Below are positions 1 to 64,000 of a stretch of DNA of 64,000 nt, one piece after another. Within the stretch, counting starts at the first letter, position 1; each line of letters opens with the position of its first letter. Source of the stretch: Spartobacteria bacterium (GTDB lineage Bacteria > Verrucomicrobiota > Verrucomicrobiia > Chthoniobacterales > UBA10450); NCBI GenBank assembly GCA_003167365.1, contig PMTM01000003.1, positions 97,645 to 161,644 on the forward strand. The letters are read 5' to 3'. The notes under the pieces are model-generated. The model was not told where the DNA came from and did no database searches. It worked only from the letters and a program-made list of their open reading frames with translations. The translations under genes and the position numbers were made by a program.

Positions 1-1167
1 AATGGCGTTGACCGTTGGAAAATCCGTAGAGTTAGTAGCCCCAGCAACGTAAGCATTACCAGAGGAGTCCACCGCGATGCCATTGACTGCGTCAACCGAC
101 CCGCCGCCGAGATAGGTGGAATAAAGGAGCGCGGTCCCACTTGCATTAATTTTCGCCACAAAAGCGTCATCATCTCCACCGGCAAAACTTTGAATGGGGT
201 TAGCTGTTGGAAAATTTGTCGAGCCAGTCGCGCCACCAATGTAAGTATTTCCAGCGGCATCCACCGCGATGCCATCGACTTGGTCATAGTAAGAGCCGCC
301 GAGGTAAGTGGAATAAACAAGCGTTGGATCAATGATAAGTGCAGCGCGAGTATCATATTCGCCTACGAGAAAACCCACGCGCTTTTCGCCACGAATTACG
401 TATCTTCCGTGGACAATCCGGTGCTTGTCAGCAATGTCTTGGTGTATAATGGGCTTTCGCAGCAAGACCGTATTTTGTCCCGTTTTGAGGAGAAGATCAC
501 CCGAAGCATCTACTTCCACCTTGTCGACTCCTTCAAATTGCAAAGCGATCTCGCTTGCTCGAGCCCCAGGCGCCAATACGAAATCATATTCAAGCTGTTG
601 CTGGTTGCCATAATAAATCAAATCGATTCCGGGATAGACCTCTTTGTATCGCACTCGCCCATATGTCGAAATGCTCTTCTTCCATTTTGCCGAATCGTTG
701 CCTATAAAATAACTCACCTTGCCAGGTAACTCATCCAAACCTTCGGCCGTAGAAGTCGGACGTGCCCCACTAAGCTTCATCCGCATCACCCTTACAGGTG
801 CGTTTATCTTTACGCCGGACTTGCTCTTATTCTTAGGCTCCGTCGCTGGCTTTCCGGACGGTTCTTTAAGTATCACTACAGCTTCAGTGGGTCGCAAAAA
901 CATCCCATAACCCTGTCCGCGCGCGAGAAAATCCACGCTGGCGTCAGTTTGACCGTGGTTGGCCTCAAAGCTTAATGGCAACTCGCCGAAGGCAGCGCTC
1001 ACAGTTGCAACTCTGCTGGCATTTGGCGTGGTTTGAAGCTGCTCTGCATGAAGCAAAGAAGAAAATATCGCCGGCAGCACAATAACTTGCAGGGTATATC
1101 TCCATTTCCTAAATGAGTTATTTCTCCTAAAGATATGCGGTGGTTGAAATACAGCTTGGTCCAACAT
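1..1167 (-). CDS. SBBP-repeat (beta-propeller) secreted protein, N-terminal part
   Basis: This reading frame runs off the left edge, so only the N-terminal part is present. After a basic stretch and a hydrophobic segment ending near SSLLHA (probable signal peptide) comes LPLSFEANHGQTDASVDFLARG, the typical opening of large SBBP-repeat surface proteins. Repeats such as STYLGGSYYDQVDGIAVDAAG, GNTYIGGATGSTNFPTANPIQ and DDAFVAKINASG then follow, as expected for a predicted beta-propeller on an exported protein. The ATG at 1167-1165 is the first in-frame ATG after a stop. It gives a long n-region, so a later non-ATG start close to the AGGAGA at about 1124-1119 cannot be excluded. Substrate and role are unknown. 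The family assignment is firm; the start is not. Confidence 0.85.
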   Translation of the reverse strand, partial: MLDQAVFQPPHIFRRNNSFRKWRYTLQVIVLPAIFSSLLHAEQLQTTPNASRVATVSAAFGELPLSFEANHGQTDASVDFLARGQGYGMFLRPTEAVVILKEPSGKPATEPKNKSKSGVKINAPVRVMRMKLSGARPTSTAEGLDELPGKVSYFIGNDSAKWKKSISTYGRVRYKEVYPGIDLIYYGNQQQLEYDFVLAPGARASEIALQFEGVDKVEVDASGDLLLKTGQNTVLLRKPIIHQDIADKHRIVHGRYVIRGEKRVGFLVGEYDTRAALIIDPTLVYSTYLGGSYYDQVDGIAVDAAGNTYIGGATGSTNFPTANPIQSFAGGDDDAFVAKINASGTALLYSTYLGGGSVDAVNGIAVDSSGNAYVAGATNSTDFPTVNAI

Positions 1168-1326
1168 ATCCGAGGGATAGCGACGGCCAGGCGGGAACAC
1201 GACGAGTGCTTTAACCAAAAAGAACGAGCCAAGTCAAGATGATTACTTGAGGGCAACTGAACGTGCTCCGCTCATTCACAAAAGTACTCAACTATTCCGC
1301 GAATGTACACACAAAGTCACTTGAAT

Positions 1327-1407
1327 TGCTCACGAGAGGATTTGAACCTCCACGGGTTTCCCCATACGGTTCTGAGCCGTACGCGTCTGCCATTCCGCCA
1401 CGTGAGC
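1327..1407 (-). tRNA. tRNA-Leu(CAG)
   Basis: On the minus strand the acceptor arms GCTCACG (from 1407) and CGTGAGC pair perfectly. The anticodon arm TACGG-CTCAGAA-CCGTA shows anticodon CAG. A long class-II variable arm follows, then a T-arm with GGTTCAAATCC. The 3' CCA is not encoded. It lies just downstream of the TPR gene on the same strand. Confidence 0.95.
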
Positions 1408-1477
1408 GAGAAAAAACGGGCCGATCACATTGCGTGAGCCGTTTTGCACGCGCAAGATGAAATAGTCGCCACCGATC

Positions 1478-2356
1478 TTATGCGCGCCGCTTCTTGCGCG
1501 CGCGCGCTTCAAGTTGGTGCGCTTTGCGCGCCTTGCCGAGAGATCGCAACAAATCGGCGTAATTAGAAGCAACGATCTCGTAATCCTCCGGAGGATTATC
1601 GGTAGTTTCTTCCCAGCTCTTGAGTGAGGCGCGATAGAGTTCCGCCGCTCTCGTGTAATCGCCTTTCGAATGATAGACCACGGCCAGATTGCATTTTGAC
1701 TGTGCAATGTCGGGGTGCGTGGCCGGATGCGCTTTCTCTCGAATGGCCAAAGCACGCAGATGCGTTTTCTCCGCTTCCGAATATCGGCGCTCGTTCGTGT
1801 AAAAAACCGCAAGATTGTTGAGCACAGAAGCCACGTCGGGATGTTCGGGCCCGAGTTGCTTTTCATAAATCTGAAGAGCGTGTAGATAATAAGGCTCGGC
1901 TGCTTTTTGCCGCCCCGATTTGCGAAAAATTAGGGCAACGTTGTTTAGCATCGTGCCGAGATCGGAGTAAGGCAGATCTTCCAATTGCGTGCCCGCCGCG
2001 ATTGCTTTCTCGTAAAACTTAATCGCCTCTTCCGCCTGGCCCAGGTTATCGCACAGATAGGCTAAACGCCGGGCCGATCGAAACAACGCGCGCTGGTCGG
2101 GCGGTTGCGCTTTTTCCAAAACTGAATGCGCCTTGAGAAGATACGGCTTGGCAGCTGCGCGATCGCCATTCTGGTCGAGAAGCTGACCGAGTTTTTCGAA
2201 GCTTAGCGCAAGTGAAGGCTGGTCTTCGGCAAAGGTCCTTTTGGCGAGATCGAGCGCGGTTTCGGCGACACGAATTGCTTCCGGGATACGATTGCCGGTC
2301 CGCAGAGTCTCGAGTTTCTCATTGAGAATTCTCCAAAGGTTTTCTTCACCTTTCAT
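1478..2356 (-). CDS. tetratricopeptide repeat protein (kinesin-light-chain type)
   Basis: A 292-residue protein made almost entirely of TPR units of the 42-residue kinesin-light-chain class, with motifs such as PYYLHALQIYEKQLGPEHPDV and THLRALAIREKAHPATHPDI in the middle and a basic tail (ARARKKRRA). No signal peptide or membrane segment is visible, so it is probably cytoplasmic and a protein-protein scaffold. It is the last gene of a minus-strand operon: its ATG lies 6 bases after the stop of the LptE-like gene. Co-transcription with BamD- and LptE-like genes is clear, but its own function is unknown. Confidence 0.85.
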   Translation of the reverse strand: MKGEENLWRILNEKLETLRTGNRIPEAIRVAETALDLAKRTFAEDQPSLALSFEKLGQLLDQNGDRAAAKPYLLKAHSVLEKAQPPDQRALFRSARRLAYLCDNLGQAEEAIKFYEKAIAAGTQLEDLPYSDLGTMLNNVALIFRKSGRQKAAEPYYLHALQIYEKQLGPEHPDVASVLNNLAVFYTNERRYSEAEKTHLRALAIREKAHPATHPDIAQSKCNLAVVYHSKGDYTRAAELYRASLKSWEETTDNPPEDYEIVASNYADLLRSLGKARKAHQLEARARKKRRA

Positions 2357-2362
2357 CGCGCA

Positions 2363-2869
2363 TCACCAACCCTCGCTCAGCTGGCTGACTAATTGTATCG
2401 CCAGTTGTTCGGTGGCGAGCGGCAGAGCTTGCCGTTCGTCCGTGATGACATCGGTGCCGACGAAGTAGCTCGTTGTCCCAATCGCCGTACCCTGCGGGCC
2501 AAGCGGTTTTCCATCACGGCCGACCAGCTTGTATTTCACGCGAATAGCAAGGTTGAATTCAGCAGTGGCCAGGACATTTCCCTCAACGGAACGCGCGGGA
2601 GCACGATTCACGCTTACAATGTCGCCTTCCAGGATGGCGTCGGCGTTTTCGTTACTTGTAATTTGAAATGTGCCGTCCTGCTGGAATTGCTTGATCACTG
2701 TTCCCGCAACCAGGACTTCGATGCGAGGCTGCAAGGTATGGTTCTTGAAAGTCGGAACGGCGATCGTGTGAACGTCGTGCAAATATTGCGGCTTAGCCGG
2801 ACCAATATGGTAGCCGAGACAACCGGCCAGACCAAGGCAGCTCAATGCCGCCAGAGAAACCTTCTTCAC
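2363..2869 (-). CDS. lptE: LptE-like lipopolysaccharide-assembly lipoprotein
   Basis: A 168-residue lipoprotein: a short signal peptide ends in the lipobox LAGC (Cys about 17), followed by YHIGPAKP and the sequence IAVPTFKNHTLQPRIE, typical of the LptE family. In other bacteria LptE plugs the outer-membrane LPS translocon LptD, and the position here between a BamD-like gene and a TPR gene fits an outer-membrane assembly role. The start ATG overlaps the stop of the upstream BamD-like gene by four bases (ATGA), pointing to translational coupling. LptE is poorly conserved, so the family rather than the exact function is supported. Confidence 0.75.
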   Translation of the reverse strand: MKKVSLAALSCLGLAGCLGYHIGPAKPQYLHDVHTIAVPTFKNHTLQPRIEVLVAGTVIKQFQQDGTFQITSNENADAILEGDIVSVNRAPARSVEGNVLATAEFNLAIRVKYKLVGRDGKPLGPQGTAIGTTSYFVGTDVITDERQALPLATEQLAIQLVSQLSEGW

Positions 2870-4161
2870 GGCGTCGGTGAAGCCGTTGCTTCAGCAGAAG
2901 CAGGCGCCTCCGTTGCCGGCGACGTCTCTGGTGTTGGGCTGCCTTCCGCCGCGGGCGCGGTTGTTGTATCTGGACTTGGTATTGGGCTGCTTTCCGCTGG
3001 AGGCGCAGTTGTTGTATCTGGATTTAATGAAGCAGGTGGCGGTAGAGACAAATCCGTTTCCGGTGGCGGCAAAGGTGCGACGTCATTCGCCGATCCGCGC
3101 ATCGCTGGACCCCCTTTTTCTCCGCGTCCCTCAGATTTACCCTCCTTTTTCTTTTCCGCCTCCGCTTCGGCAAATGCCGGTTGCAAAGCAGCGTCGCCCA
3201 CTTTCGCACGCAATTGGTCTATTCTCTTCTTCGCCTGCTCGCTTTCCGCCGAGCCCGGCTGTTGCCTGATGACTTCATTATAATAAATGACGGCGGCGCG
3301 GTAATTCTTTTGCTTGTCGTAAAACTTGGCCACGGACAATGAGCTTACCGTCTGCTTGCGCTCCAATTGTTGGAGATTGGAACGCGCTTGTGGCGCTTTC
3401 TCGTCGTTGGGAAACCGAAAGAGAAAGTCCTGAAATGCAGTTTTGGCTTTTGCGCTGGCGTCTATATCCTTCACGCCGGCGCGAGTCGATGTTAACCAAA
3501 TGTAGCCAATTTGATACTGGGCTGCGGCCGCGATCGGATCGTTGGGGAATTTATCAATCACAGCCTGATATGCCTCCAGCGCCGCCTCGGGTGCTTTCAG
3601 CTTCTCACGGGTAAGGCCAATGTTGAATTGCGCGCGCGCAGTATATTTTCCGTAGGGCGCGGTTCGCACAATGGCGGCAAAGATTGCGATGGCTTTTTCC
3701 ATTGAGGTGGCCATCGGAATTCCCAGGAATTTTAGTCTTTTGCCCTCCAGATATATTTGGCCGATACGGAATTGCGCTTCGATCGCTTCTTCAAAGTGCG
3801 GGCTGCCGGGAAAAATCTCTACCACTACGGCATACGCCTCGGCCGCCTTGAGATATTCGTGGGTGTCTTCCAATAATTGAGCTGCCCGAAATGCCGCGAT
3901 GGGCGCGAGCGCGTCTCTGAGATGCTTTTTGACCAACGTCCGGTAGGCCCTGATCGCGCGACTAAGGTTGTTCTCCTTCTCCGCCTTTTGCGCAATATCG
4001 TACAGCTCCTTTGCGCTGCCACTGATTTCCTCATCCCCTGGCGCGACGAACTTGATCTTTTCCTTGTCGTTCGGCTTGAAGATTACGGAGGCAGTGCCTA
4101 CTTCGCAAAAAGCGAGACAGATTGCCACCTGGGAAAGAAAAAATGGGACTCGGAGCTTCAT
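2866..4161 (-). CDS. bamD: BamD/YfiO-like outer-membrane assembly TPR protein
   Basis: A 431-residue exported protein with an N-terminal hydrophobic signal (FFLSQVAICLAFCEV). A series of BamD-type TPRs follows, with motifs such as AAFRAAQLLEDTHEYLKAAEAY, RAQFNIGLTREKL, and FQDFLFRFPNDEKAPQARSNL near 240. BamD helps the BAM machine insert beta-barrel proteins. The last roughly 100 residues are a low-complexity Pro/Ala/Ser/Thr tail (PPPETDLSLPPPASLNPDTT and repeats of SPTPETSPA), which BamD of proteobacteria lacks. No clear lipobox is seen, although Cys residues lie in the signal. It is the first gene of the operon with the LptE-like and TPR genes. Confidence 0.75.
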   Translation of the reverse strand: MKLRVPFFLSQVAICLAFCEVGTASVIFKPNDKEKIKFVAPGDEEISGSAKELYDIAQKAEKENNLSRAIRAYRTLVKKHLRDALAPIAAFRAAQLLEDTHEYLKAAEAYAVVVEIFPGSPHFEEAIEAQFRIGQIYLEGKRLKFLGIPMATSMEKAIAIFAAIVRTAPYGKYTARAQFNIGLTREKLKAPEAALEAYQAVIDKFPNDPIAAAAQYQIGYIWLTSTRAGVKDIDASAKAKTAFQDFLFRFPNDEKAPQARSNLQQLERKQTVSSLSVAKFYDKQKNYRAAVIYYNEVIRQQPGSAESEQAKKRIDQLRAKVGDAALQPAFAEAEAEKKKEGKSEGRGEKGGPAMRGSANDVAPLPPPETDLSLPPPASLNPDTTTAPPAESSPIPSPDTTTAPAAEGSPTPETSPATEAPASAEATASPTP

Positions 4162-4295
4162 CGGATTTCGCAGGGTAATGAACTTCTCGGCTCCGTCAAG
4201 TTGACAGCCCTTCAGTCAGGCTCATCCGCGCCTCATAAACATAAGACAGAGATCGTGCCAGCTCGACATCTTTCCCCCGCGCCCGGTTTCAATTA

Positions 4296-5234
4296 GTGTT
4301 TGATTCTCTCTTGAATCTAACCAATCAACAAAAAATCCGCGTCGGCGCCTGCGCTTGGACCTTTGACGACTGGCGAGGAAATTTCTATCCGCTGGATCTG
4401 CCTAACTCGCACTGGCTGCAATTCTATTCCCGCTATCTCCCCACGGTTGAAATCGACAGCACATTTTACAACGCGCCGTCTGAAAACACCGTGCGCCGTT
4501 GGATCGACACGATCCCTGCCTCGTTCCGGTTCGCGTGCAAACTCCCGCGCCAAGTCACTCACGTTTGCCGGCTGCGCGATTGCAACGCGGAATTGAGCGC
4601 GTTCGTGCGCGCCATCGAGCCACTTGCTGCGAAGCTGCAAGTTATTCTCATCCAATTGCCTCCCTCTTTTGCTCCGAAGGATGGCAGGCAAGCGCTTCGC
4701 AAATTCCTTGATCAATTGCCGAGAGATTTTCGTTTCGCGATCGAATTTCGTCATCCCGGCTGGCATCGGCCGCAAATTATCAGCCTGCTGGAAAAACATC
4801 GCATTTGCTGGGTTTGGGCCGACACCAGTCCGCTCAACGAACGGAACCTCGCGCCTTTCGAATTTCTCCCGCGCACGACCGATTTTCTTTATCTTCGGCT
4901 TCTCGGCGATTACGCCACAAAATACGATCGCGACGGGAAACACGTGCACCGTTATGAAAAGCTTCTTTGGAAACGCGAAGCTGCGCTGGAAAGTTGGTCG
5001 CTCAAGATTGAACGGCATCTCGGCGAGGTGCGCAATGTTTGGGCCTTCGCCGGCAATCATTTCGAAGGCTTCGCTCCGGAAACTTGCCAGCGACTGGCAC
5101 AACGTCTCGGTTTCGAGTTGCCGCTGCCATCCGAAGCCGAAAAAGTTTTGTCGGAACAAGATCGAGCGCAGCTCGATTTGTTTACGGAAGGTAGGGACGC
5201 ACCTCCGGGGCGTCCGTCGAAGATGGAGGAATAA
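4296..5234 (+). CDS. DUF72 (YecE-like) family protein
   Basis: The protein has the DUF72 TIM-barrel signature: RVGACAWTFDDWRGNFYP at the N-terminus, VEIDSTFYNAPS, FACKLPRQVTH, ILIQLPPSF, FAIEFRHPGWH and a late region with FLYLRLLG. The biochemical role of DUF72 is not established. The start is a GTG at 4296. The C-terminal residues GRDAPPGRPSKMEE, including the stop region, are encoded by a dispersed palindromic repeat (5190-5263), so the native C-terminus was probably altered when the repeat arrived. It converges on serS. Confidence 0.88.
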   Translation: MFDSLLNLTNQQKIRVGACAWTFDDWRGNFYPLDLPNSHWLQFYSRYLPTVEIDSTFYNAPSENTVRRWIDTIPASFRFACKLPRQVTHVCRLRDCNAELSAFVRAIEPLAAKLQVILIQLPPSFAPKDGRQALRKFLDQLPRDFRFAIEFRHPGWHRPQIISLLEKHRICWVWADTSPLNERNLAPFEFLPRTTDFLYLRLLGDYATKYDRDGKHVHRYEKLLWKREAALESWSLKIERHLGEVRNVWAFAGNHFEGFAPETCQRLAQRLGFELPLPSEAEKVLSEQDRAQLDLFTEGRDAPPGRPSKMEE

Positions 5235-5263
5235 GTCGGACGGCTCGGAGATCCGTCCCTACC
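5190..5263. repeat. dispersed palindrome, GGTAGGGAC...GTCCCTACC family
   Basis: The outer arms GGTAGGGAC and its complement bracket GGGGCGTCCGTCG / GTCGGACGGCTC. The element covers the 3' end of the DUF72 gene and the stop codon of convergent serS (CTA at 5259-5261 on the plus strand). Related copies lie at 28774-28827 and, in coding sequence, at 27642-27707. Transcripts from both sides would fold into a hairpin, so it may act as a bidirectional 3' end. Confidence 0.8.
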
Positions 5264-6539
5264 TGTGGCCGTCGATCTTCGCTTCGCCGAAATAAGGCAA
5301 AAGTATTTCCGGCAATCGGATCGAACCGTCTTCCTGTTGTCCGCTTTCAATCAGCGCGGCGAACAATCGCGGCAGCGCCACACCGGATCCATTCAATGTA
5401 TGGCAAAATCGATTCTTCCCATCGGCATCTTTGTATCGAAGGTTCATCCGGCGCGCCTGAAAATCTTCGAAGTTCGAACAACTCGAAACTTCGAGATAAT
5501 CATTTTGACCCGGCGACCACACTTCGATGTCGTAAGTCTTCGCCGAACCGAAACCAAGATCACCCGTGCAAAGCTCGATCACGCGATAATGCAACCCGAG
5601 CAATTGCAAAATGCGTTCCGCGTCTGCGGTTAACTTCTCGTGTTCGTCGTACGAGTCTTCCGGTGTCGCGATTTTCACCAGCTCGATTTTATCGAACTGA
5701 TGCACCCTAATGATGCCGCGCGTTTCGCGCCCGGCCGATCCGGCCTCGCGACGAAAACAAGGCGTGTAAGCGACAAATTTCTTCGGAAGATCGACAACCG
5801 CGAGGATTTCTTCCCGATAAAGATTTGTCACTGGCACTTCGGCGGTTGGCGCGAGAAACAACTCGCCATTCTCCAGTCCGTACATGTCCTCTTCAAATTT
5901 TGGAAGTTGCGTCGTCCCAATCATGCAATCGCGCCGGACCAGAAATGGCGGACTGACTTCAAGGTAACCATGCTCGCGCGCGTGCAGATCGAGCATGAAA
6001 TTGATCAACGCCCGCTCCAACTTCGCGCCCGCACCGGTGAAACAAATAAACCCGCTGCCGCTCAATTTCGCAGCGCGTTCCAAATCGAACAGTTTCAGTT
6101 TCGTTCCAAGCGCGACATGATCTAGAACCTTGCCATTTAACTTCGGTTTTTCGCCCCAGCTTCGCACGACTGAATTGGCACCCGCATCCTTACCAAGCGG
6201 CGCATTGCCGTGTGGCAAATTCGGAATGCGAAGCAGCAAGTCCTTCTGCTTTCCTTCCAACTCATTCGTCCGGGATGTAAGATCGATCATCTCGTCGCCG
6301 ATCTTGCGCACCCGCGCCTCGAGGTCATCGGCTACTTCGCCGCGGGAACGTTTCGCCCCAATCTCTTTGCTTAACTTGTTGCGCTCCGCGCTCAACTGCT
6401 GCAGTGCCGTTTCGTTTTTGCGCCGTTCCGCGTCGATCTGCAGCAACTCGTCGATCTTTGTTTCGTCGCCGCCACCGCGAGCCGTCAATCGGCTTTTCAC
6501 AAAATCGGACTGTTCGCGGATGAGCCGAATATCGAGCAT
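5259..6539 (-). CDS. serS: seryl-tRNA synthetase
   Basis: SerS charges tRNA-Ser with serine. The N-terminal long-arm coiled coil is visible (about residues 25-110, rich in E, R, K and L). The class-II core follows, with motif 2 FRREAGSAGRETRGIIRVHQF, the SSCSNFEDFQARR segment and motif 3 near GSGVALPRLFAALIES. About 426 residues, normal for the family. The start was placed at the ATG at 6539, giving MLDIRLIREQ, the usual SerS N-terminus; a longer frame upstream has no SerS-like sequence. The stop codon lies within a dispersed palindrome shared with the convergent DUF72 gene. Confidence 0.97.
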   Translation of the reverse strand: MLDIRLIREQSDFVKSRLTARGGGDETKIDELLQIDAERRKNETALQQLSAERNKLSKEIGAKRSRGEVADDLEARVRKIGDEMIDLTSRTNELEGKQKDLLLRIPNLPHGNAPLGKDAGANSVVRSWGEKPKLNGKVLDHVALGTKLKLFDLERAAKLSGSGFICFTGAGAKLERALINFMLDLHAREHGYLEVSPPFLVRRDCMIGTTQLPKFEEDMYGLENGELFLAPTAEVPVTNLYREEILAVVDLPKKFVAYTPCFRREAGSAGRETRGIIRVHQFDKIELVKIATPEDSYDEHEKLTADAERILQLLGLHYRVIELCTGDLGFGSAKTYDIEVWSPGQNDYLEVSSCSNFEDFQARRMNLRYKDADGKNRFCHTLNGSGVALPRLFAALIESGQQEDGSIRLPEILLPYFGEAKIDGHR

Positions 6540-6624
6540 GAGGCAGATTGTATAGGCCGCTGTCCTCAGCGGCAAATCTACAATCCGCGCGTGACAATGA
6601 ATCGCGCGCGCCGATAATTTCTTC

Positions 6625-7683
6625 GTGGAAAAATTGCATCTTCTCGGCGTTGCGCTCGGACTCGCCTGTCTTGCCGGGATCAATCTTTACCTCACCGTTT
6701 TCGCAACCGGCCTCGCCATTCATTTCCACTGGATCACTCTCGCGCCCGCGTATCAATCTCTCGAAATCCTCGGCGACCCTGTGATCATCACGATTGCTGG
6801 CGTTCTCTATTTCTTGGAATTTGTCGCCGACAAAATTCCGTGGGTCGACTCCGCCTGGGATGCCGTCCACACCGTCATTCGCCCGATCGGCGGCGCATTG
6901 CTCGCCATTCAGCTGCTCGGACATCCGAGTCCTGCCTTTACTGTGATTGTCGCGTTGCTCGCCGGCGGGACGAGCTTAATTACGCACACCGCCAAATCCG
7001 CCACGCGTCTCGCCAGTAACACGTCGCCGGAACCGTTTTCCAATATAGCGCTTAGCTTGGCCGAAGATGCCGTTGTTTTCGGCGGATTGGTACTGATTCA
7101 TTTCAATCCAGCGCTGGCTTTGTCGATCTTCGCGCTCGGGATCGCGACCTTTTTCTATTTCGCGCCAAAGATTCTGCGCGGAATGAAAGCAAAAATCTGG
7201 CTGGCCTTTAAGAAATTGAATGGCCCGGCCGACCTCAACGCTCCCATGCAATTACCGCTTATCTTGCCATCGCGACTGGCATCGGTCTTCAGCCGGCAAA
7301 ATGTTCTTGGCGAAACAATCGCGTGGGCCGCGCCATGCCTCAGTGGCCGCGGACGTCGCATTCCAGCGAACCTGTTTGGCGCGCTGCTCACGACAAATGA
7401 AGAGCCGCGCAAACTCCACTTTGTCGCGCGCAAGAACGGACGGCCATTTGCGCAGACGATCGAGCTCGACGGTTCGATGGTTGCGCACGAGCCAAAGTTT
7501 CTTTCGGAAAACCTGATTGTTTTCCCGGCGGCCGGCAAAGGCGCCAAATATGTTTTTATTTTTCCGCGTTCGCATGCGGCAATCGTGGAGCGAATTGTGG
7601 AATACCTGCGCGAACGTTTAAGCAGACGCGAGGAAGAGGAATCACATACCGACCCTGCTGTGCCGATTGAATTGTCATCCTGA
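6625..7683 (+). CDS. DUF4126 membrane protein
   Basis: The N-terminal half (residues 1-190) is hydrophobic with about five membrane segments and the DUF4126 pattern: LGLACLAGINLYLTVFATGL, FVADKIPWVDSAWDAVHTVIRP, GGTSLITHTAKSATRLASN. The C-terminal half (about 200-340) is soluble and contains LHFVARKNGRPFAQ and VFIFPRSHAAIVERI. The function of the family is unknown. A GTG at 6625 is used as start; the gene is divergent from serS. The last residues and the stop (TTGTCATCCTGA) fall inside a dispersed repeat, suggesting that the end of the gene was redefined by that element. Confidence 0.8.
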   Translation: MEKLHLLGVALGLACLAGINLYLTVFATGLAIHFHWITLAPAYQSLEILGDPVIITIAGVLYFLEFVADKIPWVDSAWDAVHTVIRPIGGALLAIQLLGHPSPAFTVIVALLAGGTSLITHTAKSATRLASNTSPEPFSNIALSLAEDAVVFGGLVLIHFNPALALSIFALGIATFFYFAPKILRGMKAKIWLAFKKLNGPADLNAPMQLPLILPSRLASVFSRQNVLGETIAWAAPCLSGRGRRIPANLFGALLTTNEEPRKLHFVARKNGRPFAQTIELDGSMVAHEPKFLSENLIVFPAAGKGAKYVFIFPRSHAAIVERIVEYLRERLSRREEEESHTDPAVPIELSS

Positions 7684-7796
7684 GGTCGCCGCGGCGACCG
7701 AAGGACCTCCCAAAAGAATCTATGGCTGCATCAAATCAGTTGTCCGAATAACATCGAGTGTAGGTTGAGAGATTCCTCGCTCCGCTCGGAATGACA
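7673..7796. repeat. dispersed repeat, TGTCATCCTGAG...CTCGGAATGACA family
   Basis: An imperfect inverted repeat with ends TGTCATCCTGAGG and CTCGGAATGACA, and inner blocks GTCGCCGCGGCGAC and GATTCCTCGCTCCGCTCGG. A second copy of the family is at 28601-28716. It supplies the stop codon of the DUF4126 gene and fills the whole gap before the DUF2851 gene. Confidence 0.8.
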
Positions 7797-7804
7797 CCCC
7801 CAGG

Positions 7805-9187
7805 ATGAATAACCCCCAGTTTTCCATCAACAATCGCTATGCCGAGATGCGCGCCGCGGCGCGCATACGTGAACGCGCGCTCTTTGTTTCGCCGCGCGTT
7901 CCTTCCGAGCTGGAATTACAGGCGCGCTGGTTCGCCGGAGATTTTGGCCGGGCCTTCGTTTCCACGAACGGCGACAAGATCGACATCGTCCAATTCGGCA
8001 CGTGGAACCGCGAAGCCGGTCCGGATTTCTCAGACGCTGCGATATCCATCAACGGTAGCGATCCGATTCGCGGCAGCATCGAAATCGATCTTCTTGATCG
8101 GAGCTGGGAGTCGCACGGTCACGCCGCTAATCCCGCCTTTGAAGAAACCGTGCTCCATGTTTTCATCGAAAAGAGCGATCGCGAATTTTTCACGCGGACA
8201 AAGTCGAACCGCGAGATTCCACAAGTTCAAGTCGATCCTACTGCGCTGCCGGATGCGTTTAGCGCGAATCTTCCGCTGGCGCGGCCCGGGCGTTGTCAGG
8301 CTCCGCTAAAAAATTTACCGGAGGAGCGAGTTTGCAGCATTCTGGATGCAGCGGCGAAGTTCCGATTACAACGAAAAGCTGCGCGCCTCCGCCGCGAGAT
8401 CGACAACCACGGTCGGGATGAAGTGCTATTCCAGGAGATCGCGGCCGCGCTCGGTTACAAGGAAAACAAGTTGCCGTTCACGCTGCTTGCACAACGATTG
8501 CCTCTAAAATTCCTGCGTGAACATTCGCCCGATGCCGAAGCGCTGCTTTTCGGCGTGGCCGGATTTCTTCAAGCGCCCGACCTCGATATCTATTCAAAAT
8601 CGACGAGGAAATATGTTCGAAACTTATGGGACCGTTGGTGGCCGCATCGCGACGGGCTTCAACGTTTGATCCTGCCGGCGAAAGCTTGGCGACTGAGTGG
8701 CTCACGGCCGGCCAACCATCCGCAGCGCCGCATTGCCGCGCTGGCCGCGCTCGCCGTTAACTGGCCGCCGTTCATGAGATCTCTCAACAAGGGCGACCAA
8801 AATGGGCTGACGAATTTCCTCTTGGGCTTGGAGCACTCGTTTTGGAATTTTCATTTTACCTTAACGGCGGAGCCGTCGCCTAAGGAGATGGCGCTCGTCG
8901 GCGAATCTCGTGTCGCGGACATTCTCGCGAATGTTGTCTACCCATTTGAATTTTCGAGCGGCCGCGATGTGTGGAGTGAATTCTCGAAGTTGCCCGCGCG
9001 GCTTTCCAATCGCCGGCTGGCCACCGGCGCAACGCGTCTTTTCGGCGACGATCCGCGCTGCGCTCAATTTCTAAAAACCGTCACCCACCAACAAGGTTTA
9101 CTACAGATCTACGAGGATTTCTGTTTGCAGGATAACTCGGATTGCGCGCAGTGTCCGTTTCCCGAACAGATGCAAAAATGGAAATGA
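7805..9187 (+). CDS. DUF2851 family protein
   Basis: A 460-residue protein with the DUF2851 hallmarks: an N-terminal ELELQARWFAG, then DIVQFGTWNREAGPDFSDA, GSIEIDLLDRSWESHGH and ETVLHVF in the first 130 residues, and a C-terminal cysteine cluster (CLQDNSDCAQCPFPEQ) that could bind metal. The function is unknown; the family is widespread in Bacteroidetes and Verrucomicrobia. It ends in ATGA shared with the following pseudopilin start, so the two are probably translationally coupled although their functions look unrelated. Confidence 0.85.
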   Translation: MNNPQFSINNRYAEMRAAARIRERALFVSPRVPSELELQARWFAGDFGRAFVSTNGDKIDIVQFGTWNREAGPDFSDAAISINGSDPIRGSIEIDLLDRSWESHGHAANPAFEETVLHVFIEKSDREFFTRTKSNREIPQVQVDPTALPDAFSANLPLARPGRCQAPLKNLPEERVCSILDAAAKFRLQRKAARLRREIDNHGRDEVLFQEIAAALGYKENKLPFTLLAQRLPLKFLREHSPDAEALLFGVAGFLQAPDLDIYSKSTRKYVRNLWDRWWPHRDGLQRLILPAKAWRLSGSRPANHPQRRIAALAALAVNWPPFMRSLNKGDQNGLTNFLLGLEHSFWNFHFTLTAEPSPKEMALVGESRVADILANVVYPFEFSSGRDVWSEFSKLPARLSNRRLATGATRLFGDDPRCAQFLKTVTHQQGLLQIYEDFCLQDNSDCAQCPFPEQMQKWK

Positions 9188-9804
9188 GAAAGAAAACGCC
9201 GAATATCCAACGCCGAACGCTCAACGTCGAAAGCAGACAAGCGTTCACGCTGATCGAGCTGCTCGTCGTCATCACGATCATCGCGATCTTGATGGGTTTG
9301 CTTTTCCCCGCTTTCCAAGGTGTTCAAAACCAAGCGAAGAAAGCCCAAGCCAAAAACGATCTCGCGCAAATCGTCACGGCGGTGAACGCCTATTACACGG
9401 AGTACGGCAAATATCCGGTGGTGACTGACGACACTCCCATCGCCAATACCGCCGACTTATTCTACACGTTACGCGCGATCGCGAGCGGTAACGCAAATGC
9501 CAGCGACGCAGCGAATCCCCGGAAGATTGTTTTCTTAGAGGTTCCTGACGCGAAGAATCAAAACCAACCTCGCTCGGGCATCAAGACGTCGGATGGCCAA
9601 TGGTATGACCCGTGGGGGACATCGTATAAGATCGCCATCGATGGCAATTACGACAGCGCAGCGGCTAATCCGTACGGCTCGACCGGAGGCGCTGGTTCCG
9701 ATCCGGTCCGTGCTGGTGTTATTTCCTGGTCGCTCGGGAAGGACAAACAGTTCGGAAAGAACGGCAAGTTTACAGGCTCGGACGATGTTATTTCCTGGCA
9801 ATAG
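9184..9804 (+). CDS. type II secretion/type IV pilin-like pseudopilin
   Basis: The protein has the prepilin signature AFTLIELLVVITIIAILMGLLFPAFQG, so it should be cleaved by a prepilin peptidase before Phe and methylated. The N-terminal helix is followed by a GspG-like body (DLAQIVTAVNAYYTEYGKYP, DGQWYDPWGTSYKIAID, ISWSLGKDKQFGKNG). The residue before the cleavage site is Ala rather than the usual Gly. The start was set at the ATG at 9184, which overlaps the stop of the upstream gene; the ATG at 9178 is also possible. The leader residues TPNIQRRTLNVES are encoded by a dispersed intergenic repeat (9197-9230). Confidence 0.88.
   Translation: MRKKTPNIQRRTLNVESRQAFTLIELLVVITIIAILMGLLFPAFQGVQNQAKKAQAKNDLAQIVTAVNAYYTEYGKYPVVTDDTPIANTADLFYTLRAIASGNANASDAANPRKIVFLEVPDAKNQNQPRSGIKTSDGQWYDPWGTSYKIAIDGNYDSAAANPYGSTGGAGSDPVRAGVISWSLGKDKQFGKNGKFTGSDDVISWQ
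9197..9230. repeat. GCCGAAYATCCAACGCCGAAC... repeat inside pseudopilin leader
   Basis: The sequence from 9197 shares the blocks CGCCGAA, ATCCAA and CAACGTCGA with both arms of the 9933-10044 inverted repeat and with 37315-37350. Here it is read in frame as part of the prepilin leader peptide, which is removed on maturation and so would tolerate the insertion. Confidence 0.65.
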
Positions 9805-9856
9805 CGTTTGTGTGATTGCAATCCGCGATCCGAAATCTACAATCCGAAATCGTCAC

Positions 9857-9927
9857 GCGGGTGTAGTTCAATGGTAGAACGCCAACTTCCCAAGCTGGAC
9901 ACGAGGGTTCGATTCCCTTCACCCGCT
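9857..9927 (+). tRNA. tRNA-Gly(CCC)
   Basis: Acceptor arms GCGGGTG and CACCCGC pair perfectly, with T as discriminator base. D-arm, T-arm (GGGTTCGATTCCC) and the anticodon loop TTCCCAA with anticodon CCC are present, close to the well-known bacterial glyU pattern. The anticodon stem CCAAC/GCTGG holds one A-C mismatch where the consensus would have G-C. The 3' CCA is not encoded. Confidence 0.93.
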
Positions 9928-9932
9928 CTCTT

Positions 9933-10044
9933 TTCTGCATTCGACATTGGGCGTTGGACGTTCGGCGTTCAGCGTTTCCTGCTAACCCGTTGATCGAAGC
10001 AACGTCGAGAGCCCAACGCCGAACATCCAATATTGAATGCAGAG
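9933..10044. repeat. 112-bp inverted repeat downstream of tRNA-Gly
   Basis: The left end TCTGCATTCGACATTGGGCG and the right end, read as its complement, match at most positions, and inner blocks GTTCGGCG/CGCCGAAC extend the pairing, so the transcript can fold into a long imperfect hairpin. The element belongs to the same family as 9197-9230 and 37315-37350. It lies between tRNA-Gly and the 3' end of the penicillin-binding protein gene. Confidence 0.8.
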
Positions 10045-10106
10045 TTGCGGGCACAGAAATTAAAATTCGGAACACCGGATGCGCGCGGCGGTGCCTTTGT
10101 GCGGAG

Positions 10107-12272
10107 CTATTTTCCGCCGAAAAATTTCCGGAACGATTGAAAGAGCTTGTTGGGAATGGTGGCGGCTTTTTGTCCGAGGTCTTCCGCTTTCTGGGCAAAC
10201 TGCATTTGATCGCCGCCGTGCACTTCGCAGGCGACCGTCGGCACCTTGTCCGCGGGCAGATCGATGTCGTACGCAGTTTCAGCCGCCTGGCAGCCGGTGG
10301 TGGCGAGATGATTGGAAAGAGAGCAAACCGTTGCGTGTTGGATCGGCATCGTCGGTTGCAGATCTTGCGCGGGATAACGCTGCGCGGCTTTGTTCATGAC
10401 TTGCGTCCACACCGGTAGCGCAAGCGCCGCGCCATAACCGCGCGAGACAATCGTCACCGGTTGATCGAAACCGACCCAAACTCCGCATGTGAGCGTGCTG
10501 GTGTAACCGACAAACCACGCATCTTTGTAATCATTCGTCGTTCCGGTTTTTCCCGCGGCCGGCAATTTAAACCCTAACGAGCGAGCGCTCGCCGCCGTCC
10601 CGCGCGTGAGCACTTCCTCCATCAACTGCGAAGTCATCCAGGCCGCGCTGGGATCGAGCGCTGGAATGGAAATGTGCGCCGAGCGATAGATCGGATTGTG
10701 CTCCTGATCGTCGATGCGTTCGACGATGTAAGATTGCTTTCGCACACCGGCATTCGGGAACGCAGTGTAAGCGGCGGTGAGGTCTCTGAGGTTTGTCTCG
10801 AACGAGCCGATGTAAATCGCGGGACCGCTCGGAATGGTGTTCCCGAGATTCAACGTGGTCGCAATTTTCTGAACGGCATCGAGACCCGCGATTTGGCCGA
10901 CGCGAACGCTCATCGTATTACGCGAGTTGATCAGACCGTATGAGCAAGGCTGGATTCCGCCAAACGTGCCGTCGGAATTTCCGGGCGACCAGTTTCCCGC
11001 GCCTTCGATTTCGCCCGGTTGAATCGGTCCATCGCTAATCGCAGCGCCGGGCAATAAGCCATGGCTGAACGCAACCGCGTAGACGAACGGTTTGAATGCC
11101 GAGCCGACCTGGCGATTCGCCGGCGTCATCGCGCGATTGAATTTGCTTTGTGAATAATCGCGGCCGCCGACGAGTGCGCGGATGCCGCCGCTGGCGTTGT
11201 CGATTGCCACGACCGCGCCTTCCAAATATGGCATCGCGGAATCCTCACCACTTTCCGGCGTCTGATAATTTTTCTTCAGTGGATGACGGAAGTTCGATTG
11301 GGTCTCGATCTTGGTAAGTTGTGTCTCGAGCGCCTGCTGCGCGACGCTTTGGACAGTGGGATCGAGCGTTGTGTAAATATAGAGACCGCCGTTGTCGATC
11401 TGATCCTGGGTGAGCAGATTGTTTAAGTCCCGCTGCACCGCGTCCATCGCGTAATTCTCCTGGATTTGCAGCAGACGCTTCGGATGCGCGTTAACTTTGG
11501 TAAGCTTCGCTTCGGCTGCTTGCGCCGAGGAAATCTTTTTCAAATCGCGCATGCGATCGAGAACCGCATCACGTTGGGCGGCGGCGCCCTCCGGATTTCT
11601 CAAAGGCGAAAAGCGATTCGGACTGCGAATCAAACCGGAGAGCAGCGCCGCTTCCGAGAGATTCAGTTTTGAAGCGTTCTTGCCAAAGTAAGCTTGCGAG
11701 GCCGTCTCGACACCGTAACAGCCGGAGCCGAAATAAATCCGGTTGATGTAGAGCTCGAGGATCTGCTGTTTCGTAAACTCGTGCTCGATGCGCACGGCGA
11801 CCATCGCCTCCAGGATTTTGCGACTGATGTTGCGTCCACCGAGCGGAAGACTGTTGCGCGCGAGCTGCTGGGTAATGCTGCTGGCGCCTTCCTTGGCCGA
11901 ACCGCTCATCACGTCGCGGACGAGCGCGCGAAGAATTCCGCGCCAATCGATTCCGCCGTGTTGAAAGAACCGCGTGTCTTCGCGCGCGAGCAAGGCATCG
12001 ACGAATAGCGGCGAGATTTCATCGAGCGAAACTTTCAAACGATTTGACCCAGCCAGCCGGCTATAAATTTTTCCATCGACATCGAACACGGTGTTGCGCT
12101 CCGGCATTTCGCCCACCTTCTTCATGTCGAAGGTCTGGGCCCAAACGCCGTAAAAAACAAAAATCGCGAGACCGCCGCCCGCGACCAAGCCAACGAGGGT
12201 GATTTTCCAACCGTATCGAAAAAGTTTACTGCCGCGCTTCTTTCCGGATCGGGCGCGGGCAAAAAGTTTCAT
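10107..12272 (-). CDS. mrcA: penicillin-binding protein 1A (bifunctional transglycosylase/transpeptidase)
   Basis: A class A PBP that polymerises and cross-links peptidoglycan in the periplasm. A basic cytoplasmic tail is followed by a membrane anchor at about residues 21-43. The glycosyltransferase domain has motif AREDTRFFQHGG (catalytic Glu98) and GASSITQQLARN. The transpeptidase domain has SAFK (Ser391), SRN (450-452) and KTG (575-577), so all catalytic motifs are intact. Length 721 is normal. It stands alone on the minus strand, and its 3' end faces the tRNA-Gly repeat. Confidence 0.95.
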   Translation of the reverse strand: MKLFARARSGKKRGSKLFRYGWKITLVGLVAGGGLAIFVFYGVWAQTFDMKKVGEMPERNTVFDVDGKIYSRLAGSNRLKVSLDEISPLFVDALLAREDTRFFQHGGIDWRGILRALVRDVMSGSAKEGASSITQQLARNSLPLGGRNISRKILEAMVAVRIEHEFTKQQILELYINRIYFGSGCYGVETASQAYFGKNASKLNLSEAALLSGLIRSPNRFSPLRNPEGAAAQRDAVLDRMRDLKKISSAQAAEAKLTKVNAHPKRLLQIQENYAMDAVQRDLNNLLTQDQIDNGGLYIYTTLDPTVQSVAQQALETQLTKIETQSNFRHPLKKNYQTPESGEDSAMPYLEGAVVAIDNASGGIRALVGGRDYSQSKFNRAMTPANRQVGSAFKPFVYAVAFSHGLLPGAAISDGPIQPGEIEGAGNWSPGNSDGTFGGIQPCSYGLINSRNTMSVRVGQIAGLDAVQKIATTLNLGNTIPSGPAIYIGSFETNLRDLTAAYTAFPNAGVRKQSYIVERIDDQEHNPIYRSAHISIPALDPSAAWMTSQLMEEVLTRGTAASARSLGFKLPAAGKTGTTNDYKDAWFVGYTSTLTCGVWVGFDQPVTIVSRGYGAALALPVWTQVMNKAAQRYPAQDLQPTMPIQHATVCSLSNHLATTGCQAAETAYDIDLPADKVPTVACEVHGGDQMQFAQKAEDLGQKAATIPNKLFQSFRKFFGGK

Positions 12273-12341
12273 GACAGGGAGTATGACAATCTAGCCACGA
12301 ATTTCCGCGGATAAAAGTTTAGTAAATGCGCTGTCTCATCC

Positions 12342-12372
12342 AAAAAACAAAAGGCGCCGATGACGCGGCGCC
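12342..12372 (-). terminator. rho-independent terminator of the glutaredoxin gene
   Basis: Read on the minus strand, GGCGCC, an eight-base loop (GCGTCATC) and GGCGCC are followed by TTTTGTTTTTT. It lies about 25 bases after the stop of the glutaredoxin gene. Confidence 0.85.
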
Positions 12373-12396
12373 CTTCATATTGCTCGATCTTAAGAC

Positions 12397-12732
12397 CTAT
12401 AGCTGCAACTTCACTTCACTTTCGTGCTGCTCGGTCGGGCACGGAGCGTTGGTCGGAACATCGGTCGCGGCATCGCTCGACTGCACAATCTTATTGTCGA
12501 TCAAAAAATTCTCGACTTCGTCCCCGCTCACGTCCGGGAGCATCGTCCCATTAATCTCCACACAAGGCGAAAGCGGTTGTCCGCTTTTGGTCTCCATCTC
12601 CCAACGAAATGCCGGGTTCTGGATGATGTCTTTCTCCGTGTATTTGAGATTGTATTTCGCGAGCACGGCGCGCACGCCGCCGCTCCAACCACAAGAAGTC
12701 TTCAAGTAAGCAGTGATTTGAGGCGTATCCAT
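12397..12732 (-). CDS. glutaredoxin-like protein with CGWS active site
   Basis: A short thioredoxin-fold protein (111 residues from the ATG at 12732; a longer upstream frame is not glutaredoxin-like). It begins TPQITAYLKTSCGWSGGVRAVL, with the redox motif C14-G-W-S. It continues with KYTEKDIIQNPAF, a cis-Pro region (SGQPLSPCVEINGTML) and an acidic C-terminal tail with another Cys. CGWS resembles the CGFS monothiol class, some of which carry Fe-S clusters, but the match is too weak to claim that. A clear terminator follows the stop codon. Confidence 0.8.
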   Translation of the reverse strand: MDTPQITAYLKTSCGWSGGVRAVLAKYNLKYTEKDIIQNPAFRWEMETKSGQPLSPCVEINGTMLPDVSGDEVENFLIDNKIVQSSDAATDVPTNAPCPTEQHESEVKLQL

Positions 12733-12782
12733 GTGTGCAACACTAACACGAGACAGCAAGATTGCAGGTTCGAAAGGGAATG

Positions 12783-12817
12783 AAAAAGAAGACCCCGCCA
12801 AATTCCGACGAGGGTCT
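12783..12817 (-). terminator. rho-independent terminator, minus strand, upstream of glutaredoxin
   Basis: On the minus strand AGACCC pairs with GGGTCT across a 16-base loop and is followed by TCTTTTT. It sits upstream of the glutaredoxin start, so it must end a transcript coming from the right, where no confident gene is seen (see the Cys-rich candidate in the findings). Confidence 0.65.
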
Positions 12818-12997
12818 CCGTTTACTGACTAATGTGCGTTACTTCGCGCAGCAAATGCCGCCGCCGCAACACGCACCACCGCCGCAGCAGTCGGCCGAGC
12901 CCAGTGCAGCACTGGCTCTTGACCGCAACCTTCCGATCAACCGGTGGCGGAAATCGTGGTTATTTCTTCGGCTTGAGCAGCGAAAATTCCGCGTGAA

Positions 12998-14083
12998 TTG
13001 CGCCCGCAAACGGGCCTCGAGCTGCGATCTATCAAGAACTTGAAACTTCCCGTTGAGCCTATCGAATCAGCGAAAGAAGCGGGTCTGCGCTATGTCGCCG
13101 ATGCCACTCCGGGCCTTGAGCGCAAGACCCGAGGCACGGGTTTCAGGTATATTCGGCCTGGCGGAAAAATTATTCGTGATCGCAATGAGCTGATTCGCAT
13201 CAAACGCCTGACCATCCCGCCGGCGTGGACCGACGTTTGGATTTGTCCTTCACCCAATGGGCATTTACAAGCCACGGGCCGCGACGCGCGGCGCCGCAAG
13301 CAATACCGTTATCATTCGCTCTGGCGCGAAGTGCGCGACTCCACGAAATACGATCGCATGATCGCTTTTGGAAAAGCGCTTCCAAAAATCCGAAAGCGCG
13401 TCCAAGGGGATTTAAAATTGAAAGATCTACCCCGCGACAAAGTAATCGCAGCCGTAGTGCGCCTTTTGGAAACGACGCTTATCCGCATCGGCAATGATGA
13501 GTATGCGCGCGAAAATAGCTCCTATGGTCTTACCACCATGCGCAATCGTCACGCGAAAGTATCTGGGGCACGCGCGACCTTTGAATTTTATGGCAAGAGC
13601 CATCGCCGCCACGTGATCAGCGTGGATGATCCGGCCTTGGCGAAGATCGTGAAGCGCTGCCGCGATCTGCCCGGCTATGAATTATTTCAATATGTCGACC
13701 AAGACGGGCAACGCCAAAAACTTCATTCCGATGACGTGAACCAATATCTGCGCGAAATCACCGGCGAAGATTTCAGCGCAAAGGATTTTCGCACGTGGTC
13801 CGGAACTCTTCTCGCATTCCTTGCGCTCAAACAGTTCGCAAAATTCACTTCAACTAGACGCGCAAAGCGAAACGTTGTGCAAGCCATCGAAGCGGTTGCT
13901 CGATTACTTGGCAACACGCCGGCGATTTGCAAAAAATGTTACGTGCATCCGGCAATTATCGACTCATATCTCAATGGCTCGTGGTTTCGGGCCATGGGAC
14001 AAGGAGCTAAACGGAAGAACGCACATGCGAAGCTCCGAGCGGAAGAACTCGCCGTCATGGCGCTGTTACATCACGTCGGCTAG
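12998..14083 (+). CDS. DNA topoisomerase IB (poxvirus-like)
   Basis: A 361-residue type IB topoisomerase that relaxes supercoils through a 3'-phosphotyrosine. The N-terminal domain contains GTGFRYIRPGGKIIRD and LTIPPAWTDVWICPSPNGHLQATGRDARRRKQYRYH, typical of bacterial TopIB. The catalytic domain includes RIGNDEYARENSSYGLTTMRNRH and the active-site Tyr315 in KKCYVHPAIIDSY. The start chosen is a TTG at 12998; no ATG lies between the stop and the conserved N-terminus. About 265 bases without a confident gene lie between it and the divergent glutaredoxin. Confidence 0.92.
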   Translation: MRPQTGLELRSIKNLKLPVEPIESAKEAGLRYVADATPGLERKTRGTGFRYIRPGGKIIRDRNELIRIKRLTIPPAWTDVWICPSPNGHLQATGRDARRRKQYRYHSLWREVRDSTKYDRMIAFGKALPKIRKRVQGDLKLKDLPRDKVIAAVVRLLETTLIRIGNDEYARENSSYGLTTMRNRHAKVSGARATFEFYGKSHRRHVISVDDPALAKIVKRCRDLPGYELFQYVDQDGQRQKLHSDDVNQYLREITGEDFSAKDFRTWSGTLLAFLALKQFAKFTSTRRAKRNVVQAIEAVARLLGNTPAICKKCYVHPAIIDSYLNGSWFRAMGQGAKRKNAHAKLRAEELAVMALLHHVG

Positions 14084-14287
14084 CATCGCAGGAATTCAAT
14101 GGCTTCGAATTGCATACACATGCCCTCCAGGCCAGCTGCGAATTAATAGAAACGAAAGGTTCATCCGGCACACCTACAGCAAAGTTCGGGAATTATGATT
14201 GCGAGCTAAAGATCTGACGCCTTCGTCGAAGGAAAAAAACACGCGCCATCTCCCGCTAAAGCCATCTTATAAAAAGGGAAATCACTT

Positions 14288-14404
14288 ATGAAATTAAAAG
14301 AACGATTACATCAAGTTGGAGCCATGGGTTACATTTTGCTGTGGCTTCTTGGGATACCGATTCCCGTGTTGTTTATTATCTTTTTATTGCGCGGCTGTAG
14401 TTAA
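14288..14404 (+). CDS. small single-span membrane protein (38 residues)
   Basis: An ATG at 14288 with AAAAGGGAA a few bases upstream opens a 38-codon frame: a basic amphipathic start (MKLKERLHQVGA), then GYILLWLLGIPIPVLFIIFL as one membrane segment, ending RGCS. Small proteins of this GYILLWLLG type are common in bacteria but have no settled function. The stop lies in a short palindrome (GCTGTAGTTAAGCTGCCGCTACAGC). The ribosome-binding site and hydrophobic pattern make it likely to be real. Confidence 0.65.
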   Translation: MKLKERLHQVGAMGYILLWLLGIPIPVLFIIFLLRGCS

Positions 14405-14411
14405 GCTGCCG

Positions 14412-14556
14412 CTACAGCTTTTCGATCTCCGCGCGAATCGCTTCTTTCGTTTGGCCGAGTTTCTGTTGCAGACGGCCAAGAAGCTCGTCGTCCTTCCCTC
14501 CGCGAACGAAAGATCATCATCGGTGTCAGCTGACCGTATTTTTGTTTCAGTCGATT
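14412..14556 (-). pseudogene. csbD: decayed CsbD-family stress protein
   Basis: Read in three frames on the minus strand, the stretch spells NRLKQKYGQLT, then DDDLSFAEG, then KDDELLGRLQQKLGQTKEAI...EIEKL and a stop. That is the core of CsbD (usual form KxKYGxLTDDDLxxxxGKxDELxGxLQxxxG). Two extra bases after LT and one lost base after AEG break the frame, and the usual N-terminal start is missing, replaced by the end of the Pro-rich gene at 14565. Two independent frameshifts make sequencing error an unlikely sole cause. Confidence 0.7.
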
Positions 14557-14564
14557 ATCCGACC

Positions 14565-14927
14565 TCAGCGTGGAGAAGGGCTCACCGTGGGACTCACCGA
14601 GGGGCTTGGCGTCGGACTTGGAATCGGACTGACCGATGCGCCGGCATTTGGAACGATCGGAGTGGGACTTGTGATTGGACTTGGCGAAATGCCCGGAGAA
14701 CTATTTCGGATCGGATTGTTGTTGGGGAGCGGGCTCGTGCTCGGCACAGTTTGCCCGCCGATGTTACCGCCGGGTTGCATAGTGCCGGCGAGATTAGTCG
14801 TCGTCCCGCCCTGGCCGGTCGCGCCACCAGGCTGCGTGCTCCCGGTATTCGTGCTGGTTTGTGCTGAAATAAATGACAGCGCTGCTATGCACGCCACCAT
14901 GATGCCGAACAATTTAATCCGATTCAT
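14565..14927 (-). CDS. secreted Pro/Ser/Thr-rich small protein
   Basis: A 120-residue protein with a clean signal peptide (KLFGIMVACIAALSFISAQ) and then low-complexity sequence: TNTGSTQPGGATGQGG and, in the C-terminal third, repeated SPSP/SPTP units. No domain is recognisable. Its last codons abut a decayed csbD gene, so the C-terminal end may be new. It could be a surface or linker-like protein; the function is unknown. Confidence 0.6.
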   Translation of the reverse strand: MNRIKLFGIMVACIAALSFISAQTSTNTGSTQPGGATGQGGTTTNLAGTMQPGGNIGGQTVPSTSPLPNNNPIRNSSPGISPSPITSPTPIVPNAGASVSPIPSPTPSPSVSPTVSPSPR

Positions 14928-15185
14928 ATGATTTCCCTTTCATGCTTTGAGTTTCTTTTCCCTCGATGCGTGTTCGACCCGAACATGCAGAGGCATCTTA
15001 AATTAGATCGCGCACCACCCGATTTGTGCGCGTGAAAATCGAATGGCCGGAACCGTCTCCTCTCTAGCTCGCAATATTCAGAACCCCCGCAACGATGAAC
15101 CAGACCTGCGGCGGCAGTTCTCGGTTAAAGAAAAATAAATCCACAGTCCATAGCAGGCACGAAATACCTATCGAAAGCAGATCTT

Positions 15186-15710
15186 ATGAAAATATTTCTC
15201 ATTGCATTGCTTAGCTCGATTGCTCTCACCAGCGGCGCTTGGGGAGCCGAAGGGGAGACTACTCACCTGGCTGGCCGCGCCGTAAAGGCACCCGGCCATC
15301 CCGGTTATGTTCAAGTCCCGGATGACGATAAGGCGATGGATCGCGCAGTCGAACATTCGCAGCGATCACTCGGCTTTTTCATGGCGGTGTTGCGCGCAAA
15401 GAAACCGGGCGACACTATGTTCGAGATAAAGAAAGGCTTCGTCGATGGCGGCAAAGTGGAGCATCTCTGGATTACCAACGTCAAATACGACGGCAAGAAT
15501 TTTTCCGGCAAGATCAATAATCGTCCAATTGACGTGAAAAACGTCCACTTAGGTCAGCGCGTTACGATCGCGCCGCGCGATGTCTCGGATTGGATGTTCT
15601 TAAAAGATGGCAAATTGATGGGCGGCTACTCGACGCGCGTGCTTTACGCGCGGCTGTCACCGGAGGACAAGGCAGAGTTCGACAAAGAAGCGGAATTCAA
15701 AATCGAATAA
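15186..15710 (+). CDS. secreted DUF2314 domain protein
   Basis: A signal peptide (MKIFLIALLSSIALTSGAWGA) precedes a DUF2314 domain: VPDDDKAMDRAVEHSQRSLGFFMAVL, KPGDTMFEIKKGF, VEHLWITNVKYDG, GKINNRPIDVKNVHLGQ, DVSDWMFLKDGKLMGGYSTRVL. The domain is usually cytoplasmic with unknown function; here it is exported. The next gene starts 13 bases downstream on the same strand and is probably co-transcribed. Confidence 0.85.
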   Translation: MKIFLIALLSSIALTSGAWGAEGETTHLAGRAVKAPGHPGYVQVPDDDKAMDRAVEHSQRSLGFFMAVLRAKKPGDTMFEIKKGFVDGGKVEHLWITNVKYDGKNFSGKINNRPIDVKNVHLGQRVTIAPRDVSDWMFLKDGKLMGGYSTRVLYARLSPEDKAEFDKEAEFKIE

Positions 15711-15723
15711 GGGAAGCACAAAT

Positions 15724-16152
15724 ATGAAAACAGATTTTTCAGCAAACAACATCGACAACACGATGCGCGGCCATTTGCGAAATGAACGAGGCGCTCGGTT
15801 CGGTTTCAACCTTTTCATCATCCCGGCATTGCTCGTCGCGGCTGCGTTCAGTTTCAGTGGATGCGCACAAGGGAATTACGCGAGCGGGTACGGCCCGAGC
15901 TATTACGCACCCGATTACGGTTCATATTACGCGGACTATGGTTACGCCGGTGATCCGTACTGGGGCTCAGGCCCGTATTCCGGCGGCGAGATTATTGTAG
16001 GCGGAACGCACCACCGCAGCTACTACGGCGGGCACCATTTCACACATGAATCAAGCGGCGCCGGCGGACGTAGCGCATCGCGTGCCGCAGGTCCAAGCGC
16101 CGCACCTGCCGCATCCGCACATGGCGGTGGCGGTGGCGGACACCGGCCGTAG
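15724..16152 (+). CDS. Gly/Tyr/His-rich exported protein
   Basis: A hydrophobic segment (FNLFIIPALLVAAAFSFSG) ends at a lipobox-like SGCA. The rest is low complexity: a Tyr-rich block (YGPSYYAPDYGSYYADYGY), a His-rich block (THHRSYYGGHHFTHE) and an Ala/Gly tail ending GGGGGGHRP. No domain is recognised. The N-terminus before the hydrophobic stretch is unusually long (about 28 residues), so the true start might be a later codon. It probably forms a pair with the DUF2314 gene. Confidence 0.55.
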   Translation: MKTDFSANNIDNTMRGHLRNERGARFGFNLFIIPALLVAAAFSFSGCAQGNYASGYGPSYYAPDYGSYYADYGYAGDPYWGSGPYSGGEIIVGGTHHRSYYGGHHFTHESSGAGGRSASRAAGPSAAPAASAHGGGGGGHRP

Positions 16153-16200
16153 TTTGCAAAGTGGTTCGCGTCTACTTCGTCCAGCGCACGATGCTACGAA

Positions 16201-17655
16201 TCAACCGCGTCTCGGCTTGAGGAGCGGAAACAAGATCACGTCGCGAATCGATTCCGCGCCGGTCAATAACATCGCGAGCCGGTCGATCCCTAGACCGAAG
16301 CCGCCGGCCGGGGGCATGCCGTGCTCGAGCGCAAGCAGAAATTCCTCGTCGATCTTTTGTGTCTCCTCGCCGGCTTGCTCGAGCAACCGCCGGCGTTGGA
16401 CGTCGGGATCGTTCAGCTCGGTGTAACCCGGCGCGATTTCCACGCCATTGATAATCAGTTCGAAAACATCGACCAGCGATTCATCTTCGCGATTCTGTTT
16501 GGCGAGTGGAACCAACTCTTTCGGGCAATGCGTTACGAAAAGCGGATCGAAAGTTTTTTCTTCGATCAGTTTTTCGAAGACGTGTTGCGTCACTTCAAAA
16601 TCGGCGAGCTGAGGGAGAATTTCCACATCCAGCTCCTTCGCACGTTCGCGACGTTGTTCGCTTGTCAGCTCAAACCAATCTTTGCCCGCCGCGTCGCGAA
16701 CAAGATCGACATAGCGCGCGCGACGCCACGGCCGCTTCAAGTCGATCGTGCGCGTAACTTTGCCCTCGGCATCGCGATGTTCGATTTGAAGTGAGCCACA
16801 CACCGTCTGCCCGAGATGACAAATTAATTCCTCGACCAAGTCCGCCATCTTTTCGAAATCGGCATATGCCCAATAAGCCTCGAGCATGGTAAACTCGGGA
16901 TTGTGGCGGCGTGAAATCCCTTCGTTTCGAAAGTTTCGATTCAATTCGAAGACTTTGTTGAACCCGCCGACCAGCAATCGCTTGAGATAAAGTTCGGGGG
17001 CGATGCGCAAATAAAGATCGAGACCGAGCGCTTTATGGCGCGTCTGAAATGGTTGCGCGGCCGCGCCGCCCGCTACCGTTTGCAGAATCGGCGTTTCGAC
17101 TTCCAGAAAACCGCGCTCTTCAAAAAATCGACGCGTTTCGCGGAGAATTGCAATCCGCTTGGCAAAAACCTCTCGCGATTGCTCGCTCGTGACCAAATCG
17201 AGATAGCGCTGACGATATCGCGTCTCTACATCCTGCAATCCGTGCCACTTCTCCGGAAGCGGTCGCAAAGATTTCGAAAGGACTTCGAGTTTCCTAACCT
17301 TCAGCGTTGGCTCGCCGGTCTTAGTCAGAAAACACTCGCCTTCCACACCAATGAAATCTCCAAGGTCGAGCAACTGGAAAAGATCGACGACCTCGACGCC
17401 AACTTCTTTGGCATGGACGTAAATTTGAATCCGCCCGGTCGCGTCGCGAAGATCGACAAAGTGACTCTTACCCATGTCGCGATGCGCGGTAATGCGTCCC
17501 GCCGCGCGCAAAGTTTCGCCTTCTTTGAATTTTTCCCGAACCGCCGCAATATCGCCGCTTGTCTCAAATGCGGCGCCGAATGGTTCCACACCTTTCGCGC
17601 GCAGCTTCTCCAATTTCTCGCGCCGCTGCGCGATCAGCTCATTCTCGTCGTCCAT
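16201..17655 (-). CDS. lysS: lysyl-tRNA synthetase (class II)
   Basis: LysS charges tRNA-Lys. The N-terminal OB-fold anticodon-binding domain (AAGRITAHRDMGKSHFVDLRDATGRIQIY) is followed by the class-II core: FRNEGISRRHNPEFTMLEAYWAYADF (motif 2), EIAPGYTELNDPDVQ, and motif 3 GFGLGIDRLAMLLTG near the C-terminus. The ATG at 17655 gives MDDENELIAQRREKL, the standard LysS start; the open frame runs further upstream without similarity. 484 residues, normal length. Confidence 0.97.
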   Translation of the reverse strand: MDDENELIAQRREKLEKLRAKGVEPFGAAFETSGDIAAVREKFKEGETLRAAGRITAHRDMGKSHFVDLRDATGRIQIYVHAKEVGVEVVDLFQLLDLGDFIGVEGECFLTKTGEPTLKVRKLEVLSKSLRPLPEKWHGLQDVETRYRQRYLDLVTSEQSREVFAKRIAILRETRRFFEERGFLEVETPILQTVAGGAAAQPFQTRHKALGLDLYLRIAPELYLKRLLVGGFNKVFELNRNFRNEGISRRHNPEFTMLEAYWAYADFEKMADLVEELICHLGQTVCGSLQIEHRDAEGKVTRTIDLKRPWRRARYVDLVRDAAGKDWFELTSEQRRERAKELDVEILPQLADFEVTQHVFEKLIEEKTFDPLFVTHCPKELVPLAKQNREDESLVDVFELIINGVEIAPGYTELNDPDVQRRRLLEQAGEETQKIDEEFLLALEHGMPPAGGFGLGIDRLAMLLTGAESIRDVILFPLLKPRRG

Positions 17656-17898
17656 TTGCAATGGACGCGAGTGTAATCGGAAACTGCGCGAAGAACAGCC
17701 CAACCCCAATCGATTGGAACTGCCTAGCGCAACGGCGGCGTGAGATCACGCAGCTCCTGGTTATAATCGTGCATGCCTCTCGTGGGAGGAACGGAATTAA
17801 CCATGGCAGCCGACATTCCATTTGCCAATAAATCCCCCGCGGTGAGATAGTGTGGAAGCGCTTGGGTCACTTACCGACGCGGGCGCCCCTCTTTTCGC

Positions 17899-18369
17899 AT
17901 GGCTGTAGATTTACCGGAAACAACTTCAAAACTCGAAGGATCGCTCGTAAAGCAGTTCTCCGTTTTCCTTCCAAACAAGGTGGGAGCTATGCTCGACCTG
18001 GTGAAAATGTTGAACGCGCATCACTGCCACGTGGTCGCATTAAGCGTGTCGGAATCGACTGACTCGGCAATCGCGCGGATCGTGGTGAGCGATCCCGACG
18101 GCGTTGAAGAATTATTTCGGAAAAACAATATTGCGTTTGGCGTTTGCGAAGTGGTCGTTGTGGAATTGCGGGAGGTGGCGACGCAGTTGGCGAAGTTGCT
18201 GGCGGCGCTGTTTATGGCAGAGGTAAATGTGCATTTTACTTACTCGTTACTGACACGCCCTCGTGGGCTGGCGGCGCTGGCGGTCCATGTGGATGATAAT
18301 GAGTGTGCTTCGAATGTGTTGCTCGGAGCTGGTTTTAGAATCTTGAGTCAAAGCGATATTTCACGGTAA
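17899..18369 (+). CDS. ACT-domain regulatory protein
   Basis: A 156-residue protein with two ACT-like halves: KQFSVFLPNKVGAMLDLVKMLNAHHCHVVALSV with ARIVVSDPDGVEELF, then FMAEVNVHFTYSLL with ALAVHVDDNECASNVL. ACT domains bind amino acids, and stand-alone tandem ACT proteins often tune amino-acid enzymes such as acetolactate synthase, but the ligand and partner cannot be read from the sequence. The neighbours are lysS (opposite strand) and a TPR membrane protein, neither of which points to a pathway. Confidence 0.8.
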   Translation: MAVDLPETTSKLEGSLVKQFSVFLPNKVGAMLDLVKMLNAHHCHVVALSVSESTDSAIARIVVSDPDGVEELFRKNNIAFGVCEVVVVELREVATQLAKLLAALFMAEVNVHFTYSLLTRPRGLAALAVHVDDNECASNVLLGAGFRILSQSDISR

Positions 18370-18390
18370 TCGCGCCGCGTCTTTGTTTGT

Positions 18391-19554
18391 ATGGGTGATA
18401 GATCAAAACATTTTCCAACGGAAACGGCAGCCATGCGGGTGCTGACGTTTTCCTCTTCTTCTCGTTCCGACAAGAGTTTCACAATCGGCTTTTGGTTGGT
18501 TGTTCTCTTCGCCGCTGCTGAAATTTCTACCGCAAGTTTTTATTACCTCGGCCGCTTCCACACCGCGCACGCTGATGCGGCGACGATCATACCGAGCACC
18601 GTGCTAATTCCCGCGCCTTCCGTGCCGCCGCTAACTTTGAAGGGACCTTCAACCGCGCCCGCGCCAACGATATCGGTCCTGGCCGAACCGGACCGTCTGT
18701 TGAAGGACGCAATCGCGGCGCGCGACAAGGGTGATACGACGACTGCGCTGGCCAAATTGCAGGACGCGCAGGGGGCCGATCCAAAAAATGCCACCGTGCT
18801 GGCTGAGTTGGCGAAAACCTACGAGTCCATGGGATTAATCGATCGTTCGAACGAAACCTGGCGCAAGGTGCAGGAACTCGGTCCTGCCGCCGGCGATCTC
18901 TTTGCCATCGCAGATAAGAGACTAAAGATAGGCGTTTCGGCGACCGCCGATGCAACTCCCGCGATTCCCGCAACTGCGTCGCTTGAAAGTGGAATGGCTC
19001 GTATGAACGCAGACGGAATTCCAGGCGACTCAACTTTCGGCATCAGCGACGTGAAGGCGACGGAGTCGCCCGACCCCGACGTCGAGACAAACTTGATGCT
19101 TCGAATCAGCGTAAAAAAGCGCGACAATGTGGTGGCCGATCACACCAAAGTGAAGATCCAGGTGTTCTTTTATGACAGCGTGGACGGCAGCACTCAACCG
19201 GTTTTAACCGACGCCGACGTAAACTATGAATGGTTGACGCCGAAACACGATTGGACTGAGACGAACCCGGAGATTCTCGCGGTGACTTATCTGCGGACAA
19301 AGAATCACGTCTTGTCGCCCGAGGCAGCGTTATCGGCTGCGGCCGCAGCGGTCGTTCCTGGAAAAAAGAACCAGTCAGCCAAGGCCAGGAATCCCACCAC
19401 GGGCACCGACGGATTGGCTGCGGACGTGGGACGGCGGAGCTACCTCGGTTACATTGTGCGCGTTTATTATCACGATCAACTGCAAGCCGTCCGCGCGAGT
19501 CCTCAAAAACTGTTGAGCCTCTTCCCAACGCCTAATACCGCTCCCTCGCAGTAA
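18391..19554 (+). CDS. membrane-anchored protein with TPR-like segment
   Basis: One membrane segment lies near the N-terminus (FTIGFWLVVLFAAAEIST, about 30-47). A Pro/Thr linker and TPR-like helices follow (DAIAARDKGDTTTALAKLQDAQGADPKNATVLAELAKTYESMG, about 105-150). The long C-terminal domain contains ISVKKRDNVVADHTKVKIQVFFYD and RSYLGYIVRVYYHDQLQAV. The C-terminal part looks like a conserved family of Verrucomicrobia, but no function is known to me. The ATG at 18391 is used; one at 18433 is an alternative. The following gene begins 71 bases later on the same strand. Confidence 0.7.
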   Translation: MGDRSKHFPTETAAMRVLTFSSSSRSDKSFTIGFWLVVLFAAAEISTASFYYLGRFHTAHADAATIIPSTVLIPAPSVPPLTLKGPSTAPAPTISVLAEPDRLLKDAIAARDKGDTTTALAKLQDAQGADPKNATVLAELAKTYESMGLIDRSNETWRKVQELGPAAGDLFAIADKRLKIGVSATADATPAIPATASLESGMARMNADGIPGDSTFGISDVKATESPDPDVETNLMLRISVKKRDNVVADHTKVKIQVFFYDSVDGSTQPVLTDADVNYEWLTPKHDWTETNPEILAVTYLRTKNHVLSPEAALSAAAAAVVPGKKNQSAKARNPTTGTDGLAADVGRRSYLGYIVRVYYHDQLQAVRASPQKLLSLFPTPNTAPSQ

Positions 19555-19625
19555 TGCAGTTGCATTATCGCGCACCAGGATGAGCTAGCGAGCAAGGGCG
19601 CGAATCTGATCTCCGGCTTCACTTT

Positions 19626-20528
19626 ATGCGACGACTTGCGTTATTTTATCGCGCTATGAAACCGATGCTGTTCGCCGCGTGCTTTTTTCTTGCTGTATCG
19701 GCGCGCGCGCAAATTCAGGTAGATTTGAAATTGCCGCGACTGCAATACATCGCCTACGAGCCGGTCGTGGCGAAACTTACCATTACCAATCTCGCTGGGC
19801 GCAGTATCGATCTTCGCGACAGCGAAGGACAGACTTGGTTCGGTTTTGAGATCACGGGAAGCGAAGGCCAGCCGATCGCGCCCGTCACCTTAAACAAAAG
19901 TGAAGTACCGTTGAATATTCCAGCGGGCAAAACGGTCACGCAAAAGATTAATCTCACCCCGCTTTACGCCGTCCACGATTTCGGCGCCTACCGCGTCCGG
20001 GCTCACGTTTATTTTGCCGACTTGAGTAAATTTTTTTATTCGCAGACAAAAGTTTTTCAGGTAACTGATGCCCGGCTTGTGTGGCAAAAAACAGTCGGCA
20101 TCCCGGAAGGAAGTCGGGCATCCGGCAACACGCGCACATACTCATTGCTCAGCAACCGTTTTCCCAATCACACCGCACTCTACGTCCGTGTGGAAGACAA
20201 GAGCACCGGCGACGTTTACGCGACCTATTCACTGGGGCGCATCATTGGTTTCGAGGAACCGCAGGCGGAACTCGATCGTGCGAATCAATTGCACATTTTG
20301 CATTGTACCGCGCCACGGAACTGGATTTACTCGCGCGTCGGCCTGAATGGCGAACTTCTTGCGCGCTCAGCTTTCACCGAATCGAAGACCCGCCCCCGCC
20401 TCCGTCACGCTTCCGACGGCGCCGTGATCGTATTCGGTGGAACGATTGAAGCTTCTGTAGCAGAATCGGCGAGGACCGCGATCCCGAAACTTTCGGCGCG
20501 ACCTCCTGAAATGCCGAAAGACGATTAA
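19626..20528 (+). CDS. secreted protein of unknown function
   Basis: Signal peptide (MKPMLFAACFFLAVSARAQ after a short basic lead), then an immunoglobulin-like region: DLKLPRLQYIAYEPVVAKLTITNLAGRSIDL, VPLNIPAGKTVTQKINLTPLYAVHDFGAYRVRAHVYFAD. No catalytic motif is visible. The start is uncertain: an ATG at 19626 and one at 19656 are both in frame, and the second gives the better signal peptide. It lies 5 bases upstream of the cell-wall amidase gene and is probably in the same operon, suggesting an envelope role. Confidence 0.7.
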   Translation: MRRLALFYRAMKPMLFAACFFLAVSARAQIQVDLKLPRLQYIAYEPVVAKLTITNLAGRSIDLRDSEGQTWFGFEITGSEGQPIAPVTLNKSEVPLNIPAGKTVTQKINLTPLYAVHDFGAYRVRAHVYFADLSKFFYSQTKVFQVTDARLVWQKTVGIPEGSRASGNTRTYSLLSNRFPNHTALYVRVEDKSTGDVYATYSLGRIIGFEEPQAELDRANQLHILHCTAPRNWIYSRVGLNGELLARSAFTESKTRPRLRHASDGAVIVFGGTIEASVAESARTAIPKLSARPPEMPKDD

Positions 20529-20533
20529 GCATA

Positions 20534-21412
20534 ATGTTACGACGCTTTTGTCAATTCAGTTTCTTGATCGGAGGATTGTCGATTGCGACTCTCGCGTGCG
20601 CCGCCTCCGCTCCGCGCGACCCGACTATACAACATAATCGGGATACCGAAGCTTCCGTCTCCCGGCCCTCCACGGTCGTGGTCATCGATGCCGGCCACGG
20701 CGGCTACGATCGTGGTGGCATTCCCGGCCAGCGGGTCGCCGAAAAAGTGATGAACCTCGACGTCGCGCAGCGGCTTCGTGGTGTCTTGCAAGCCAGCGGG
20801 TATCGCGTTGTCATGACGCGTGACAGCGATGTGTTCGTGCCGTTGGGGACGCGCGTTGCCATCGCCAACTCATATCGGGACGCCATTTTTGTCTGCATTC
20901 ATTTTAATTCTGCGACGCGCGCCGGCGCGAGTGGAATTGAAACCTATTTTTATTCGCGTGAGAGCCTCGCGCTTGCCTCGGCCATTCATTATTACGTCGC
21001 GGGCGGCGCGCCTTCCTCAAATCGCGGAGTCCGCCGGCGCGGTTATTTTGTCTTACGCAGAACGCGGATCCCGGCGGTCCTGGTGGAATGCGGATTTCTC
21101 ACAAATCCGACCGAAGCTCAGTACGCGCAGAGTAGTGCTTACCGCCAGAAATTAGCCGAAGAGATAGCGCGCGGAATTCGTGGACGCTCGACCGTGGCAG
21201 CCAGTTCCCTTGGGACGCGCGTCGCGTCGGTCCCGCTCCAACCGTTTATCGATCAAACCAGAGTCCGCGATCCGGACATTTCCCGGTCAAAGCGCTCGGC
21301 GAAGAAATCATCACAACATAAATCTTCGAAGAGCAAGAAGTCGCAGAAGAAAACGAGCAACGACAACGCCGCGGCCAAGAAAAAGTCGACCTCGAAGACG
21401 ACGGAGGATTGA
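20534..21412 (+). CDS. N-acetylmuramoyl-L-alanine amidase (Amidase_3, AmiC-like)
   Basis: A zinc amidase that cleaves the stem peptide from MurNAc in the periplasm. A signal peptide is followed by VVVIDAGHGGYDRGG (first Zn His), EKVMNLDVAQRL, VFVCIHFNSA (second Zn His) and VLVECGFLTNPTEA with the catalytic Glu near 196. A tail of about 60 residues rich in Lys, Ser and Thr (SKSKKSQKKTSNDNAAAKKK) is unusual and may bind the anionic wall or nucleic acid. The gene ends just 1 base before the Nnr start. Confidence 0.9.
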   Translation: MLRRFCQFSFLIGGLSIATLACAASAPRDPTIQHNRDTEASVSRPSTVVVIDAGHGGYDRGGIPGQRVAEKVMNLDVAQRLRGVLQASGYRVVMTRDSDVFVPLGTRVAIANSYRDAIFVCIHFNSATRAGASGIETYFYSRESLALASAIHYYVAGGAPSSNRGVRRRGYFVLRRTRIPAVLVECGFLTNPTEAQYAQSSAYRQKLAEEIARGIRGRSTVAASSLGTRVASVPLQPFIDQTRVRDPDISRSKRSAKKSSQHKSSKSKKSQKKTSNDNAAAKKKSTSKTTED

Positions 21413-21413
21413 T

Positions 21414-22898
21414 TTGGACTCTCCGATCTTGACTTCGGCGCAAATGCGGGCGGCGGAAGAAGCTGCTTTCGCGCGTGGCGTTGAAATCGAAACTCTAATG
21501 AACCAGGCCGGCGCCGGAGTGGCGGGCGCGGTCCGGAAGTTTTTTCCGAATCCCGGGAAATGCATCGTTTTCGCCGGGAAAGGTCACAATGGCGGCGACG
21601 CGCTTGTCGCCGCGGAGTGTTTGAAGCGTTGGGGATGGAAGATCGACATCCGCCTCCCATTTCCCGAAGCCGAGTGCGGTGAACTAACGCGCAAGAAACT
21701 TGGAGCGTTGCGCGACGCTCCGCCCAATTCCGGCGCGGCCGCTGAAAGCAAAGGGTGCACAGTTATTCTCGATGGATTGCTCGGTCTCGGCACTCAATCG
21801 CTTTTGCGTGAGCCGATCCGCACGGCAACGCGCGAGATCAATCAACTGCGCGCCGAGCGAAACGCGTTTGTCTTCGCTGTCGATCTTCCCACCGGCCTGA
21901 ACGGCGATTCCGGCGAGATCGACCCGGACTGCGTGGTCGCGGATTTCACCGTCACGATCGGTTTTGCCAAGCATGGATTGATTGTCGACCCTGCGCTCGA
22001 TTTCACCGGCCGCATCGAAGTTGTACCGCTGGTCGATCTTGTGCCGGGCGAAGGTGCGCCAAACGAAATCCTCGCCACCGCACCTTCTCTGGCTACGCTT
22101 CTGCCGCGACGAAAATTCAGCGCTTACAAGAACCAGTTCGGTCGCATCGGTGTGGTCGCGGGATCGAAAGGGTTTGTCGGCGCCGCGCTCCTGACCGCAC
22201 AGGGCGCGCTCCGTTCCGGTGCCGGACTCGTGGAAATTTTTGTGCCGGAAGAAATTTATTCCATTGTCGCCAGCGCAGCGCCGATTGAGGCGATGGTCAA
22301 ACCCGTTCGTTCCTATCGCGACCTGCTCGATGAGGAAAAGATCGACGTCTGGGCGGTTGGCCCCGGCTTGGGCAAAGCGCAAGCCTCGCATTTGCTTCGC
22401 TTCATCGAGCGCGCCGAAAAACCGATGGTGGTCGATGCCGATGGATTGAACATCCTCGCCGAGAAGATCGGTGTTCTCGAACATTGCCAGGGTAAACGGC
22501 TGCTCACTCCGCATCCCGGTGAAATGGAACGGCTGATTCATCCCGGCAAAATGACACGCGCATGGATCGCTCGAAATGTTTGCGAGCAACTTCCGGTCAC
22601 GCTCCTGTTCAAAGGCAGCCGCACAATCGTTTGCGAACAGAATCGCCCGCTTAGCTATAACAACACCGGCAATCCCGGAATGGCGACTGGCGGAATGGGC
22701 GACGTATTGACCGGAGTTTGCGCTGGGCTGGCCGGCCAAGGTCTGCCGTTTTATGATGCAGCACGCGTCGGCGCGTGGCTCTGCGGCCGCGCGGCAGAGA
22801 TGTCGATCTTCAATTCAAATAGGAGTGAGGAATCGCTTCTGCCTCGCGATGTGCTCGATAATCTCGGCCGCGCATTTCGTGATTTGCGATTAAGCTAA
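21414..22898 (+). CDS. nnr: bifunctional NAD(P)HX epimerase/dehydratase
   Basis: This enzyme repairs hydrated NADH/NADPH. The N-terminal YjeF_N domain (about 1-210) has LTSAQMRAAEEAAFARG, FAGKGHNGGDALVAAECL and AVDLPTGLNGDSGE. The C-terminal ADP/ATP-dependent dehydratase domain has NQFGRIGVVAGSKGFVGAALL, DADGLNIL, TPHPGEMERL and NTGNPGMATGGMGDVLTGVCAGL. The TTG at 21414, six bases behind GGAGGA-like sequence at the end of the amidase gene, gives the expected N-terminus; upstream in-frame sequence only shadows the amidase tail. 494 residues, normal. Confidence 0.93.
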   Translation: MDSPILTSAQMRAAEEAAFARGVEIETLMNQAGAGVAGAVRKFFPNPGKCIVFAGKGHNGGDALVAAECLKRWGWKIDIRLPFPEAECGELTRKKLGALRDAPPNSGAAAESKGCTVILDGLLGLGTQSLLREPIRTATREINQLRAERNAFVFAVDLPTGLNGDSGEIDPDCVVADFTVTIGFAKHGLIVDPALDFTGRIEVVPLVDLVPGEGAPNEILATAPSLATLLPRRKFSAYKNQFGRIGVVAGSKGFVGAALLTAQGALRSGAGLVEIFVPEEIYSIVASAAPIEAMVKPVRSYRDLLDEEKIDVWAVGPGLGKAQASHLLRFIERAEKPMVVDADGLNILAEKIGVLEHCQGKRLLTPHPGEMERLIHPGKMTRAWIARNVCEQLPVTLLFKGSRTIVCEQNRPLSYNNTGNPGMATGGMGDVLTGVCAGLAGQGLPFYDAARVGAWLCGRAAEMSIFNSNRSEESLLPRDVLDNLGRAFRDLRLS

Positions 22899-22912
22899 GG
22901 AGCAAGTCGATC

Positions 22913-23788
22913 ATGGATCTTTATTCCAAGCCCGCGCCGATGGAAACAGCTCCTCCGGAAGCGAACGACTGGCCGAGCCGCACCAAGAAAGCGCTCGGCC
23001 CGGTCGCGGTTGCCGGCATCGCGATCGCGAAGTTTTTCGCGCAATTAAAATTTTTCATTCTCCCGCTGCTCAAGTTCCTGCCAATCATCCTGAAATCCGG
23101 CGGCACCATGGTGCTGATGATTTGGATTTACACCATGATGTGGGGCTGGAAATTCGGCGTCGGCTTCGTGTTACTCTTGCTCGTGCACGAATGCGGGCAC
23201 TTGCTCGTGGCGAAAAAATTTGGACTCAAAGTTAGCGCGCCCATCTTTATTCCTTTCATGGGTGCGTTTATCGCGCTGAAGGAAGCGCCGCGCAACGCCT
23301 GGATGGAAGCGTGCGTTGGAATCGGTGGCCCGCTCCTCGGTTCCCTCGGCGCGCTGATTTGCAATTCATTGGGCGAAATTTTCGACGCACCGGTCTTCAT
23401 CGCGCTGGCGTGGTTCGGCTATTTTTTGAATCTGTTTAACCTGACCCCGGTCGGGATGCTCGATGGCGGCCGCATTGTTACGGCCATGTCGCGCTGGCTC
23501 TGGCTTCCCGGATTTGCTGTGCTGGTCTGGTTCGGTTGGAAATATCCGAATTTCGTCGTGTGGTTAATGATCTTCCTTTCGCTGCCGCGCATCATCTCGT
23601 TGTTCCGTAAACGCACTGAAGAAGAGCAGCACTATTACGAAGTAACGCCGAATCAGCGATGGACGATGTCGATCCTGTACTTCGGTTTGATCGTCACACT
23701 GATTTTCGGAATGCATCTTGCGCAACGCGATTTGAACCAGCATGGCGTACCTGCCCATGGTCACGATCGCGACCCGATCGTGCAGTAA
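22913..23788 (+). CDS. M50-family site-2-protease-like membrane peptidase
   Basis: A multi-span membrane protein with the intramembrane zinc motif HECGH (92-96) and the second-site motif in NLTPVGMLDGGRIV (Asp184). Flanking hydrophobic segments begin FILPLLKFLPIILK and VGFVLLLLVHECGH. Such proteases cut membrane-anchored regulators or leader peptides, or serve in envelope maintenance; no PDZ domain is seen. It follows nnr by 14 bases with AAGGAGCAA as ribosome-binding site, in the operon of 19626-23788. Confidence 0.88.
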   Translation: MDLYSKPAPMETAPPEANDWPSRTKKALGPVAVAGIAIAKFFAQLKFFILPLLKFLPIILKSGGTMVLMIWIYTMMWGWKFGVGFVLLLLVHECGHLLVAKKFGLKVSAPIFIPFMGAFIALKEAPRNAWMEACVGIGGPLLGSLGALICNSLGEIFDAPVFIALAWFGYFLNLFNLTPVGMLDGGRIVTAMSRWLWLPGFAVLVWFGWKYPNFVVWLMIFLSLPRIISLFRKRTEEEQHYYEVTPNQRWTMSILYFGLIVTLIFGMHLAQRDLNQHGVPAHGHDRDPIVQ

Positions 23789-23799
23789 TAGTCAGCAAA

Positions 23800-26220
23800 T
23801 TATTTTGGCTCGGCGGCACCGGCGGCCGTCACAATTTTTTGGAAACGCGGATCGTCACGGATCGAATCCCATTCCCAGCGAAATTTCAGATCATTGACCG
23901 TAATGCTGTAGTCGGCGCTGTCCACCGCGCCAGGTGTTTTCAACAGGCGCTCGATAAGCGGCAAGGCTAGATCCTTCTGACCCACGCGCGCATAAATCAG
24001 CGCGAGGTAACAATTCATAATCGCACCGTCGAAAGCGTCTTTCGACTCAGGTTTCAATTCAACCGCGCGGCGGCCCTCGCGAATTGCATCTTCTTTCCGT
24101 CCCGTGAAGGCGTAAAGCCAGCCAAGGTAAGCGTGACGGTCCGCATTCAACGGCGCTTCTTTCACGTCGTTCTCGAAAATCGGGCGCATCTGTTCAAACT
24201 TCATGCGCGCACCGCTCGTATCGTTTTGAGCGAGTGCGGTGCAACCTTCGAAGAAACTCTTCGGGGTCGAGCCGGTACTGGTGTAGGAAAATTCTTTCAG
24301 CGGGGTCGCATCCAAGATTCGTTTCGCTTCGGCAAAATCGCGTTCGATCATCGCGACCTCCCAACGGCATGAGGTGACCACGCCATCTGGATCTACATTC
24401 GGTGGAACCTCACTCAGCAAGGATTTCAAAAGATGCATATCGCCTTTCCACCAAAAATCGACATATCCGCTTTGAATTTTGGCCACGAGCGACGCCGGGG
24501 CCATGGCACGCATTTTCTTAGCCCAACGCGCCGCTTCCGGCCAGCGGCGCAACGCCGTATTGGTGAAGACAACGTTGCGCACGATATTCGGATTCTGCGG
24601 ATCAATTTTCTGGGCTCTTTCGAAAGAATCGAGCGATTCCTGCCAATGCCCCTGTCGCCGTTTAATGGCCGCAATCAGAACGCTGACGCCGGCATCGCTG
24701 GGCGCCAGATGTAACGCGATGTCGAATTCTGCCAACGCCTGTTCGTAATTCTCGTCCATCCAATAAATGCACTGACCCAGAGCTAAATGAGCTTCGGCGA
24801 GATTGGGTTGCAGTCTCAGCGCGATGTCGGCTTCGGAGCGCGCTTTCGTTTTCCAGCTATCGACCGGCTCATAAAAGTGAAAAATCTCCGCCCGCGTGGA
24901 CGCAAGTCGCGCATGCGCGAGCGCGAAGTTCGAATCGAGCGAAATGGCTTGCCGGTAAAGCTGCTCGGCCGCTTTGTAGTCTTCGAGCAGCGTATCGGGA
25001 TTGCGCGCGATCTGATTGGCGCGCAAATAAAACACATAGGCCTCCGCATTCTCCGTCGGCTTTGTTTCCACACGCGCTTTTTCGTCCGGGCTGAGCGTGG
25101 CTTTGAGCGCGGAAGCGATCTCGCTGGCCAGCTCACCTTGCAAACCTAGTGAATCGTCCAGAGTCCGGTCGTAACGATTCGCCCACAGATGTCGATCTTT
25201 GACCGCGTCGATCAATTGCACATTGATCACGACGCGATCGCCTTGGCGCCGGACACTTCCTTCCAGGACATTGGCCACGCCGAGCGCGTTGCCGATTTCG
25301 CGCAAATTTCGTGCTCCGTGGTCCGGGCGATAGGCCATCACCGATGTCCGGCTGATTACGCGCAGGTCGTGCACTTTGGCCAAGCTTGTCAGGATGTCGT
25401 CCTGGATCCCGTCCGCGAAAAATGCGTTCTCTTTGTCATCGCTGAAATTCTCAAAGGGCAACACCGCGATGCTCTTTTCCGGGATCAGTTCGCCGGTGGA
25501 AGAACGAAACGAACGTCTCTCATAGATGAATGACCCGATCAGCAGCACGAGCAAAACGGCACCGGAAACCGCGACATTTCGTCGTCGCAACATCGGGGGC
25601 GGGCGGTTCGCGGCAGCGAACGCAGCCTGATCTTCCTGCGCTTTCTTGAGCTTCTCCGGCAGCTGAGGATTGCCCACTTCGTCCGTGTAAAAATTTACCA
25701 ATGAGATGCTGCCGCCGTGCTTCACTGCGCATTCGCCCAGTTCGTGCAAGTCCGGTTGCCACTGTCGCGATTGCCCCAAGTCTTCGGCCACGCGTTTGGA
25801 AAGAAGAATGTGGCCCCCATCGGCGCAATCCATCACCCGCTGCGCAATATTAATTCCCGCGCCGGCGATATTCTTCCGATCGTTGACATCCCGGACCTCA
25901 TTGACCGGACCGCTGTGGATCCCCATTCGCAGTTGAATGCGCGGGTAATTCTTCAACGCCTTGCTGATCTCGATCGCGCAATTCACCGGCGCTTCCGGGC
26001 TGTTAAAAAAGACCAGCGCCATGCCGTCGCCCACTGGAAGCCGGACGAGACGGCCCGCCGCTTCCGCGGCCCGGAAACATTCTGTGCCGCGAACGATGTC
26101 GTTGAGCTGGTGCTGAAGCTCCCGTTGTTCGTTGATGAGCAGTTTCGAGTAGCCGACTACGTCCATGAACAGGACGTGACCGATTTCCAACTGAACATCC
26201 GGTTCAGAGTCAGCAGGCAT
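23800..26220 (-). CDS. class III adenylate/guanylate cyclase domain fused to TolB-like and TPR domains
   Basis: An 806-residue signalling protein. The cyclase domain spans about 10-180: VLFMDVVGYSKLL and PVGDGMALVFF hold the two metal Asp, and AGAGINIAQRVM holds the transition-state Asn/Arg positions, so activity is plausible. One membrane segment lies at about 218-236 (VAVSGAVLLVLLIGSFIYE). The outer part has a TolB/FlgO-like domain (KSIAVLPFENFSDDKENAFFADGIQDDIL) and many TPRs to the end. Proteins of this layout are numerous in Verrucomicrobia. If it makes cAMP, the two cyclic-nucleotide-binding proteins at 59814-62216 are possible targets; that is inference. Confidence 0.88.
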   Translation of the reverse strand: MPADSEPDVQLEIGHVLFMDVVGYSKLLINEQRELQHQLNDIVRGTECFRAAEAAGRLVRLPVGDGMALVFFNSPEAPVNCAIEISKALKNYPRIQLRMGIHSGPVNEVRDVNDRKNIAGAGINIAQRVMDCADGGHILLSKRVAEDLGQSRQWQPDLHELGECAVKHGGSISLVNFYTDEVGNPQLPEKLKKAQEDQAAFAAANRPPPMLRRRNVAVSGAVLLVLLIGSFIYERRSFRSSTGELIPEKSIAVLPFENFSDDKENAFFADGIQDDILTSLAKVHDLRVISRTSVMAYRPDHGARNLREIGNALGVANVLEGSVRRQGDRVVINVQLIDAVKDRHLWANRYDRTLDDSLGLQGELASEIASALKATLSPDEKARVETKPTENAEAYVFYLRANQIARNPDTLLEDYKAAEQLYRQAISLDSNFALAHARLASTRAEIFHFYEPVDSWKTKARSEADIALRLQPNLAEAHLALGQCIYWMDENYEQALAEFDIALHLAPSDAGVSVLIAAIKRRQGHWQESLDSFERAQKIDPQNPNIVRNVVFTNTALRRWPEAARWAKKMRAMAPASLVAKIQSGYVDFWWKGDMHLLKSLLSEVPPNVDPDGVVTSCRWEVAMIERDFAEAKRILDATPLKEFSYTSTGSTPKSFFEGCTALAQNDTSGARMKFEQMRPIFENDVKEAPLNADRHAYLGWLYAFTGRKEDAIREGRRAVELKPESKDAFDGAIMNCYLALIYARVGQKDLALPLIERLLKTPGAVDSADYSITVNDLKFRWEWDSIRDDPRFQKIVTAAGAAEPK

Positions 26221-26353
26221 ATGAGTTTAGGTCCGGGAACAACTGCGCTGGTTTCAGAGTCCTTACATCCGTTTGTTATACAGCGGGCGGAGGCGCGGCC
26301 AATCAAAATCCACGGGCTCTTTCCGGTGCCGGGGCCCGATGCTACCGTGACGG

Positions 26354-28591
26354 ATGCCGTTTGAGCTCGAATCCAACTATAAACCCCGGGGCGACCAGGG
26401 CCAGGCGATCGCAAAGCTGATCAAATCGGTTGGAGCGGACAATCGGCACCAGACGCTGCTCGGCGTTACCGGTTCAGGCAAGACTTTCACGATTGCAAAC
26501 GTGATTCGCGAGCTGGATCGGCCCACTCTTGTAATTTCGCACAACAAAACGCTGGCTGCGCAACTTTACTCCGAGTTCAAACAATTCTTTCCGCGCAACG
26601 CGGTCGAATATTTCGTCAGTTACTTCGATTACTACCAACCGGAAGCTTACATTCCGCGCTCCGACACTTACATCGAGAAAGACTCGTCGATTAACGAAGA
26701 GATCGAACGGCTCCGGTTGAGCGCGGCGAGCGCGCTACTATCGCGCCGCGACACGATTGTCGTCGCGAGCGTTTCGTGCATCTACGGCGTCACGTCGCCG
26801 GAGGATTACGCGAACATGCTGTTGACGGTGAAACGCGGACAGCACATCAGTCGCGAAGCGGTGCTCGGCCGTTTGATCGACATGCTATACGAGCGCAACG
26901 ACATGAATTTCTCGCGTGGAAGATTCCGTGTTCGCGGCGACGTCGTCGAAGTTTATCCCGCAACGGCCGATGAAGAAGCGATTCGTCTTGAGTTCTTCGG
27001 CGATGAGATCGATGCGATCACGCGCATCGATCCTCTCACCGGCCACGCCCACGAATCGCTCAGCGTGTTAACTTTGTTTCCGGCGAAACAATTCGTCACG
27101 CCGGCCGACAAATTGAATCGTGCGCTCGGGTCTATTCGCGAAGAACTCGAACAGCGAATCGTCGAACTGGAAAGCCAGAACAAATTGCTCGAAGCGCAAC
27201 GGCTGCGGATGCGCACCGAATATGATCTGGAAATGCTGCAAGAAATGGGATTTTGCAGCGGGATCGAGAATTACTCGAGGCATTTATCCGGCCGGTCTCC
27301 CGGCTCGAAGCCATATACACTGCTCGATTTTTTCCCGAAAGATTTCCTCCTCGTGATCGATGAATCGCACGCCACTATTCCGCAGATCGGTGGCATGTAT
27401 GAGGGTGACAAATCGCGCAAAACCGTGCTCGTCAATTACGGATTTCGTTTGCCGAGCGCGCTAGATAACCGGCCGCTCAACTTCGATGAGTTCATGAAGG
27501 TAACGAACCAGGTGATCTACGTCAGCGCCACTCCGGCCGAATTTGAGATCAAGAACAGCGTCGTTGGAAACAAGAATTACGTGCCGCACAAGCGAGCCCG
27601 CATCGGAGCGGATGAACCTGTGCCCTTTGTCCTGCCAGGTGAAAATGGAGGGATGAACCCCACGTCGTCCCATTCGTCGGACGCGACGGAGCGCGTCCCT
27701 CCAATTTCACGCACCGACCAACCGACCGAACAATTCGACGTTCACACGCCGGGGGCGCCGCTGGTCGTGGAACAAATCATCCGGCCGACCGGCCTTCTCG
27801 ATCCGCGAATCACACTGAAGCCGCTCAAGCATCAGATCGACGACACCATCGAACTTTGCCGTGAACGCGTGGAAAAGAATGAACGCGTGCTCGTCACAAC
27901 GTTAACGAAACGCACCGCCGAAGACCTGGCCGACTACTTGCGCGATGTCGGATTGAAAGTGCGCTACTTGCACAGCGACATCGACACGATTGAGCGCGTG
28001 GAAATCCTGCGCGGATTGCGCGCGGCCGAGTTCGACATCTTGGTCGGCATTAACCTTCTTCGCGAGGGTCTCGATCTTCCCGAAGTCTCGCTCGTCTGCA
28101 TTCTCGATGCAGACAAGGAAGGTTTTTTGCGCAGCCAGACCTCCCTCATCCAGACGGCCGGCCGCGCCGCGCGTCACATCAACGGCGAAGTCGTGCTTTT
28201 CGCCGATCAAGTCACGCGAAGCATGGAAGCGCTCATGTCGATCACGGAATATCGCCGCGTGAAGCAAATGGAATACAACGAGAAGCACGGCATCACTCCG
28301 CAAACCGTGCGCCGCGCGGTGCAGGAAAGTTTGCACACAATCTTGCGCGGCCGCGAGATTGCAGCGTCGGTCATCCAGGAAGCCGGCGGTGATTTCGATC
28401 TGACCGAATTGTTGCGCGAACTCGAAGACGACATGCAACGCGCTTCCGCCAATCTGGAATTCGAACGCGCCGCGTTATTGCGGGATCAAATCATGGAAGT
28501 AAAAAGCGGCGCGGGCATCGCGAAGATCGAGCCCAAACGAAGACCGGTGAAATACACGCGCAACGCGGGCCGCCGCCGATCGCGGGTATGA
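26354..28591 (+). CDS. uvrB: UvrABC excinuclease subunit B, with in-frame insertion
   Basis: The damage-verifying helicase of nucleotide excision repair. Walker [11 protein letters not shown], the beta-hairpin region [48 protein letters not shown], the late motifs [30 protein letters not shown] and TAGRAARH, and the C-terminal UVR motif ([28 protein letters not shown]) are all present. Between SATPAEFE and [14 protein letters not shown], where UvrB usually has about ten residues, there are about 71 extra residues (399-469). Residues about 430-452 are encoded by a dispersed palindrome. The frame is intact, so the protein is probably functional with a surface loop. Confidence 0.96.
27642..27707. 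repeat. dispersed palindrome inserted in frame in uvrB
   Basis: AAATGGAGGGAT at the left and GCGTCCCTCCAATTT at the right are near-perfect inverted ends, with TCGTCGGACGCGACGGAGCGCG inside. The pattern is that of the intergenic GGGACG...CGTCCC family seen at 5190 and 28774. Reading stays open through it (encoding [20 protein letters not shown]). Confidence 0.75.
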
Positions 28592-28600
28592 CACTCCACC

Positions 28601-28716
28601 TGTCATCCCGAGGCGCGCAGACGCCGAGGGATCTCGCACTGGCAGATTTGAATCCTCGGCGAGCCAAGTGTGTGACCCGCGATCCTGTGGGAGGTCCCTC
28701 GCTTCGCTCGGGATAA
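28601..28716. repeat. dispersed repeat, TGTCATCCCGAGG...CTCGGGATAA family
   Basis: Inverted ends TGTCATCCCGAGG and CCTCGCTTCGCTCGGGATAA, with an inner GAGGGATCTC/GGAGGTCCCTC pair. It is the second copy of the family at 7673-7796. It lies just after uvrB, where it could form a terminal hairpin. The rest of the 270-base gap (28592-28860) is filled by this and the next repeat; no gene is seen. Confidence 0.8.
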
Positions 28717-28773
28717 GCGCCGACTAATTAAGTACACGCGTAAAGGCCGGGCGGCAGCGCTCCCGCGTTTAAC

Positions 28774-28827
28774 GGTAGGGACAGAACGCTGCGCTGTCCG
28801 CGGACGCCGCATCGCGGCGTCCCTACC
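28774..28827. repeat. dispersed palindrome, GGTAGGGAC...GTCCCTACC family
   Basis: GGTAGGGAC at the left and GTCCCTACC at the right are exact inverted ends. Inside, GCGCTGTCCGCGGACGCCGC and CGCGGCGTC pair further. Same family as 5190-5263. It precedes the peptidase gene at 28861 by 33 bases, so its hairpin may lie in that gene's leader. Confidence 0.8.
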
Positions 28828-28860
28828 AGCCCTCGCACGCAACTAGCTCCATCGGCAGCA

Positions 28861-29784
28861 ATGCGATTACCGCCGGAATTTCTTTACGGCTCTGTTCTGT
28901 TAACAATATCGATCTTGCTCGCGGCGGCGGAAGACTTGCCAGTTACGACCGTGGTTGGCGCGTTGCCCGAAGTCGAATTCTCTAATCTAAGCCAGCGCGA
29001 TCCCAATCCGCTCGGTGAGAAGGCGCTCGCCATTAATCCGGAACAATGGAAGCACGGCGAAACCGAGCATTTTATTTACCATTTCGTTCACAGTTACGTT
29101 GTTACTCCGATTTCAATCGAAGCTGAGTTTCATTATCGCGCTGTCGCGAAAGAGCTGGAGCGCGAACAACCACCCGGAGATACAAAGGCGCACATCTATA
29201 TTTTCGAGCGGCCCGAGGATTGGCAGCAATTTCAAGCGTTCGGCAACCTGGAACGGTGGACGGGCGGAATTCAATCGCAGGGCAGCCTCTTCATCCAGCG
29301 CAACCCGGCCTACAAATTTTCCAGCAACGTTCTCGGACACGAAATCGCGCATCTCGTCCTTCACCGATTCTATGCCGATGGCGTCCCATGTTGGCTGAAC
29401 GAAGGATTCGCGCAATATGTTTCTAAGGGAGCGCAGGCCAGTTACCAGCGCGCTCGCGGTTACATTGCAAAACCGCGCTCCCAAGCAATCGCGGCGCGGG
29501 ATTTGATTCCGCTCCCGACGCTTGTGGCAATGACTCATCCACCTTCCGATCGGGTCGAGATTTTCTATGATGAATCGGAGCGGCTGGTGCGTTTTCTCGT
29601 TCTAACAGACAAGCCGAGTTTCCTCGCCCTGCTTGATGCGCTGGGACAGCATCAACCTTTCGAGACTGCGCTCCTTCGTATTTACGCTGGAAAATTCTCA
29701 AGCGTTGCGATGTTCGAAGAAAAATTCCGCGAATACGCTTCGAAAGACTTCGGGACTTCCACGCAACAGGCGAATAGAGAATGA
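28861..29784 (+). CDS. secreted gluzincin peptidase (MA-like)
   Basis: A 307-residue exported protein. After a hydrophobic N-terminal segment (FLYGSVLLTISILLAAAE), the zinc-peptidase motif HEIAHLVLH (His160, His164) and the downstream NEGFAQYVS (Glu181) form the HExxH...E arrangement of the gluzincin/peptidase_MA clan. ERPEDWQQFQAF and DESERLVRFLV flank the site. The substrate is unknown; the catalytic residues are complete. The gene ends 67 bases before holA. Confidence 0.82.
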   Translation: MRLPPEFLYGSVLLTISILLAAAEDLPVTTVVGALPEVEFSNLSQRDPNPLGEKALAINPEQWKHGETEHFIYHFVHSYVVTPISIEAEFHYRAVAKELEREQPPGDTKAHIYIFERPEDWQQFQAFGNLERWTGGIQSQGSLFIQRNPAYKFSSNVLGHEIAHLVLHRFYADGVPCWLNEGFAQYVSKGAQASYQRARGYIAKPRSQAIAARDLIPLPTLVAMTHPPSDRVEIFYDESERLVRFLVLTDKPSFLALLDALGQHQPFETALLRIYAGKFSSVAMFEEKFREYASKDFGTSTQQANRE

Positions 29785-29851
29785 GCTCCTGCGTGTCCTT
29801 TTTCGCCAAGTTTTGGATTTCGCGGCTCGTCCCGTGAGGTAATATCACGGC

Positions 29852-30976
29852 GTGCCAAAGGCCAAACTCCAATCCAAACCGCAAAACATTTATGCGGTCG
29901 TCGGTTCCGATGAAGCCGAAGTGAAACGGATTGCAGCCGAGCTTGCGGAAAAATTCACTCCACCGGGACTGGGAGATTTCGGTTTGGAAGTGATTGATGG
30001 CTGCGCCGACAACGCCGAACAGGCGGCCTCGCGAATAAGATCGGCGATCGAAGCGCTCCAGACGCTTCCGTTCATGGGCGGCAGTAAACTGGTTTGGTTA
30101 AAGAACGCGAACTTTCTTGGCGACAATACGATCGGCCGGGCCGCGTCGGTTCAGCTGGCGCTCGAGGAACTATCGGAAATCATCAATGCTGACCTCGGTA
30201 ACGACGTTACCTTCCTCTTCAGCGCAACCGAAGCGGATAAGCGCCGTTCTTTTTACAAAGCGCTTACCAAACGCGCCGAAGTGCAGGTGATCGATCGACT
30301 CGATTCCAATCGCAGCGGATGGGAGGAGGAAGCGGGCGAAATCGTTCGGGGCCGCGCCAACAAGCTCAAGCTTCAGTTTGATGACGACGCCCTCGAACTT
30401 TTTGTCTTGCTGACCGGCGGAGACACGCGCCAAATCGATAACGAACTCGACAAGATCGATATCTTCCTCGGGCAAGATCGACAAGTGACGTCCGAGTATG
30501 TCCGCGAGCTCGTCCCACTATCGCGCGCCGGTGTCATTTTCGAATTGGGCAACGCGCTGGCCGTGCGCGATCTCGAACGCGCACTCAAACTCGTTCGCCG
30601 GTTATTGGACCAGGGCGAAACCGCCATCGGTATTTTGCTGGTTGCAATTTTACCGACGATCCGAAATTTGCTGCTCGCCAAAGATTTGATGGAACGTCAT
30701 CGCTTGCAGCGCCCGCACGCGCCGTTCACATTTATTTCAGCGATTAATCGCCTGCCCGCATCCGCAACCGAACATCTGCCGCGCAAGAAAGACGGTTCGA
30801 TTAACGGTTATGCGCTCGGGATCGCCGCGCAAAATGCGCACCGCTTTGAGACGAGACAATTGATTGAAGCAATGCAGACTTGCCTCGAAGCGAATCTCAA
30901 GCTCGTCACGAGCCAACTCGATCACGAACTGATTTTGACCGAGATCGTCGTGAAATTACTCGGACGGCAACTGTAG
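29852..30976 (+). CDS. holA: DNA polymerase III subunit delta
   Basis: The clamp-loader wrench subunit of the replisome. The N-terminal region AVVGSDEAEVKRIAAEL, the GGSKLVWLKNANFL segment, the middle GDTRQIDNELDKIDIFLG and the late GNALAVRDLERALKLVRRLLDQGETAIGILLVAILPTIRNLL match HolA; 374 residues is slightly longer than average. The GTG at 29852 is the first start after an in-frame stop and gives MPKAKLQSKPQNIYAVVG. The stop codon TAG is the second to fourth base of TGTAGC, the end of a dispersed palindrome. Confidence 0.88.
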   Translation: MPKAKLQSKPQNIYAVVGSDEAEVKRIAAELAEKFTPPGLGDFGLEVIDGCADNAEQAASRIRSAIEALQTLPFMGGSKLVWLKNANFLGDNTIGRAASVQLALEELSEIINADLGNDVTFLFSATEADKRRSFYKALTKRAEVQVIDRLDSNRSGWEEEAGEIVRGRANKLKLQFDDDALELFVLLTGGDTRQIDNELDKIDIFLGQDRQVTSEYVRELVPLSRAGVIFELGNALAVRDLERALKLVRRLLDQGETAIGILLVAILPTIRNLLLAKDLMERHRLQRPHAPFTFISAINRLPASATEHLPRKKDGSINGYALGIAAQNAHRFETRQLIEAMQTCLEANLKLVTSQLDHELILTEIVVKLLGRQL

Positions 30977-31034
30977 CGGCGGTCTATCACCGCCGATGAC
31001 TTTAGATTTGACGCTCGTAGAGCGTCGCTACAGT
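30970..31034. repeat. dispersed palindrome, ACTGTAGC...GCTACAGT family
   Basis: ACTGTAGCGGCGGTC-type and GAGCGTCGCTACAGT-type ends surround two small palindromes (GGCGGTCTATCACCGCC and GACGCTCGTAGAGCGTC). It sits between convergent holA and the DUF4870-like gene and supplies the holA stop codon. Family members are also at 32637, 46991, 55460, 57810, 59679 and 60630. Confidence 0.85.
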
Positions 31035-31471
31035 CAGGCAGCTGCGCCGTCCACCTGTTTGCTCGCCATCGGGCCGATATACGGGATTTCCCAGCGAACG
31101 TTTGTGAATGCCTTCACCGTGGCGATAATCCAGATCACGAGAAACGCGAGGTGCACAAGCATTGCAAGTAAACCCCAGAGCACGGAGAGAAATACGCCTA
31201 TGGCGGGAACGCTTCCAAAGATCACGTGAATGATCATTGATACGATATTGAACAGGAACCAGGCACCGCCGAAGATGATCGATTGCATGGCGTAAAACCG
31301 CACAAACCCGTTCCGCTTTTCAAGTATGTAAAAGATGATACCGCCAATAAGCGGAATGCAGGCGAGCGCCGCGGCCACATTTGGAGGCAAATCCATCGAG
31401 GATGGGTCGCCGCTTTGGTTGGCTGCAGGAGTCGGGACCGGCGGCGGAGTTGGATCGGCAGAGTCTGGCAT
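31034..31471 (-). CDS. DUF4870/Tic20-like small membrane protein
   Basis: A 145-residue protein: a Pro-rich cytoplasmic start (PDSADPTPPPVPTPAANQ), then three hydrophobic segments (VAAALACIPLIGGIIFYIL, ALSIIFGGAWFLFNIVSMII-like and LLAMLVHLAFLVIWIIATV). The motif EKRNGFVRFYAMQSI is typical of the DUF4870/Tic20-like family of unknown function. It converges on holA and is divergent from aroB. Confidence 0.78.
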   Translation of the reverse strand: MPDSADPTPPPVPTPAANQSGDPSSMDLPPNVAAALACIPLIGGIIFYILEKRNGFVRFYAMQSIIFGGAWFLFNIVSMIIHVIFGSVPAIGVFLSVLWGLLAMLVHLAFLVIWIIATVKAFTNVRWEIPYIGPMASKQVDGAAA

Positions 31472-31576
31472 AAGGCTACTTACAAAGACCGAAGAGTCCC
31501 TTTGTCAAGCCAACTTAGGCCTCGATTTTCGCTTTTGCATGGGAATCAAAGACCATACCGTGTCGTCGCCGACGCC

Positions 31577-32641
31577 GTGACCACGATCGAAATTCGCAAC
31601 AGCCAGCATTCTTACCAAGCGGTTATTGCATCGAATTTGCTCGATCGCTCAGGAGAACTCATCGCCCGCAAGATTCGTGGTTCGCGTTGCGCAATCATCG
31701 CGGATACGAATGTCGCGCCGCTCTTCGCTGACCGCGTCACGAAAGGTTTAGTTTCCACCGGATTTCAGCCGACGTTAATCACAGTAGCGGCGGGCGAGAA
31801 ATCGAAAACGTTGGGGCAAGCCGGCGAAATCTGTGAGCGAATGCTGGCCGCGAAATTAGGTCGGCAATCGTTCGTCGTTGGACTTGGCGGCGGAATGGTC
31901 GGCGACCTCTCCGGTTTTGTGGCGGCAATCTTCGAGCGCGGTGTCCAGCATGTGCAAATCCCCACCACCATCCTCGCGATGGTCGATAGTTCGATCGGCG
32001 GGAAAACCGGAGTGAATACCGCCATCGGCAAGAATCTAATAGGCGCATTTCATCATCCCGAGCTCGTGATCGACGATGTCGATGTTCTCAAGACGTTGCC
32101 ACGCCGGGAATTCAACCAAGGCTTCGCCGAGATTATTAAGCACGCCATTATCGCCGACGCGGAAATGTTTGCCGCGCTTCAACATGTCGACCTTGGCGAA
32201 CTTGCGCCGCTCATCCAGCGAAATATTGAGATTAAGTCGAATATCGTGGCGAGAGATGAATTCGACCGGACTGGCGAACGCGCGCTACTCAATTTCGGCC
32301 ACACCGTGGGTCACGCGATCGAACAAGCGGGCAATTACGAACAGTTTTTGCATGGCGAAGCGATTAGCCTCGGAATGGTCGCTGCTTGCGCGGTTTCGGC
32401 GAAGAAAGCCGGCCTTCCTAAAGATCAACGCGAGGCGATTGTCGATCTCTTGCGCGTGTTCGAATTGCCAGTGAGATTGCCGCCAAATTTTCCCCGCGAG
32501 AAACTTTTCGACGCCCTTGTCTTCGACAAAAAATTCGAAGACGGAAGAGTCCGCTTCGTTGTTTCATCAACAATTGGCTCAGCGCATTTGTCGAGTGACG
32601 TCACGCTCAACGATATTCGCGAGGCGGTTGCTGAATTGTAG
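31577..32641 (+). CDS. aroB: 3-dehydroquinate synthase
   Basis: The second step of the shikimate pathway, NAD- and metal-dependent. Diagnostic motifs: VGLGGGMVGDLSGFVAAIFERGVQHVQIPTTILAMVDSSIGGKTGVN, EIIKHAIIAD, DEFDRTGERALLNFGHTVGHAIE and HGEAISLGMVAA. The GTG at 31577 gives TTIEIRNSQHSYQAVI at the N-terminus and 354 residues, normal for AroB; the longer open frame upstream is antisense to the DUF4870-like gene and has no AroB sequence. Its stop codon TAG is formed by the start of the TTGTAGCGGCG palindrome. Confidence 0.95.
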   Translation: MTTIEIRNSQHSYQAVIASNLLDRSGELIARKIRGSRCAIIADTNVAPLFADRVTKGLVSTGFQPTLITVAAGEKSKTLGQAGEICERMLAAKLGRQSFVVGLGGGMVGDLSGFVAAIFERGVQHVQIPTTILAMVDSSIGGKTGVNTAIGKNLIGAFHHPELVIDDVDVLKTLPRREFNQGFAEIIKHAIIADAEMFAALQHVDLGELAPLIQRNIEIKSNIVARDEFDRTGERALLNFGHTVGHAIEQAGNYEQFLHGEAISLGMVAACAVSAKKAGLPKDQREAIVDLLRVFELPVRLPPNFPREKLFDALVFDKKFEDGRVRFVVSSTIGSAHLSSDVTLNDIREAVAEL

Positions 32642-32698
32642 CGGCGCTATGAGCGCCGAATCTAAAAACGGTCGGCGGTCATAGACCGCCGCTACAGT
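32637..32698. repeat. dispersed palindrome, TTGTAGCGGCG...CGCCGCTACAG family
   Basis: Ends TGTAGCGGCG and CGCCGCTACA, with inner palindromes CGGCGCTATGAGCGCCG and GGCGGTCATAGACCGCC. It lies between convergent aroB and an amidase gene and contributes the aroB stop codon (32639-32641); the amidase stop begins at its right edge. Confidence 0.85.
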
Positions 32699-33984
32699 TA
32701 TGGTCGCGCGCCGCGATAATAATCGACCAAGCCTTCAACCACGCTATCAGCGTATTCCCGGAAAATACTTTCGCGCTCGACGCCGTCGATGTTGCGCGTT
32801 CCCTCGTAATCTCCGGCCTGAATGCGGGCAAAGCCCGCGCGGCTGTTCATGACGTAAGGCTCGCAGTAAACGACTGGGCACCGATACAGGCGAGTGGCGA
32901 GCAAATTGCGCGCGTAAACGTAGCCGCTCGTCCCGACTTTAGTGGTAGTTTGAGTGGTCGGGTATTCATACGGCGGGAGCTGCGTCTCTTTTGCCATCAC
33001 GCCGGCGATGGAATCTGCGAGCGGCAATTCTTCGTCGTAAGCGCGGCTCAAAAGCCGGCGCAGCATCTCGAAACGTTCGTCATCGAATTCCAACTCCTGT
33101 TGCAGGTAAGAACCGTTCACGAGCAGATGCAGGTGGTTGTGATCAGTCAAGATCGGATTTTTCGGATCTCCCCACCCTTCCGCGTTGAAGTGCAAACAAA
33201 GCACGAGATCGGGATGCAGTTTGGTATTTACGAGAACGGCGCGGCGCCGAATCTCGCTATATCGATAAAACAAAATCTCGCTTTGCCAGCGGACGGTTTG
33301 CTCTCTCGCCGGCTCGTCGGGATTTTCTATGTCCTTTCGCGGCTCGGGCACGCCGTTTTTGATCAGAATTCTCTTAGCGAGGTCCCTGAAATCATTAGGA
33401 CGTTTTGAGGTAACCGGCTCGTTGCTACTCCGAACGAAGAAGACTTTGGCCCCCAATTGCTTCAATCGAGGTGCGAGAATCTTCGCCACCCTTAAGACAA
33501 GATCGCCTTCCTGGACTGGCGAACTGTCTCCAACTTGGAACCAACGCTCTTCCATCTTCGCCCACTTGCCTCCGAGATGGCCCGGATCAAGCGCGATGCG
33601 CAAACCGGCCAGCGGTTTCTCTTGCTTTAGCAACGACAGAGATTTGGCCGGACGCCAGAGTCGCGGAATCGGCTTGCGCGAAGCGTCATCTTTGGCAAAA
33701 CGGAGCGTGAAGAAACTTTGCGCTTCGCGGTTGGTCAGAATGCGCGCCGAGTCGTCATTAATCACGATCAAGTCCGAGCTAATGCCGTGAGTGCAATAGA
33801 CATTTTGAATCAGCCGCGCGAAATCGTCGTGCGTGATGGTTTCCTGATATTTCTCGAGCACTTTCCAGTGTGGACGCGCGCCAAGAACACCAAGATTGTC
33901 CGCGGCGCGACTAAATGCCGGCAAGATCGACAGACAGCAGGCAAGGAGAACCGCTCGCCTTTCGACTTGCCCAAAACGAAACAT
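32698..33984 (-). CDS. N-acetylmuramoyl-L-alanine amidase-like protein
   Basis: A 428-residue exported protein with a signal peptide (RRAVLLACCLSILPAFSRA). The Amidase_3-type core begins GLRIALDPGHLGGKWAKMEERWF (first zinc His), then DLVLRVAKILAPRLKQLGAKVFFVR, DLVLCLHFNAEGWG (second zinc His) and CPVVYCEPYVMNSRAGFARI near the end. The insert between them (about 200-260) is larger than in AmiC. Probably a cell-wall hydrolase; peptide specificity is unknown. It is divergent from ymdB. Confidence 0.82.
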   Translation of the reverse strand: MFRFGQVERRAVLLACCLSILPAFSRAADNLGVLGARPHWKVLEKYQETITHDDFARLIQNVYCTHGISSDLIVINDDSARILTNREAQSFFTLRFAKDDASRKPIPRLWRPAKSLSLLKQEKPLAGLRIALDPGHLGGKWAKMEERWFQVGDSSPVQEGDLVLRVAKILAPRLKQLGAKVFFVRSSNEPVTSKRPNDFRDLAKRILIKNGVPEPRKDIENPDEPAREQTVRWQSEILFYRYSEIRRRAVLVNTKLHPDLVLCLHFNAEGWGDPKNPILTDHNHLHLLVNGSYLQQELEFDDERFEMLRRLLSRAYDEELPLADSIAGVMAKETQLPPYEYPTTQTTTKVGTSGYVYARNLLATRLYRCPVVYCEPYVMNSRAGFARIQAGDYEGTRNIDGVERESIFREYADSVVEGLVDYYRGARP

Positions 33985-34025
33985 CGATATTTGGATTTCG
34001 CTCTCTTTAATACGATGGTCGCAGA

Positions 34026-34880
34026 ATGCTAACGATACTTTTCCTGGGCGACGTCGTTGGCGAGCCAGGTCGCAGCGCCGTGATCGCGCGGCTTCCCGAG
34101 CTGAAAGCGCAACACGCGCTCGACTTTATTGTGGTCAACGGCGAGAACGCAGCTGCCGGTCGCGGCATCACCGGCAAGATCACGATCGATCTCCTGCGGG
34201 CCGGCGCGTCCGTCATCACCACTGGCGACCATATTTGGGACCAAAAGGACATTGTCCCATTCATTGGCACTGAGCCGCGGCTCCTGCGTCCGATAAATTA
34301 TCCAACGGGCGCGCCTGGCGCCGGTTCGATCGTTCTGGAAACTGCCAAAGGAAAAGTGGGAGTGATTAACGTGCAGGCGCGGACATTTATGCAGCCAATT
34401 CTGGAGAACCCATTTCAAGCCGTAAAAGAAGCCGTGACCAAGATGCGCATGGAAACTGCGAATATAATTGTCGATGTCCACGGCGAGACAACGAGCGAAA
34501 AAATTGCGCTCGCCCGTTTTCTCGATGGAGAAGTTTCGGCGGTGATCGGCACGCACACACACGTCCAAACAGCGGACGAACAAATTTTCCCAGGTGGCAC
34601 CGCTTTCCTGTGCGACGCGGGAATGTGCGGCCCGATCAATTCGATTCTTGGCCGCAGCATCGAGCCAATCGTGAACCGGTTTATTTCGAACATGCCCGCG
34701 CCATTTCCGGTCGCGGCGGGAGAAGTCCGGTTGCGCGGCGCATTGATCGAAATTGACGAAACGAGCGGGCGCGCGGTGCGGATCCAACGCGTTGATGAAG
34801 CGGGACCGGCTCGGACAGCGGCTTTGGAACCCGAAGCCAGGATTGACCTCGAGGCGTCTGCCGCGTCCGAAGAGGCCTGA
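34026..34880 (+). CDS. ymdB: YmdB-type metallophosphoesterase (TIGR00282 family)
   Basis: The protein opens MLTILFLGDVVGEPGRSAV (metal Asp) and continues with FIVVNGENAAAGRGIT, ITTGDHIWDQKDI, LRPINYP, IIVDVHGETTSEKIA, VIGTHTHVQTADEQIFPGGTAFLCDAGMCGP. These are all the metal-binding and signature blocks of YmdB, a di-iron phosphodiesterase active on 2',3'-cyclic nucleotides in characterised members. A short acidic C-terminal extension follows residue 265. It is followed by a TPR gene 80 bases downstream. Confidence 0.92.
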   Translation: MLTILFLGDVVGEPGRSAVIARLPELKAQHALDFIVVNGENAAAGRGITGKITIDLLRAGASVITTGDHIWDQKDIVPFIGTEPRLLRPINYPTGAPGAGSIVLETAKGKVGVINVQARTFMQPILENPFQAVKEAVTKMRMETANIIVDVHGETTSEKIALARFLDGEVSAVIGTHTHVQTADEQIFPGGTAFLCDAGMCGPINSILGRSIEPIVNRFISNMPAPFPVAAGEVRLRGALIEIDETSGRAVRIQRVDEAGPARTAALEPEARIDLEASAASEEA

Positions 34881-34959
34881 GAGTTGCGCTTGCCCGCGCG
34901 GACTTTCTTATTCAGACTCTCGACTTTCCTGCCTGGGACTAACTTCGGAACCACTAACC

Positions 34960-35778
34960 ATGAAAAAATTGTTTATTCATTGTCTCGTTGTCGTGCTCGT
35001 GCTCTCCGTTCCAGGATTCGCGCGTGCGGATAAGAAACAAGAAGTCCAGAAATTCGGCCACGAAGGAATGGAGGCGCAGCGGAATAAGAATTGGCCGAAA
35101 GCGATATCCGCTTTCAAGCGTGTTGTCGAACTCGAACCAACATCACAAAACCACGAGAATCTCGGCGTTGTTTATCGCAACGCCGGAAATGTGGCCGAAG
35201 CGATCAAGAGTTTCACGGCTGCGATCGAGGCCAATGCCGACAATGTTTCCGCCTATGGCAATCGCGCTAATGCTCTTATCGGGCAACGTCGCTACGACGA
35301 AGCGATTGAGGATTGCACCGAGGTGCTCAAACGCCAGCCAGACAATTTGAATGCGAAAAAGACGCGCGCTTCTGCCGCTTTGAGCAAAGGCGATTGGAAC
35401 TTGGCGCTCGGCGACTACAACGGAATCCTGAATGCAAATCGCAACGACGCAGAAGCCCTCAAAGGGCGGGCTTATGTATTCAATCAGACAAAGGACTACG
35501 ACAAGGCAATCGCGGACTATTCGGACCTGATCAAATTGCGCCCGAAAGATTCGCACGCGTATTTAAAACGGAGTTATCTCTATGACATGAAGGGCGACTT
35601 GCCGAAAGCAATGGCCGATGGCGATCAGGCCGTGAAAATCGACCCGAAAAACGCCGACACGCAGAATTGGAAGAAGTATTTGCAAGGAAAACAATCTCAA
35701 CCGCCGCCATTACAGCCGCCACCGCCCGCGGCACAAAAATCGCCGGCAGCTCAGCCCGCGCCTACCAAGGCTCCCTAG
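34960..35778 (+). CDS. secreted tetratricopeptide repeat protein
   Basis: The ATG at 34960 gives a typical signal peptide (MKKLFIHCLVVVLVLSVPGFARA). About six TPR units follow (AISAFKRVVELEPTSQNHENLGVVYRNAGN, AIEDCTEVLKRQPDNLNAKK, AIADYSDLIKLRPKDSHAYLKRSYLYDMKGD). The tail is Pro/Ala/Gln-rich (PPPLQPPPPAAQKSP). It is probably a periplasmic scaffold. It converges on infC with about 40 bases between the stops. Confidence 0.85.
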   Translation: MKKLFIHCLVVVLVLSVPGFARADKKQEVQKFGHEGMEAQRNKNWPKAISAFKRVVELEPTSQNHENLGVVYRNAGNVAEAIKSFTAAIEANADNVSAYGNRANALIGQRRYDEAIEDCTEVLKRQPDNLNAKKTRASAALSKGDWNLALGDYNGILNANRNDAEALKGRAYVFNQTKDYDKAIADYSDLIKLRPKDSHAYLKRSYLYDMKGDLPKAMADGDQAVKIDPKNADTQNWKKYLQGKQSQPPPLQPPPPAAQKSPAAQPAPTKAP

Positions 35779-35820
35779 AGATTCGAATCGATCTTGCCAA
35801 GACGGCGCCTGTTGCGTCGC

Positions 35821-36411
35821 CTAAGATTCACTGCCGTTCTGCGAATCGACGGCTTCTTCGTCAATTTCTTTTTGCGGCGGCGCGAATCGTCGTTTCCGGC
35901 GATTCGCCGGCAAAGGCGATAGCGTCATCGTGACATTGCGCCCGGTAATTTTCGGTTCCATTTCCACTTGCGACATGCCGGAAAGATCGTCGCGCACTTT
36001 GTGCATCAGTTGCATTCCGAGTTCCTGGTGGGCCATTTCGCGACCGCGAAATTGAAGCTGTACCCGCACCTTGTTTCCCTTGTCGAGAAATTCTTCGCCG
36101 TGGCGAACTTTGGTCAGGTAATCGTGATCGTCGATGTTTACGCGAAACTTGATTTCCTTGAGCTTGGCACCCGTTGGCCTTTTGTCCTTGTCGTGCTTTG
36201 AAATGTCGTAACGGAATTTTCCGAGCGCGACGATTTTGCAGACCGGTGGATTGGCGGTCGGTGCGACCTCAACCACATCGAGGCCGAGGCCTTGCGCCTT
36301 GCGCAAGGCATCCGACAACTTCATGACGCCGAGCTGTTCGCCGGTGGATCCTAAAATGACCCGGACTTCGCGGGCGCGAATCCGACCGTTTACACGAATT
36401 TGTGGTTGCAG
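35821..36411 (-). CDS. infC: translation initiation factor IF-3, non-canonical start
   Basis: IF-3 binds the 30S subunit and discriminates start codons. The sequence RVNGRIRAREVRVILGSTGEQLGVMKLSDALRKAQGLGLDVVEVAPTANPPVCKI is the IF-3 N-domain, and KLKEIKFRVNIDDHDYLTKVRHGEEFLDKGNKVRVQLQFRGRE is the linker and C-domain; a basic/acidic tail ends it. The N-domain lies upstream of the first ATG (36324), so the gene must begin at a rare codon. An in-frame stop at 36418-36420 leaves CTG at 36411 (11 bases after AGGAG at 36427-36423) or ATT at 36399. Rare starts are the known basis of infC autoregulation. Confidence 0.93.
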   Translation of the reverse strand: MQPQIRVNGRIRAREVRVILGSTGEQLGVMKLSDALRKAQGLGLDVVEVAPTANPPVCKIVALGKFRYDISKHDKDKRPTGAKLKEIKFRVNIDDHDYLTKVRHGEEFLDKGNKVRVQLQFRGREMAHQELGMQLMHKVRDDLSGMSQVEMEPKITGRNVTMTLSPLPANRRKRRFAPPQKEIDEEAVDSQNGSES

Positions 36412-36640
36412 ATTAAATCAAGCTCCTGGCCGGCGAAGCGGGAGTGCACCGCGCCGCCGTGTTTTCTTTTTATCGCATCTTCCGGTCCCACTAACGTGTT
36501 CCCGAAACACTCTGCATCGTCACAGCTGCGATGACCGCGACAACCGGCCCGCATAATTCGCAAGCCGAGGGGAAGTTGTAAGCAACATTTCGTCGGTGGC
36601 AAGATGATTCTTGTAACAATTCGATGTCCCCCTTAGCCGA

Positions 36641-37297
36641 TCAAGCAGGTGGCGCGCCGAAATGTGCGGCATGCGCGGCGTAGGCGGCAGCATCCCCCAT
36701 CATCGCATCGAGCGTTTCGACGAACGGTTCCAGTTTCACAAATCCTGAAAAAACGGCGCGATCGCCGATTTCGGTGTCGAAAACAAATGTCGGACGCTGC
36801 GTCACTTTAAGCGCATGAAAATCGGCCGTGTCGGCGCGGACGCGCGTTTCGATAACCGGCGACTGCGCTCGCTCGATCAACTTTGTCTTATCGAGATCGC
36901 CGGCCCGCGCTCCAATCTCAGCCGCAATCTCCCATTCGCCGAATTTTTTTCCTTCGCGCAAACCCGCGTTCGCGAGCGCGAGTCGCACACGATCGTCGCC
37001 AACGCCAAGATCTTTCGCCGCCTCCGCGACGCAATTCGGCGCGAGGTATTCCGGCTGGATCGGCTCATACCAGTCACTCCTGAGCATGAACGGCGAGCGC
37101 ACGATCATTCCGCTGCGGCGGTAAAACCATTCCTCTTGCGCACGCGATACCGGTAACCCTTTTTGATCGAGCAGCGCGATCTTCCACTGAAACTCAACGC
37201 GCCCCCCGTATCGCTTCTTCAACTCCGTCCAAGTCGGCTCGGCCCAGAAACACCAGGAGGAGATAACGTCGAGATAATATGTGACCGTAATGCGCAC
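36641..37297 (-). CDS. DsbA-family thiol oxidoreductase (FrnE/HCCA-isomerase-like)
   Basis: A thioredoxin-fold protein of about 218 residues: TYYLDVISSWCFWAEPTW (the active-site position reads S-x-x-C-like, one Cys only), FQWKIALLDQKGLP, a helical insert with NCVAEAAKDLGVGDDRVRLALANAGLREGKKF, and VTQRPTFVFDTE with the cis-Pro. The GTG at 37297 gives MRITVTYYLD; an in-frame TTG at 37327 would add ten residues and lies inside a dispersed repeat. A single Cys suggests isomerase or glutathione-transferase-like chemistry rather than disulfide formation. Confidence 0.75.
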   Translation of the reverse strand: MRITVTYYLDVISSWCFWAEPTWTELKKRYGGRVEFQWKIALLDQKGLPVSRAQEEWFYRRSGMIVRSPFMLRSDWYEPIQPEYLAPNCVAEAAKDLGVGDDRVRLALANAGLREGKKFGEWEIAAEIGARAGDLDKTKLIERAQSPVIETRVRADTADFHALKVTQRPTFVFDTEIGDRAVFSGFVKLEPFVETLDAMMGDAAAYAAHAAHFGAPPA

Positions 37298-37314
37298 TTG
37301 ATTCTTTATCTTAG

Positions 37315-37350
37315 GTTGAACATTCAATGCTCAACGTTCAACGTCCAACT
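37315..37350. repeat. short copy of the AACGTTCAACGTCCAAC repeat
   Basis: The stretch holds the blocks TTGAACATTCAATG, CTCAACGTTCAACG and TCCAACTTCGG and belongs to the family of 9197-9230 and 9933-10044. It lies in the divergent gap between the DsbA-like and rhomboid genes and offers a TTG start to the former. Confidence 0.6.
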
Positions 37351-37388
37351 TCGGATAAACCTGAAAGACTTCGCGCAAGATCGACATC

Positions 37389-38423
37389 TTGGACCTGAAC
37401 CACATTTTCCTTTTCATTGCGGTAGTGTCGCCGCTCGCGGTGCTTGCGCGCGCTTGGCGTCCGGGCGGCGCTTATCGCGGGTGGCGAATCGCATCATTCG
37501 TGGTTCTTGCCGTTACCGGAATGGCCTGGCTCTTTTTTCGCGAACAAGCCGGGTTCATCGGCAGCGGCGTGTGGTTCGCACTCTTGTTTCTCCCGGCTAT
37601 TGGATTGCGACGAGTGGCGGAGCTGGCGGCGCGACACCGTTATCGAGCGGCGCGAAGAATTGCGACTGCGTTGCAATTCCTGCACCCGAGCGATGAGTTG
37701 CGCCGCCAGGTGCACCTCCTTCGCATTCTCGAATCAGGCGAAAAGACGGGCGTTCCTCCAACTCCAACCGCCGCTTCAATTCAAGATCGGCGGCCGCGTG
37801 TTCGAGACGCGCCGGCTGTTCTCGCTTTCATCTTCCTCAACGTCGTCGCGTTCCTCGTTGAAATCTCGTATGGCGATTTGACCGAGCCACTGACCTTGCA
37901 TCGGCTTGGCGCGCTCGAGCCATACTTTGTCATTTCGCAGGGCGAATACTGGCGTCTCGTTACCGCGCTCTTCCTGCACGGCGGCGCGGTGCATCTGCTT
38001 TTCAATCTCTTCGCGCTCTACGTCCTCGGGCCGCCGCTGGAAAGATCGATTGGCAGCGCTCGATTTTGCGCATGTTATTTGATCTCCGGGATCGGCTCGA
38101 GCGCCGGAGTTGTTCTTCTCGCGCTAGTTGGCCTGATCAACGCCACTCAATTGGTTGGCGCGTCAGGATCGATCATGGGCATCGTCGGTGCATGGGCGGG
38201 ATTTCTACTTCGACATCGTCACATCCCGTTGGCCAAACAACGACTGAACAACATTCTGTTGATCGTTCTGATCCAGATCGCCTTTGATCTCTCGACACCG
38301 CAGGTAAGCATGGCGGCGCACATGTGTGGATTGTTTACCGGATTTGTGGTGGGTTTAATCCTAAGTCGCGAAGTCCGGGCCATTGACCTTGATCGCCCGG
38401 ACGGTTCGGTGAGATCCCCCTAA
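37389..38423 (+). CDS. rhomboid-family intramembrane serine protease
   Basis: A membrane protein of 344 residues. The N-terminal third has two or three hydrophobic segments and a soluble stretch. The rhomboid core has GEYWRLVTALFLHGGAVHLLFNLFALYVLGPPLE, the catalytic Ser259 in VGASGSIMGIVGA and His311 in AAHMCGLFTGFVVG, so the catalytic dyad is complete. Rhomboids cut membrane proteins within the bilayer; the substrate is unknown. The start is a TTG at 37389. It is divergent from the DsbA-like gene. Confidence 0.9.
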   Translation: MDLNHIFLFIAVVSPLAVLARAWRPGGAYRGWRIASFVVLAVTGMAWLFFREQAGFIGSGVWFALLFLPAIGLRRVAELAARHRYRAARRIATALQFLHPSDELRRQVHLLRILESGEKTGVPPTPTAASIQDRRPRVRDAPAVLAFIFLNVVAFLVEISYGDLTEPLTLHRLGALEPYFVISQGEYWRLVTALFLHGGAVHLLFNLFALYVLGPPLERSIGSARFCACYLISGIGSSAGVVLLALVGLINATQLVGASGSIMGIVGAWAGFLLRHRHIPLAKQRLNNILLIVLIQIAFDLSTPQVSMAAHMCGLFTGFVVGLILSREVRAIDLDRPDGSVRSP

Positions 38424-38549
38424 AGCCATCGGCCCACATCGTGCAATATCGGCATGATTGGCCCATGTTATGCACAACGATGAGCTCGTCAGCACTTGCC
38501 CCGGCAAGCTTTCCGAATTAAATCCGCTCGACTTCCTTAGCTCCAATCC

Positions 38550-41102
38550 ATGCCCACATTCCAAACTTATAATGTGACGCCGACTCTACCGGACGCGCTC
38601 GAGCCATTGCGCGAGATGACGTTCAACCTGTGGTGGACTTGGGAACCCTCCGCGCGGCGGCTCTTTCGCCATCTCGATCCGGAACTTTGGGACCGAACGA
38701 ATCACAATCCAGTCCGAATGCTGCAACTTTCCAGGCAGGCGCGGCTCGAGGAAGTTTCACAGGACAAAACTTTTCTCCGCGAACTGAAACAAGTCTATGA
38801 CGCGTTCAAACAATATCTCGAACGCCAGGACACTTACGGAAAAACCGGCGCCGGCGCGGCAATCAAAAAGCCGGTTGCGTATTTTTCCGCAGAGTTTGGT
38901 TTTCATGAATCGATTCCCAATTATTCGGGCGGCCTCGGCATTCTCGCGGGGGACCATTGCAAATCCGCCAGCGATCTCGATCTAAACTTTGTCGCGATCG
39001 GCCTGCTCTACCGGCACGGCTACTTCCGGCAGGAGATTGACAAGGAAGGCCTGCAACACGCGGTCAACCTGAACCAAAATTTTCATCACCTGCCGATTCG
39101 CGAGGTGCAGCGTGATGGCGCGAATCTTCGCATTTCCGTGCGGATTTTGGATCGAGATGTCTTCGCCAAGATCTGGGAACTCCGCGTTGGCCGAATCAAT
39201 CTTTATCTGCTCGATACCGATACGCCGGAAAACAGCGCGGAGGATCGTCTCATTACCGCGGAGCTTTACGGCGGCGATCTCGAGATGCGAATGCGCCAGG
39301 AGATCGTGCTTGGCATCGGCGGCGTCAAAGCGCTCAGCGCGCTCGGCATCGACGCCGAAGTCTTCCACATGAACGAAGGCCACTCGGCCTTTCTCGCGCT
39401 CGAGCGCATCCGGCGCAACGTCGTCGAGAAGAAGTTGGATTTCTATTCCGCGCTGCAAGTCGCGGCTGCCGCGAACGTTTTCACAACCCACACGCCGGTG
39501 CCGGCGGGCAACGATTCGTTCTCGCGCGAGATGATGAGGAAATATTTCGGGGATTTCGTGCGCGAATTGCAGATTCCGTTTGAAGAACTGTTTCGCTTCG
39601 GACAAGCGAGCGTCGATCCAGCGGACGCGTTCAGCATGACGATCCTGGCGTTGCGTTTCAGCCGACATGTGAACGGCGTGAGCAAGTTGCACGGCGACGT
39701 GAGCCGGTTGCTTTGGAAAGATGTTTGGGCGGGCGTGCCTGTGCACGAAGTGCCGATCACCAGCATTACAAACGGCGTGCACACAAAAACGTGGATGGCG
39801 CCAGAGTTTTCCGCGCTTTACACCAAGCACCTCGTCGGGTGGGAAGATCATCTCACCGACGAAGATTTCTGGCGCCGCGTCATGGATATTCCCGACGCGC
39901 AGTTATGGGAAACACATCAAAAGCTCAAGCAGCGTCTGGTCGAATTCGTGCGCGAACGCGTACGCACGCGGCGCGAACGGATCGGTGATTCCCCGGAAGC
40001 GATTCGCAACGTCAACCGCATTCTCGATCCGGAAATCCTGACCATCGGCTTCGCGCGGCGTTTCGCCACTTACAAACGCGGCGCGCTCTTGTTCAGCGAC
40101 AAAGAGCGATTGAAGAAATTGCTCAACGACACGACGCGGCCGGTGCAATTCATTTTCGCCGGTAAAGCGCATCCGCGCGATGAAGGAGGCAAGGCGCTCA
40201 TCCAGGAAGTTTACAAATTCTCGCGCGAAGCTGGCATCGAAAACCGGATCGTCTTTGTCGAAGATTACGACAGCTATATTGCGCGACGCCTCGTCCAAGG
40301 TGTCGATCTTTGGCTAAATCATCCTTTGCGTCCGCTGGAAGCAAGTGGCACGAGTGGAATGAAACTCGCGCCGAATGGCGGACTCAACCTGAGCGTACTC
40401 GACGGTTGGTGGTGCGAAGGTTACAACGGCAACAATGGTTGGGCCATTGGCGCGGAGACAAAGAACGGCACCGTCGAATTTCAAAACGAAGTCGACGCGA
40501 GCAGTCTTTATCAATTGCTCGAAAATCAGATCATCCCGCTTTACTACGCCAAGCCCGACGGCAAACTTCCCCTCGCCTGGCTCCAATTGATGCGCGAATC
40601 AATTCGCACTGTCACCCCGGTCTTTAATACGCATCGCATGGTGAAGGAATACACCGAGCGGCTCTACATTCCCGCGGCCAAATCGCACGAGGATTTTGCG
40701 CGCGAGAATTGCCAGGCGGCAACGCAGTTAAGCCAATGGAAGTCGAAGATGCGCAAAGATTGGCTGCAAGTGCGCGTGCATGACGTGCAGGTCGGAAATC
40801 AAGATCGACAAAACATTCCAGTGGGCGAATCGTTGCAGGTGAGCGCGCGCGTTCATCTCGGCGGCGTCGACCCGAACCATGTGCGCGTCGAAGCTTATCA
40901 CGGCGAAGCGGAGAACGGCGGCGTTAAAAATCCGACGGTGACTGTTCTCGACGCCAGCGGCCAAAACGGCGACGGCAGTTACATCTATCAAGGATTAGTG
41001 CCTGCTTCCGAAAGCGGCGCCTACGGATTCAGCGTCCGCGTCGTCCCAACGCATCCGCATTTGATGCAAACGCACGAACTGCGTTTGATCACTTGGTCGT
41101 GA
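38550..41102 (+). CDS. glgP: alpha-glucan (glycogen/maltodextrin) phosphorylase
   Basis: An 850-residue GT35 enzyme of the shorter, AgpA-like bacterial class. It has VAYFSAEFGFHESIPNYSGGLGILAGDHCKSASDL at about 110, HMNEGHSAFLALERI, TTHTPVPAGND, SITNGVHTKTWMAPEF, FAGKAHPRDEGGK and the PLP-binding Lys605 in EASGTSGMKLAPNGG. It releases glucose-1-phosphate from glycogen-like polymers. The C-terminal 100 residues form an extra domain (QVGNQDRQNIPVGESLQVSARVHLG). No glycogen-synthesis genes are adjacent. Confidence 0.95.
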   Translation: MPTFQTYNVTPTLPDALEPLREMTFNLWWTWEPSARRLFRHLDPELWDRTNHNPVRMLQLSRQARLEEVSQDKTFLRELKQVYDAFKQYLERQDTYGKTGAGAAIKKPVAYFSAEFGFHESIPNYSGGLGILAGDHCKSASDLDLNFVAIGLLYRHGYFRQEIDKEGLQHAVNLNQNFHHLPIREVQRDGANLRISVRILDRDVFAKIWELRVGRINLYLLDTDTPENSAEDRLITAELYGGDLEMRMRQEIVLGIGGVKALSALGIDAEVFHMNEGHSAFLALERIRRNVVEKKLDFYSALQVAAAANVFTTHTPVPAGNDSFSREMMRKYFGDFVRELQIPFEELFRFGQASVDPADAFSMTILALRFSRHVNGVSKLHGDVSRLLWKDVWAGVPVHEVPITSITNGVHTKTWMAPEFSALYTKHLVGWEDHLTDEDFWRRVMDIPDAQLWETHQKLKQRLVEFVRERVRTRRERIGDSPEAIRNVNRILDPEILTIGFARRFATYKRGALLFSDKERLKKLLNDTTRPVQFIFAGKAHPRDEGGKALIQEVYKFSREAGIENRIVFVEDYDSYIARRLVQGVDLWLNHPLRPLEASGTSGMKLAPNGGLNLSVLDGWWCEGYNGNNGWAIGAETKNGTVEFQNEVDASSLYQLLENQIIPLYYAKPDGKLPLAWLQLMRESIRTVTPVFNTHRMVKEYTERLYIPAAKSHEDFARENCQAATQLSQWKSKMRKDWLQVRVHDVQVGNQDRQNIPVGESLQVSARVHLGGVDPNHVRVEAYHGEAENGGVKNPTVTVLDASGQNGDGSYIYQGLVPASESGAYGFSVRVVPTHPHLMQTHELRLITWS

Positions 41103-41367
41103 TCTAACTTAGGCACACCGTTTCTTGCGATAAACTACGGTCGACCAAAATCCTGACCAACTGAGATTGGTATATCATTGACTTTGGGAGATGCAGCCGA
41201 GTACGATGCTCACACTTGTCGAAGCGCTTGCTTCGATGTTGTTCATCCTCACAGGATGCCTGGGTTCTGGATGAGCTTCTTTGCATTAGAAACCGAGAAA
41301 GAGAAAGCACCATGAAATTAATATCACCCCTCTCATGATTATCGGCGGGCTTAGCCTTCCAACCGAA

Positions 41368-41832
41368 ATGAAAACACGAACACTGATAATTGCCGTGGCT
41401 TTATGTGTTACGGCTGCGACTTCGGGTTTTTGCGCCAATCCGCAGATTGGCACATGGAAGCTCAACGAAGCAAAATCGACGTTCACACCCGGCATGGGCA
41501 AAAACACCACGGTCGTCTTTTCGCGCCTGGGCGGCGACCGGTGGCAGGTGGCTACGACTATCGATCGGGTGAACAAGAATGGAAAACGGACGCAAACGCA
41601 CACCATCTGGATCGGCAAGCGCGACGGCAAACCCTACCCCGTGACGGGTAGCCAGACCTACGATGCGATCGCCTACACCGAGCACGGATTCACCGCCATG
41701 AAAAAGGGGAAGGTGATAATGACGGGCACGATCACTTACGCTGAGGACGGTAAATCCCGCGTGGTCACCGCCAATGGCACAAGCGCGGGCGGGAAAAGGC
41801 TCGAGAGCACAGCGAAATACGACAAGCAGTAG
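41368..41832 (+). CDS. secreted protein of unknown function
   Basis: The ATG at 41368 gives a signal peptide (MKTRTLIIAVALCVTAATSGFCA). A small beta-rich protein follows: GTWKLNEAKSTFTPGMGKNTTVVFSRLGGDRWQVATTIDRV, TWIGKRDGKPYPVTGSQTYDAIAY, KGKVIMTGTITYAEDGKSRVVTANG. Repeated GTWKLN- and GxRVVT-type motifs occur in a common family of exported bacterial proteins with no known role. An in-frame ATG at 41335 is less likely. It converges on dop. Confidence 0.75.
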   Translation: MKTRTLIIAVALCVTAATSGFCANPQIGTWKLNEAKSTFTPGMGKNTTVVFSRLGGDRWQVATTIDRVNKNGKRTQTHTIWIGKRDGKPYPVTGSQTYDAIAYTEHGFTAMKKGKVIMTGTITYAEDGKSRVVTANGTSAGGKRLESTAKYDKQ

Positions 41833-41867
41833 GGACTTCCGAGTTTCCAGATTCTATCTTCGACAAA

Positions 41868-43391
41868 CTATTCGATCTCGTTGACTGCGCTGATGAAATC
41901 ACCAAAATCCTTGCCATTACGCGCAGCGTGATTGAGCGCTTCAAGACGCGCATCGAGCACGGCTTCGGGCAAAATGACACGACGCGATTCCGTCCCCGTG
42001 CCAAAGACGATTTCGTCCCATTGCAGAGAGGTGATGTGATCGTTAAACCTCGCGACGGAGCGGCCACGAAAAAAGGCGCGCGTCGTCTCCGGCGGATTGA
42101 AGATCGAATTCTTGATTTCGTCTTCGCTGACGATGTGGCGAATCGATCCTTGACGCACGAGTTCGTAGTACAGGCCGCGATCCACATCGACATTGTGATA
42201 TTCCAGATCGATCGATTGCAGCCAGGGATCGCTCCAAGAAAGATTTTCCTCTTCCTGCAACGCGCTGAGCAGAGATTTTTTCGCAACCCAATCGACGCGG
42301 TCGCGCGTCAAAGTTACATCTCGTTCGAGATCGTTCAGAACCTTTTCCCACTCGCGTAGAATCCATGGTCGATCTTCGCTGCCGGTTTCGTTGTCGATCT
42401 TGGCAGCGGCTTTCAGGTAAATGCGTTGCACATCGATCGTGGAAATTTTTCGTCCGTCCTTTAGCTCGATGATCCAATCGTAAGTTTGGTCGCGACTAAT
42501 CGATTTGTTCGCATCGACGGCCTGCGCGATTTCGAGCTGCGGTGCTTGACCCCGCTCGATCAAATCGAGGACGAGAGCCGTGGTGCCAATCTTCATTGCC
42601 GTCGCCCACTCGCTCATATTTGAGTCTCCCAGGATGACATGAAACCGCCGGTAACGGCTGGCATCGGCATGCGGTTCGTCGCGCGTGTTCACAATCGGGC
42701 GGCAATTCATCGTGTCGATGCTTACGAGCACGCTGAAAAAATCCGCGCGCTGCGAAATTTGATAGATGCCGGGCTGACCAGCGGCGCTCTCGGCTTCAAT
42801 GCCCATCTTGCCCGCGCCGGCAAAAATTTGGCGCGTGATTAGAAACGGGAGAATGCCGGCGACGATTCGATCCCACGGAACATCGCGACGCATGAGGTAA
42901 TTGTCGTGGCAACCATAACTGTGTCCGAAGAAGTCGGTATTGTTCTTGTAGAGACGAACTTCCTGTCCAGCCTTCAACTTCTCGTTCCGGCGACGCGCGC
43001 ACTCTGCAAGGATGCGCTCGCCGCCTTTGTCTTGCGCAACCATCTGCCGAATTGTGGTGCACTCCGGCGTGGAATATTCAGGATGCGCGTGATCGTTATA
43101 AAAGCGCGCGCCATTGGAGAGAACAAGATCGCTTTTGATTTCCTCAAAAGTCAGCGGCCGATTCTTGTCGATCTCGTAGTAAGCCGATTCGTCCGTATCC
43201 TGACGCAACGTCGCCGCGCGAAAACCACGCGCATCGAGGTGAGGATCTTCCAGCGCGTAATCCCATTTCATGTGCGCGCCGTGCTCGGTGTAACACCGGA
43301 CGAGCTCGATCGACTCCGCCACCACATCGACGTTCTCCACCCCATTGACCGTGATCCCGTATTCCGTCTCGAGCCCAACCACCCGTTTCAT
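41868..43391 (-). CDS. dop: Pup deamidase/depupylase
   Basis: Dop removes Pup from tagged proteins and deamidates Pup-Gln to Pup-Glu. Of the PafA/Dop pair, this is Dop: it has GLETEYGI (metal Glu8, Glu10), WDYALEDPHLDARGF, an insertion loop of about 35 residues before NGARFYNDHAHPEYSTPEC (catalytic Asp100 in DHAHPEYS; PafA has DVGSHPEYAT), and LYKNNTDFFGHSYGCHDNYLM. It also has IINTRDEPHAD-like VNTRDEPHADASRYRR and FHVILGDSNMSEWA. The end reads FNPPETTRAFFRGRSVARFNDHI...WDEIVFG, again Dop-like. 507 residues is normal. pup, pafA and prcA/B are not in the window. Confidence 0.9.
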   Translation of the reverse strand: MKRVVGLETEYGITVNGVENVDVVAESIELVRCYTEHGAHMKWDYALEDPHLDARGFRAATLRQDTDESAYYEIDKNRPLTFEEIKSDLVLSNGARFYNDHAHPEYSTPECTTIRQMVAQDKGGERILAECARRRNEKLKAGQEVRLYKNNTDFFGHSYGCHDNYLMRRDVPWDRIVAGILPFLITRQIFAGAGKMGIEAESAAGQPGIYQISQRADFFSVLVSIDTMNCRPIVNTRDEPHADASRYRRFHVILGDSNMSEWATAMKIGTTALVLDLIERGQAPQLEIAQAVDANKSISRDQTYDWIIELKDGRKISTIDVQRIYLKAAAKIDNETGSEDRPWILREWEKVLNDLERDVTLTRDRVDWVAKKSLLSALQEEENLSWSDPWLQSIDLEYHNVDVDRGLYYELVRQGSIRHIVSEDEIKNSIFNPPETTRAFFRGRSVARFNDHITSLQWDEIVFGTGTESRRVILPEAVLDARLEALNHAARNGKDFGDFISAVNEIE

Positions 43392-43439
43392 CTTCCTTCA
43401 AGATAGTGTAATACTTCCGCGCGTCGAAACGGAATAGCC

Positions 43440-44191
43440 ATGCACATTGATCTCTACGCTACCTGTTGGAACGAGGAACGAATGATTCCGTTCTTTCTTC
43501 GGCACTATGAGCCTTTGGTGGATCGAATCGTGATTTTTGACGACGGTTCAAACGATCATTCGCTGGAATTGTTGAGAGCGAGCCGCAAAGTGGAACTGCG
43601 CCGGCTCCCGTCCGGGCTTTCGTCGATTCTCATGCACATGGAGGAGATGAATCGTTGCTGGAAGGAAAGCCGGGGCCGGGCCGATTGGGTGATTATCGCC
43701 GATCCGGATGAGCACTTTACCATCCACGCTTTCGCGAATATTTGGAACGCTGTAAGGCTGAGGATGTAACAATTCTGAATCCCGTCGGCGTGAACATGAT
43801 TAGCCCGCTTTTCCCGCCGCCCGACGCCGTTCTTTCCGAAACGATCCGGCGCGGTGTTCGCTCGTTTTGGCTCGATAAGCTGGCTGTATTCGATCCGAAT
43901 GCGATCGAGGAAATCAATTACACTCCGGGCCGACACCTAGCCGCGCCGGCTGGGCGAGCGATTTTCCCGCCCAAACGGGAAGTGAAGCTGCTCCATTACA
44001 AGCAGCTTGGGCTGGATTACTTGCTCTCGCGTTCAAATGAACTGCGACACCGCAGGACCGAGTACGATCGAGAACGCGGATGGGGTCTTCACGATTACAG
44101 GTCTGCCGGCGAAATTGAGCGCGACTTCAAAACGGTGCTGGGCGATGCGCAGGATATTTCCATGATCGGAAAACTTCCGGCCACGCCTTGA
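43440..44191 (+). pseudogene. frameshifted glycosyltransferase family 2 protein
   Basis: The first frame reads MHIDLYATCWNEERMIPFFLRHY...DRIVIFDDGSNDHSLELL...WVIIADPDEHF, a GT2-like nucleotide-sugar domain with DDGS and DPDEHF, then falls into unrelated sequence and stops at 43769. The +1 frame continues as YHPRFREYLERCKAEDVTILNPVGVNMISPLFPPPDAV...KREVKLLHYKQLGLDYL. Adding one T to the TTT at 43716-43718 rejoins them into one normal protein of about 250 residues. Either a real frameshift or a homopolymer error. It is divergent from dop. Confidence 0.8.
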
Positions 44192-45094
44192 TCAGCGGAG
44201 ATTATAAAATTCCACCAAGGCAATTCCGGTGGTGTTGTTCTTACCACGAACAATGGCCGTGTAAGCGCCGGGAGGTAAGATGGCGAAGATCGCCGGTTCA
44301 CGATCGTCAGAAGGTGCGAGACCGTTATCGAGGATTGCCTGTTGATTGCCTTGCTTCCAATCGTCGTTCGAATCAACGAGCGTGCCGTCCTGATTGTGCA
44401 ACTCGAGAACGGGATCTTGCATCGCGTTTTGAATGCCAAATGCACCGAGCGATGGACCGAGCGCTCTCGCTATGACGACGCTCACTCCGCCGTTTCCGCC
44501 ACCCAAAATCGCCCCGCCGATGAGCAGGTTATCGCCCAGATCGACAAATCCTCGCGCGCTCACGTTGGCAAGGCGCGCGTTAGCATTTAGATCGAGATCG
44601 TAGACCTCGAGAAGAACAATTCCCACGCTGCCTCCGGCGCCGCGCGCGATCGCCGTATAATCACCGGGCGCCAGCGTAGCCATAATCGCGGATTCGCGAT
44701 CGTCGGCCGGCGCAAGGTTCGTCGCCACGATTTGCGCTTGCTGCGTATCTTTCCAATTGTCGTTTGTCGCGATGATCGCGCCGGTTTGATCATGCAATTC
44801 AAGCGTGGGATCCGACAACGCGTCCGACACGCCGTATGATGTGAGCGATGGACCGAGCGCGCGGATGATCAAGTTCTTTGAATCGGTGCCGGTGATGATA
44901 AAACCGACGATTAAATTGTTCGCACCCGTTCCCGTGTAAAGACGGGAGGAAATATTCAACAACTGCCCAAACGGCTTGATATCCTGCGCTTTTGCCAAGT
45001 GAACAGACAACGCGATTACAAGCAATCCACGGGTGATCGCGGCCTTGATCTTCAAACTGGGCAGACGCCTCACAACTACAGGCGCGTATCGCAC
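44192..45094 (-). CDS. secreted two-repeat protein (NISSRL...DDRES family)
   Basis: After a signal region (RGLLVIALSVHLAKA) come two halves of about 120 residues with the same pattern. The first is LLNISSRLYTGTGANNLIVGFIITG, LIIRALGPSLTSYGVSDALSDPTLELHDQTG, IATNDNWKDTQQAQIVATNLAPADDRESAIMATLAPGDYTAIARG. The second runs ANVSARGFVDLGDNLLIGGAI, ARALGPSLGAFGI, DSNDDWKQGNQQAI, LAPSDDREPAIFAILPPGAYTAIVRG. This repeat is abundant in exported Verrucomicrobia proteins, often as a C-terminal part of larger ones; here it forms the whole protein. Function unknown. It lies between mpa and dop. Confidence 0.8.
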   Translation of the reverse strand: MRYAPVVVRRLPSLKIKAAITRGLLVIALSVHLAKAQDIKPFGQLLNISSRLYTGTGANNLIVGFIITGTDSKNLIIRALGPSLTSYGVSDALSDPTLELHDQTGAIIATNDNWKDTQQAQIVATNLAPADDRESAIMATLAPGDYTAIARGAGGSVGIVLLEVYDLDLNANARLANVSARGFVDLGDNLLIGGAILGGGNGGVSVVIARALGPSLGAFGIQNAMQDPVLELHNQDGTLVDSNDDWKQGNQQAILDNGLAPSDDREPAIFAILPPGAYTAIVRGKNNTTGIALVEFYNLR

Positions 45095-45136
45095 CCGCGC
45101 CGCAGTGTCAAAACAAAACGACGATTGCAGCGGAAT

Positions 45137-46822
45137 TCAGATGACGCCGCTGGAGCTTGATCGCGCATCAACGCCGAGCGGGCGCACCGGCGCGATTTTG
45201 ACAACGTTCTCCGGCTCGTAGTCGATCAACTTGAGCCAGTCCTCCGTGACATCGCTGGCCGGAAAGATGTCGTTTTCAGCGTACTCGGCGTTGAACGCGA
45301 GCCGCAGATCGTTTTCGCTAATGCCCTCGGCAAAGCCGGTAGAAATTGCGCGCTTGATCGCCATTGCTTTCGCGCGCTCGACGATCGACGCGATGATCGC
45401 GCCGCTGATGAGATCGCTCCGATAAGCAATTTCCTTCCGGCCGCTGCGCAACGTCACTTCGAGGAATTTGTTTTCTTCGCGGCGCGCAAACTGCCATTCC
45501 ACAAAGCGCTCGATCAAACGAGCAATGGCCTCGCCGATATGGTCGGCTTCCTTAGCGAGCACCCCGTCGTAAGGAAGATCGTCCGTGAGATAAATTCGAT
45601 AAATATCCCGCGCTCCGGCGCGATTCGGTCGATTGACTTTGATCTTCCGGTCGATCCGGCCCGGCCGCAAAATCGCGGGGTCGATCAAGTCGGCACGATT
45701 GGAAGCGAGGATAATGACGACGTCGTTGAGCGAATCGATTCCGTCCATCTCGGAGCAGAACATCGGAACAAGCGTCGAAAGAATATTCGAGTAACGCGAA
45801 GCGCGACGCGTGCCGAGAATCGATTCCGCCTCGTCGATGAAAACGAAAGGCATCAAGCCTTCGCGCCGTTTTTCGCGCGCCGTCGCAAAAACTTCGCGCA
45901 CTTGTCGTTCCGATTCGCCCACCCACATATTCAAAATCTCCGGGCCTTTAATGTGCATGAAATACTCGCGCATCTCCGCGCCGGTTTTTTCGCGAAGTTG
46001 CTTCGTTAAATTGTATGCGGTCGCTTTGCCGATGAGCGTCTTGCCGCAACCGGGCGGACCGTAGAGCAGGAAACCTTTCGGCGTCGCATGGCGGAATTTT
46101 TGGAAAAGATCGACATGCAAAATCGGGAGTTCAATCGCATCCTTGATCGCCTGAATCGCGGCTTCCTGTCCACCGATTCTTTCCCAAGGCAACTCGGGCA
46201 CTTCATCAAGATAATGCTCGTGCGATTTGGCGCTCGAAAGCATCTCAAGCGCCATCCGGTAATTCGGATCGACCCGCACCTCGTCTCCTGATTTCAATGC
46301 GGATCCGGCAAGGTCGGAGGAGCGTTCCAAGACGATCGACTGCGTCCCATGTTCCGAACCGACGCGCAAACGATCTTCCCCAATCACCTCAGCAATCTTC
46401 GTTACCGGGCCAGCCGTTTCAAAACCGAGATCGCCTACAATTACATAGGCCTCGTTCACAAGAACGCGCGTTCCCTTCTTCAGTTTCGCGAGCGGAATGC
46501 GCGGATCGACGTTGCAATAATAGTCGGCGCCACCCACCACGATATGCGCAGTGTCGCGTGACGTCGCTCCGAGAAATGTGCCGATGCGATTCGCCGGCGA
46601 AGTCACTTTCTTGATGACCTCCTCGAGCTTGCCGATCATGCGGCCAGCCTCAGTGATTGTTTCTTCCTGGTCGGCGATGCTCGATCTCAGATCGAGCAGA
46701 TCGCGACGCATGGGGTCGCCCGGTGGAAGGGACGCGAGCACGCGATCGAGTCGATCCAGAATTGAAAGCTCATGTGGACCGTCTTCCAGGTCCTCGAATC
46801 GTTCTTCGCGCTCGTCGCTCAT
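45137..46822 (-). CDS. mpa: ARC/Mpa-type proteasome-associated AAA ATPase
   Basis: A 561-residue hexameric unfoldase of the bacterial ARC/Mpa class. It has an N-terminal helical coiled coil (about 40-75, LLDLRSSIADQEETITEAGRMIGKLEEVI), tandem OB domains (about 78-200), and an AAA domain with Walker A GPPGCGKT (255-262), pore loop IKGPEILNMWVGE and Walker B FVFIDE (326-331). The sensor region ILASNRADLIDPAILRPGRIDRKI follows, then a C-terminal helical part. The protein ends PLGVDARSSSSGVI and lacks the terminal QYL motif that docks actinobacterial Mpa to the 20S proteasome. It is on the same strand as dop, 1.7 kb apart. Confidence 0.92.
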   Translation of the reverse strand: MSDEREERFEDLEDGPHELSILDRLDRVLASLPPGDPMRRDLLDLRSSIADQEETITEAGRMIGKLEEVIKKVTSPANRIGTFLGATSRDTAHIVVGGADYYCNVDPRIPLAKLKKGTRVLVNEAYVIVGDLGFETAGPVTKIAEVIGEDRLRVGSEHGTQSIVLERSSDLAGSALKSGDEVRVDPNYRMALEMLSSAKSHEHYLDEVPELPWERIGGQEAAIQAIKDAIELPILHVDLFQKFRHATPKGFLLYGPPGCGKTLIGKATAYNLTKQLREKTGAEMREYFMHIKGPEILNMWVGESERQVREVFATAREKRREGLMPFVFIDEAESILGTRRASRYSNILSTLVPMFCSEMDGIDSLNDVVIILASNRADLIDPAILRPGRIDRKIKVNRPNRAGARDIYRIYLTDDLPYDGVLAKEADHIGEAIARLIERFVEWQFARREENKFLEVTLRSGRKEIAYRSDLISGAIIASIVERAKAMAIKRAISTGFAEGISENDLRLAFNAEYAENDIFPASDVTEDWLKLIDYEPENVVKIAPVRPLGVDARSSSSGVI

Positions 46823-46990
46823 CGTTTGTCTCAGTCCATTCCCAATAATCGAATGCGATTATATCTTTTCAGGAGCTGCTTAGCAATCTCGTAACAGCCG
46901 TGGGTTTGCATATTCGACAATTGGGCACGAAAAAAGTTTAAAATTGCAGCTCCGCGTCTTCACCCGCAGTTTGGATCGCGCAAAATGATC

Positions 46991-47027
46991 CGCAGCGAGG
47001 TTGCGGCTGAGGACAGCCGCCGCTACA
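46991..47027. repeat. half palindrome of the GCGGCTGAGGACAGCCGC family
   Basis: TTGCGGCTGAGGACAGCCGCCGCTACAC is the same unit as the right half of 55460-55525. It lies 16 bases upstream of tRNA-Asp. Confidence 0.7.
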
Positions 47028-47042
47028 CTCTGTTTTTTTCGA

Positions 47043-47116
47043 GGAGTCTTAGCTCAATTGGTTAGAGCGCCGCCCTGTCACGGCGGAGGTTGCGGGTTCG
47101 AGCCCCGTAGACTCCG
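47043..47116 (+). tRNA. tRNA-Asp(GTC)
   Basis: Acceptor arms GGAGTCT/AGACTCC are paired, with discriminator G. The D-arm contains AGCTCAATTGGTTAGAGC, the anticodon stem-loop CCGCCCTGTCACGGCGG shows GTC, and the T-arm is GCGGGTTCGAGCCCCGT. CCA is not encoded. Confidence 0.97.
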
Positions 47117-47176
47117 GATTTTCGCCAGATTGCAATGAGCCGATTTTTCCTTTGCTGGCGCAACGCGTAAGAACGA

Positions 47177-48205
47177 CTAAAAACGAAACGAAAAACCGGC
47201 GCGAACGCGATAGGTCGGCGCGGTTTGAAATGAAGTCGTGTTCATGATCACCGGCAGATCGACGCTGACCTCTCCATTCCAGCGGCCGGCACTGGCAAGA
47301 ATGCGCGGGCCGAGAAAGAGCGAGGTCACCCCGGTGTCGGTATCGGGCTGGCCTTCAAATTCATCGTAGCCCTTAGTTTCGCCCGATACGACGAACTGTA
47401 AGCCAACGGTGGTTTTCGGCCGCCGAATGAAATCAAAGCCGGGTCCGCCGCTCCACGAAAAGTCATTGGCAAAACGGTACTGATAATCACCTTTCGTGCG
47501 ATAGGTGTATTGCGCGTCTGCTTGAAAGAACAATGCCTTGTATCGGAGTAAAGCCTGCGCCCCGAAGATTGCGTCCACTGAACCGGTGCCCAGCGTGAGA
47601 TCATGACCGCCGATACCGCTATCAGGCGCGCCGGGAATTTCGACTTCGTTGAAATTTTCCTTTAGCCGGCTGGTGTCGCCGGTTGGCAGCTTGATGCCGG
47701 CGGTGAGATTCACAATCGCGCTGAAATCGGGCTCGTGAATCATCGGAACCGGATTTTTGTCCTCCTTCGACATTGCGCTGTTGATCCCGGAGGCATTTGT
47801 CCTGAACGCGATAAAATTCGCGATCAACGACATATCGCCGAAGCCGAAGATGTTTCCCCGGTCGATGGCGAACCCGTCAGGCCGTTTGAAGTCACGATCG
47901 ATGAACGGGAGACTGACCTGCACGCCGAGCCGATTATCGAGAACCGGAAGCGTCGTGCCAATGACCACCTGCGTGATCGAGCTATTAAGATACTCACCGG
48001 TGGGATTCGCAACTCCATGACCGTCCAATAGATCGGTGCCGAAGTGAGTGAATTGTTCCGCGATGCCTGCGTAAATACCGAATTTATTTTCCTGCTGACC
48101 TGCTTCCAATTGCGGCGTGTAACAGCCGCAGAGATCGCAAGCCTGCGCCATCGTCGCGCTGGTCACGATTAGAATTAACGGCAAAAATAAACGTAAGAAT
48201 TTCAT
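47177..48205 (-). CDS. outer-membrane beta-barrel candidate with N-terminal CDLCGC motif
   Basis: A 342-residue exported protein. The signal peptide (FLRLFLPLILIVTSATMAQA) is followed directly by CDLCGCYTPQ, a possible metal- or haem-binding motif. The rest consists of alternating strands typical of a transporter-like barrel (FGIYAGIAEQFTHFG, LGVQVSLPFIDRDF, FSAIVNLTAGIKLPTGDTSRLKE, TTVGLQFVVSGETKG, TYRVRAGFSFRF with terminal Phe). It resembles the loosely defined MetA/phenol-degradation-type outer-membrane family. Its likely partner is the HPCSLC protein just upstream on the same strand. Confidence 0.7.
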   Translation of the reverse strand: MKFLRLFLPLILIVTSATMAQACDLCGCYTPQLEAGQQENKFGIYAGIAEQFTHFGTDLLDGHGVANPTGEYLNSSITQVVIGTTLPVLDNRLGVQVSLPFIDRDFKRPDGFAIDRGNIFGFGDMSLIANFIAFRTNASGINSAMSKEDKNPVPMIHEPDFSAIVNLTAGIKLPTGDTSRLKENFNEVEIPGAPDSGIGGHDLTLGTGSVDAIFGAQALLRYKALFFQADAQYTYRTKGDYQYRFANDFSWSGGPGFDFIRRPKTTVGLQFVVSGETKGYDEFEGQPDTDTGVTSLFLGPRILASAGRWNGEVSVDLPVIMNTTSFQTAPTYRVRAGFSFRF

Positions 48206-48321
48206 ATTGATTCCTCCAAAAAGTAGGAACGATGCGGCCTATCGGCGCGGCCGTTCCAGGTTGTTATTGCGTGAGGCTGCGACTCGCGCACAACGCGCGG
48301 CGCAATCGACTCGATCGCCAG

Positions 48322-48702
48322 CTAGCTCAAGAATGAGCGTGGCGGAGGAAGCAGCGGTGGTTGTCTGCGTTCGGAGGAAAAAAATCGAGCGGTCGCGTAC
48401 TCGAATGGCACGTATGGCGGCAACAATCGAACCGTTCGAGTGGAACAGATCAGGTCGATCTTGAATGTCGGAACCTGGAGATCAGACTTCTTCTCCGAGT
48501 TCTTGCCATTGTTGACGGCATGACAAAGCGAACATGGATGATCGCCATCAAAAGTCTGGGCGATCGCCACTCGCAGCGATTGTTGCTTTGAGTAATTCAC
48601 GATCATCGATGTCCAGGCGGCGGATTGAAGTGCAAGCCAATGCAATCCAATCGCGAGGCAAAGCGCGAAGATCGTGACGATGCGACCGGCACAGCGAAAC
48701 AC
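48322..48702 (-). CDS. membrane-anchored protein with HPCSLC motif
   Basis: A 126-residue protein with an N-terminal hydrophobic segment (IVTIFALCLAIGLHWLALQSA). Then comes VAIAQTFDGDHPCSLCHAVNNGKNSEKK, a conserved HPCxLC motif that could hold copper or haem, and a Pro-rich tail (RRQPPLLPPPRSF). Short proteins with this motif and a CDLCGC-type barrel next door suggest a metal-handling pair, but that is inference. 116 bases separate it from the barrel gene. Confidence 0.65.
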   Translation of the reverse strand: MFRCAGRIVTIFALCLAIGLHWLALQSAAWTSMIVNYSKQQSLRVAIAQTFDGDHPCSLCHAVNNGKNSEKKSDLQVPTFKIDLICSTRTVRLLPPYVPFEYATARFFSSERRQPPLLPPPRSFLS

Positions 48703-48842
48703 GGCCGCGAGGCTAGTGACCGCCTAAGTCACTGTCAACCGGATAGAGAGCGACCGCCGCGACTAGAACTTAAAGTCCAGACCGGCGCGCACGATGTGGC
48801 CGTCCGTCTTTGTATCGAAGTCGCTGTCGAAGGGATTGCCGT

Positions 48843-50393
48843 TCACTTCGTGAAGGAGCCGTTGCCTTCGTCGAGATATATTGTCGATCCTACACGGAAG
48901 ATTTTTAGCTTTTGACGCCAGGTCCCGGAAGGAAAGTCGCGCTTTACGTCAAGAAATTCCGGTTCCGGTCTTGGAACGGCAAGATCGCTGTCCGCCAACA
49001 CTTCACTCAAAATTCGCCCGTCCATTTTCTTCGGTGGCGTAATCCCGAGTATGCTTAGAATCGTCGGCGCCAGATCCACATTGCCGGTGGGATAATCATC
49101 GGTTGTGCCGCGCCGGAGACTCGGCCCGGCCGCAATCAAAGTATTATGCATATCGAACCGGCTTAGCGTCGCATGGGTCCCCCTTCCAGCGGCGCTCTGC
49201 CAGTCCGCGTCGATCATTCCCGGCACGCCGAATTGATTCTTCTGGTCGTTCCAGCGAAACGACATCACCACATCCGGCGCATGTTCGTTGTCGATCTTCG
49301 CTTGCTCGAGGCCGAACGTTCCCGGCATTTTGTTGCGCGTTAAAATCACACCGGCAAAATCGGACTGCTGCAAAAATTCTACCAGACGGCTCGTGACTGC
49401 GGCATCGTGCTGAACAACATAGAAAAATACGGTGCCACCGTTGCCCGACAACATGATCTGTCCGGGTTTTGGATTGTCGCCAGATTCGGTAGTCACATCG
49501 AATTTCGCTTCGCTCAAAATTTTTGGCAGATCGATCGAGCGCTCGATGGTCGAGAAACCGTGGTCCGAAACGACAAAGATGTCCGTGCTTGCTCGTGCGC
49601 CGAGCCGATCCAGCGCGGAAAGGACAGCGGCGAGATTATCGTCAGCGGATTTGACCGCAGCGCGCGCTTCCGGCGAACCGGGCGCGGTTGCATGTTGAGT
49701 TCCATCCGGTTCGCTTAACCACAAAAGTGAAAACGCGGGAACGCGGTCCTTCCAAAAAACGTCGGTCAACGCCTTCGTCGTCCAGGCATCTTTTTGGGCA
49801 TAAGTAGTTGGAAATGGCCCAGCTAATTTGACGAGGGCCGCGAGGGCTTCGCCTGATTGCATTTGGCCGGAAACAAGCACCGCGGAATCTTTGTCCCGCT
49901 TTGAATCGAAATGCCGATCTTGCAAGAGTCCGACCGTTTTCGCCGTGGCCGTAACGGTTTGGCGGCCGGCCGCTCGAACCAACTCGGCGATGGTCGGGAA
50001 AGCGACATACTTTCCGCCGGTCAATGCATCGCCCTTCTTAACCACTTCGGCATTCTCGACGTCGATTGATTTCTTGTTCTCGATCTCCGGCTGATAAACG
50101 TGATTGGCAATGATTCCGCTGTGACCCGGGTAAACGCCGGTGACAAGCGCAGTGCCATTCACGTTTGTTGCGCTCGGGTAAACCGAATGATGATTGCGAA
50201 AGACGATGCCGGCCTTCGCCAATTTCCAAAGCGCGGGAGTGTCTTGCTCAGTCGCGGAATCGGGACGCATTCCATCCCAGACAATCACGACGACATGGCG
50301 CTGGGCTGCGGCGGCCGGCTCGGCACCGGATGCGCAACATGCGCAGATGATCAGGGTTAAGATCGAGATCGTCCGCTTGATAGGAATTCTCAT
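48843..50393 (-). CDS. alkaline-phosphatase-superfamily phosphodiesterase (nucleotide pyrophosphatase-like)
   Basis: A 516-residue secreted enzyme: signal peptide (TISILTLIICACCASGAE), then VVVIVWDGMRPDSAT (metal Asp), the nucleophile Thr in HHSVYPSATNVNGTALVTG, LLWLSEPDGTQH, FVVSDHGFSTIE, and RGTHATLSRFDMHNTLIAAGPSLRRG with VDLAPTILSILGI. All metal sites of the NPP/type-I phosphodiesterase family are present. Substrates could be nucleotide or sugar phosphodiesters. Its ATG overlaps the stop of the upstream MFS gene by four bases. Confidence 0.85.
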   Translation of the reverse strand: MRIPIKRTISILTLIICACCASGAEPAAAAQRHVVVIVWDGMRPDSATEQDTPALWKLAKAGIVFRNHHSVYPSATNVNGTALVTGVYPGHSGIIANHVYQPEIENKKSIDVENAEVVKKGDALTGGKYVAFPTIAELVRAAGRQTVTATAKTVGLLQDRHFDSKRDKDSAVLVSGQMQSGEALAALVKLAGPFPTTYAQKDAWTTKALTDVFWKDRVPAFSLLWLSEPDGTQHATAPGSPEARAAVKSADDNLAAVLSALDRLGARASTDIFVVSDHGFSTIERSIDLPKILSEAKFDVTTESGDNPKPGQIMLSGNGGTVFFYVVQHDAAVTSRLVEFLQQSDFAGVILTRNKMPGTFGLEQAKIDNEHAPDVVMSFRWNDQKNQFGVPGMIDADWQSAAGRGTHATLSRFDMHNTLIAAGPSLRRGTTDDYPTGNVDLAPTILSILGITPPKKMDGRILSEVLADSDLAVPRPEPEFLDVKRDFPSGTWRQKLKIFRVGSTIYLDEGNGSFTK

Positions 50394-51988
50394 TGCTTCA
50401 TAGACGATGCATTGTTTTTGGGGCGCGTGCCGATAAATAATAACGATGTCATTCCGCTGACAAGCGCGAGCGCTGCACCGGCAAGCATTATACTGCGGAA
50501 ACCCGTCACGAAAGATTCGTTGATCGATCGTCGCATCATCTCGCGCATCGGCGGCCCGATTTCGCTCGGAAGAATTACGGCGCCGAGATTGATTCGTTGA
50601 TCGTCAATTGAATGCCGAACGGATGCAGGCAGTTCGGGCGCGGACAAATGATGATCGAGCGAGCGATTGAAAACTTGTAACATCACGACGCCGAGGGCGG
50701 CAATAGCCAGCAATCCGGCCGTGCGCGCAACGGCGTTGTTAATTCCCGATGCGACCCCAACGCGATTGCGCGGCACCGCGTTCATGACCGTCGTGGTTAA
50801 TGGCGCGACGCTCACAGCCATTCCCAACCCGAGAACCACAATCGCCGGAAAAAACTTACTCCAATAATCGGCTCCAACTCCGGGCACCACAAACAGAGCG
50901 AACCCCGCGGCAGCGATGATTGGACCGATGATAAGCGGAAGCTTGGCTCCATAACGTTCCACCAGTCCGCCGGACCAGCGTGAAAGGACAAAGACAATGA
51001 GAATAAATGGAAGCAACGCCGCTCCGGCCGCGGTGGCGGTGTAATTTTGTACTTGAATCAAATTCAACGGCAGGAAAAAAAACGTGCCGGTAAGCGCGCT
51101 GTAAAGAAAAAGTGTGAGCAAGTTCGAACCAGCGAAATCGCGCGAATGAAAGAGACTAAGCGGTAACATCGGGTTTCGCGTCCGCGCTTCGACGAACAAA
51201 AATACGAGCAGGAGAAAACTCCCGCCAAACAGCGCGATCAGCACGGCGGGATGGCTGAAACCCAGTCGCGAGGACTCGATCAAACCGTAAACGAGCGACC
51301 CGAGACCGATCGTGGCCAGCACTGCGCCGAACCAGTCAATCCTCGCGTTTTCGTTCTCATTCCGGCTTTCCGGCACGCGATAGATTGAAATTAGCAAAAC
51401 GACTATCGCCAGCGGCAGATTAATAAAAAAGACCGCGCGCCAGGAAATATGCTCAATCAACCACCCACCGATGACGGGACCAATCGCAGCCGTGATCGCG
51501 GTGAAACCGGACCATGTGCCGATGGCGCGACCGCGATCTTCCTCGCGGAACGATGCGCTGATAATAGCAAGACTCCCCGGCACAAGCAGAGCGCCGCCGG
51601 CGCCTTGCATCGCACGGGCGAGAATCAATTGCTGAATGTTGCTGGCTAATCCGCACCCAGCGGAGGCGAGAGAGAAAAGTATGACCCCGATACCGAAAAC
51701 GCGGCGACGGCCATAATGATCTCCGAGCGAACCTCCGAGCAGCAGCAACGCCGAGAGCAAAAGCGAATAGGCTTCAACCACCCACTGAACATCAACCACG
51801 CTGGCGTTGAGATTCGCTTGCAGCGCCGGCAAAGCCACGTTGACGACCGTGCTGTCGATAAACACCATGCTCGATCCGAGGATCATGGCAGTGAGAATCC
51901 AGCGCTCCGAAGATTTCGGGCAGGGCGCGGCTGCCGCCTTCGAACGAATGACGGCTTCATCGCAGGGTGTTTGAACGAAGGTTGCCAT
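50390..51988 (-). CDS. DHA2-family MFS drug:proton antiporter (EmrB/QacA-like)
   Basis: A 532-residue transporter with 14 predicted membrane segments. Hallmarks: LTAMILGSSMVFIDSTVVNVALPALQANL (motif D1 with the membrane Asp), LLLGGSLGDHYGRRRVFGIGVILF (motif A), LVPGSLAIISASFREEDRGRAIGTWSGFTAITAAIGPVIGGWLIEHISWRAVFFINLP (motif C). It exports drugs or metabolites by proton exchange. It is first in an operon with the phosphodiesterase at 48843. It is divergent from the gene at 52127. Confidence 0.93.
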   Translation of the reverse strand: MATFVQTPCDEAVIRSKAAAAPCPKSSERWILTAMILGSSMVFIDSTVVNVALPALQANLNASVVDVQWVVEAYSLLLSALLLLGGSLGDHYGRRRVFGIGVILFSLASAGCGLASNIQQLILARAMQGAGGALLVPGSLAIISASFREEDRGRAIGTWSGFTAITAAIGPVIGGWLIEHISWRAVFFINLPLAIVVLLISIYRVPESRNENENARIDWFGAVLATIGLGSLVYGLIESSRLGFSHPAVLIALFGGSFLLLVFLFVEARTRNPMLPLSLFHSRDFAGSNLLTLFLYSALTGTFFFLPLNLIQVQNYTATAAGAALLPFILIVFVLSRWSGGLVERYGAKLPLIIGPIIAAAGFALFVVPGVGADYWSKFFPAIVVLGLGMAVSVAPLTTTVMNAVPRNRVGVASGINNAVARTAGLLAIAALGVVMLQVFNRSLDHHLSAPELPASVRHSIDDQRINLGAVILPSEIGPPMREMMRRSINESFVTGFRSIMLAGAALALVSGMTSLLFIGTRPKNNASSMKQ

Positions 51989-52126
51989 TGCGTGGACTAA
52001 TCGTCAGATGCTGATTTCATTGACGCTGTGAGAAATCGCAAGTTTTCCCAAGTGCAAATTCCGAAATTTTCGGCAGCCGAAGAGCCAGCATTAACCGTTC
52101 ACACAGAGTTCTTAGCCATCATCCTC

Positions 52127-53140
52127 ATGCGGAAGATTATTATTTTAGCATTTATCGCAGCCCCGTTGGCTTTCGTATCCGCCGAACAATTGATTCCAAC
52201 GGCGGATGGAACGAGTTGGCAATACCAGATGACGCAGGAGGCGGGCGAAGGGCTTCGCCTCTCCAACCTAACACCTGACGCTGATGGAAAGGTTCAGCTC
52301 CTCGTGACTTACCGGATTAATGGTGCGACAAACATCGACGGCAAAGATCTTCTGAAATTTGAAATGCATCGCGACGGCGTAGTCACAAACACAGACCTTC
52401 TCACGGTGAATGAGCACGGAATCATTTGCTCGGCGCGGATCGATCAGGATGGCGAAATGACCAAACTCGACCCGCCGCAAATCATGGTCGCGGCGCCGTT
52501 GCAAACCGGAACGAGCTGGGATTTCAACGGTGACGTCGCCGGAACCAAGGTGCATCAGCATTATGGCGTTATCGGCGAACAAGATATCACTGTCCCGGCG
52601 GGGAAGTTTCGTGCGTTCCAAATTCGCGGCGTGCAAACTTCGCGAAATCCGGTCACGATTGATCGCTGGTTTGTGAAGGGGACGGGAATTGTTAAAGACG
52701 TCACAACGACGCGCTCCGAAAATGGCGATTTACTGCGGCGCATTTCACTGGAATTAAAGGAGCGCCCGAAAGTTGCGGCCCGACCGCAGGTGAAGTCCGC
52801 TGCTTCTACAAAACTGACGGTCACCGTGAGCAAGGAAGTGGCCGGCCAAGGGACGGCGCAGTTCGGACCCGACACCGAGAAAATCTACGCGCGCTGGGGG
52901 GGCCATGACTTGCGACCGGAGGCAAAGATTCGCGTCGTGTGGATCGCCGAAAATATAGGCGACATCGCGCCGCCCAATTACACCATTGATGAGGCAAGCA
53001 CCCTCGCCGGCGCTTCGTACGCGCACGGCATTTTTACCCTTTCGCGGCCTGACGAGGGCTGGGTGCCAGGTGATTATCGCGTCGAGTTTTATCTCGATGA
53101 CGCGCTCGCTGGTACGGTGAAGCTGAAGTTAATGAAGTAA
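52127..53140 (+). CDS. secreted two-domain protein of unknown function
   Basis: The ATG at 52127 gives the signal peptide MRKIIILAFIAAPLAFVSA. The N-terminal domain (about 20-215) has IPTADGTSWQYQMTQEAG, a lipoprotein-like fold with VPAGKFRAFQIRG and RWFVKGTGIVKD, resembling TapB/DUF3108-type proteins. The C-terminal domain (about 230-337) contains FGPDTEKIYARWGGHDLRPEAKIRVVWIAENIGDIAPPNYTIDEAST and WVPGDYRVEFYLDDALAG, common in exported Verrucomicrobia proteins. No enzyme motif is visible. Confidence 0.75.
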   Translation: MRKIIILAFIAAPLAFVSAEQLIPTADGTSWQYQMTQEAGEGLRLSNLTPDADGKVQLLVTYRINGATNIDGKDLLKFEMHRDGVVTNTDLLTVNEHGIICSARIDQDGEMTKLDPPQIMVAAPLQTGTSWDFNGDVAGTKVHQHYGVIGEQDITVPAGKFRAFQIRGVQTSRNPVTIDRWFVKGTGIVKDVTTTRSENGDLLRRISLELKERPKVAARPQVKSAASTKLTVTVSKEVAGQGTAQFGPDTEKIYARWGGHDLRPEAKIRVVWIAENIGDIAPPNYTIDEASTLAGASYAHGIFTLSRPDEGWVPGDYRVEFYLDDALAGTVKLKLMK

Positions 53141-53315
53141 GGTTACGCCTTACACAGAAAATTCCCTCTTTCGCCGTAAGACTGCGTTTGACATCAGCGA
53201 GCGATATTCCCCAGAATCGGCTTAACCAAATACCCGCATGATCCGGCCGATTTTCTCATAACAACGGTTTACCGGGGAGAGGCATCGAGCGTATCGCGCA
53301 AAAACTAGAACCCAT

Positions 53316-53798
53316 ATGAACTCAAACCTTGCTTCAAAACTAAAGCATCTCGTAGCCGCTCTGACTGTCATTGTATTCGTCGCAGTTGCGTCGCTCGGCC
53401 ACCTGACCGCTCAGTCGGCCGTCACATTGCCAATGAAAATCGATAGCGACATCAGTGGCATTGGCCTTGAACTCACATCTGTCCAGAGAACAGCCGATAC
53501 GATCATGGTTCGATTCAAATACATCAGCACTCGTGAGAAGCCCACCAGGATTGACGACGAAACCAAGCAGGACGTCAGCGACATCTATTACGTCGATGCC
53601 AAGAACAAGAAGAAGTATCCCATTATTAAGGATACGGAGGGCAAGCCGTTGTCGAGCAATCTGAAATATTTTGAAGTTGGGGCCGGAGAAACAAAAGCCG
53701 GCTGGGCGAAGTTCCCTGCGCCGCCACCAGATGTAACGGCTATCTCTGTTTACATTCCCGGCGCGCCCCCATTTGAGAACGTCCCGATCGCACAGTAA
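53316..53798 (+). CDS. secreted protein of unknown function
   Basis: A signal peptide (KHLVAALTVIVFVAVASLGHLTA) precedes a small beta-rich domain: ISGIGLELTSVQRTADTIMVRFKYIS, DDETKQDVSDIYYVDAKNKKKYPIIKDTEGKPLSSNLKYFEVGAGETKAGWAKFPAPP and ISVYIPGAPPFENVPI. The layout recalls DUF4352-like immunoglobulin folds. It is followed 21 bases later by the OmpA-family gene on the same strand, probably one transcript, so an envelope role is likely. Confidence 0.7.
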   Translation: MNSNLASKLKHLVAALTVIVFVAVASLGHLTAQSAVTLPMKIDSDISGIGLELTSVQRTADTIMVRFKYISTREKPTRIDDETKQDVSDIYYVDAKNKKKYPIIKDTEGKPLSSNLKYFEVGAGETKAGWAKFPAPPPDVTAISVYIPGAPPFENVPIAQ

Positions 53799-53819
53799 AC
53801 CGAGCAACTGATTTCAAAT

Positions 53820-54440
53820 ATGAACCCGTTCGGCGTCAGCGGCCGAATTCTATTGTCGATCTTGCTCTGCGTCGCATCCGGACAGTCGGCAGAGCAGCCA
53901 AAATCCCTCGATCTTGTTTATCGTTCACTTGACCTGAAATATTCCGCCCTGGGCTTGAAGGGCGACGCGCAGGACGTCGGCGGTAAAGGAGAAGGCACAG
54001 CGGGTGCGAGCAGCGTATTAAAGAGTGAGGTTGTCGATCTTAAGGCGGCCGGTGCGGAAATTAAGGAGAGCGCGACGGAAATTAAGATCAGCCTGCAAGG
54101 CGAGATTCTTTTCGATTTCGACAAATCAAATATTCGTCCAGCGGCGGAGCCGACGCTCGCGCAAGTAGCGGCAGTCATTCAAAAATATCCAAAGCCAAAT
54201 GTGTTGATCGAGGGTTACACCGACGGCAAAGGCTCGCCAGCATATAACCTGAAGCTTTCCGATCGTCGCGCTGCGGCGGTGAAAACTTGGTTGGCGGCTC
54301 ACGGGATTTCGGAGCGCGCCGTTGGCACCCACGGCTGGGGCGCGGCCAAACCTGTAGCGCCGAACACGCATCTCGATGGCTCGGACGATCCAGAGGGTCG
54401 TCAAAAAAATCGTCGGGTCGAGATTACCATAAAAAAATAA
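53820..54440 (+). CDS. OmpA-family peptidoglycan-binding protein
   Basis: After a signal peptide (ILLSILLCVASGQSAE) and a short linker, the C-terminal OmpA domain (about 95-206) shows ILFDFDKSNIRPAAEPTLAQVAAVI, VLIEGYTDGKGSPAYNLKLSDRRAAAVKTWL and RQKNRRVEITIKK. The Asp and Arg residues that bind diaminopimelate are present. No transmembrane barrel domain is present, so it is probably a periplasmic or lipoprotein-like anchor. The stop is followed by about 200 bases with no confident gene, only a 20-codon stub at 54456. Confidence 0.88.
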   Translation: MNPFGVSGRILLSILLCVASGQSAEQPKSLDLVYRSLDLKYSALGLKGDAQDVGGKGEGTAGASSVLKSEVVDLKAAGAEIKESATEIKISLQGEILFDFDKSNIRPAAEPTLAQVAAVIQKYPKPNVLIEGYTDGKGSPAYNLKLSDRRAAAVKTWLAAHGISERAVGTHGWGAAKPVAPNTHLDGSDDPEGRQKNRRVEITIKK

Positions 54441-54640
54441 ACCGCTTCGCTTAACATGAAACGCAATCTTATTGCATCTTTGCTTTTCGCGGGAGCCGAA
54501 AGCACGCCCGGATAATTGTCGTTGAAAGCTTTAGTCGGCGACGATTCTCAGCGCGGCTGAGCGTTACCGCGGAATCAAAGGTGATTAGTGTGTAGCTCGC
54601 AAATTCTTGAATCCAAAGCTGGTTTTGGCGCATCTAACTA

Positions 54641-55306
54641 ATGAAACCATTTTTTACCATGAAGAAGATTTACATCCCGCTTATTGCTATTGTTGCCCTT
54701 TTTGTTTCCGGTTGTCACTGGCCTGGCATTCGCGGCAACGGTCACGTTGTAACCGATCAACGACCGGTCACTGAGTTTTCAGATATCAAAGGTGACGGTG
54801 CATTTCGGATCGAATGGCACAGCGGCGCGCCTTCTCTCAGTATCACCACGGACGACAATCTTCTTCGCTACATCGACAATCGCATTGAAGGCAAAACGCT
54901 CCGGTTACACTCCCAAAATCAACTCTACCCGACTCAACACATCACAGTCCTTGTCACCAGCCCCACTCTCACGGGCGCATCTATGAGTGGCGCCGTGCGC
55001 TTGACCGCAACCCAGATCTCGTGCCCGAAGTTTTATCTGCAAACGGCCGGAGCGGCCCGAATCACCTTGGACGGGAAGGCCGATGAATTGCTCGCTGATA
55101 TGTCGGGAGCAGCCAAATTGATGGCCGAAGCATTGCACACCAAGACCGCGGATATTTCTTCAAGCGGCGCTGCCAAAGCTGAGGTTTATGCCAGCGAAGC
55201 GCTTCGGGTTTCGATCAGTGGCGCCGGCAAAGTTACCTACTACGGCCATCCGCAAAGGGTCGAACGTCACGTTAGCGGTGCAGGTTCGATCAATCCCGGT
55301 GACTAA
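54641..55306 (+). CDS. DUF2807 (GIN domain) lipoprotein
   Basis: A 221-residue protein: the signal peptide ends in a lipobox-like FVSGC (Cys about 25), followed by a beta-helical GIN domain with repeated GAA turns (LTGASMSGAVRLTA, LQTAGAARITLDG, LADMSGAAKLMAE, DISSSGAAKAEVY, VSISGAGKVTYYG). Proteins of this type are exported and thought to act in envelope adhesion or stress. The ATG at 54641 is used; the second one at 54659 (MKKIYIPLIAIVALF) gives the better signal. The 220 bases after it hold a palindrome and no gene. Confidence 0.85.
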   Translation: MKPFFTMKKIYIPLIAIVALFVSGCHWPGIRGNGHVVTDQRPVTEFSDIKGDGAFRIEWHSGAPSLSITTDDNLLRYIDNRIEGKTLRLHSQNQLYPTQHITVLVTSPTLTGASMSGAVRLTATQISCPKFYLQTAGAARITLDGKADELLADMSGAAKLMAEALHTKTADISSSGAAKAEVYASEALRVSISGAGKVTYYGHPQRVERHVSGAGSINPGD

Positions 55307-55459
55307 CTCTTTAACGGATGTTCTAGGGATTGGCGGCCGCGTTGACCCGGCGAGCGCCCGTTGCCCTATCCGGAGCGGCAGCCGACTGACGGCATGAAAC
55401 TTGGATGCCGCAGCGCCGGCGGAAAATGCCCGCACCGGTAATTGCGAGAACGCGCATGT

Positions 55460-55525
55460 TGTAGAGGCGCGTGTCCTCACGCGCAAACGCTGATATGCCT
55501 GCGGCTGAGGACAGCCGCCGCTACA
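55460..55525. repeat. dispersed palindrome pair, TGTAGAGGCGCG...GCCGCCGCTACA
   Basis: Two tandem hairpins: GAGGCGCGTGTCCTCACGCGC and GCGGCTGAGGACAGCCGC, flanked by TGTAGA and CTACA. The right half is repeated at 46991-47027. It lies directly after the stop of the M2 peptidase gene (minus strand), so it may end its transcript. Confidence 0.8.
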
Positions 55526-55529
55526 CCAA

Positions 55530-57311
55530 TTACTCCCAGCCGATCTGGCGGCCTTTGTTTTGCTCTTCCAGCCACGATTGCAGCGGCTTGAAGTATTCGG
55601 CCATCGCGCGCGTGGAAATGTCCTCGCCAGTCGCTTCTTTCAAAACTTTTCGCCAATCTTCCGTGTCGCCTTTTTTCAGAATGTTATTCAGCCACGCGCC
55701 AACTTCTTTGTTGTCGGCGTAATTACACGATTGCGGCGGCTGATGCAGAATTTTGCGCGCGATGTAATCGTGCAATTGAAACTTAAACACGGTCGCGAAC
55801 GCGTAATTATAATAGTAGGCCGGATTGTCGTTGATGTGGGTCTTGGTCGCGGCATCGCAAAACTCTTCGCCGCGCGGCGACGGCGGTTCGATGCCTTGCA
55901 TTTCGCTGACGTATTTCCACCAGCGCGCGTTCCATTGATCGGCCGGAAGATTGTGCGCGTAGATGTCCGCTTCCCAATGTGGCATCGTGCCGCAGGAGAA
56001 AAAGATGAACGGAATCGAACGCGCGAGTGCGTCGTCCAGGAGAAACGCGGTCTTGTCTGCTTTGAAATCGGCCGGCAAGACGTTGCGCGATTGCAGATAC
56101 GGGACCTGACTCGACGCCAGCGCGATTAATTCGCCGATGCCTTCGTGAAATCCGGGCGCGGCGCCGGTGCGCAACAAGTAAGGAACTTCCGGACGCGTAT
56201 AAGCTTTGAAGTAATAACCGTGACCAAGCTCGTGGTGCGCGGTGAAAAACCATTTCGCATTCGGCTCGATGCTTTGCAGCGAACGGATGTCGTTTTCAAG
56301 ATCGATGTGCCAACAGGAGGCGTGCGTGTTTTTCTTCCGCTTCGAATCCGGCGGCAACGGATAGAGATCGGATCTTTCCCAAAAAGTTTTCGGCAACGGC
56401 GAAAACCCGAGCCCGGTGTAAAACTGCTCGGCTGTCTTGATGATCCATTCGGGCTTACGGTCCTCGAAATACTTGTCGATGTTGGCCGCATCGACCAGTC
56501 CGTCCCATTCCTGACTCCAACGATTGTTGATCCAGTGCGCCGGAATCTTCTTCGGCACCGGCTGATGATATTTTTCCGCCAGCTTGTATTTCGCCCAAGT
56601 GTGCAGTTGCAGATAAAGCGGCCGCACTGTCGTCATCCAATCGTCGAGCATCTTCAGCATCTCGTCGGTGGTCATCCCGTAAGACGCGACCTCGAGTGAG
56701 AAATAATCGGGATACTTCATCTCTTTGGCCACGCCGTTACGCAGATCGCGCAGCACCACCAGATTCGGTTTGAGCGCCGGCCCGGATTCTTTCGACGCTT
56801 CCCAAACGGCTTTGCGCTCGTTCAGGTCGGTGCTCTTCTCCAGTTTATTATCGATATCGTTCGCCGTGATTTTCTGCCCGTTCAGCTTGAACTCGAAACT
56901 GTTCAGGATCGATGCCTGCTTCGTTTCAGCTTCAACACGCTTGTTGACCAAATCCGGATTCGTCATCGGACCCTCGGCCGCATTCAAGAGAAGCTGCTTC
57001 AATTGCCGGACCGAAATTTCATTCAACTCCCTCTGATGCGTGAGCAGATCGCGCGCTTCGTTGATGATCGCCGGATTGCCATTGAACGCGGCGTACGCTT
57101 TCCCGGTCGCTTCCGCGGCCGCATCATGCGCATCGGTCACGTCCGTGACGGAAAGCCATTGCGCCTCGCTGTTCACCCGATAAAGCGCCTGATAACCCGC
57201 ATTGGCAAGTTTCAAGAAGCGATCCGCGCGCTCCTGAATAGGCGAGGCGGCGAACGCGAGGGAAGTTATGAAAACAAAAGTGATGACAACGAGAAGAGTC
57301 GAGCGGTGCAT
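55530..57311 (-). CDS. M2-family peptidyl-dipeptidase (ACE-like)
   Basis: A 593-residue secreted zinc peptidase. After a signal peptide (STLLVVITFVFITSLAFAA), the helical N-part is followed by the zinc site HHELGH (His360, His364) and the third ligand Glu390 in GAAPGFHEGIGE. ACE-family surroundings are present, including SCWHIDLENDIRS, KWFFTAHHELGHGYYFKAYTRPEVPYLLRTG and IPFIFFSCGTMPHWEADIYAHNL. It would release dipeptides from the C-terminus of peptides in the periplasm. Length matches single-domain bacterial ACE homologues. Confidence 0.93.
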   Translation of the reverse strand: MHRSTLLVVITFVFITSLAFAASPIQERADRFLKLANAGYQALYRVNSEAQWLSVTDVTDAHDAAAEATGKAYAAFNGNPAIINEARDLLTHQRELNEISVRQLKQLLLNAAEGPMTNPDLVNKRVEAETKQASILNSFEFKLNGQKITANDIDNKLEKSTDLNERKAVWEASKESGPALKPNLVVLRDLRNGVAKEMKYPDYFSLEVASYGMTTDEMLKMLDDWMTTVRPLYLQLHTWAKYKLAEKYHQPVPKKIPAHWINNRWSQEWDGLVDAANIDKYFEDRKPEWIIKTAEQFYTGLGFSPLPKTFWERSDLYPLPPDSKRKKNTHASCWHIDLENDIRSLQSIEPNAKWFFTAHHELGHGYYFKAYTRPEVPYLLRTGAAPGFHEGIGELIALASSQVPYLQSRNVLPADFKADKTAFLLDDALARSIPFIFFSCGTMPHWEADIYAHNLPADQWNARWWKYVSEMQGIEPPSPRGEEFCDAATKTHINDNPAYYYNYAFATVFKFQLHDYIARKILHQPPQSCNYADNKEVGAWLNNILKKGDTEDWRKVLKEATGEDISTRAMAEYFKPLQSWLEEQNKGRQIGWE

Positions 57312-57411
57312 GCGCCAAAATAATCGGAAGACGTAGGGATTGTGAAGCGCTTTTATGCTTTCACGCCGACATCGAGATCACGTAGGATAAGATCGGGAAT
57401 TATCCACAACC

Positions 57412-57792
57412 ATGAGCGAAAACACACTTTGCTGGACTGATATTCCGGTCACAAATCTCGATCGCGCGACCAAGTTCTATTCGGCGGTGCTGGGGAAAGA
57501 AGTACCCAAGATGTCGGAAGGCGGATTCGAATACGGATTACTGCCGCACGAAGAGCAGAATGCGTCCGGTTGTCTGTGCGTGAGCAGCGACAGCGCAGGC
57601 GCTGAAAACAAACCGTCGCAAAGCGGGCCGCTTATTTATCTGTCGGTGGAGGGACGTCTCGATGACGCGGTCAAAGCAGTGCGCGCCAATGGCGGCAAAG
57701 TTTTACAAGAAAGACAGCAGATCGGCCCGCACGGTTTTCGCGCCGTGATTGTCGATTCGGAAGGCAACCGCATCGCGCTACATTCGAGTTAG
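57412..57792 (+). CDS. VOC (glyoxalase/bleomycin-resistance) superfamily protein
   Basis: A 126-residue protein with the two-beta-alpha-beta-unit pattern: LCWTDIPVTNLDRATKFYSAVLGKEVPKM, PLIYLSVEGRLDDAVKAVRANGGKVLQERQQIGPHGFRAVIVDSEGNRIALHSS. The typical metal Glu near the end is replaced by a less clear site, so ligand and activity are open. It is a single gene, divergent from the M2 peptidase. Confidence 0.85.
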   Translation: MSENTLCWTDIPVTNLDRATKFYSAVLGKEVPKMSEGGFEYGLLPHEEQNASGCLCVSSDSAGAENKPSQSGPLIYLSVEGRLDDAVKAVRANGGKVLQERQQIGPHGFRAVIVDSEGNRIALHSS

Positions 57793-57809
57793 GATCGACA
57801 ATCGATTGG

Positions 57810-57872
57810 TGTAATGCCGGCTGTCTCAGCCGCAAACTAAAATCCTGCGCTCGCCGCGGCGAGCCTCTACAC
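57810..57872. repeat. dispersed palindrome pair, TGTAATGCCGGCTG...GAGCCTCTACAC
   Basis: GCCGGCTGTCTCAGCCGC and TGCGCTCGCCGCGGCGAGCC are two short hairpins in tandem with TGTAA/CTACA ends. It lies between the VOC and MFS genes and belongs to the same family as 55460 and 59679. Confidence 0.75.
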
Positions 57873-57928
57873 AGCTGCGACGGATGTGGATTGTATATTG
57901 AAGCTCGCCGTCGCATTCTTGTCGGCGC

Positions 57929-59209
57929 ATGCAGACGCCGAATGAAGTTCAAAACGGCGAGCGCGATCCGCGCTGGATAGCGCGCGTCGCCGATTTTTTC
58001 GGTCTAAAACGCAATCTCGTTGTTCTGCTCATCGCCATCTTTGTCATCGGCGCGGGCGAAGAATTATGGATGCGCTTCGTGCCGAAATATCTGCAAGTGC
58101 TCGGGGCGACGGTGTTGATGATCGGTCTTTACGATGCGTTGCGCACGTTGCTCGGCGCGATTTACGCATATCCCGGCGGAGTCCTGGTCGATCTTTGGGG
58201 ACATCGTCGCGCGTTCATTACCTTCAACTTTTTTTCCATCGCCGGATATTCGCTCGTCCTCCTCATTCCGCATTGGGGCGCCGTCATCGCCGGAATGTTT
58301 TTGTTCCTTTCCTGGACCTGCTTTTCGCTGCCTGCGACATTTTCGCTCGTGGGCGAAACGCTCGCGGCCAATCGCTACGCGATGGGGATCGGCATCCAAA
58401 TGGTCATCCGGCGGGTGCCGATCATGGTCGCGCCAATCGTCGGCGGAATTTTAATCGATCGCTTCGGAGTCATTCCCGGCGTGCGCTTGGGATTGACCAT
58501 GTCGATCTTGCTTTCCACCGCCACGATTTTTGTGCAGCGCGAGTTGCGCGATGAGCCAAAGGAAAAAACCGTTGTGGCGGACCGCTGGAAATTTTGGCGC
58601 AGCCTCCGGGAATTCAACGCACCTATGCGGCGTTTGCTCCTGAGCGATATCCTGATTCGCTTTTGCGAGCGCATTCCGTACGCGTGGGCGGTGATTTTCG
58701 CGATGGATTACATCGGCATGAACGGGAGACAAGTCGGCTTGCTCACGATGATCGAGGTGTTGGTTGCGTCTCTTTGCATTATCCCGGCTTCGCATTTTGC
58801 CGACAAATACCGGCGCGAGCCGTTTGTCATCGTAACATTTCTCATGTTCACGCTTTTTCCGATCAGTCTGCTCGTTTCCCGCAATTTCAATATGCTCGCG
58901 CTCGCCTTTGCCATTCGCGGATTAAAGGAATTCGGCGATACGTCGCGCAAAGCGCTGATCATTAGTTACAGCGAACCGGAACGGAGAGGGCAAATGGTGG
59001 GCGCATATTATTTGATGCGCGATTTGATCGTGAGCACAGCCGCTCTGCTCGGCGCGTATCTTTGGAAACTCGGTCCGCGGCTCAATTTTCTCGGTGCGGC
59101 CGCGTTCGGCGTGGCCGGGACCATCTTGTATTTTCGCAGCACCCGGCAAATGCGGGAGGCGGCGCCGCCGATGGTCCTTTTCTCCGGGCCTCGGAGACCT
59201 CCCAACTAA
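57929..59209 (+). CDS. major facilitator superfamily transporter
   Basis: A 426-residue protein with about 12 membrane segments: LVVLLIAIFVIGAGEELWMRFVPKYLQVLGATVLMIGLYDALRTLLGAIYAYPGGVLVDLWGHRRAFITFNFFSIAGYSLVLLI (motif A-like GVLVDLWGHRRA), VLVASLCIIPASHFADKYRREPFVIVTFLMFTLFP, and a final pair of helices. The substrate cannot be read. The ATG at 57929 follows the repeat by 56 bases. It is followed by a copy of the long TTTAACCACGGATTACCC repeat. Confidence 0.88.
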   Translation: MQTPNEVQNGERDPRWIARVADFFGLKRNLVVLLIAIFVIGAGEELWMRFVPKYLQVLGATVLMIGLYDALRTLLGAIYAYPGGVLVDLWGHRRAFITFNFFSIAGYSLVLLIPHWGAVIAGMFLFLSWTCFSLPATFSLVGETLAANRYAMGIGIQMVIRRVPIMVAPIVGGILIDRFGVIPGVRLGLTMSILLSTATIFVQRELRDEPKEKTVVADRWKFWRSLREFNAPMRRLLLSDILIRFCERIPYAWAVIFAMDYIGMNGRQVGLLTMIEVLVASLCIIPASHFADKYRREPFVIVTFLMFTLFPISLLVSRNFNMLALAFAIRGLKEFGDTSRKALIISYSEPERRGQMVGAYYLMRDLIVSTAALLGAYLWKLGPRLNFLGAAAFGVAGTILYFRSTRQMREAAPPMVLFSGPRRPPN

Positions 59210-59213
59210 TTTT

Positions 59214-59314
59214 TAACCACGGATTACCCGCCACGGCGGGCAGGCAGCGGATAACACGGATAAGAATTCGAATTAATAATTGACCAATTCGCGACATCCG
59301 GGTAATCCGCGGTT
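59214..59314. repeat. AACCACGGATTACCC...GGTAATCCGCGGTT dispersed repeat, copy 1
   Basis: Inverted ends TAACCACGGATTACCC and GGGTAATCCGCGGTT. The left 57 bases are nearly identical (one clear mismatch) to the left end of the copy at 62234. It fills the gap between the MFS and DUF423 genes. Confidence 0.85.
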
Positions 59315-59320
59315 CCTAGA

Positions 59321-59677
59321 ATGACATCGACTCTCCTTTTCCGAATCGCGGCGGCTCTCTGCTTTCTCGCGGTCGCGCTCGGCGCGTTCGGCGCGCACGC
59401 GCTAAGATCGACCATCGAAGGTCACGGCTTGCTCGATGCCTGGAACAAAGCGGTGCTCTACCATTTCGTTCATGCGATCGCGCTTTTCGCGCTCGCTCTT
59501 TTTGGCACGGTGAATCGCGGCGCGTGGCTTCTTCTGTTCGCTGGAATCATTTTGTTCAGCGGGAGTTTGTACGTGATGGCGTTGACAAATGTGCGCTGGC
59601 TCGGCGCAATCACGCCGCTGGGCGGGCTTTGTTTTTTGGCCGGCTGGGCCTGGCTGATAATCGCGCCGCCACGATAA
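59321..59677 (+). CDS. DUF423 membrane protein (YgdD-like)
   Basis: A 118-residue protein of four membrane segments with the family signature: LFRIAALCFLAVALGAFGAHALRSTIEGHGLLDAWNKAVLYHFVHAIALFALALFG and LFAGIILFSGSLYVMALTNVRWLGAITPLGGLCFLAGWAWLII. The function of the family is unknown. The ATG lies 6 bases after the preceding repeat. Confidence 0.93.
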   Translation: MTSTLLFRIAAALCFLAVALGAFGAHALRSTIEGHGLLDAWNKAVLYHFVHAIALFALALFGTVNRGAWLLLFAGIILFSGSLYVMALTNVRWLGAITPLGGLCFLAGWAWLIIAPPR

Positions 59678-59678
59678 G

Positions 59679-59722
59679 GTGGAGGCGCTCGCCCTCCAGC
59701 GGCTGAGACAGCCGCCTCTACA
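59679..59722. repeat. dispersed palindrome GTGGAGGCGCTCG...GCCGCCTCTAC
   Basis: TGGAGGCGCTCGCCCTCCA and GCGGCTGAGACAGCCGC are tandem hairpins with GTGGAG/CTCTAC ends, related to 57810 and 60630. It starts right after the DUF423 stop and lies upstream of a likely promoter. Confidence 0.8.
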
Positions 59723-59730
59723 TTGCCGCC

Positions 59731-59760
59731 TTTCACAGGCGACAGATTGCGGTATATAAT
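59731..59760 (+). promoter_or_regulatory. probable sigma70-type promoter
   Basis: TTTCAC at 59731 and a consensus TATAAT at 59755, separated by 18 bases, precede the cyclic-nucleotide-binding gene at 59814. The -35 box matches the consensus only moderately, so confidence rests mainly on the perfect -10. Confidence 0.4.
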
Positions 59761-59767
59761 CGAGCCG

Positions 59768-59824
59768 ATGTCCAAATTCGGTCCAATCGCCGGCGGAAAA
59801 ATTCGAAAACAGTATGGAGATTGA
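59768..59824 (+). CDS. possible 18-residue upstream ORF coupled to the next gene
   Basis: The frame from ATG 59768 reads MSKFGPIAGGKIRKQYGD and stops at 59822-59824, overlapping the start of the next gene (59814) by 11 bases in another frame. The next gene has only a weak ribosome-binding site, so termination of this short frame could feed it ribosomes. Chance occurrence is quite possible. Confidence 0.3.
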   Translation: MSKFGPIAGGKIRKQYGD

Positions 59825-60626
59825 AGCGCTCCGCGCGGTCCCGTTATTCTCGTCGCTCGACCGAAAGGCGGCGAAGGAGTTGTCCGCGTTCCTGTCGATC
59901 CACGACTACGAACGTTCGTCCTTCGTTTTCCGTAACCGCGATCCGGGCGACGCGATGTACTTGATTGACCTCGGGAAAATACGCATCAGTATCGCGGACG
60001 CGGATGATCACGTGGTAATTCTGGCCGAGCTCGGGCCGGGAGATTTCTTCGGCGAGATGGCAATGCTCGATGGCCACGGACGCTCGGCCGACGCGACCGT
60101 GATCGAGGATGCGCGCCTGGCAAAACTGACCCGGGAAGATTTTCTGTCGTTTGTCGATAGCGACCCGCGGATTGCGCTCGAGATGCTTACGGCGGTGACG
60201 CGCCGGCTACGACGCACGGACGATCTCCTGCGGCACCGCATCTCGCGGAACGTGAACGAGGAGGAAGCTGCCCGGCTTACGATGGCAGATCGCGCGGCCG
60301 ATAAAATGGCGGAATTCGGGGGCAGCTGGAAATTCATCGGGTTTTCGATTGGATTTTTCTTTTCCTGGGTAGCGCTCAACACCTGGCTACTTCTCGACAA
60401 GGGATTCGATCCTTACCCTTACGTGCTCTTGAATCTTGTCCTGGGAATGATCGTCGGGCTCCAGGCGCCGATCATCATCATGTCGCAAAATCGGCAGGCC
60501 GATAAAGACCGTCTGCGCGCAAACCTGGATTATCAGTTGAATCTCAAGAACGAGCTCTTGCTGAGCGACATCATTCATCGGCTGGACGACCTGGCCAAGA
60601 AGAAGCCGCCAGAACAGGCTCCGTAG
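59814..60626 (+). CDS. cyclic nucleotide-binding domain + DUF1003 membrane protein
   Basis: A 270-residue protein. The N-terminal cNMP domain (about 10-125) shows FRNRDPGDAMYLIDLGKIRISI, LGPGDFFGEMAMLDGHGRSADATV (the phosphate-binding cassette with Arg) and ARLAKLTREDFLSFV. A DUF1003 region follows with two membrane segments (WKFIGFSIGFFFSWVALNTWLLLDKGFDPYPYVLLNLVLGMIVGLQAPIIIMSQNRQADKDRLRANLDYQLNLKNE). It is probably a membrane response unit to cAMP or another nucleotide; the function is unknown. The next gene is another cNMP protein, 69 bases on. Confidence 0.88.
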   Translation: MEIEALRAVPLFSSLDRKAAKELSAFLSIHDYERSSFVFRNRDPGDAMYLIDLGKIRISIADADDHVVILAELGPGDFFGEMAMLDGHGRSADATVIEDARLAKLTREDFLSFVDSDPRIALEMLTAVTRRLRRTDDLLRHRISRNVNEEEAARLTMADRAADKMAEFGGSWKFIGFSIGFFFSWVALNTWLLLDKGFDPYPYVLLNLVLGMIVGLQAPIIIMSQNRQADKDRLRANLDYQLNLKNELLLSDIIHRLDDLAKKKPPEQAP

Positions 60627-60629
60627 AAA

Positions 60630-60663
60630 GGTGGCGGCGCTCGCCGCGGCGAGCGCCACTACA
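60630..60663. repeat. dispersed palindrome GTGGCGGCGCTCGCCGCGGCGAGCGCCACTAC
   Basis: A perfect-looking hairpin of the same family as 59679-59722, directly after the stop of the cNMP-DUF1003 gene and 33 bases before the MscS gene start. Confidence 0.8.
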
Positions 60664-60695
60664 TCGTAAACTTGTCGCAAAGCTTGCCTGTTAGT

Positions 60696-62216
60696 ATGGT
60701 CGAAACGCCGATGTTCACCACTTTGCTCGAAACGCAGCGGGACGCTGTCACCATAGTTGTCTTCATCGGGACATTTTTTGTCGCCCTGACCATCGGGCGA
60801 TTGTTGAAACGCCGGGCCGGAGTGCGATTCGGCGTTCTCTATCAGCTTTTCTGTCTGGCGCTCGCATTCTATTCGGCCCTCACCGTTTACGGAGTGCGCG
60901 CGGATTGGAGAAATCATATCGGCGCAGCGGCCGCGCTTTTGAGTACAGCGGCCGTGGTCGCGCTGGTTAATCGATACGTTTGGGACCTTTACTTTGAGAA
61001 AAGAAGGCAGATTCCAATTCCACATTTTCTCCGCGAAGTCGTCGCGCTCTTAATTTTTCTCATCGCGCTCCTGGTCGTATTGAGCATGGGATATCACGCG
61101 GAGCGGCAGCTCAAAGGATTGCTCGCTGGCTCCGGTATCGCCGCGATCATTCTCGGATTCGCCGGGCAGAACCTATTCGGCGGAATCATCGCCGGGATGT
61201 CGTTGCAAATTAACCGGCCCTACAAGGTAGGCGATTGGTTGCAAGTGGGTGAACGCTTCGCCGAAGTCATGGAGATCAATTGGCGCTCGACCCGGCTGCG
61301 GACGAACGACGCCATTTATCTCGATATTCCGAACAACGAGATCGTCCGCCAAACGATCATCAACCTTCATTACCCGACTGAGGTCCACGCCGTGCGCATT
61401 CGAGTGGGCGTTGATTACAACGTGGCGCCCAACCGCGTGAAAGATGCGCTTTTTCGCGCAGCTTCGAGTGCAAATGGAGTCCTGCCTAATCCGCCGGTAA
61501 GAGTTTTCCTGGTCGCCTTCGCGGATTACGCCATCACCTACGAGATTAAGTTCTACATGGGAAACCACGCCCGAATCAACGAAATCAACGATGCCGTTCG
61601 CACCAACGTCTGGTACGAACTCAAACGGCAACGGATCACGATCCCCTTCCCCATTCAGACTTTGCATTTAGAGCGCCACTCCGCCCGGCCAGCCCACGAA
61701 GGTCACGAGGAGGCGCAGGAAATTTTGCGCGGCGAGCCGCTCTTCGAATGTCTGACTGATGCGCAGCTGGGAAATTTGGTGAAAGAATCGCACCTCAATC
61801 ATTTCGGCCGGGGCGAGCGCGTGATCGACGAGGGCGCGGAAGGAGATTCCATGTTCATTCTCCTACGCGGCATAGCCCATGTTTCCGTTTCGAAAAACGG
61901 GACAAGAATTCAGGTCGCCACTTTGAATTCGGGAGATTGCTTCGGCGAAATGTCGTTGCTAACCGGCGAGAAGCGGAGCGCGACCGTGAGTGTAGATGGC
62001 GATTGTTACGTCATGGAAATTCACAAACCGGTTATGGCGGAAGTGATTAGCCAATCGCCGGATTGCCTGCAACGGCTGAGTGAGATTCTGGCGCGACGCA
62101 AAATGGAAACTGAAGACGCGCTCAAAGGCACAGAAAGCCCCGACGATCATGCGGCGAAGGAAAAAGAATATCGCGCTACGTTTCTGAAACGGTTGCAGAC
62201 ATTCTTCTCGCTCTGA
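60696..62216 (+). CDS. MscS-family channel with C-terminal cyclic nucleotide-binding domain
   Basis: About 506 residues. Three or more membrane segments (VTIVVFIGTFFVALTIGRLL, GVLYQLFCLALAFYSALTVYG, VVALLIFLIALLVVLSMGYH) lead into the MscS pore and beta domain: AGSGIAAIILGFAGQNLFGGIIAGMSLQINRPYKVGDWLQVGERFAEVMEINWRSTRLRTND and YLDIPNNEIVRQTIINLHYP. The C-terminal cNMP domain (about 360-475) has DEGAEGDSMFILLRGIAHVSV and GDCFGEMSLLTGEKRSATVSV. This is the layout of bacterial cyclic-nucleotide-gated MscS-like channels. The ATG at 60696 is preferred over a TTG at 60672. Confidence 0.9.
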   Translation: MVETPMFTTLLETQRDAVTIVVFIGTFFVALTIGRLLKRRAGVRFGVLYQLFCLALAFYSALTVYGVRADWRNHIGAAAALLSTAAVVALVNRYVWDLYFEKRRQIPIPHFLREVVALLIFLIALLVVLSMGYHAERQLKGLLAGSGIAAIILGFAGQNLFGGIIAGMSLQINRPYKVGDWLQVGERFAEVMEINWRSTRLRTNDAIYLDIPNNEIVRQTIINLHYPTEVHAVRIRVGVDYNVAPNRVKDALFRAASSANGVLPNPPVRVFLVAFADYAITYEIKFYMGNHARINEINDAVRTNVWYELKRQRITIPFPIQTLHLERHSARPAHEGHEEAQEILRGEPLFECLTDAQLGNLVKESHLNHFGRGERVIDEGAEGDSMFILLRGIAHVSVSKNGTRIQVATLNSGDCFGEMSLLTGEKRSATVSVDGDCYVMEIHKPVMAEVISQSPDCLQRLSEILARRKMETEDALKGTESPDDHAAKEKEYRATFLKRLQTFFSL

Positions 62217-62233
62217 CGCCGCCAAAGAATTTT

Positions 62234-62413
62234 TTAACCACGGATTACCCGCCACGGCGGGCAGGCAGCGGATATCACGGATAAGAAGCGGAACTGTTTC
62301 CTGAACGCGAATAAGAGAATCTGGAAGCCAGGAATCCAGGAAAAACCCAGCAGAGTTCATGGTTTCCAGATTGGCAGTCCTTCTGTGTTTCTGACCCGTG
62401 TAATCCGTGGTTA
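62234..62413. repeat. AACCACGGATTACCC...GTAATCCGTGGTTA dispersed repeat, copy 2
   Basis: Outer inverted ends TTTAACCACGGATTACCC and GTGTAATCCGTGGTTA. An inner palindrome centred near 62340 pairs TCTGGAAGCCAGGAA with the later TTCATGGTTTCCAGA. The left end nearly repeats the copy at 59214. It fills the gap between the MscS and ABC-F genes. Confidence 0.85.
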
Positions 62414-62422
62414 AGTTTTACG

Positions 62423-64000
62423 CTAAGAATTAGCGGAGACTTTCGCTCCCAAACTCTCCCACTCTTTCGTGAGCCGTTCCATGTCGGCGGTCACCGCCGA
62501 GAGTTCACGATTGAGGCTTGTCGCCGCGCCCCCCGCTTCGTAGGTTTCTGGCTTCTCCAATTCTTCTGTCAGCTCTTTCCGCCGTCCCTCGAGCTTTAGA
62601 ATTTGCATTTCCAAATCGCGAACCCGCTTCTCGTGCTCTCGCTTGGTCTTGGCCAGCGATTTGCGCTCCTCCGCTTCCGCGCGCCGTTGCTCTCGTGTTT
62701 CACGCATTCCGGGAAGTTTGTAGCCAGGATCGCCGATCCCGGCCCCGGCCTCGCCGAGGCCGGCTACAGTCGGTTGCAAATTGTGAAGCTTGCCGCTGCT
62801 CGTTAAGGCGGCGCGCGCAGAAGTCGCCCGAGTCTTATCGAGGTAATAATCGTAGTCACCGGCGTACGGCGTCAGCGTCCCCGCGCTGATGTGCAGCACC
62901 GTTTTTGCGACCGCGCGAATAAAATAAACGTCGTGGCTGATGAAAATCAGCGTCCCGTTGTATTGCGCGAGCGCGCCAATCAGCGCATCGATGCTTCCGA
63001 CATCGAGATGCGTGGTCGGTTCGTCCATCAACAAAAGATTGGGCGGATCGAGCAGTAGTTTTACCAGCGCGAGACGCGTCTTTTCGCCGCCGCTCAACAC
63101 CGTGGTCGTTTTGAAAACGTCGTCGCCGCGAAACAGAAACGAACCGAGCACGGTGCGCGCGGTTTGTTCCGAAACCGGGTTCGGCATGTCGCGCGCCGTC
63201 TCCAGCACCGTGGCTTTCGGATCGAGCATCTCGACGCGAAACTGCGAAAAATATCCGACCTTGGTGTTATGTCCGAGCTCGCGCGTCCCGCGCTGAATGG
63301 CGAGCGAGCCGGCCAAAAGTTTGAGTAGCGTTGATTTTCCAGCGCCGTTCGGTCCGACTAGCACCGTCCGCTGACCGCGCTCGGCTTCGAAATTCAATCC
63401 GCGATAAACCACCAGATCGCCATAGGCATGATCGACGTCCTTCAACGTGATTACGCGCAAACCGCTTCGCGCCGGCTGCGGAAAATGGAAGCGCACCGTT
63501 TTCTCGCGCAAGAGCGGCGCCTCAATTTTTTCCATCCGATCGATCTGCTTCAATTTACTCTGCGCTTGTGAAGCTTTGCTCGCCTTGGCCCGAAAGCGAT
63601 CGGCGAACAACTGGAGTGAAGCGATCTCTTTCTGCTGGTTCTTGTACGCGGCCAGCTGTTGTACTTCGCGCGCTGCTTTTTGTTCGATGTAGCTGTCCCA
63701 ATTTCCGCGATAACGATGAAGCCGCCGGTGCGCGATCTCGACGATGGAACCGACCAATTGATTCAGAAACTCGCGGTCGTGCGAGATCATGAGAATCGCG
63801 CCGGGATATTCTCTCAGATACTGTTCGAACCAGACGAGCGACTCGAGATCGAGATGATTGGTCGGTTCGTCGAGCAGGAGCAAGTCCGGCTCTTGCACGA
63901 GCAATTGCGCGAGATGCGCGCGCATCACCCATCCCCCGCTCATCGTCTTCGCCGGTCTTTCGAAATCCGATTCGCGAAAGGCCAGACCGGCCAGGATGCG
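62423..64000 (-). CDS. ABC-F family ATPase (Uup/YheS-like), N-terminus outside window
   Basis: The gene continues past the right edge; the Walker A of the first ABC domain is missing from view. Visible are the first-domain signature MSGGWVMRAHLAQLL, Walker B LLLLDEPTNHLDLESL, and the linker KQIDRMEKIEAPLLREKTVRFHFP. The full second domain has GPNGAGKSTLLKLLAG, LSGGEKTRLALVKLLLDPPNLLLMDEPTTHLD. A C-terminal coiled coil (ESLAKTKREHEKRVRDLEMQILKLEGRRKELTEELEKPETYE) is also present. ABC-F proteins act on the ribosome. Between domain two and the coiled coil, PTVAGLGEAGAGIGDPGYKL is encoded by a dispersed palindrome. Confidence 0.93.
   Translation of the reverse strand, partial: RILAGLAFRESDFERPAKTMSGGWVMRAHLAQLLVQEPDLLLLDEPTNHLDLESLVWFEQYLREYPGAILMISHDREFLNQLVGSIVEIAHRRLHRYRGNWDSYIEQKAAREVQQLAAYKNQQKEIASLQLFADRFRAKASKASQAQSKLKQIDRMEKIEAPLLREKTVRFHFPQPARSGLRVITLKDVDHAYGDLVVYRGLNFEAERGQRTVLVGPNGAGKSTLLKLLAGSLAIQRGTRELGHNTKVGYFSQFRVEMLDPKATVLETARDMPNPVSEQTARTVLGSFLFRGDDVFKTTTVLSGGEKTRLALVKLLLDPPNLLLMDEPTTHLDVGSIDALIGALAQYNGTLIFISHDVYFIRAVAKTVLHISAGTLTPYAGDYDYYLDKTRATSARAALTSSGKLHNLQPTVAGLGEAGAGIGDPGYKLPGMRETREQRRAEAEERKSLAKTKREHEKRVRDLEMQILKLEGRRKELTEELEKPETYEAGGAATSLNRELSAVTADMERLTKEWESLGAKVSANS
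62719..62769. repeat. dispersed palindrome inserted in frame in the ABC-F gene
   Basis: TTGTAGCCAGGATCGCCGATCC at one end and GGCCTCGCCGAGGCCGGCTACAG at the other are inverted ends of the TGTAGCC...GGCTACA class. It is exactly 51 bases (17 codons), so the reading frame is kept. It lies in the variable linker before the C-terminal coiled coil. Confidence 0.8.

Follow-up and report, generated by a model that had tools for sequence, protein, structure and literature searches.

The dop and arc genes found in the window, the 64,000-nucleotide stretch of DNA that was analysed (G000:C9:97645-161644, from an assembly of 3.13 Mb in 24 contigs), most probably (about 0.9) belong to a complete UBact system of six genes that is dispersed over three loci: dop and arc on contig C9, UBact, prcB and prcA on C1, and pafA on C14. 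UBact-proteasome systems of Gram-negative bacteria were first described in the literature under the name UBact; judged against the open literature, the novelty here is that of a dispersed variant of this known system, present across a family of soil Verrucomicrobiota.

Regarding dop, the gene spans positions 41868 to 43391 on the minus strand, and its product of 507 residues is predicted from its sequence to be a Pup/UBact deamidase-depupylase. The protein scored 548.6 bits with PF03136 and 492.7 bits with TIGR03688, the Dop equivalog, just passing the cut-off of 492.3, while it stayed well short of the cut-off of the PafA model (391.6 versus 551.3 bits), and the Dop model is therefore preferred; its nearest solved structures were those of Dop (4b0r and 5lrt, E 4.4e-122). 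The recognition of a Dop-type enzyme in the first-pass annotation is thus borne out by both profiles and by the structure matches. A predicted Dop loop, WDY...DPHLDARGF, is placed between the first strand and the active site, and the putative catalytic Asp is that of DHAHPEYS, in the motif DHAHPEYSTPE; W43, D44, Y45, D53, R55, G56 and D100 are conserved in at least 98% of 83 relatives. On sequence comparison, the WDY of this type of loop corresponds to the residues of the Dop loop that matter in Mycobacterium tuberculosis (PMC9556782).

As for arc (or mpa), positions 45137 to 46822 of the minus strand encode a proteasomal AAA ATPase of 561 residues with the C-terminus SSSSGVI. Its AAA domain (PF00004) and two proteasomal-ATPase OB domains (PF17758 and PF16450) were all above their cut-offs, and its nearest solved structure was that of Mpa (5kwa, E 5.9e-103); an ARC/Mpa ATPase on the strand of dop had been proposed before, and both the domains and the shared minus strand agree with it. 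The match to TIGR03689 (462.7 bits, E 1.6e-138) is below the curated cut-off of 504.75, a value that no ARC of the family or of the Methylacidiphilaceae type reached either.

Two genes separate arc from dop, a repeat protein and a frameshifted glycosyltransferase, as already noticed in the first pass. The former (44192 to 45094, minus strand) encodes 300 residues in two similar halves, with a weak match to the DVUA0089 family (NF038127, 34.6 bits), and it is probably outside the UBact system; relatives such as L118 and L125 do not have it at this place, and homologues occur near dop/arc in other positions in L119, L128, L129 and L130. The positions of these homologues vary across genomes, as if the gene were locally mobile. 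The latter (43440 to 44191, plus strand) is of the GT2 type, with PF13704 in its first frame; the frame changes near window positions 43715-43719, and the shift was established with an intact, single-frame paralogue of the same genome (C1:314727), which matches both frames consecutively (query 20-112, then 112-259). It is either a pseudogene or a sequencing error, and no part of the system.

The other four components were located by whole-genome profile searches. Exactly two PF03136 members are encoded in the genome, Dop and a PafA of 473 residues (C14:52732-54039); PafA aligns to PafA and Dop structures alike, and its Asp70 and the flanking motif are kept in at least 98% of 37 sequences. The two members of the proteasome family, prcB and prcA, are side by side at C1:358458-359569: Thr1, Asp17 and Lys33 of PrcB are invariant in all 124 sequences compared, and PrcA, slightly under the Pfam cut-off (21.3 versus 22.4 bits), matched PrcA structures at E 2.8e-14. 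The tag itself, UBact, is encoded at G000:C1:359731-359889 and scored 80 bits with the NCBIfam model NF033388 (cut-off 35); its sequence, MPERIQRPPD...KRYRQRTGQ, ends in TGQ, and its gene opens an overlapping UBact-prcB-prcA operon, in which the stop of UBact overlaps with the start of prcB, and prcB and prcA share four bases. A putative N-acetylmuramoyl-L-alanine amidase gene follows prcA at a distance of ∼12 bp (L005 5301-6107, G000:C1), and it is kept in relatives including L116 and L121. The median dN/dS of the six genes was between 0.10 and 0.32; synonymous sites are near saturation, so these values support purifying selection only weakly.

The first-pass annotation had also suggested that the pathway may survive in a reduced form, with depupylation and unfolding alone, a reading that is refuted by the whole-genome searches. 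It drew on the window, which contains no pafA, no prcBA and, in the profile searches, no Pup-like gene, and it could draw on the Pfam Pup model, PF05639, which had no match in the whole genome at E <= 10. However, PF05639 does not extend to UBact, so that its blank result would wrongly suggest absence and NF033388 is required, and UBact, PafA, PrcB and PrcA are all encoded on other contigs of this genome, and their active-site residues are conserved; with its full set of six genes, and with conservation of those catalytic residues that were examined, the system is not a reduced one. Actinobacterial pupylation without a proteasome is a model for a reduced system only, and here the proteasome genes are present. 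Of the whole-genome search that the annotation had recommended, the part concerning PafA and PrcA/B succeeded, while the tag proved to be a UBact ending in TGQ and not a Pup ending in GGE or GGQ; likewise, the complete pup-prcBA-pafA locus that it had set against a reduced form exists in substance, at two loci instead of one. It was right that no pup-like gene is near dop and arc, but a search for frames ending in GGE/GGQ is blind to a UBact ending in TGQ, and any scan that saw dop and mpa and then sought such frames would miscall the whole pathway as incomplete.

The presence and completeness of the genes, their catalytic residues, their order and their phylogenetic distribution were all observed, while each biochemical step in the working proposed here is modelled on the mycobacterial system. 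By this analogy, Dop would deamidate the C-terminal Gln of UBact to Glu; PafA, encoded at another locus, would then join this Glu to lysines of the substrate; finally, ARC would capture the tag, unfold the substrate and pass it on into the 20S core formed by PrcBA. The tagging may also be reversible by Dop. The C-terminal residue of UBact is Gln in 59 and Glu in 27 of 86 distinct sequences; the window's species has Gln, and the deamidase role of Dop would be needed there.

The break-up of the cluster, proposed in the first pass, holds for this genome, with its three loci, and recurs throughout the family. Among 49 family genomes, mostly draft MAGs, a PF03136 member was found in all 49, ARC in 47 and UBact in 46, and no contig carried pafA together with UBact, pafA together with dop/arc, or UBact together with dop/arc; the tag gene is therefore not adjacent to a PafA/Dop gene in one neighbourhood, and three loci are found both here and family-wide. 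By contrast, arc and dop share a contig in 35 genomes (36 contig pairs, as G019 gives two) and are always on the same strand, with a gap below 250 bp in 17, of 1.8 kb in the window's genome and of up to 9.3 kb elsewhere. In 12 family genomes they are on different contigs, and some of these cases are contig breaks. As most relatives are draft MAGs, contig breaks could also account for some of the separations between the three loci in the family, but not for those in G000 and G026.

It is very unlikely that the separation as a whole is an artefact of assembly or binning, even though the genome is a draft of 24 contigs and most of its relatives are MAGs: the three loci are deep within long contigs (C9, 371 kb; C1, 846 kb; C14, 110 kb) and contig ends therefore do not explain it, and independent assemblies from 12 genera again show the genes in three separate places. 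Where the surroundings were read, the local neighbours are also constant, with an ABC transporter and the amidase around UBact-prcBA, PCD and DegP-like genes around pafA, and glycogen phosphorylase beside dop. Most probably, pafA and the arc-dop pair left the UBact-prcBA operon early in a Chthoniobacterales-type lineage, and two unrelated genes later widened the arc-dop gap in the window's genome. A natural ARC-Dop fusion was considered for a single frame of 1025 residues in one relative (L216 4286-7363, G036:C66); assembly collapse is the likelier explanation, because the frame, which occurs in one MAG only, loses at its junction the tail of ARC together with the metal/ATP motif of Dop (ETEYG).

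Several groups beyond the family keep the compact arrangement. Of 288 genomes sampled from the phylum, only nine have the system, the window's genome included, and in six of these (group f8, outside this order) arc, dop, UBact and pafA follow in that order within ∼7 kb, with prcB and prcA between UBact and pafA in the loci read. The compact order arc-dop-UBact-prcB-prcA-pafA is present in loci of the Methylacidiphilaceae and Limisphaerales types and of Poribacteria, and the actinobacterial order, read directly in Nonomuraea, is arc, dop, Pup ending in GGE, prcB, prcA and pafA; since it is also actinobacterial, the compact order is likely the ancestral state. (The Nonomuraea replicon, NZ_LT559118.1 or L218, is filed as a plasmid; with 11.85 Mb, it is surely the chromosome.) Two arrangements are likely intermediates: in G301, from another family of the same order, arc-dop is on one contig and UBact-prcB-prcA on another, with pafA ∼4 kb from prcA and in opposite orientation, and in L208 pafA is ∼6 kb from UBact. 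Pup has been described as invariably adjoining a PafA-family gene (PMC2588565), and the gene order of the Pup pathway as rigidly conserved (PMC3511204); the dispersed family, with its likely intermediates, is a clear and real exception to both.

When 84,980 species genomes were scanned with a UBact alignment, at least 80 loci were obtained. Among the 80 listed, UBact is immediately preceded by dop and immediately followed by pafA in 26, and these include Methylacidimicrobium, Pedosphaera- and Limisphaerales-type MAGs and Poribacteria; another 24, which include Chthoniobacterales, Spartobacteria and Candidatus Udaeobacter MAGs, lack both genes over at least 2 kb on the upstream side and 2.5 kb on the downstream side. 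A quick PrcB+PrcA tree was rooted on Poribacteria; some of its branches are long. With the exceptions of L138, L151 and L195, the rows without dop at the UBact locus form one 39-row clade on this tree (SH-aLRT 98). By parsimony, dop and pafA each need three changes on it; one of those of pafA is a separate loss from the cluster, in a Methylacidiphilales-type clade of seven rows. In L143, L146, L150, L152, L153, L154 and L156, all of this type, dop-UBact-prcB-prcA are together, as is arc where the contig reaches it, and no pafA is beside the cluster, an independent partial break-up. L138, L136, L141 and L179 have UBact-prcB with no recognizable prcA or pafA downstream, and their PrcA may be too divergent or absent. 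Some record titles conflict with a verrucomicrobial placement of UBact-prcB on the tree, namely L138, L169 and L171 (Akkermansia muciniphila), L146 (Betaproteobacteria), L153 (Bacteroidetes), and L141 and L179 (Proteobacteria); these are probably mislabelled MAGs.

Compared with known UBact systems (NF033388), the one described here shares the tag family (80 bits), the six components and the UBact-prcB-prcA operon order, and it differs in that dop with arc, and pafA, are detached from the operon, while the six genes are contiguous in the Methylacidiphilaceae- and Limisphaerales-type relatives. With the actinobacterial Pup system (Mpa, Dop, Pup, PrcBA and PafA) it shares homologous enzymes and ATPase, the WDY of the Dop loop, a terminal G[EQ] in the tag and Thr1 of PrcB. 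It departs from that system in the dispersed cluster, in a tag that ends in RTG[QE] instead of GGE/GGQ, and in an ATPase that ends in [VI][VI] instead of GQYL.

This last difference concerns the contact between ATPase and core, which in mycobacteria involves the C-terminal GQYL of Mpa and its penultimate Tyr (PMC8755798). The tails of 72 distinct UBact-type ARCs were compared, that of the window (45137-46822) and those of relatives among L037-L066, L104-L110 and L131-L206. GQYL was found in none of the 72; instead, they end in two small residues that are nearly always aliphatic: the last one is Ile or Val in all of them, and the penultimate one is V/I in 67 and one of T, M and A in the remaining five. 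The entropy of the last two positions is 0.83 and 1.23 bits, versus 2.6-3.6 bits at positions -5 to -12, and the linker before the end varies in length. With the same pipeline, both actinobacterial ARCs with readable ends terminate in GQYL, and no comparable conserved end was found at the C-termini of Dop, PafA or PrcA.

On the side of the receptor, the PrcA lysine aligned with M. tuberculosis Lys52, which we take to be in the tail-binding pocket, is invariant (77/77). Two residues further on, at position 54, Ser is replaced by Phe in 76 of 77 sequences, and Nonomuraea also has Ser; in this comparison, the M. tuberculosis region was taken from a printed alignment. The role of a pocket lysine has been described (PMC12288473). 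From these alignments, we give even odds to the proposal that UBact-type ARCs would dock not through GQYL/HbYX but through two small aliphatic residues, [VI][VI]-COOH, at the end of a linker that varies, and that the pocket of the alpha ring would have changed with them (Ser to Phe), as if an aromatic ring had shifted from the tail of the ATPase to its receptor. No earlier report of a [VI][VI] tail in ARC was found in the open literature searched.

As GQYL is lacking in all 72 tails, an ARC that stays undocked is conceivable. Actinobacteria that have lost prcBA are known to pupylate without a proteasome (PMC8223512), and in the same way Dop and ARC might serve a proteasome-independent branch of tagging and reversal without degradation, of which [VI][VI] would be the mark. 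This is improbable, given that UBact and the conserved prcBA are in one operon, that Thr1 of PrcB and the pocket lysine of PrcA are invariant, and that the [VI][VI] tail is conserved and not decaying, being present also where all genes are still clustered. The altered tail raises a testable question: how does a bacterial proteasomal ATPase devoid of GQYL make contact with its core, in bacteria that abound in soil? As for Candidatus Udaeobacter, no paper on its proteasomes was found in the open literature, where UBact is mentioned only in passing; a MAG of this taxon is among the nearest named relatives of the window's genome by PrcBA.

Follow-up and report, generated by a model that had tools for sequence, protein, structure and literature searches.

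The ATPase gene and its surroundings

The window, i.e. the whole analyzed stretch of 64,000 nucleotides from a soil-dwelling Spartobacteria bacterium, encodes an ARC/Mpa-type proteasomal AAA ATPase of 561 amino acids (45137..46822, minus strand). The protein scores over the Pfam cut-offs for PF17758, PF16450 and PF00004, so that OB domains of the proteasomal type and an AAA domain are both recognized. The OB domains (amino acids 79-195) are followed by the AAA domain (amino acids 252-397), a beta-grasp region and a variable C-terminal linker. The beta-grasp region aligns to Mpa and to two actinobacterial ARCs with no large gaps and, on the evidence of this alignment, is retained. The nearest proteins of solved structure are Mpa structures, with the best match to 5kwa (E 6e-103). 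In the NCBIfam family TIGR03689 (pup_AAA), the ATPase reaches 462.7 bits, under the equivalog cut-off of 504.75.

The same strand carries a gene for Dop, a 507-amino acid protein of the deamidase/depupylase type (41868..43391; PF03136, 1.5e-164; TIGR03688 depupylase_Dop, 492.7 bits, cut-off 492.3). The gap of about 1.7 kb between the two genes (43392-45136) holds a glycosyltransferase-like gene broken over two frames of the plus strand (43440-43769 and 43742-44191) and an ORF of 300 amino acids on the minus strand (44192-45094). In the relatives, ARC and Dop are mostly adjacent, with fewer than 700 bases between them, the exceptions being loci L148 and L230. At one locus (L085; genome G056, contig C66), ARC continues in frame into Dop as a single frame of more than 1000 amino acids that lacks the tail of ARC as well as the beginning of Dop; this frame could reflect a deletion, a true fusion or an assembly fault.

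The C-terminal tail

The ORF of the ATPase (45137-46822, minus strand) ends with VVKIAPVRPLGVDARSSSSGVI, followed by TGA, and its final residues are DARSSSSGVI. The protein thus ends in GVI, with neither GQYL nor any aromatic residue in the next-to-last position, which is occupied by Val instead of the Tyr of HbYX-type motifs. The stop codon lies at 45137..45139 (minus strand), and neither the two other frames nor readthrough past the stop yields QYL or YL close to the C-terminus; a frameshift or readthrough that would give QYL back is thereby ruled out. The initial annotation was therefore correct in describing a Ser-rich end, ARSSSSGVI, that lacks QYL. Nor is the loss of QYL a local accident, because a next-to-last aromatic residue is lacking in every UBact-type relative.

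The emphasis that the same annotation put on the Ser-rich stretch is a different matter: the stretch is present, but it is variable. Among the 106 distinct verrucomicrobial tails, positions -5 to -13 are highly variable, and the length of chain beyond the final folded block differs among relatives. From the per-position variability of these tails, the Ser/Arg-rich segment (45149..45200, minus strand) is probably merely a linker. What follows it is the C-terminal Gly-Val-Ile (45140..45148, minus strand), the last two residues of which, conserved in verrucomicrobial tails, make up the proposed 20S docking motif. The comparison of C-termini across verrucomicrobial ARCs that the initial annotation recommended separates a varying linker from a conserved final pair.

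The last residue is Ile in 74 and Val in 31 of these tails, i.e. Ile or Val in 105 of 106, the single exception (Thr) coming from the broken reading frame of L229, a verrucomicrobial locus where the alignment ends at residue 528 with a foreign end after it and which was retained in the count. The next-to-last residue is Val (80) or Ile (21) in 101 of 106 tails, with Met in two and Leu, Thr and Ala in one each. The 30 distinct UBact-type tails from Poribacteria follow suit, with Ile 28, Val 1 and Leu 1 at the end and Val 26, Ile 3 and Ala 1 before it, so that for the two phyla pooled, Val or Ile stands next to last in 130 of 136 distinct UBact-type tails and an aromatic residue at -2 in none of the 136. 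Tails were counted as distinct by the last 28 residues, excluding ARC frames that run off the locus end (L085, L246, L253 and L254) and hits that end before profile position 525. A scan of named genomes with the UBact alignment yielded 80 loci, several of them poribacterial; 27 of the 80 have an ARC C-terminus, and 30 were taken to the next step. The actinobacterial controls comprise three rows, one of which, a Streptomyces plasmid fragment (L223), has a foreign end and no usable tail; the two intact tails both end in GQYL.

At their final codons, the verrucomicrobial tails use two codons for Ile and four for Val, and this synonymous variation indicates drift at the DNA level with the class of amino acid retained. 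As far as these alignments go, the conserved element is the terminal dipeptide, which the initial annotation missed, rather than the Ser-rich stretch, and a docking peptide is expected to look like this, with a conserved terminus carried by a variable linker. In a tree built from 43 ARC proteins, one fully supported branch divides the UBact-type from the Pup-type sequences, so that the switch of tail was a single, ancient event. The sequences, however many, are thus not independent of one another, and this counts against the docking-tail explanation.

Proteasome genes in the same genome and lineage

The genome that holds the window (3.13 Mb, rated 100% complete) encodes a 20S proteasome. Elsewhere in this genome, on contig C1, UBact, PrcB and PrcA are consecutive on one strand. 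UBact (L003:9729-9938) is a protein of 69 amino acids with the C-terminus RYRQRTGQ (PF20513, 1.2e-22; NF033388 is also over its cut-off), and PrcA and PrcB (L003:8120-9729) lie beside it. PrcB is recognized by PF00227 (1.7e-29) and aligns to PrcB of Mycobacterium tuberculosis (Mtb) starting at the catalytic Thr. For PrcA, the Pfam score (21.5 bits) falls short of the cut-off (22.4), but the protein has a match to its Mtb counterpart at 2.8e-14. Like the ATPase, PrcA and PrcB score below the NCBIfam equivalog cut-offs, and we count these low scores of all three proteins against the docking-tail explanation. Genes of the Pup-ligase family occur in exactly two places in the genome, namely, Dop in the window and a PafA-like gene on contig C14 that is closer to PafA, yet falls under the PafA cut-off. 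The genome accordingly has the UBact tag gene, PrcA and PrcB beside it and two enzymes of the Pup-ligase family. A search of the genome found no second ARC-type ATPase; at E 1e-5, the ARC protein matches just one further sequence, which shares 38% identity with it over the AAA domain only.

The proteasome genes track the ATPase across the lineage. Among 288 genomes sampled from the phylum, ARC is present in nine (E below 1e-200, with two weaker, AAA-only matches set aside), UBact is over its cut-off in the same nine, and PrcB is found in these nine and in one more (G086). The additional PrcB relative (contig C303:3164-3814) is 52% identical and comes from a genome with no ARC or UBact match. 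The family to which the window belongs is represented by 83 genomes, of which 78 have ARC and 74 have PrcB; in the good genomes of the family, each is present in 30 of 30.

The C-terminal residue of UBact is Gln in the genome of the window (L003) and Glu in another member of the family (G038, L087), so the need for deamidation by Dop may differ within one family. Verrucomicrobial-type UBact loci also occur in public MAG records that bear the names Klebsiella, Akkermansia or Proteobacteria (L148, L143, L201 and L145); these records are probably misnamed bins. A search for relatives of PrcA in phages found none.

Two proteasome systems in Poribacteria

Of the 84 Poribacteria genomes, 82 have ARC matches, mostly two each, and 75 have UBact. 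In one of them, G398, the UBact locus has the order ARC(...SPSPVI)-Dop-UBact-PrcB-PrcA-PafA and the Pup locus the order ARC(...KGGTYL)-Dop-Pup-PrcB-PrcA-PafA (L285 and L286; Dop and PafA are named here from gene place and opening residues). Poribacteria thus carry two bacterial proteasome systems per genome, Pup and UBact, and in G398 each system comes with its own set of genes. Twenty Pup-type and 20 UBact-type loci (L287-L326), fetched from a longer list, together with the two of G398, give 42 poribacterial loci. The ATPases on the Pup side end in YL or FL in all 21 examined loci, with Gly at -4, and those on the UBact side have an aliphatic end in all 21. The two kinds of tail, aliphatic and [YF]L, coexist in many of the same genomes.

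The alpha-ring pocket of PrcA

For the Mtb proteasome, the tail Tyr is described as contacting Arg26 or Glu119 of PrcA, whereas the tail carboxylate can bind Lys52 and the tail Gly contacts Asp144; degradation driven by PafE is reported to require Arg26 and Lys52 (PMC9599533). In the alignment of PrcA subunits, Lys52 is present in all 132 fetched proteins (rows distinct by exact string, so that one protein truncated differently at the ends of two loci could appear as two rows) as well as in Mtb. At position 119, all 20 Pup-type subunits (18 of 18 from Poribacteria, the single one from Nonomuraea, and Mtb) have Glu, whereas all 113 of the UBact type have Leu or Ile there and retain Asp144.

Arg26 is missing from all 113 UBact-type subunits, and a simple co-change of the tail Tyr with Arg26 appeared clean until Poribacteria were added. 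Arg26 turned out to be missing also from 17 of the 18 poribacterial Pup-type subunits, the partner ATPases of which are still Tyr- or Phe-tailed, so that this residue is not a clean marker. A control shows how position 119 is to be read: 23 of the 175 alignment columns, position 119 included, fully separate the two PrcA types, six (again including 119) are invariant in the Pup type and never found in the UBact type, and eight, including Lys52, are invariant throughout. Given these 23 columns, the co-change of the tail and position 119 in the alignments is suggestive only, and the agreement of this position with the tail type could have arisen by chance.

A probable aliphatic docking tail

We assign a probability of about 0.72 to the explanation that the ATPase in the window is the unfoldase of the UBact-type (Gram-negative) bacterial proteasome and docks on the 20S core through a flexible linker with two terminal aliphatic residues, here Val-Ile-COOH, in place of the actinobacterial GQYL. 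Under this explanation, the six flexible tails of the hexamer would enter the pockets of the alpha ring, where the terminal carboxylate would pair with the lysine equivalent to M. tuberculosis Lys52, as in the known activators. The aliphatic next-to-last side chain would pack on the Leu or Ile that replaces the actinobacterial Glu119, the wall of the pocket now being hydrophobic. The beta-grasp region could provide a second contact and extra affinity, given that its hairpin makes contact with the alpha ring in the case of Mpa. Proteins tagged with UBact would then be threaded by the motor into the PrcBA 20S core of the same system. The V/I-I/V end, as a sequence feature, is most likely a second, aliphatic docking tail; the docking itself, the opening of the gate and degradation are what we infer. 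More tentatively, and at somewhat less than even odds, bacterial proteasomes may employ two docking codes, one aromatic ([YF]L with Glu119, for Pup) and one aliphatic (V/I-I/V with Leu/Ile119, for UBact), that in Poribacteria would keep both ATPases on their own 20S cores.

Among the alternatives, the one that fares best, although we consider it unlikely, is that the beta-grasp hairpin and the ring surface dock alone and the dipeptide owes its conservation to something else, for example autoinhibitory tucking into the pore or protection from tail-reading proteases. In Mpa, the beta-hairpin is described as touching the alpha ring and the C-terminus as able to face back into the pore (PMC9599533, PMC8755798); Cpa reportedly binds the 20S core without a GQYL motif (PMC8223512), and the beta-grasp region is present in the ATPase of the window. 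Hairpin-only docking accounts less well for the two tails that match two 20S cores in Poribacteria and for the invariance of Lys52 in every PrcA examined, which is expected if the C-terminal carboxylate still binds.

Less probable still is the first suggestion of the initial annotation, that the ATPase works without a 20S core, as an unfoldase alone. The idea was reasonable: the ATPase lacks QYL, Actinobacteria without 20S genes are reported to lose the C-terminal motif of ARC (PMC3511204), and ARC of Corynebacterium glutamicum has been proposed to unfold ferritin without degradation (PMC8223512). However, the search for prcA and prcB that this annotation called for found both, directly behind UBact and with a PrcB alignable from the catalytic Thr on. 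Their presence in the genome and the co-occurrence of the genes in the phylum and the family, with PrcB in all 30 good family genomes, make the orphan-unfoldase reading fail. Besides, a tail released from docking should decay, yet its last two residues are conserved. The other branch of the same suggestion, docking by another route, is the one favored here, the presumptive route being a different, conserved aliphatic C-terminus. Equally improbable is that some other, Tyr-tailed activator serves the 20S core while ARC has a separate job: activators other than ARC, namely, Bpa and Cpa, are known in Actinobacteria (PMC8223512), but the genome has no match to the Bpa family, its only other ARC match is the AAA-only one, and the Leu/Ile119 of UBact-type PrcA would fit a Tyr tail poorly.

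Prior knowledge and significance

Proteasome genes of Methylacidiphilum have been on record since 2008 (PMC2474590), and the proteasomes of Gram-negative bacteria, the verrucomicrobial ones included, are reported to group into alpha and beta subclusters of their own (PMC5666114). The ProEnd paper describes an HbYX-type motif common to all known caps in eukaryotes and actinobacteria (PMC11475706), and the next-to-last aromatic residue is currently taken as a general signature of ATPases that open 20S proteasomes. Neither the aliphatic tail nor the pair of proteasome systems in Poribacteria was found described in the literature searched; within that literature, the tail code of the UBact-type ATPases is new. 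If the docking-tail explanation is true, a whole branch of bacterial proteasomes employs an aliphatic pair with a matching pocket change, which would mean that the tail-pocket code is rewritable. The roles of the Tyr, the carboxylate and the pocket lysine would become separable by experiment, the genomes with two systems being a natural test of specificity, and such ATPases would no longer be misread as orphan unfoldases.

Comparison with known systems

The ATPase resembles the actinobacterial Mpa/ARC (TIGR03689; PDB 5kwa, 7px9) in its OB domains, AAA motor, beta-grasp region and partnership with a Pup-like tag and PrcBA, but is 37-38% identical to it and belongs to a separate clade, with the V/I-I/V end and UBact in place of GQYL and Pup. 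The genome of the window is a member of the UBact system of Gram-negative bacteria (PF20513), with UBact, PrcB, PrcA, Dop, PafA and ARC all present, Dop and ARC being located apart from UBact-PrcBA. ARC of the proteasome-less Corynebacterium likewise lacks GQYL, but prcBA is described as absent there (PMC8223512), whereas the genome of the window has it and so does not belong to this type.

The activator tails of the HbYX/GQYL kind (PAN, Rpt, Mpa, PafE/Bpa) are similar to the tail described here in being a short C-terminal motif on a flexible linker, as reported also for the GQYL of Mpa (PMC8755798), with the pocket lysine retained; they differ in the next-to-last aromatic residue, which is absent here. 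In the case of HslU on HslV, a C-terminus without HbYX docks between the protease subunits, although HslU belongs to another ATPase family and retains a conserved Phe or Tyr; as described, it provides a precedent for an ATPase tail that lacks the HbYX motif and can dock into a proteasome-like protease (PMC11475706, PMC4106860).
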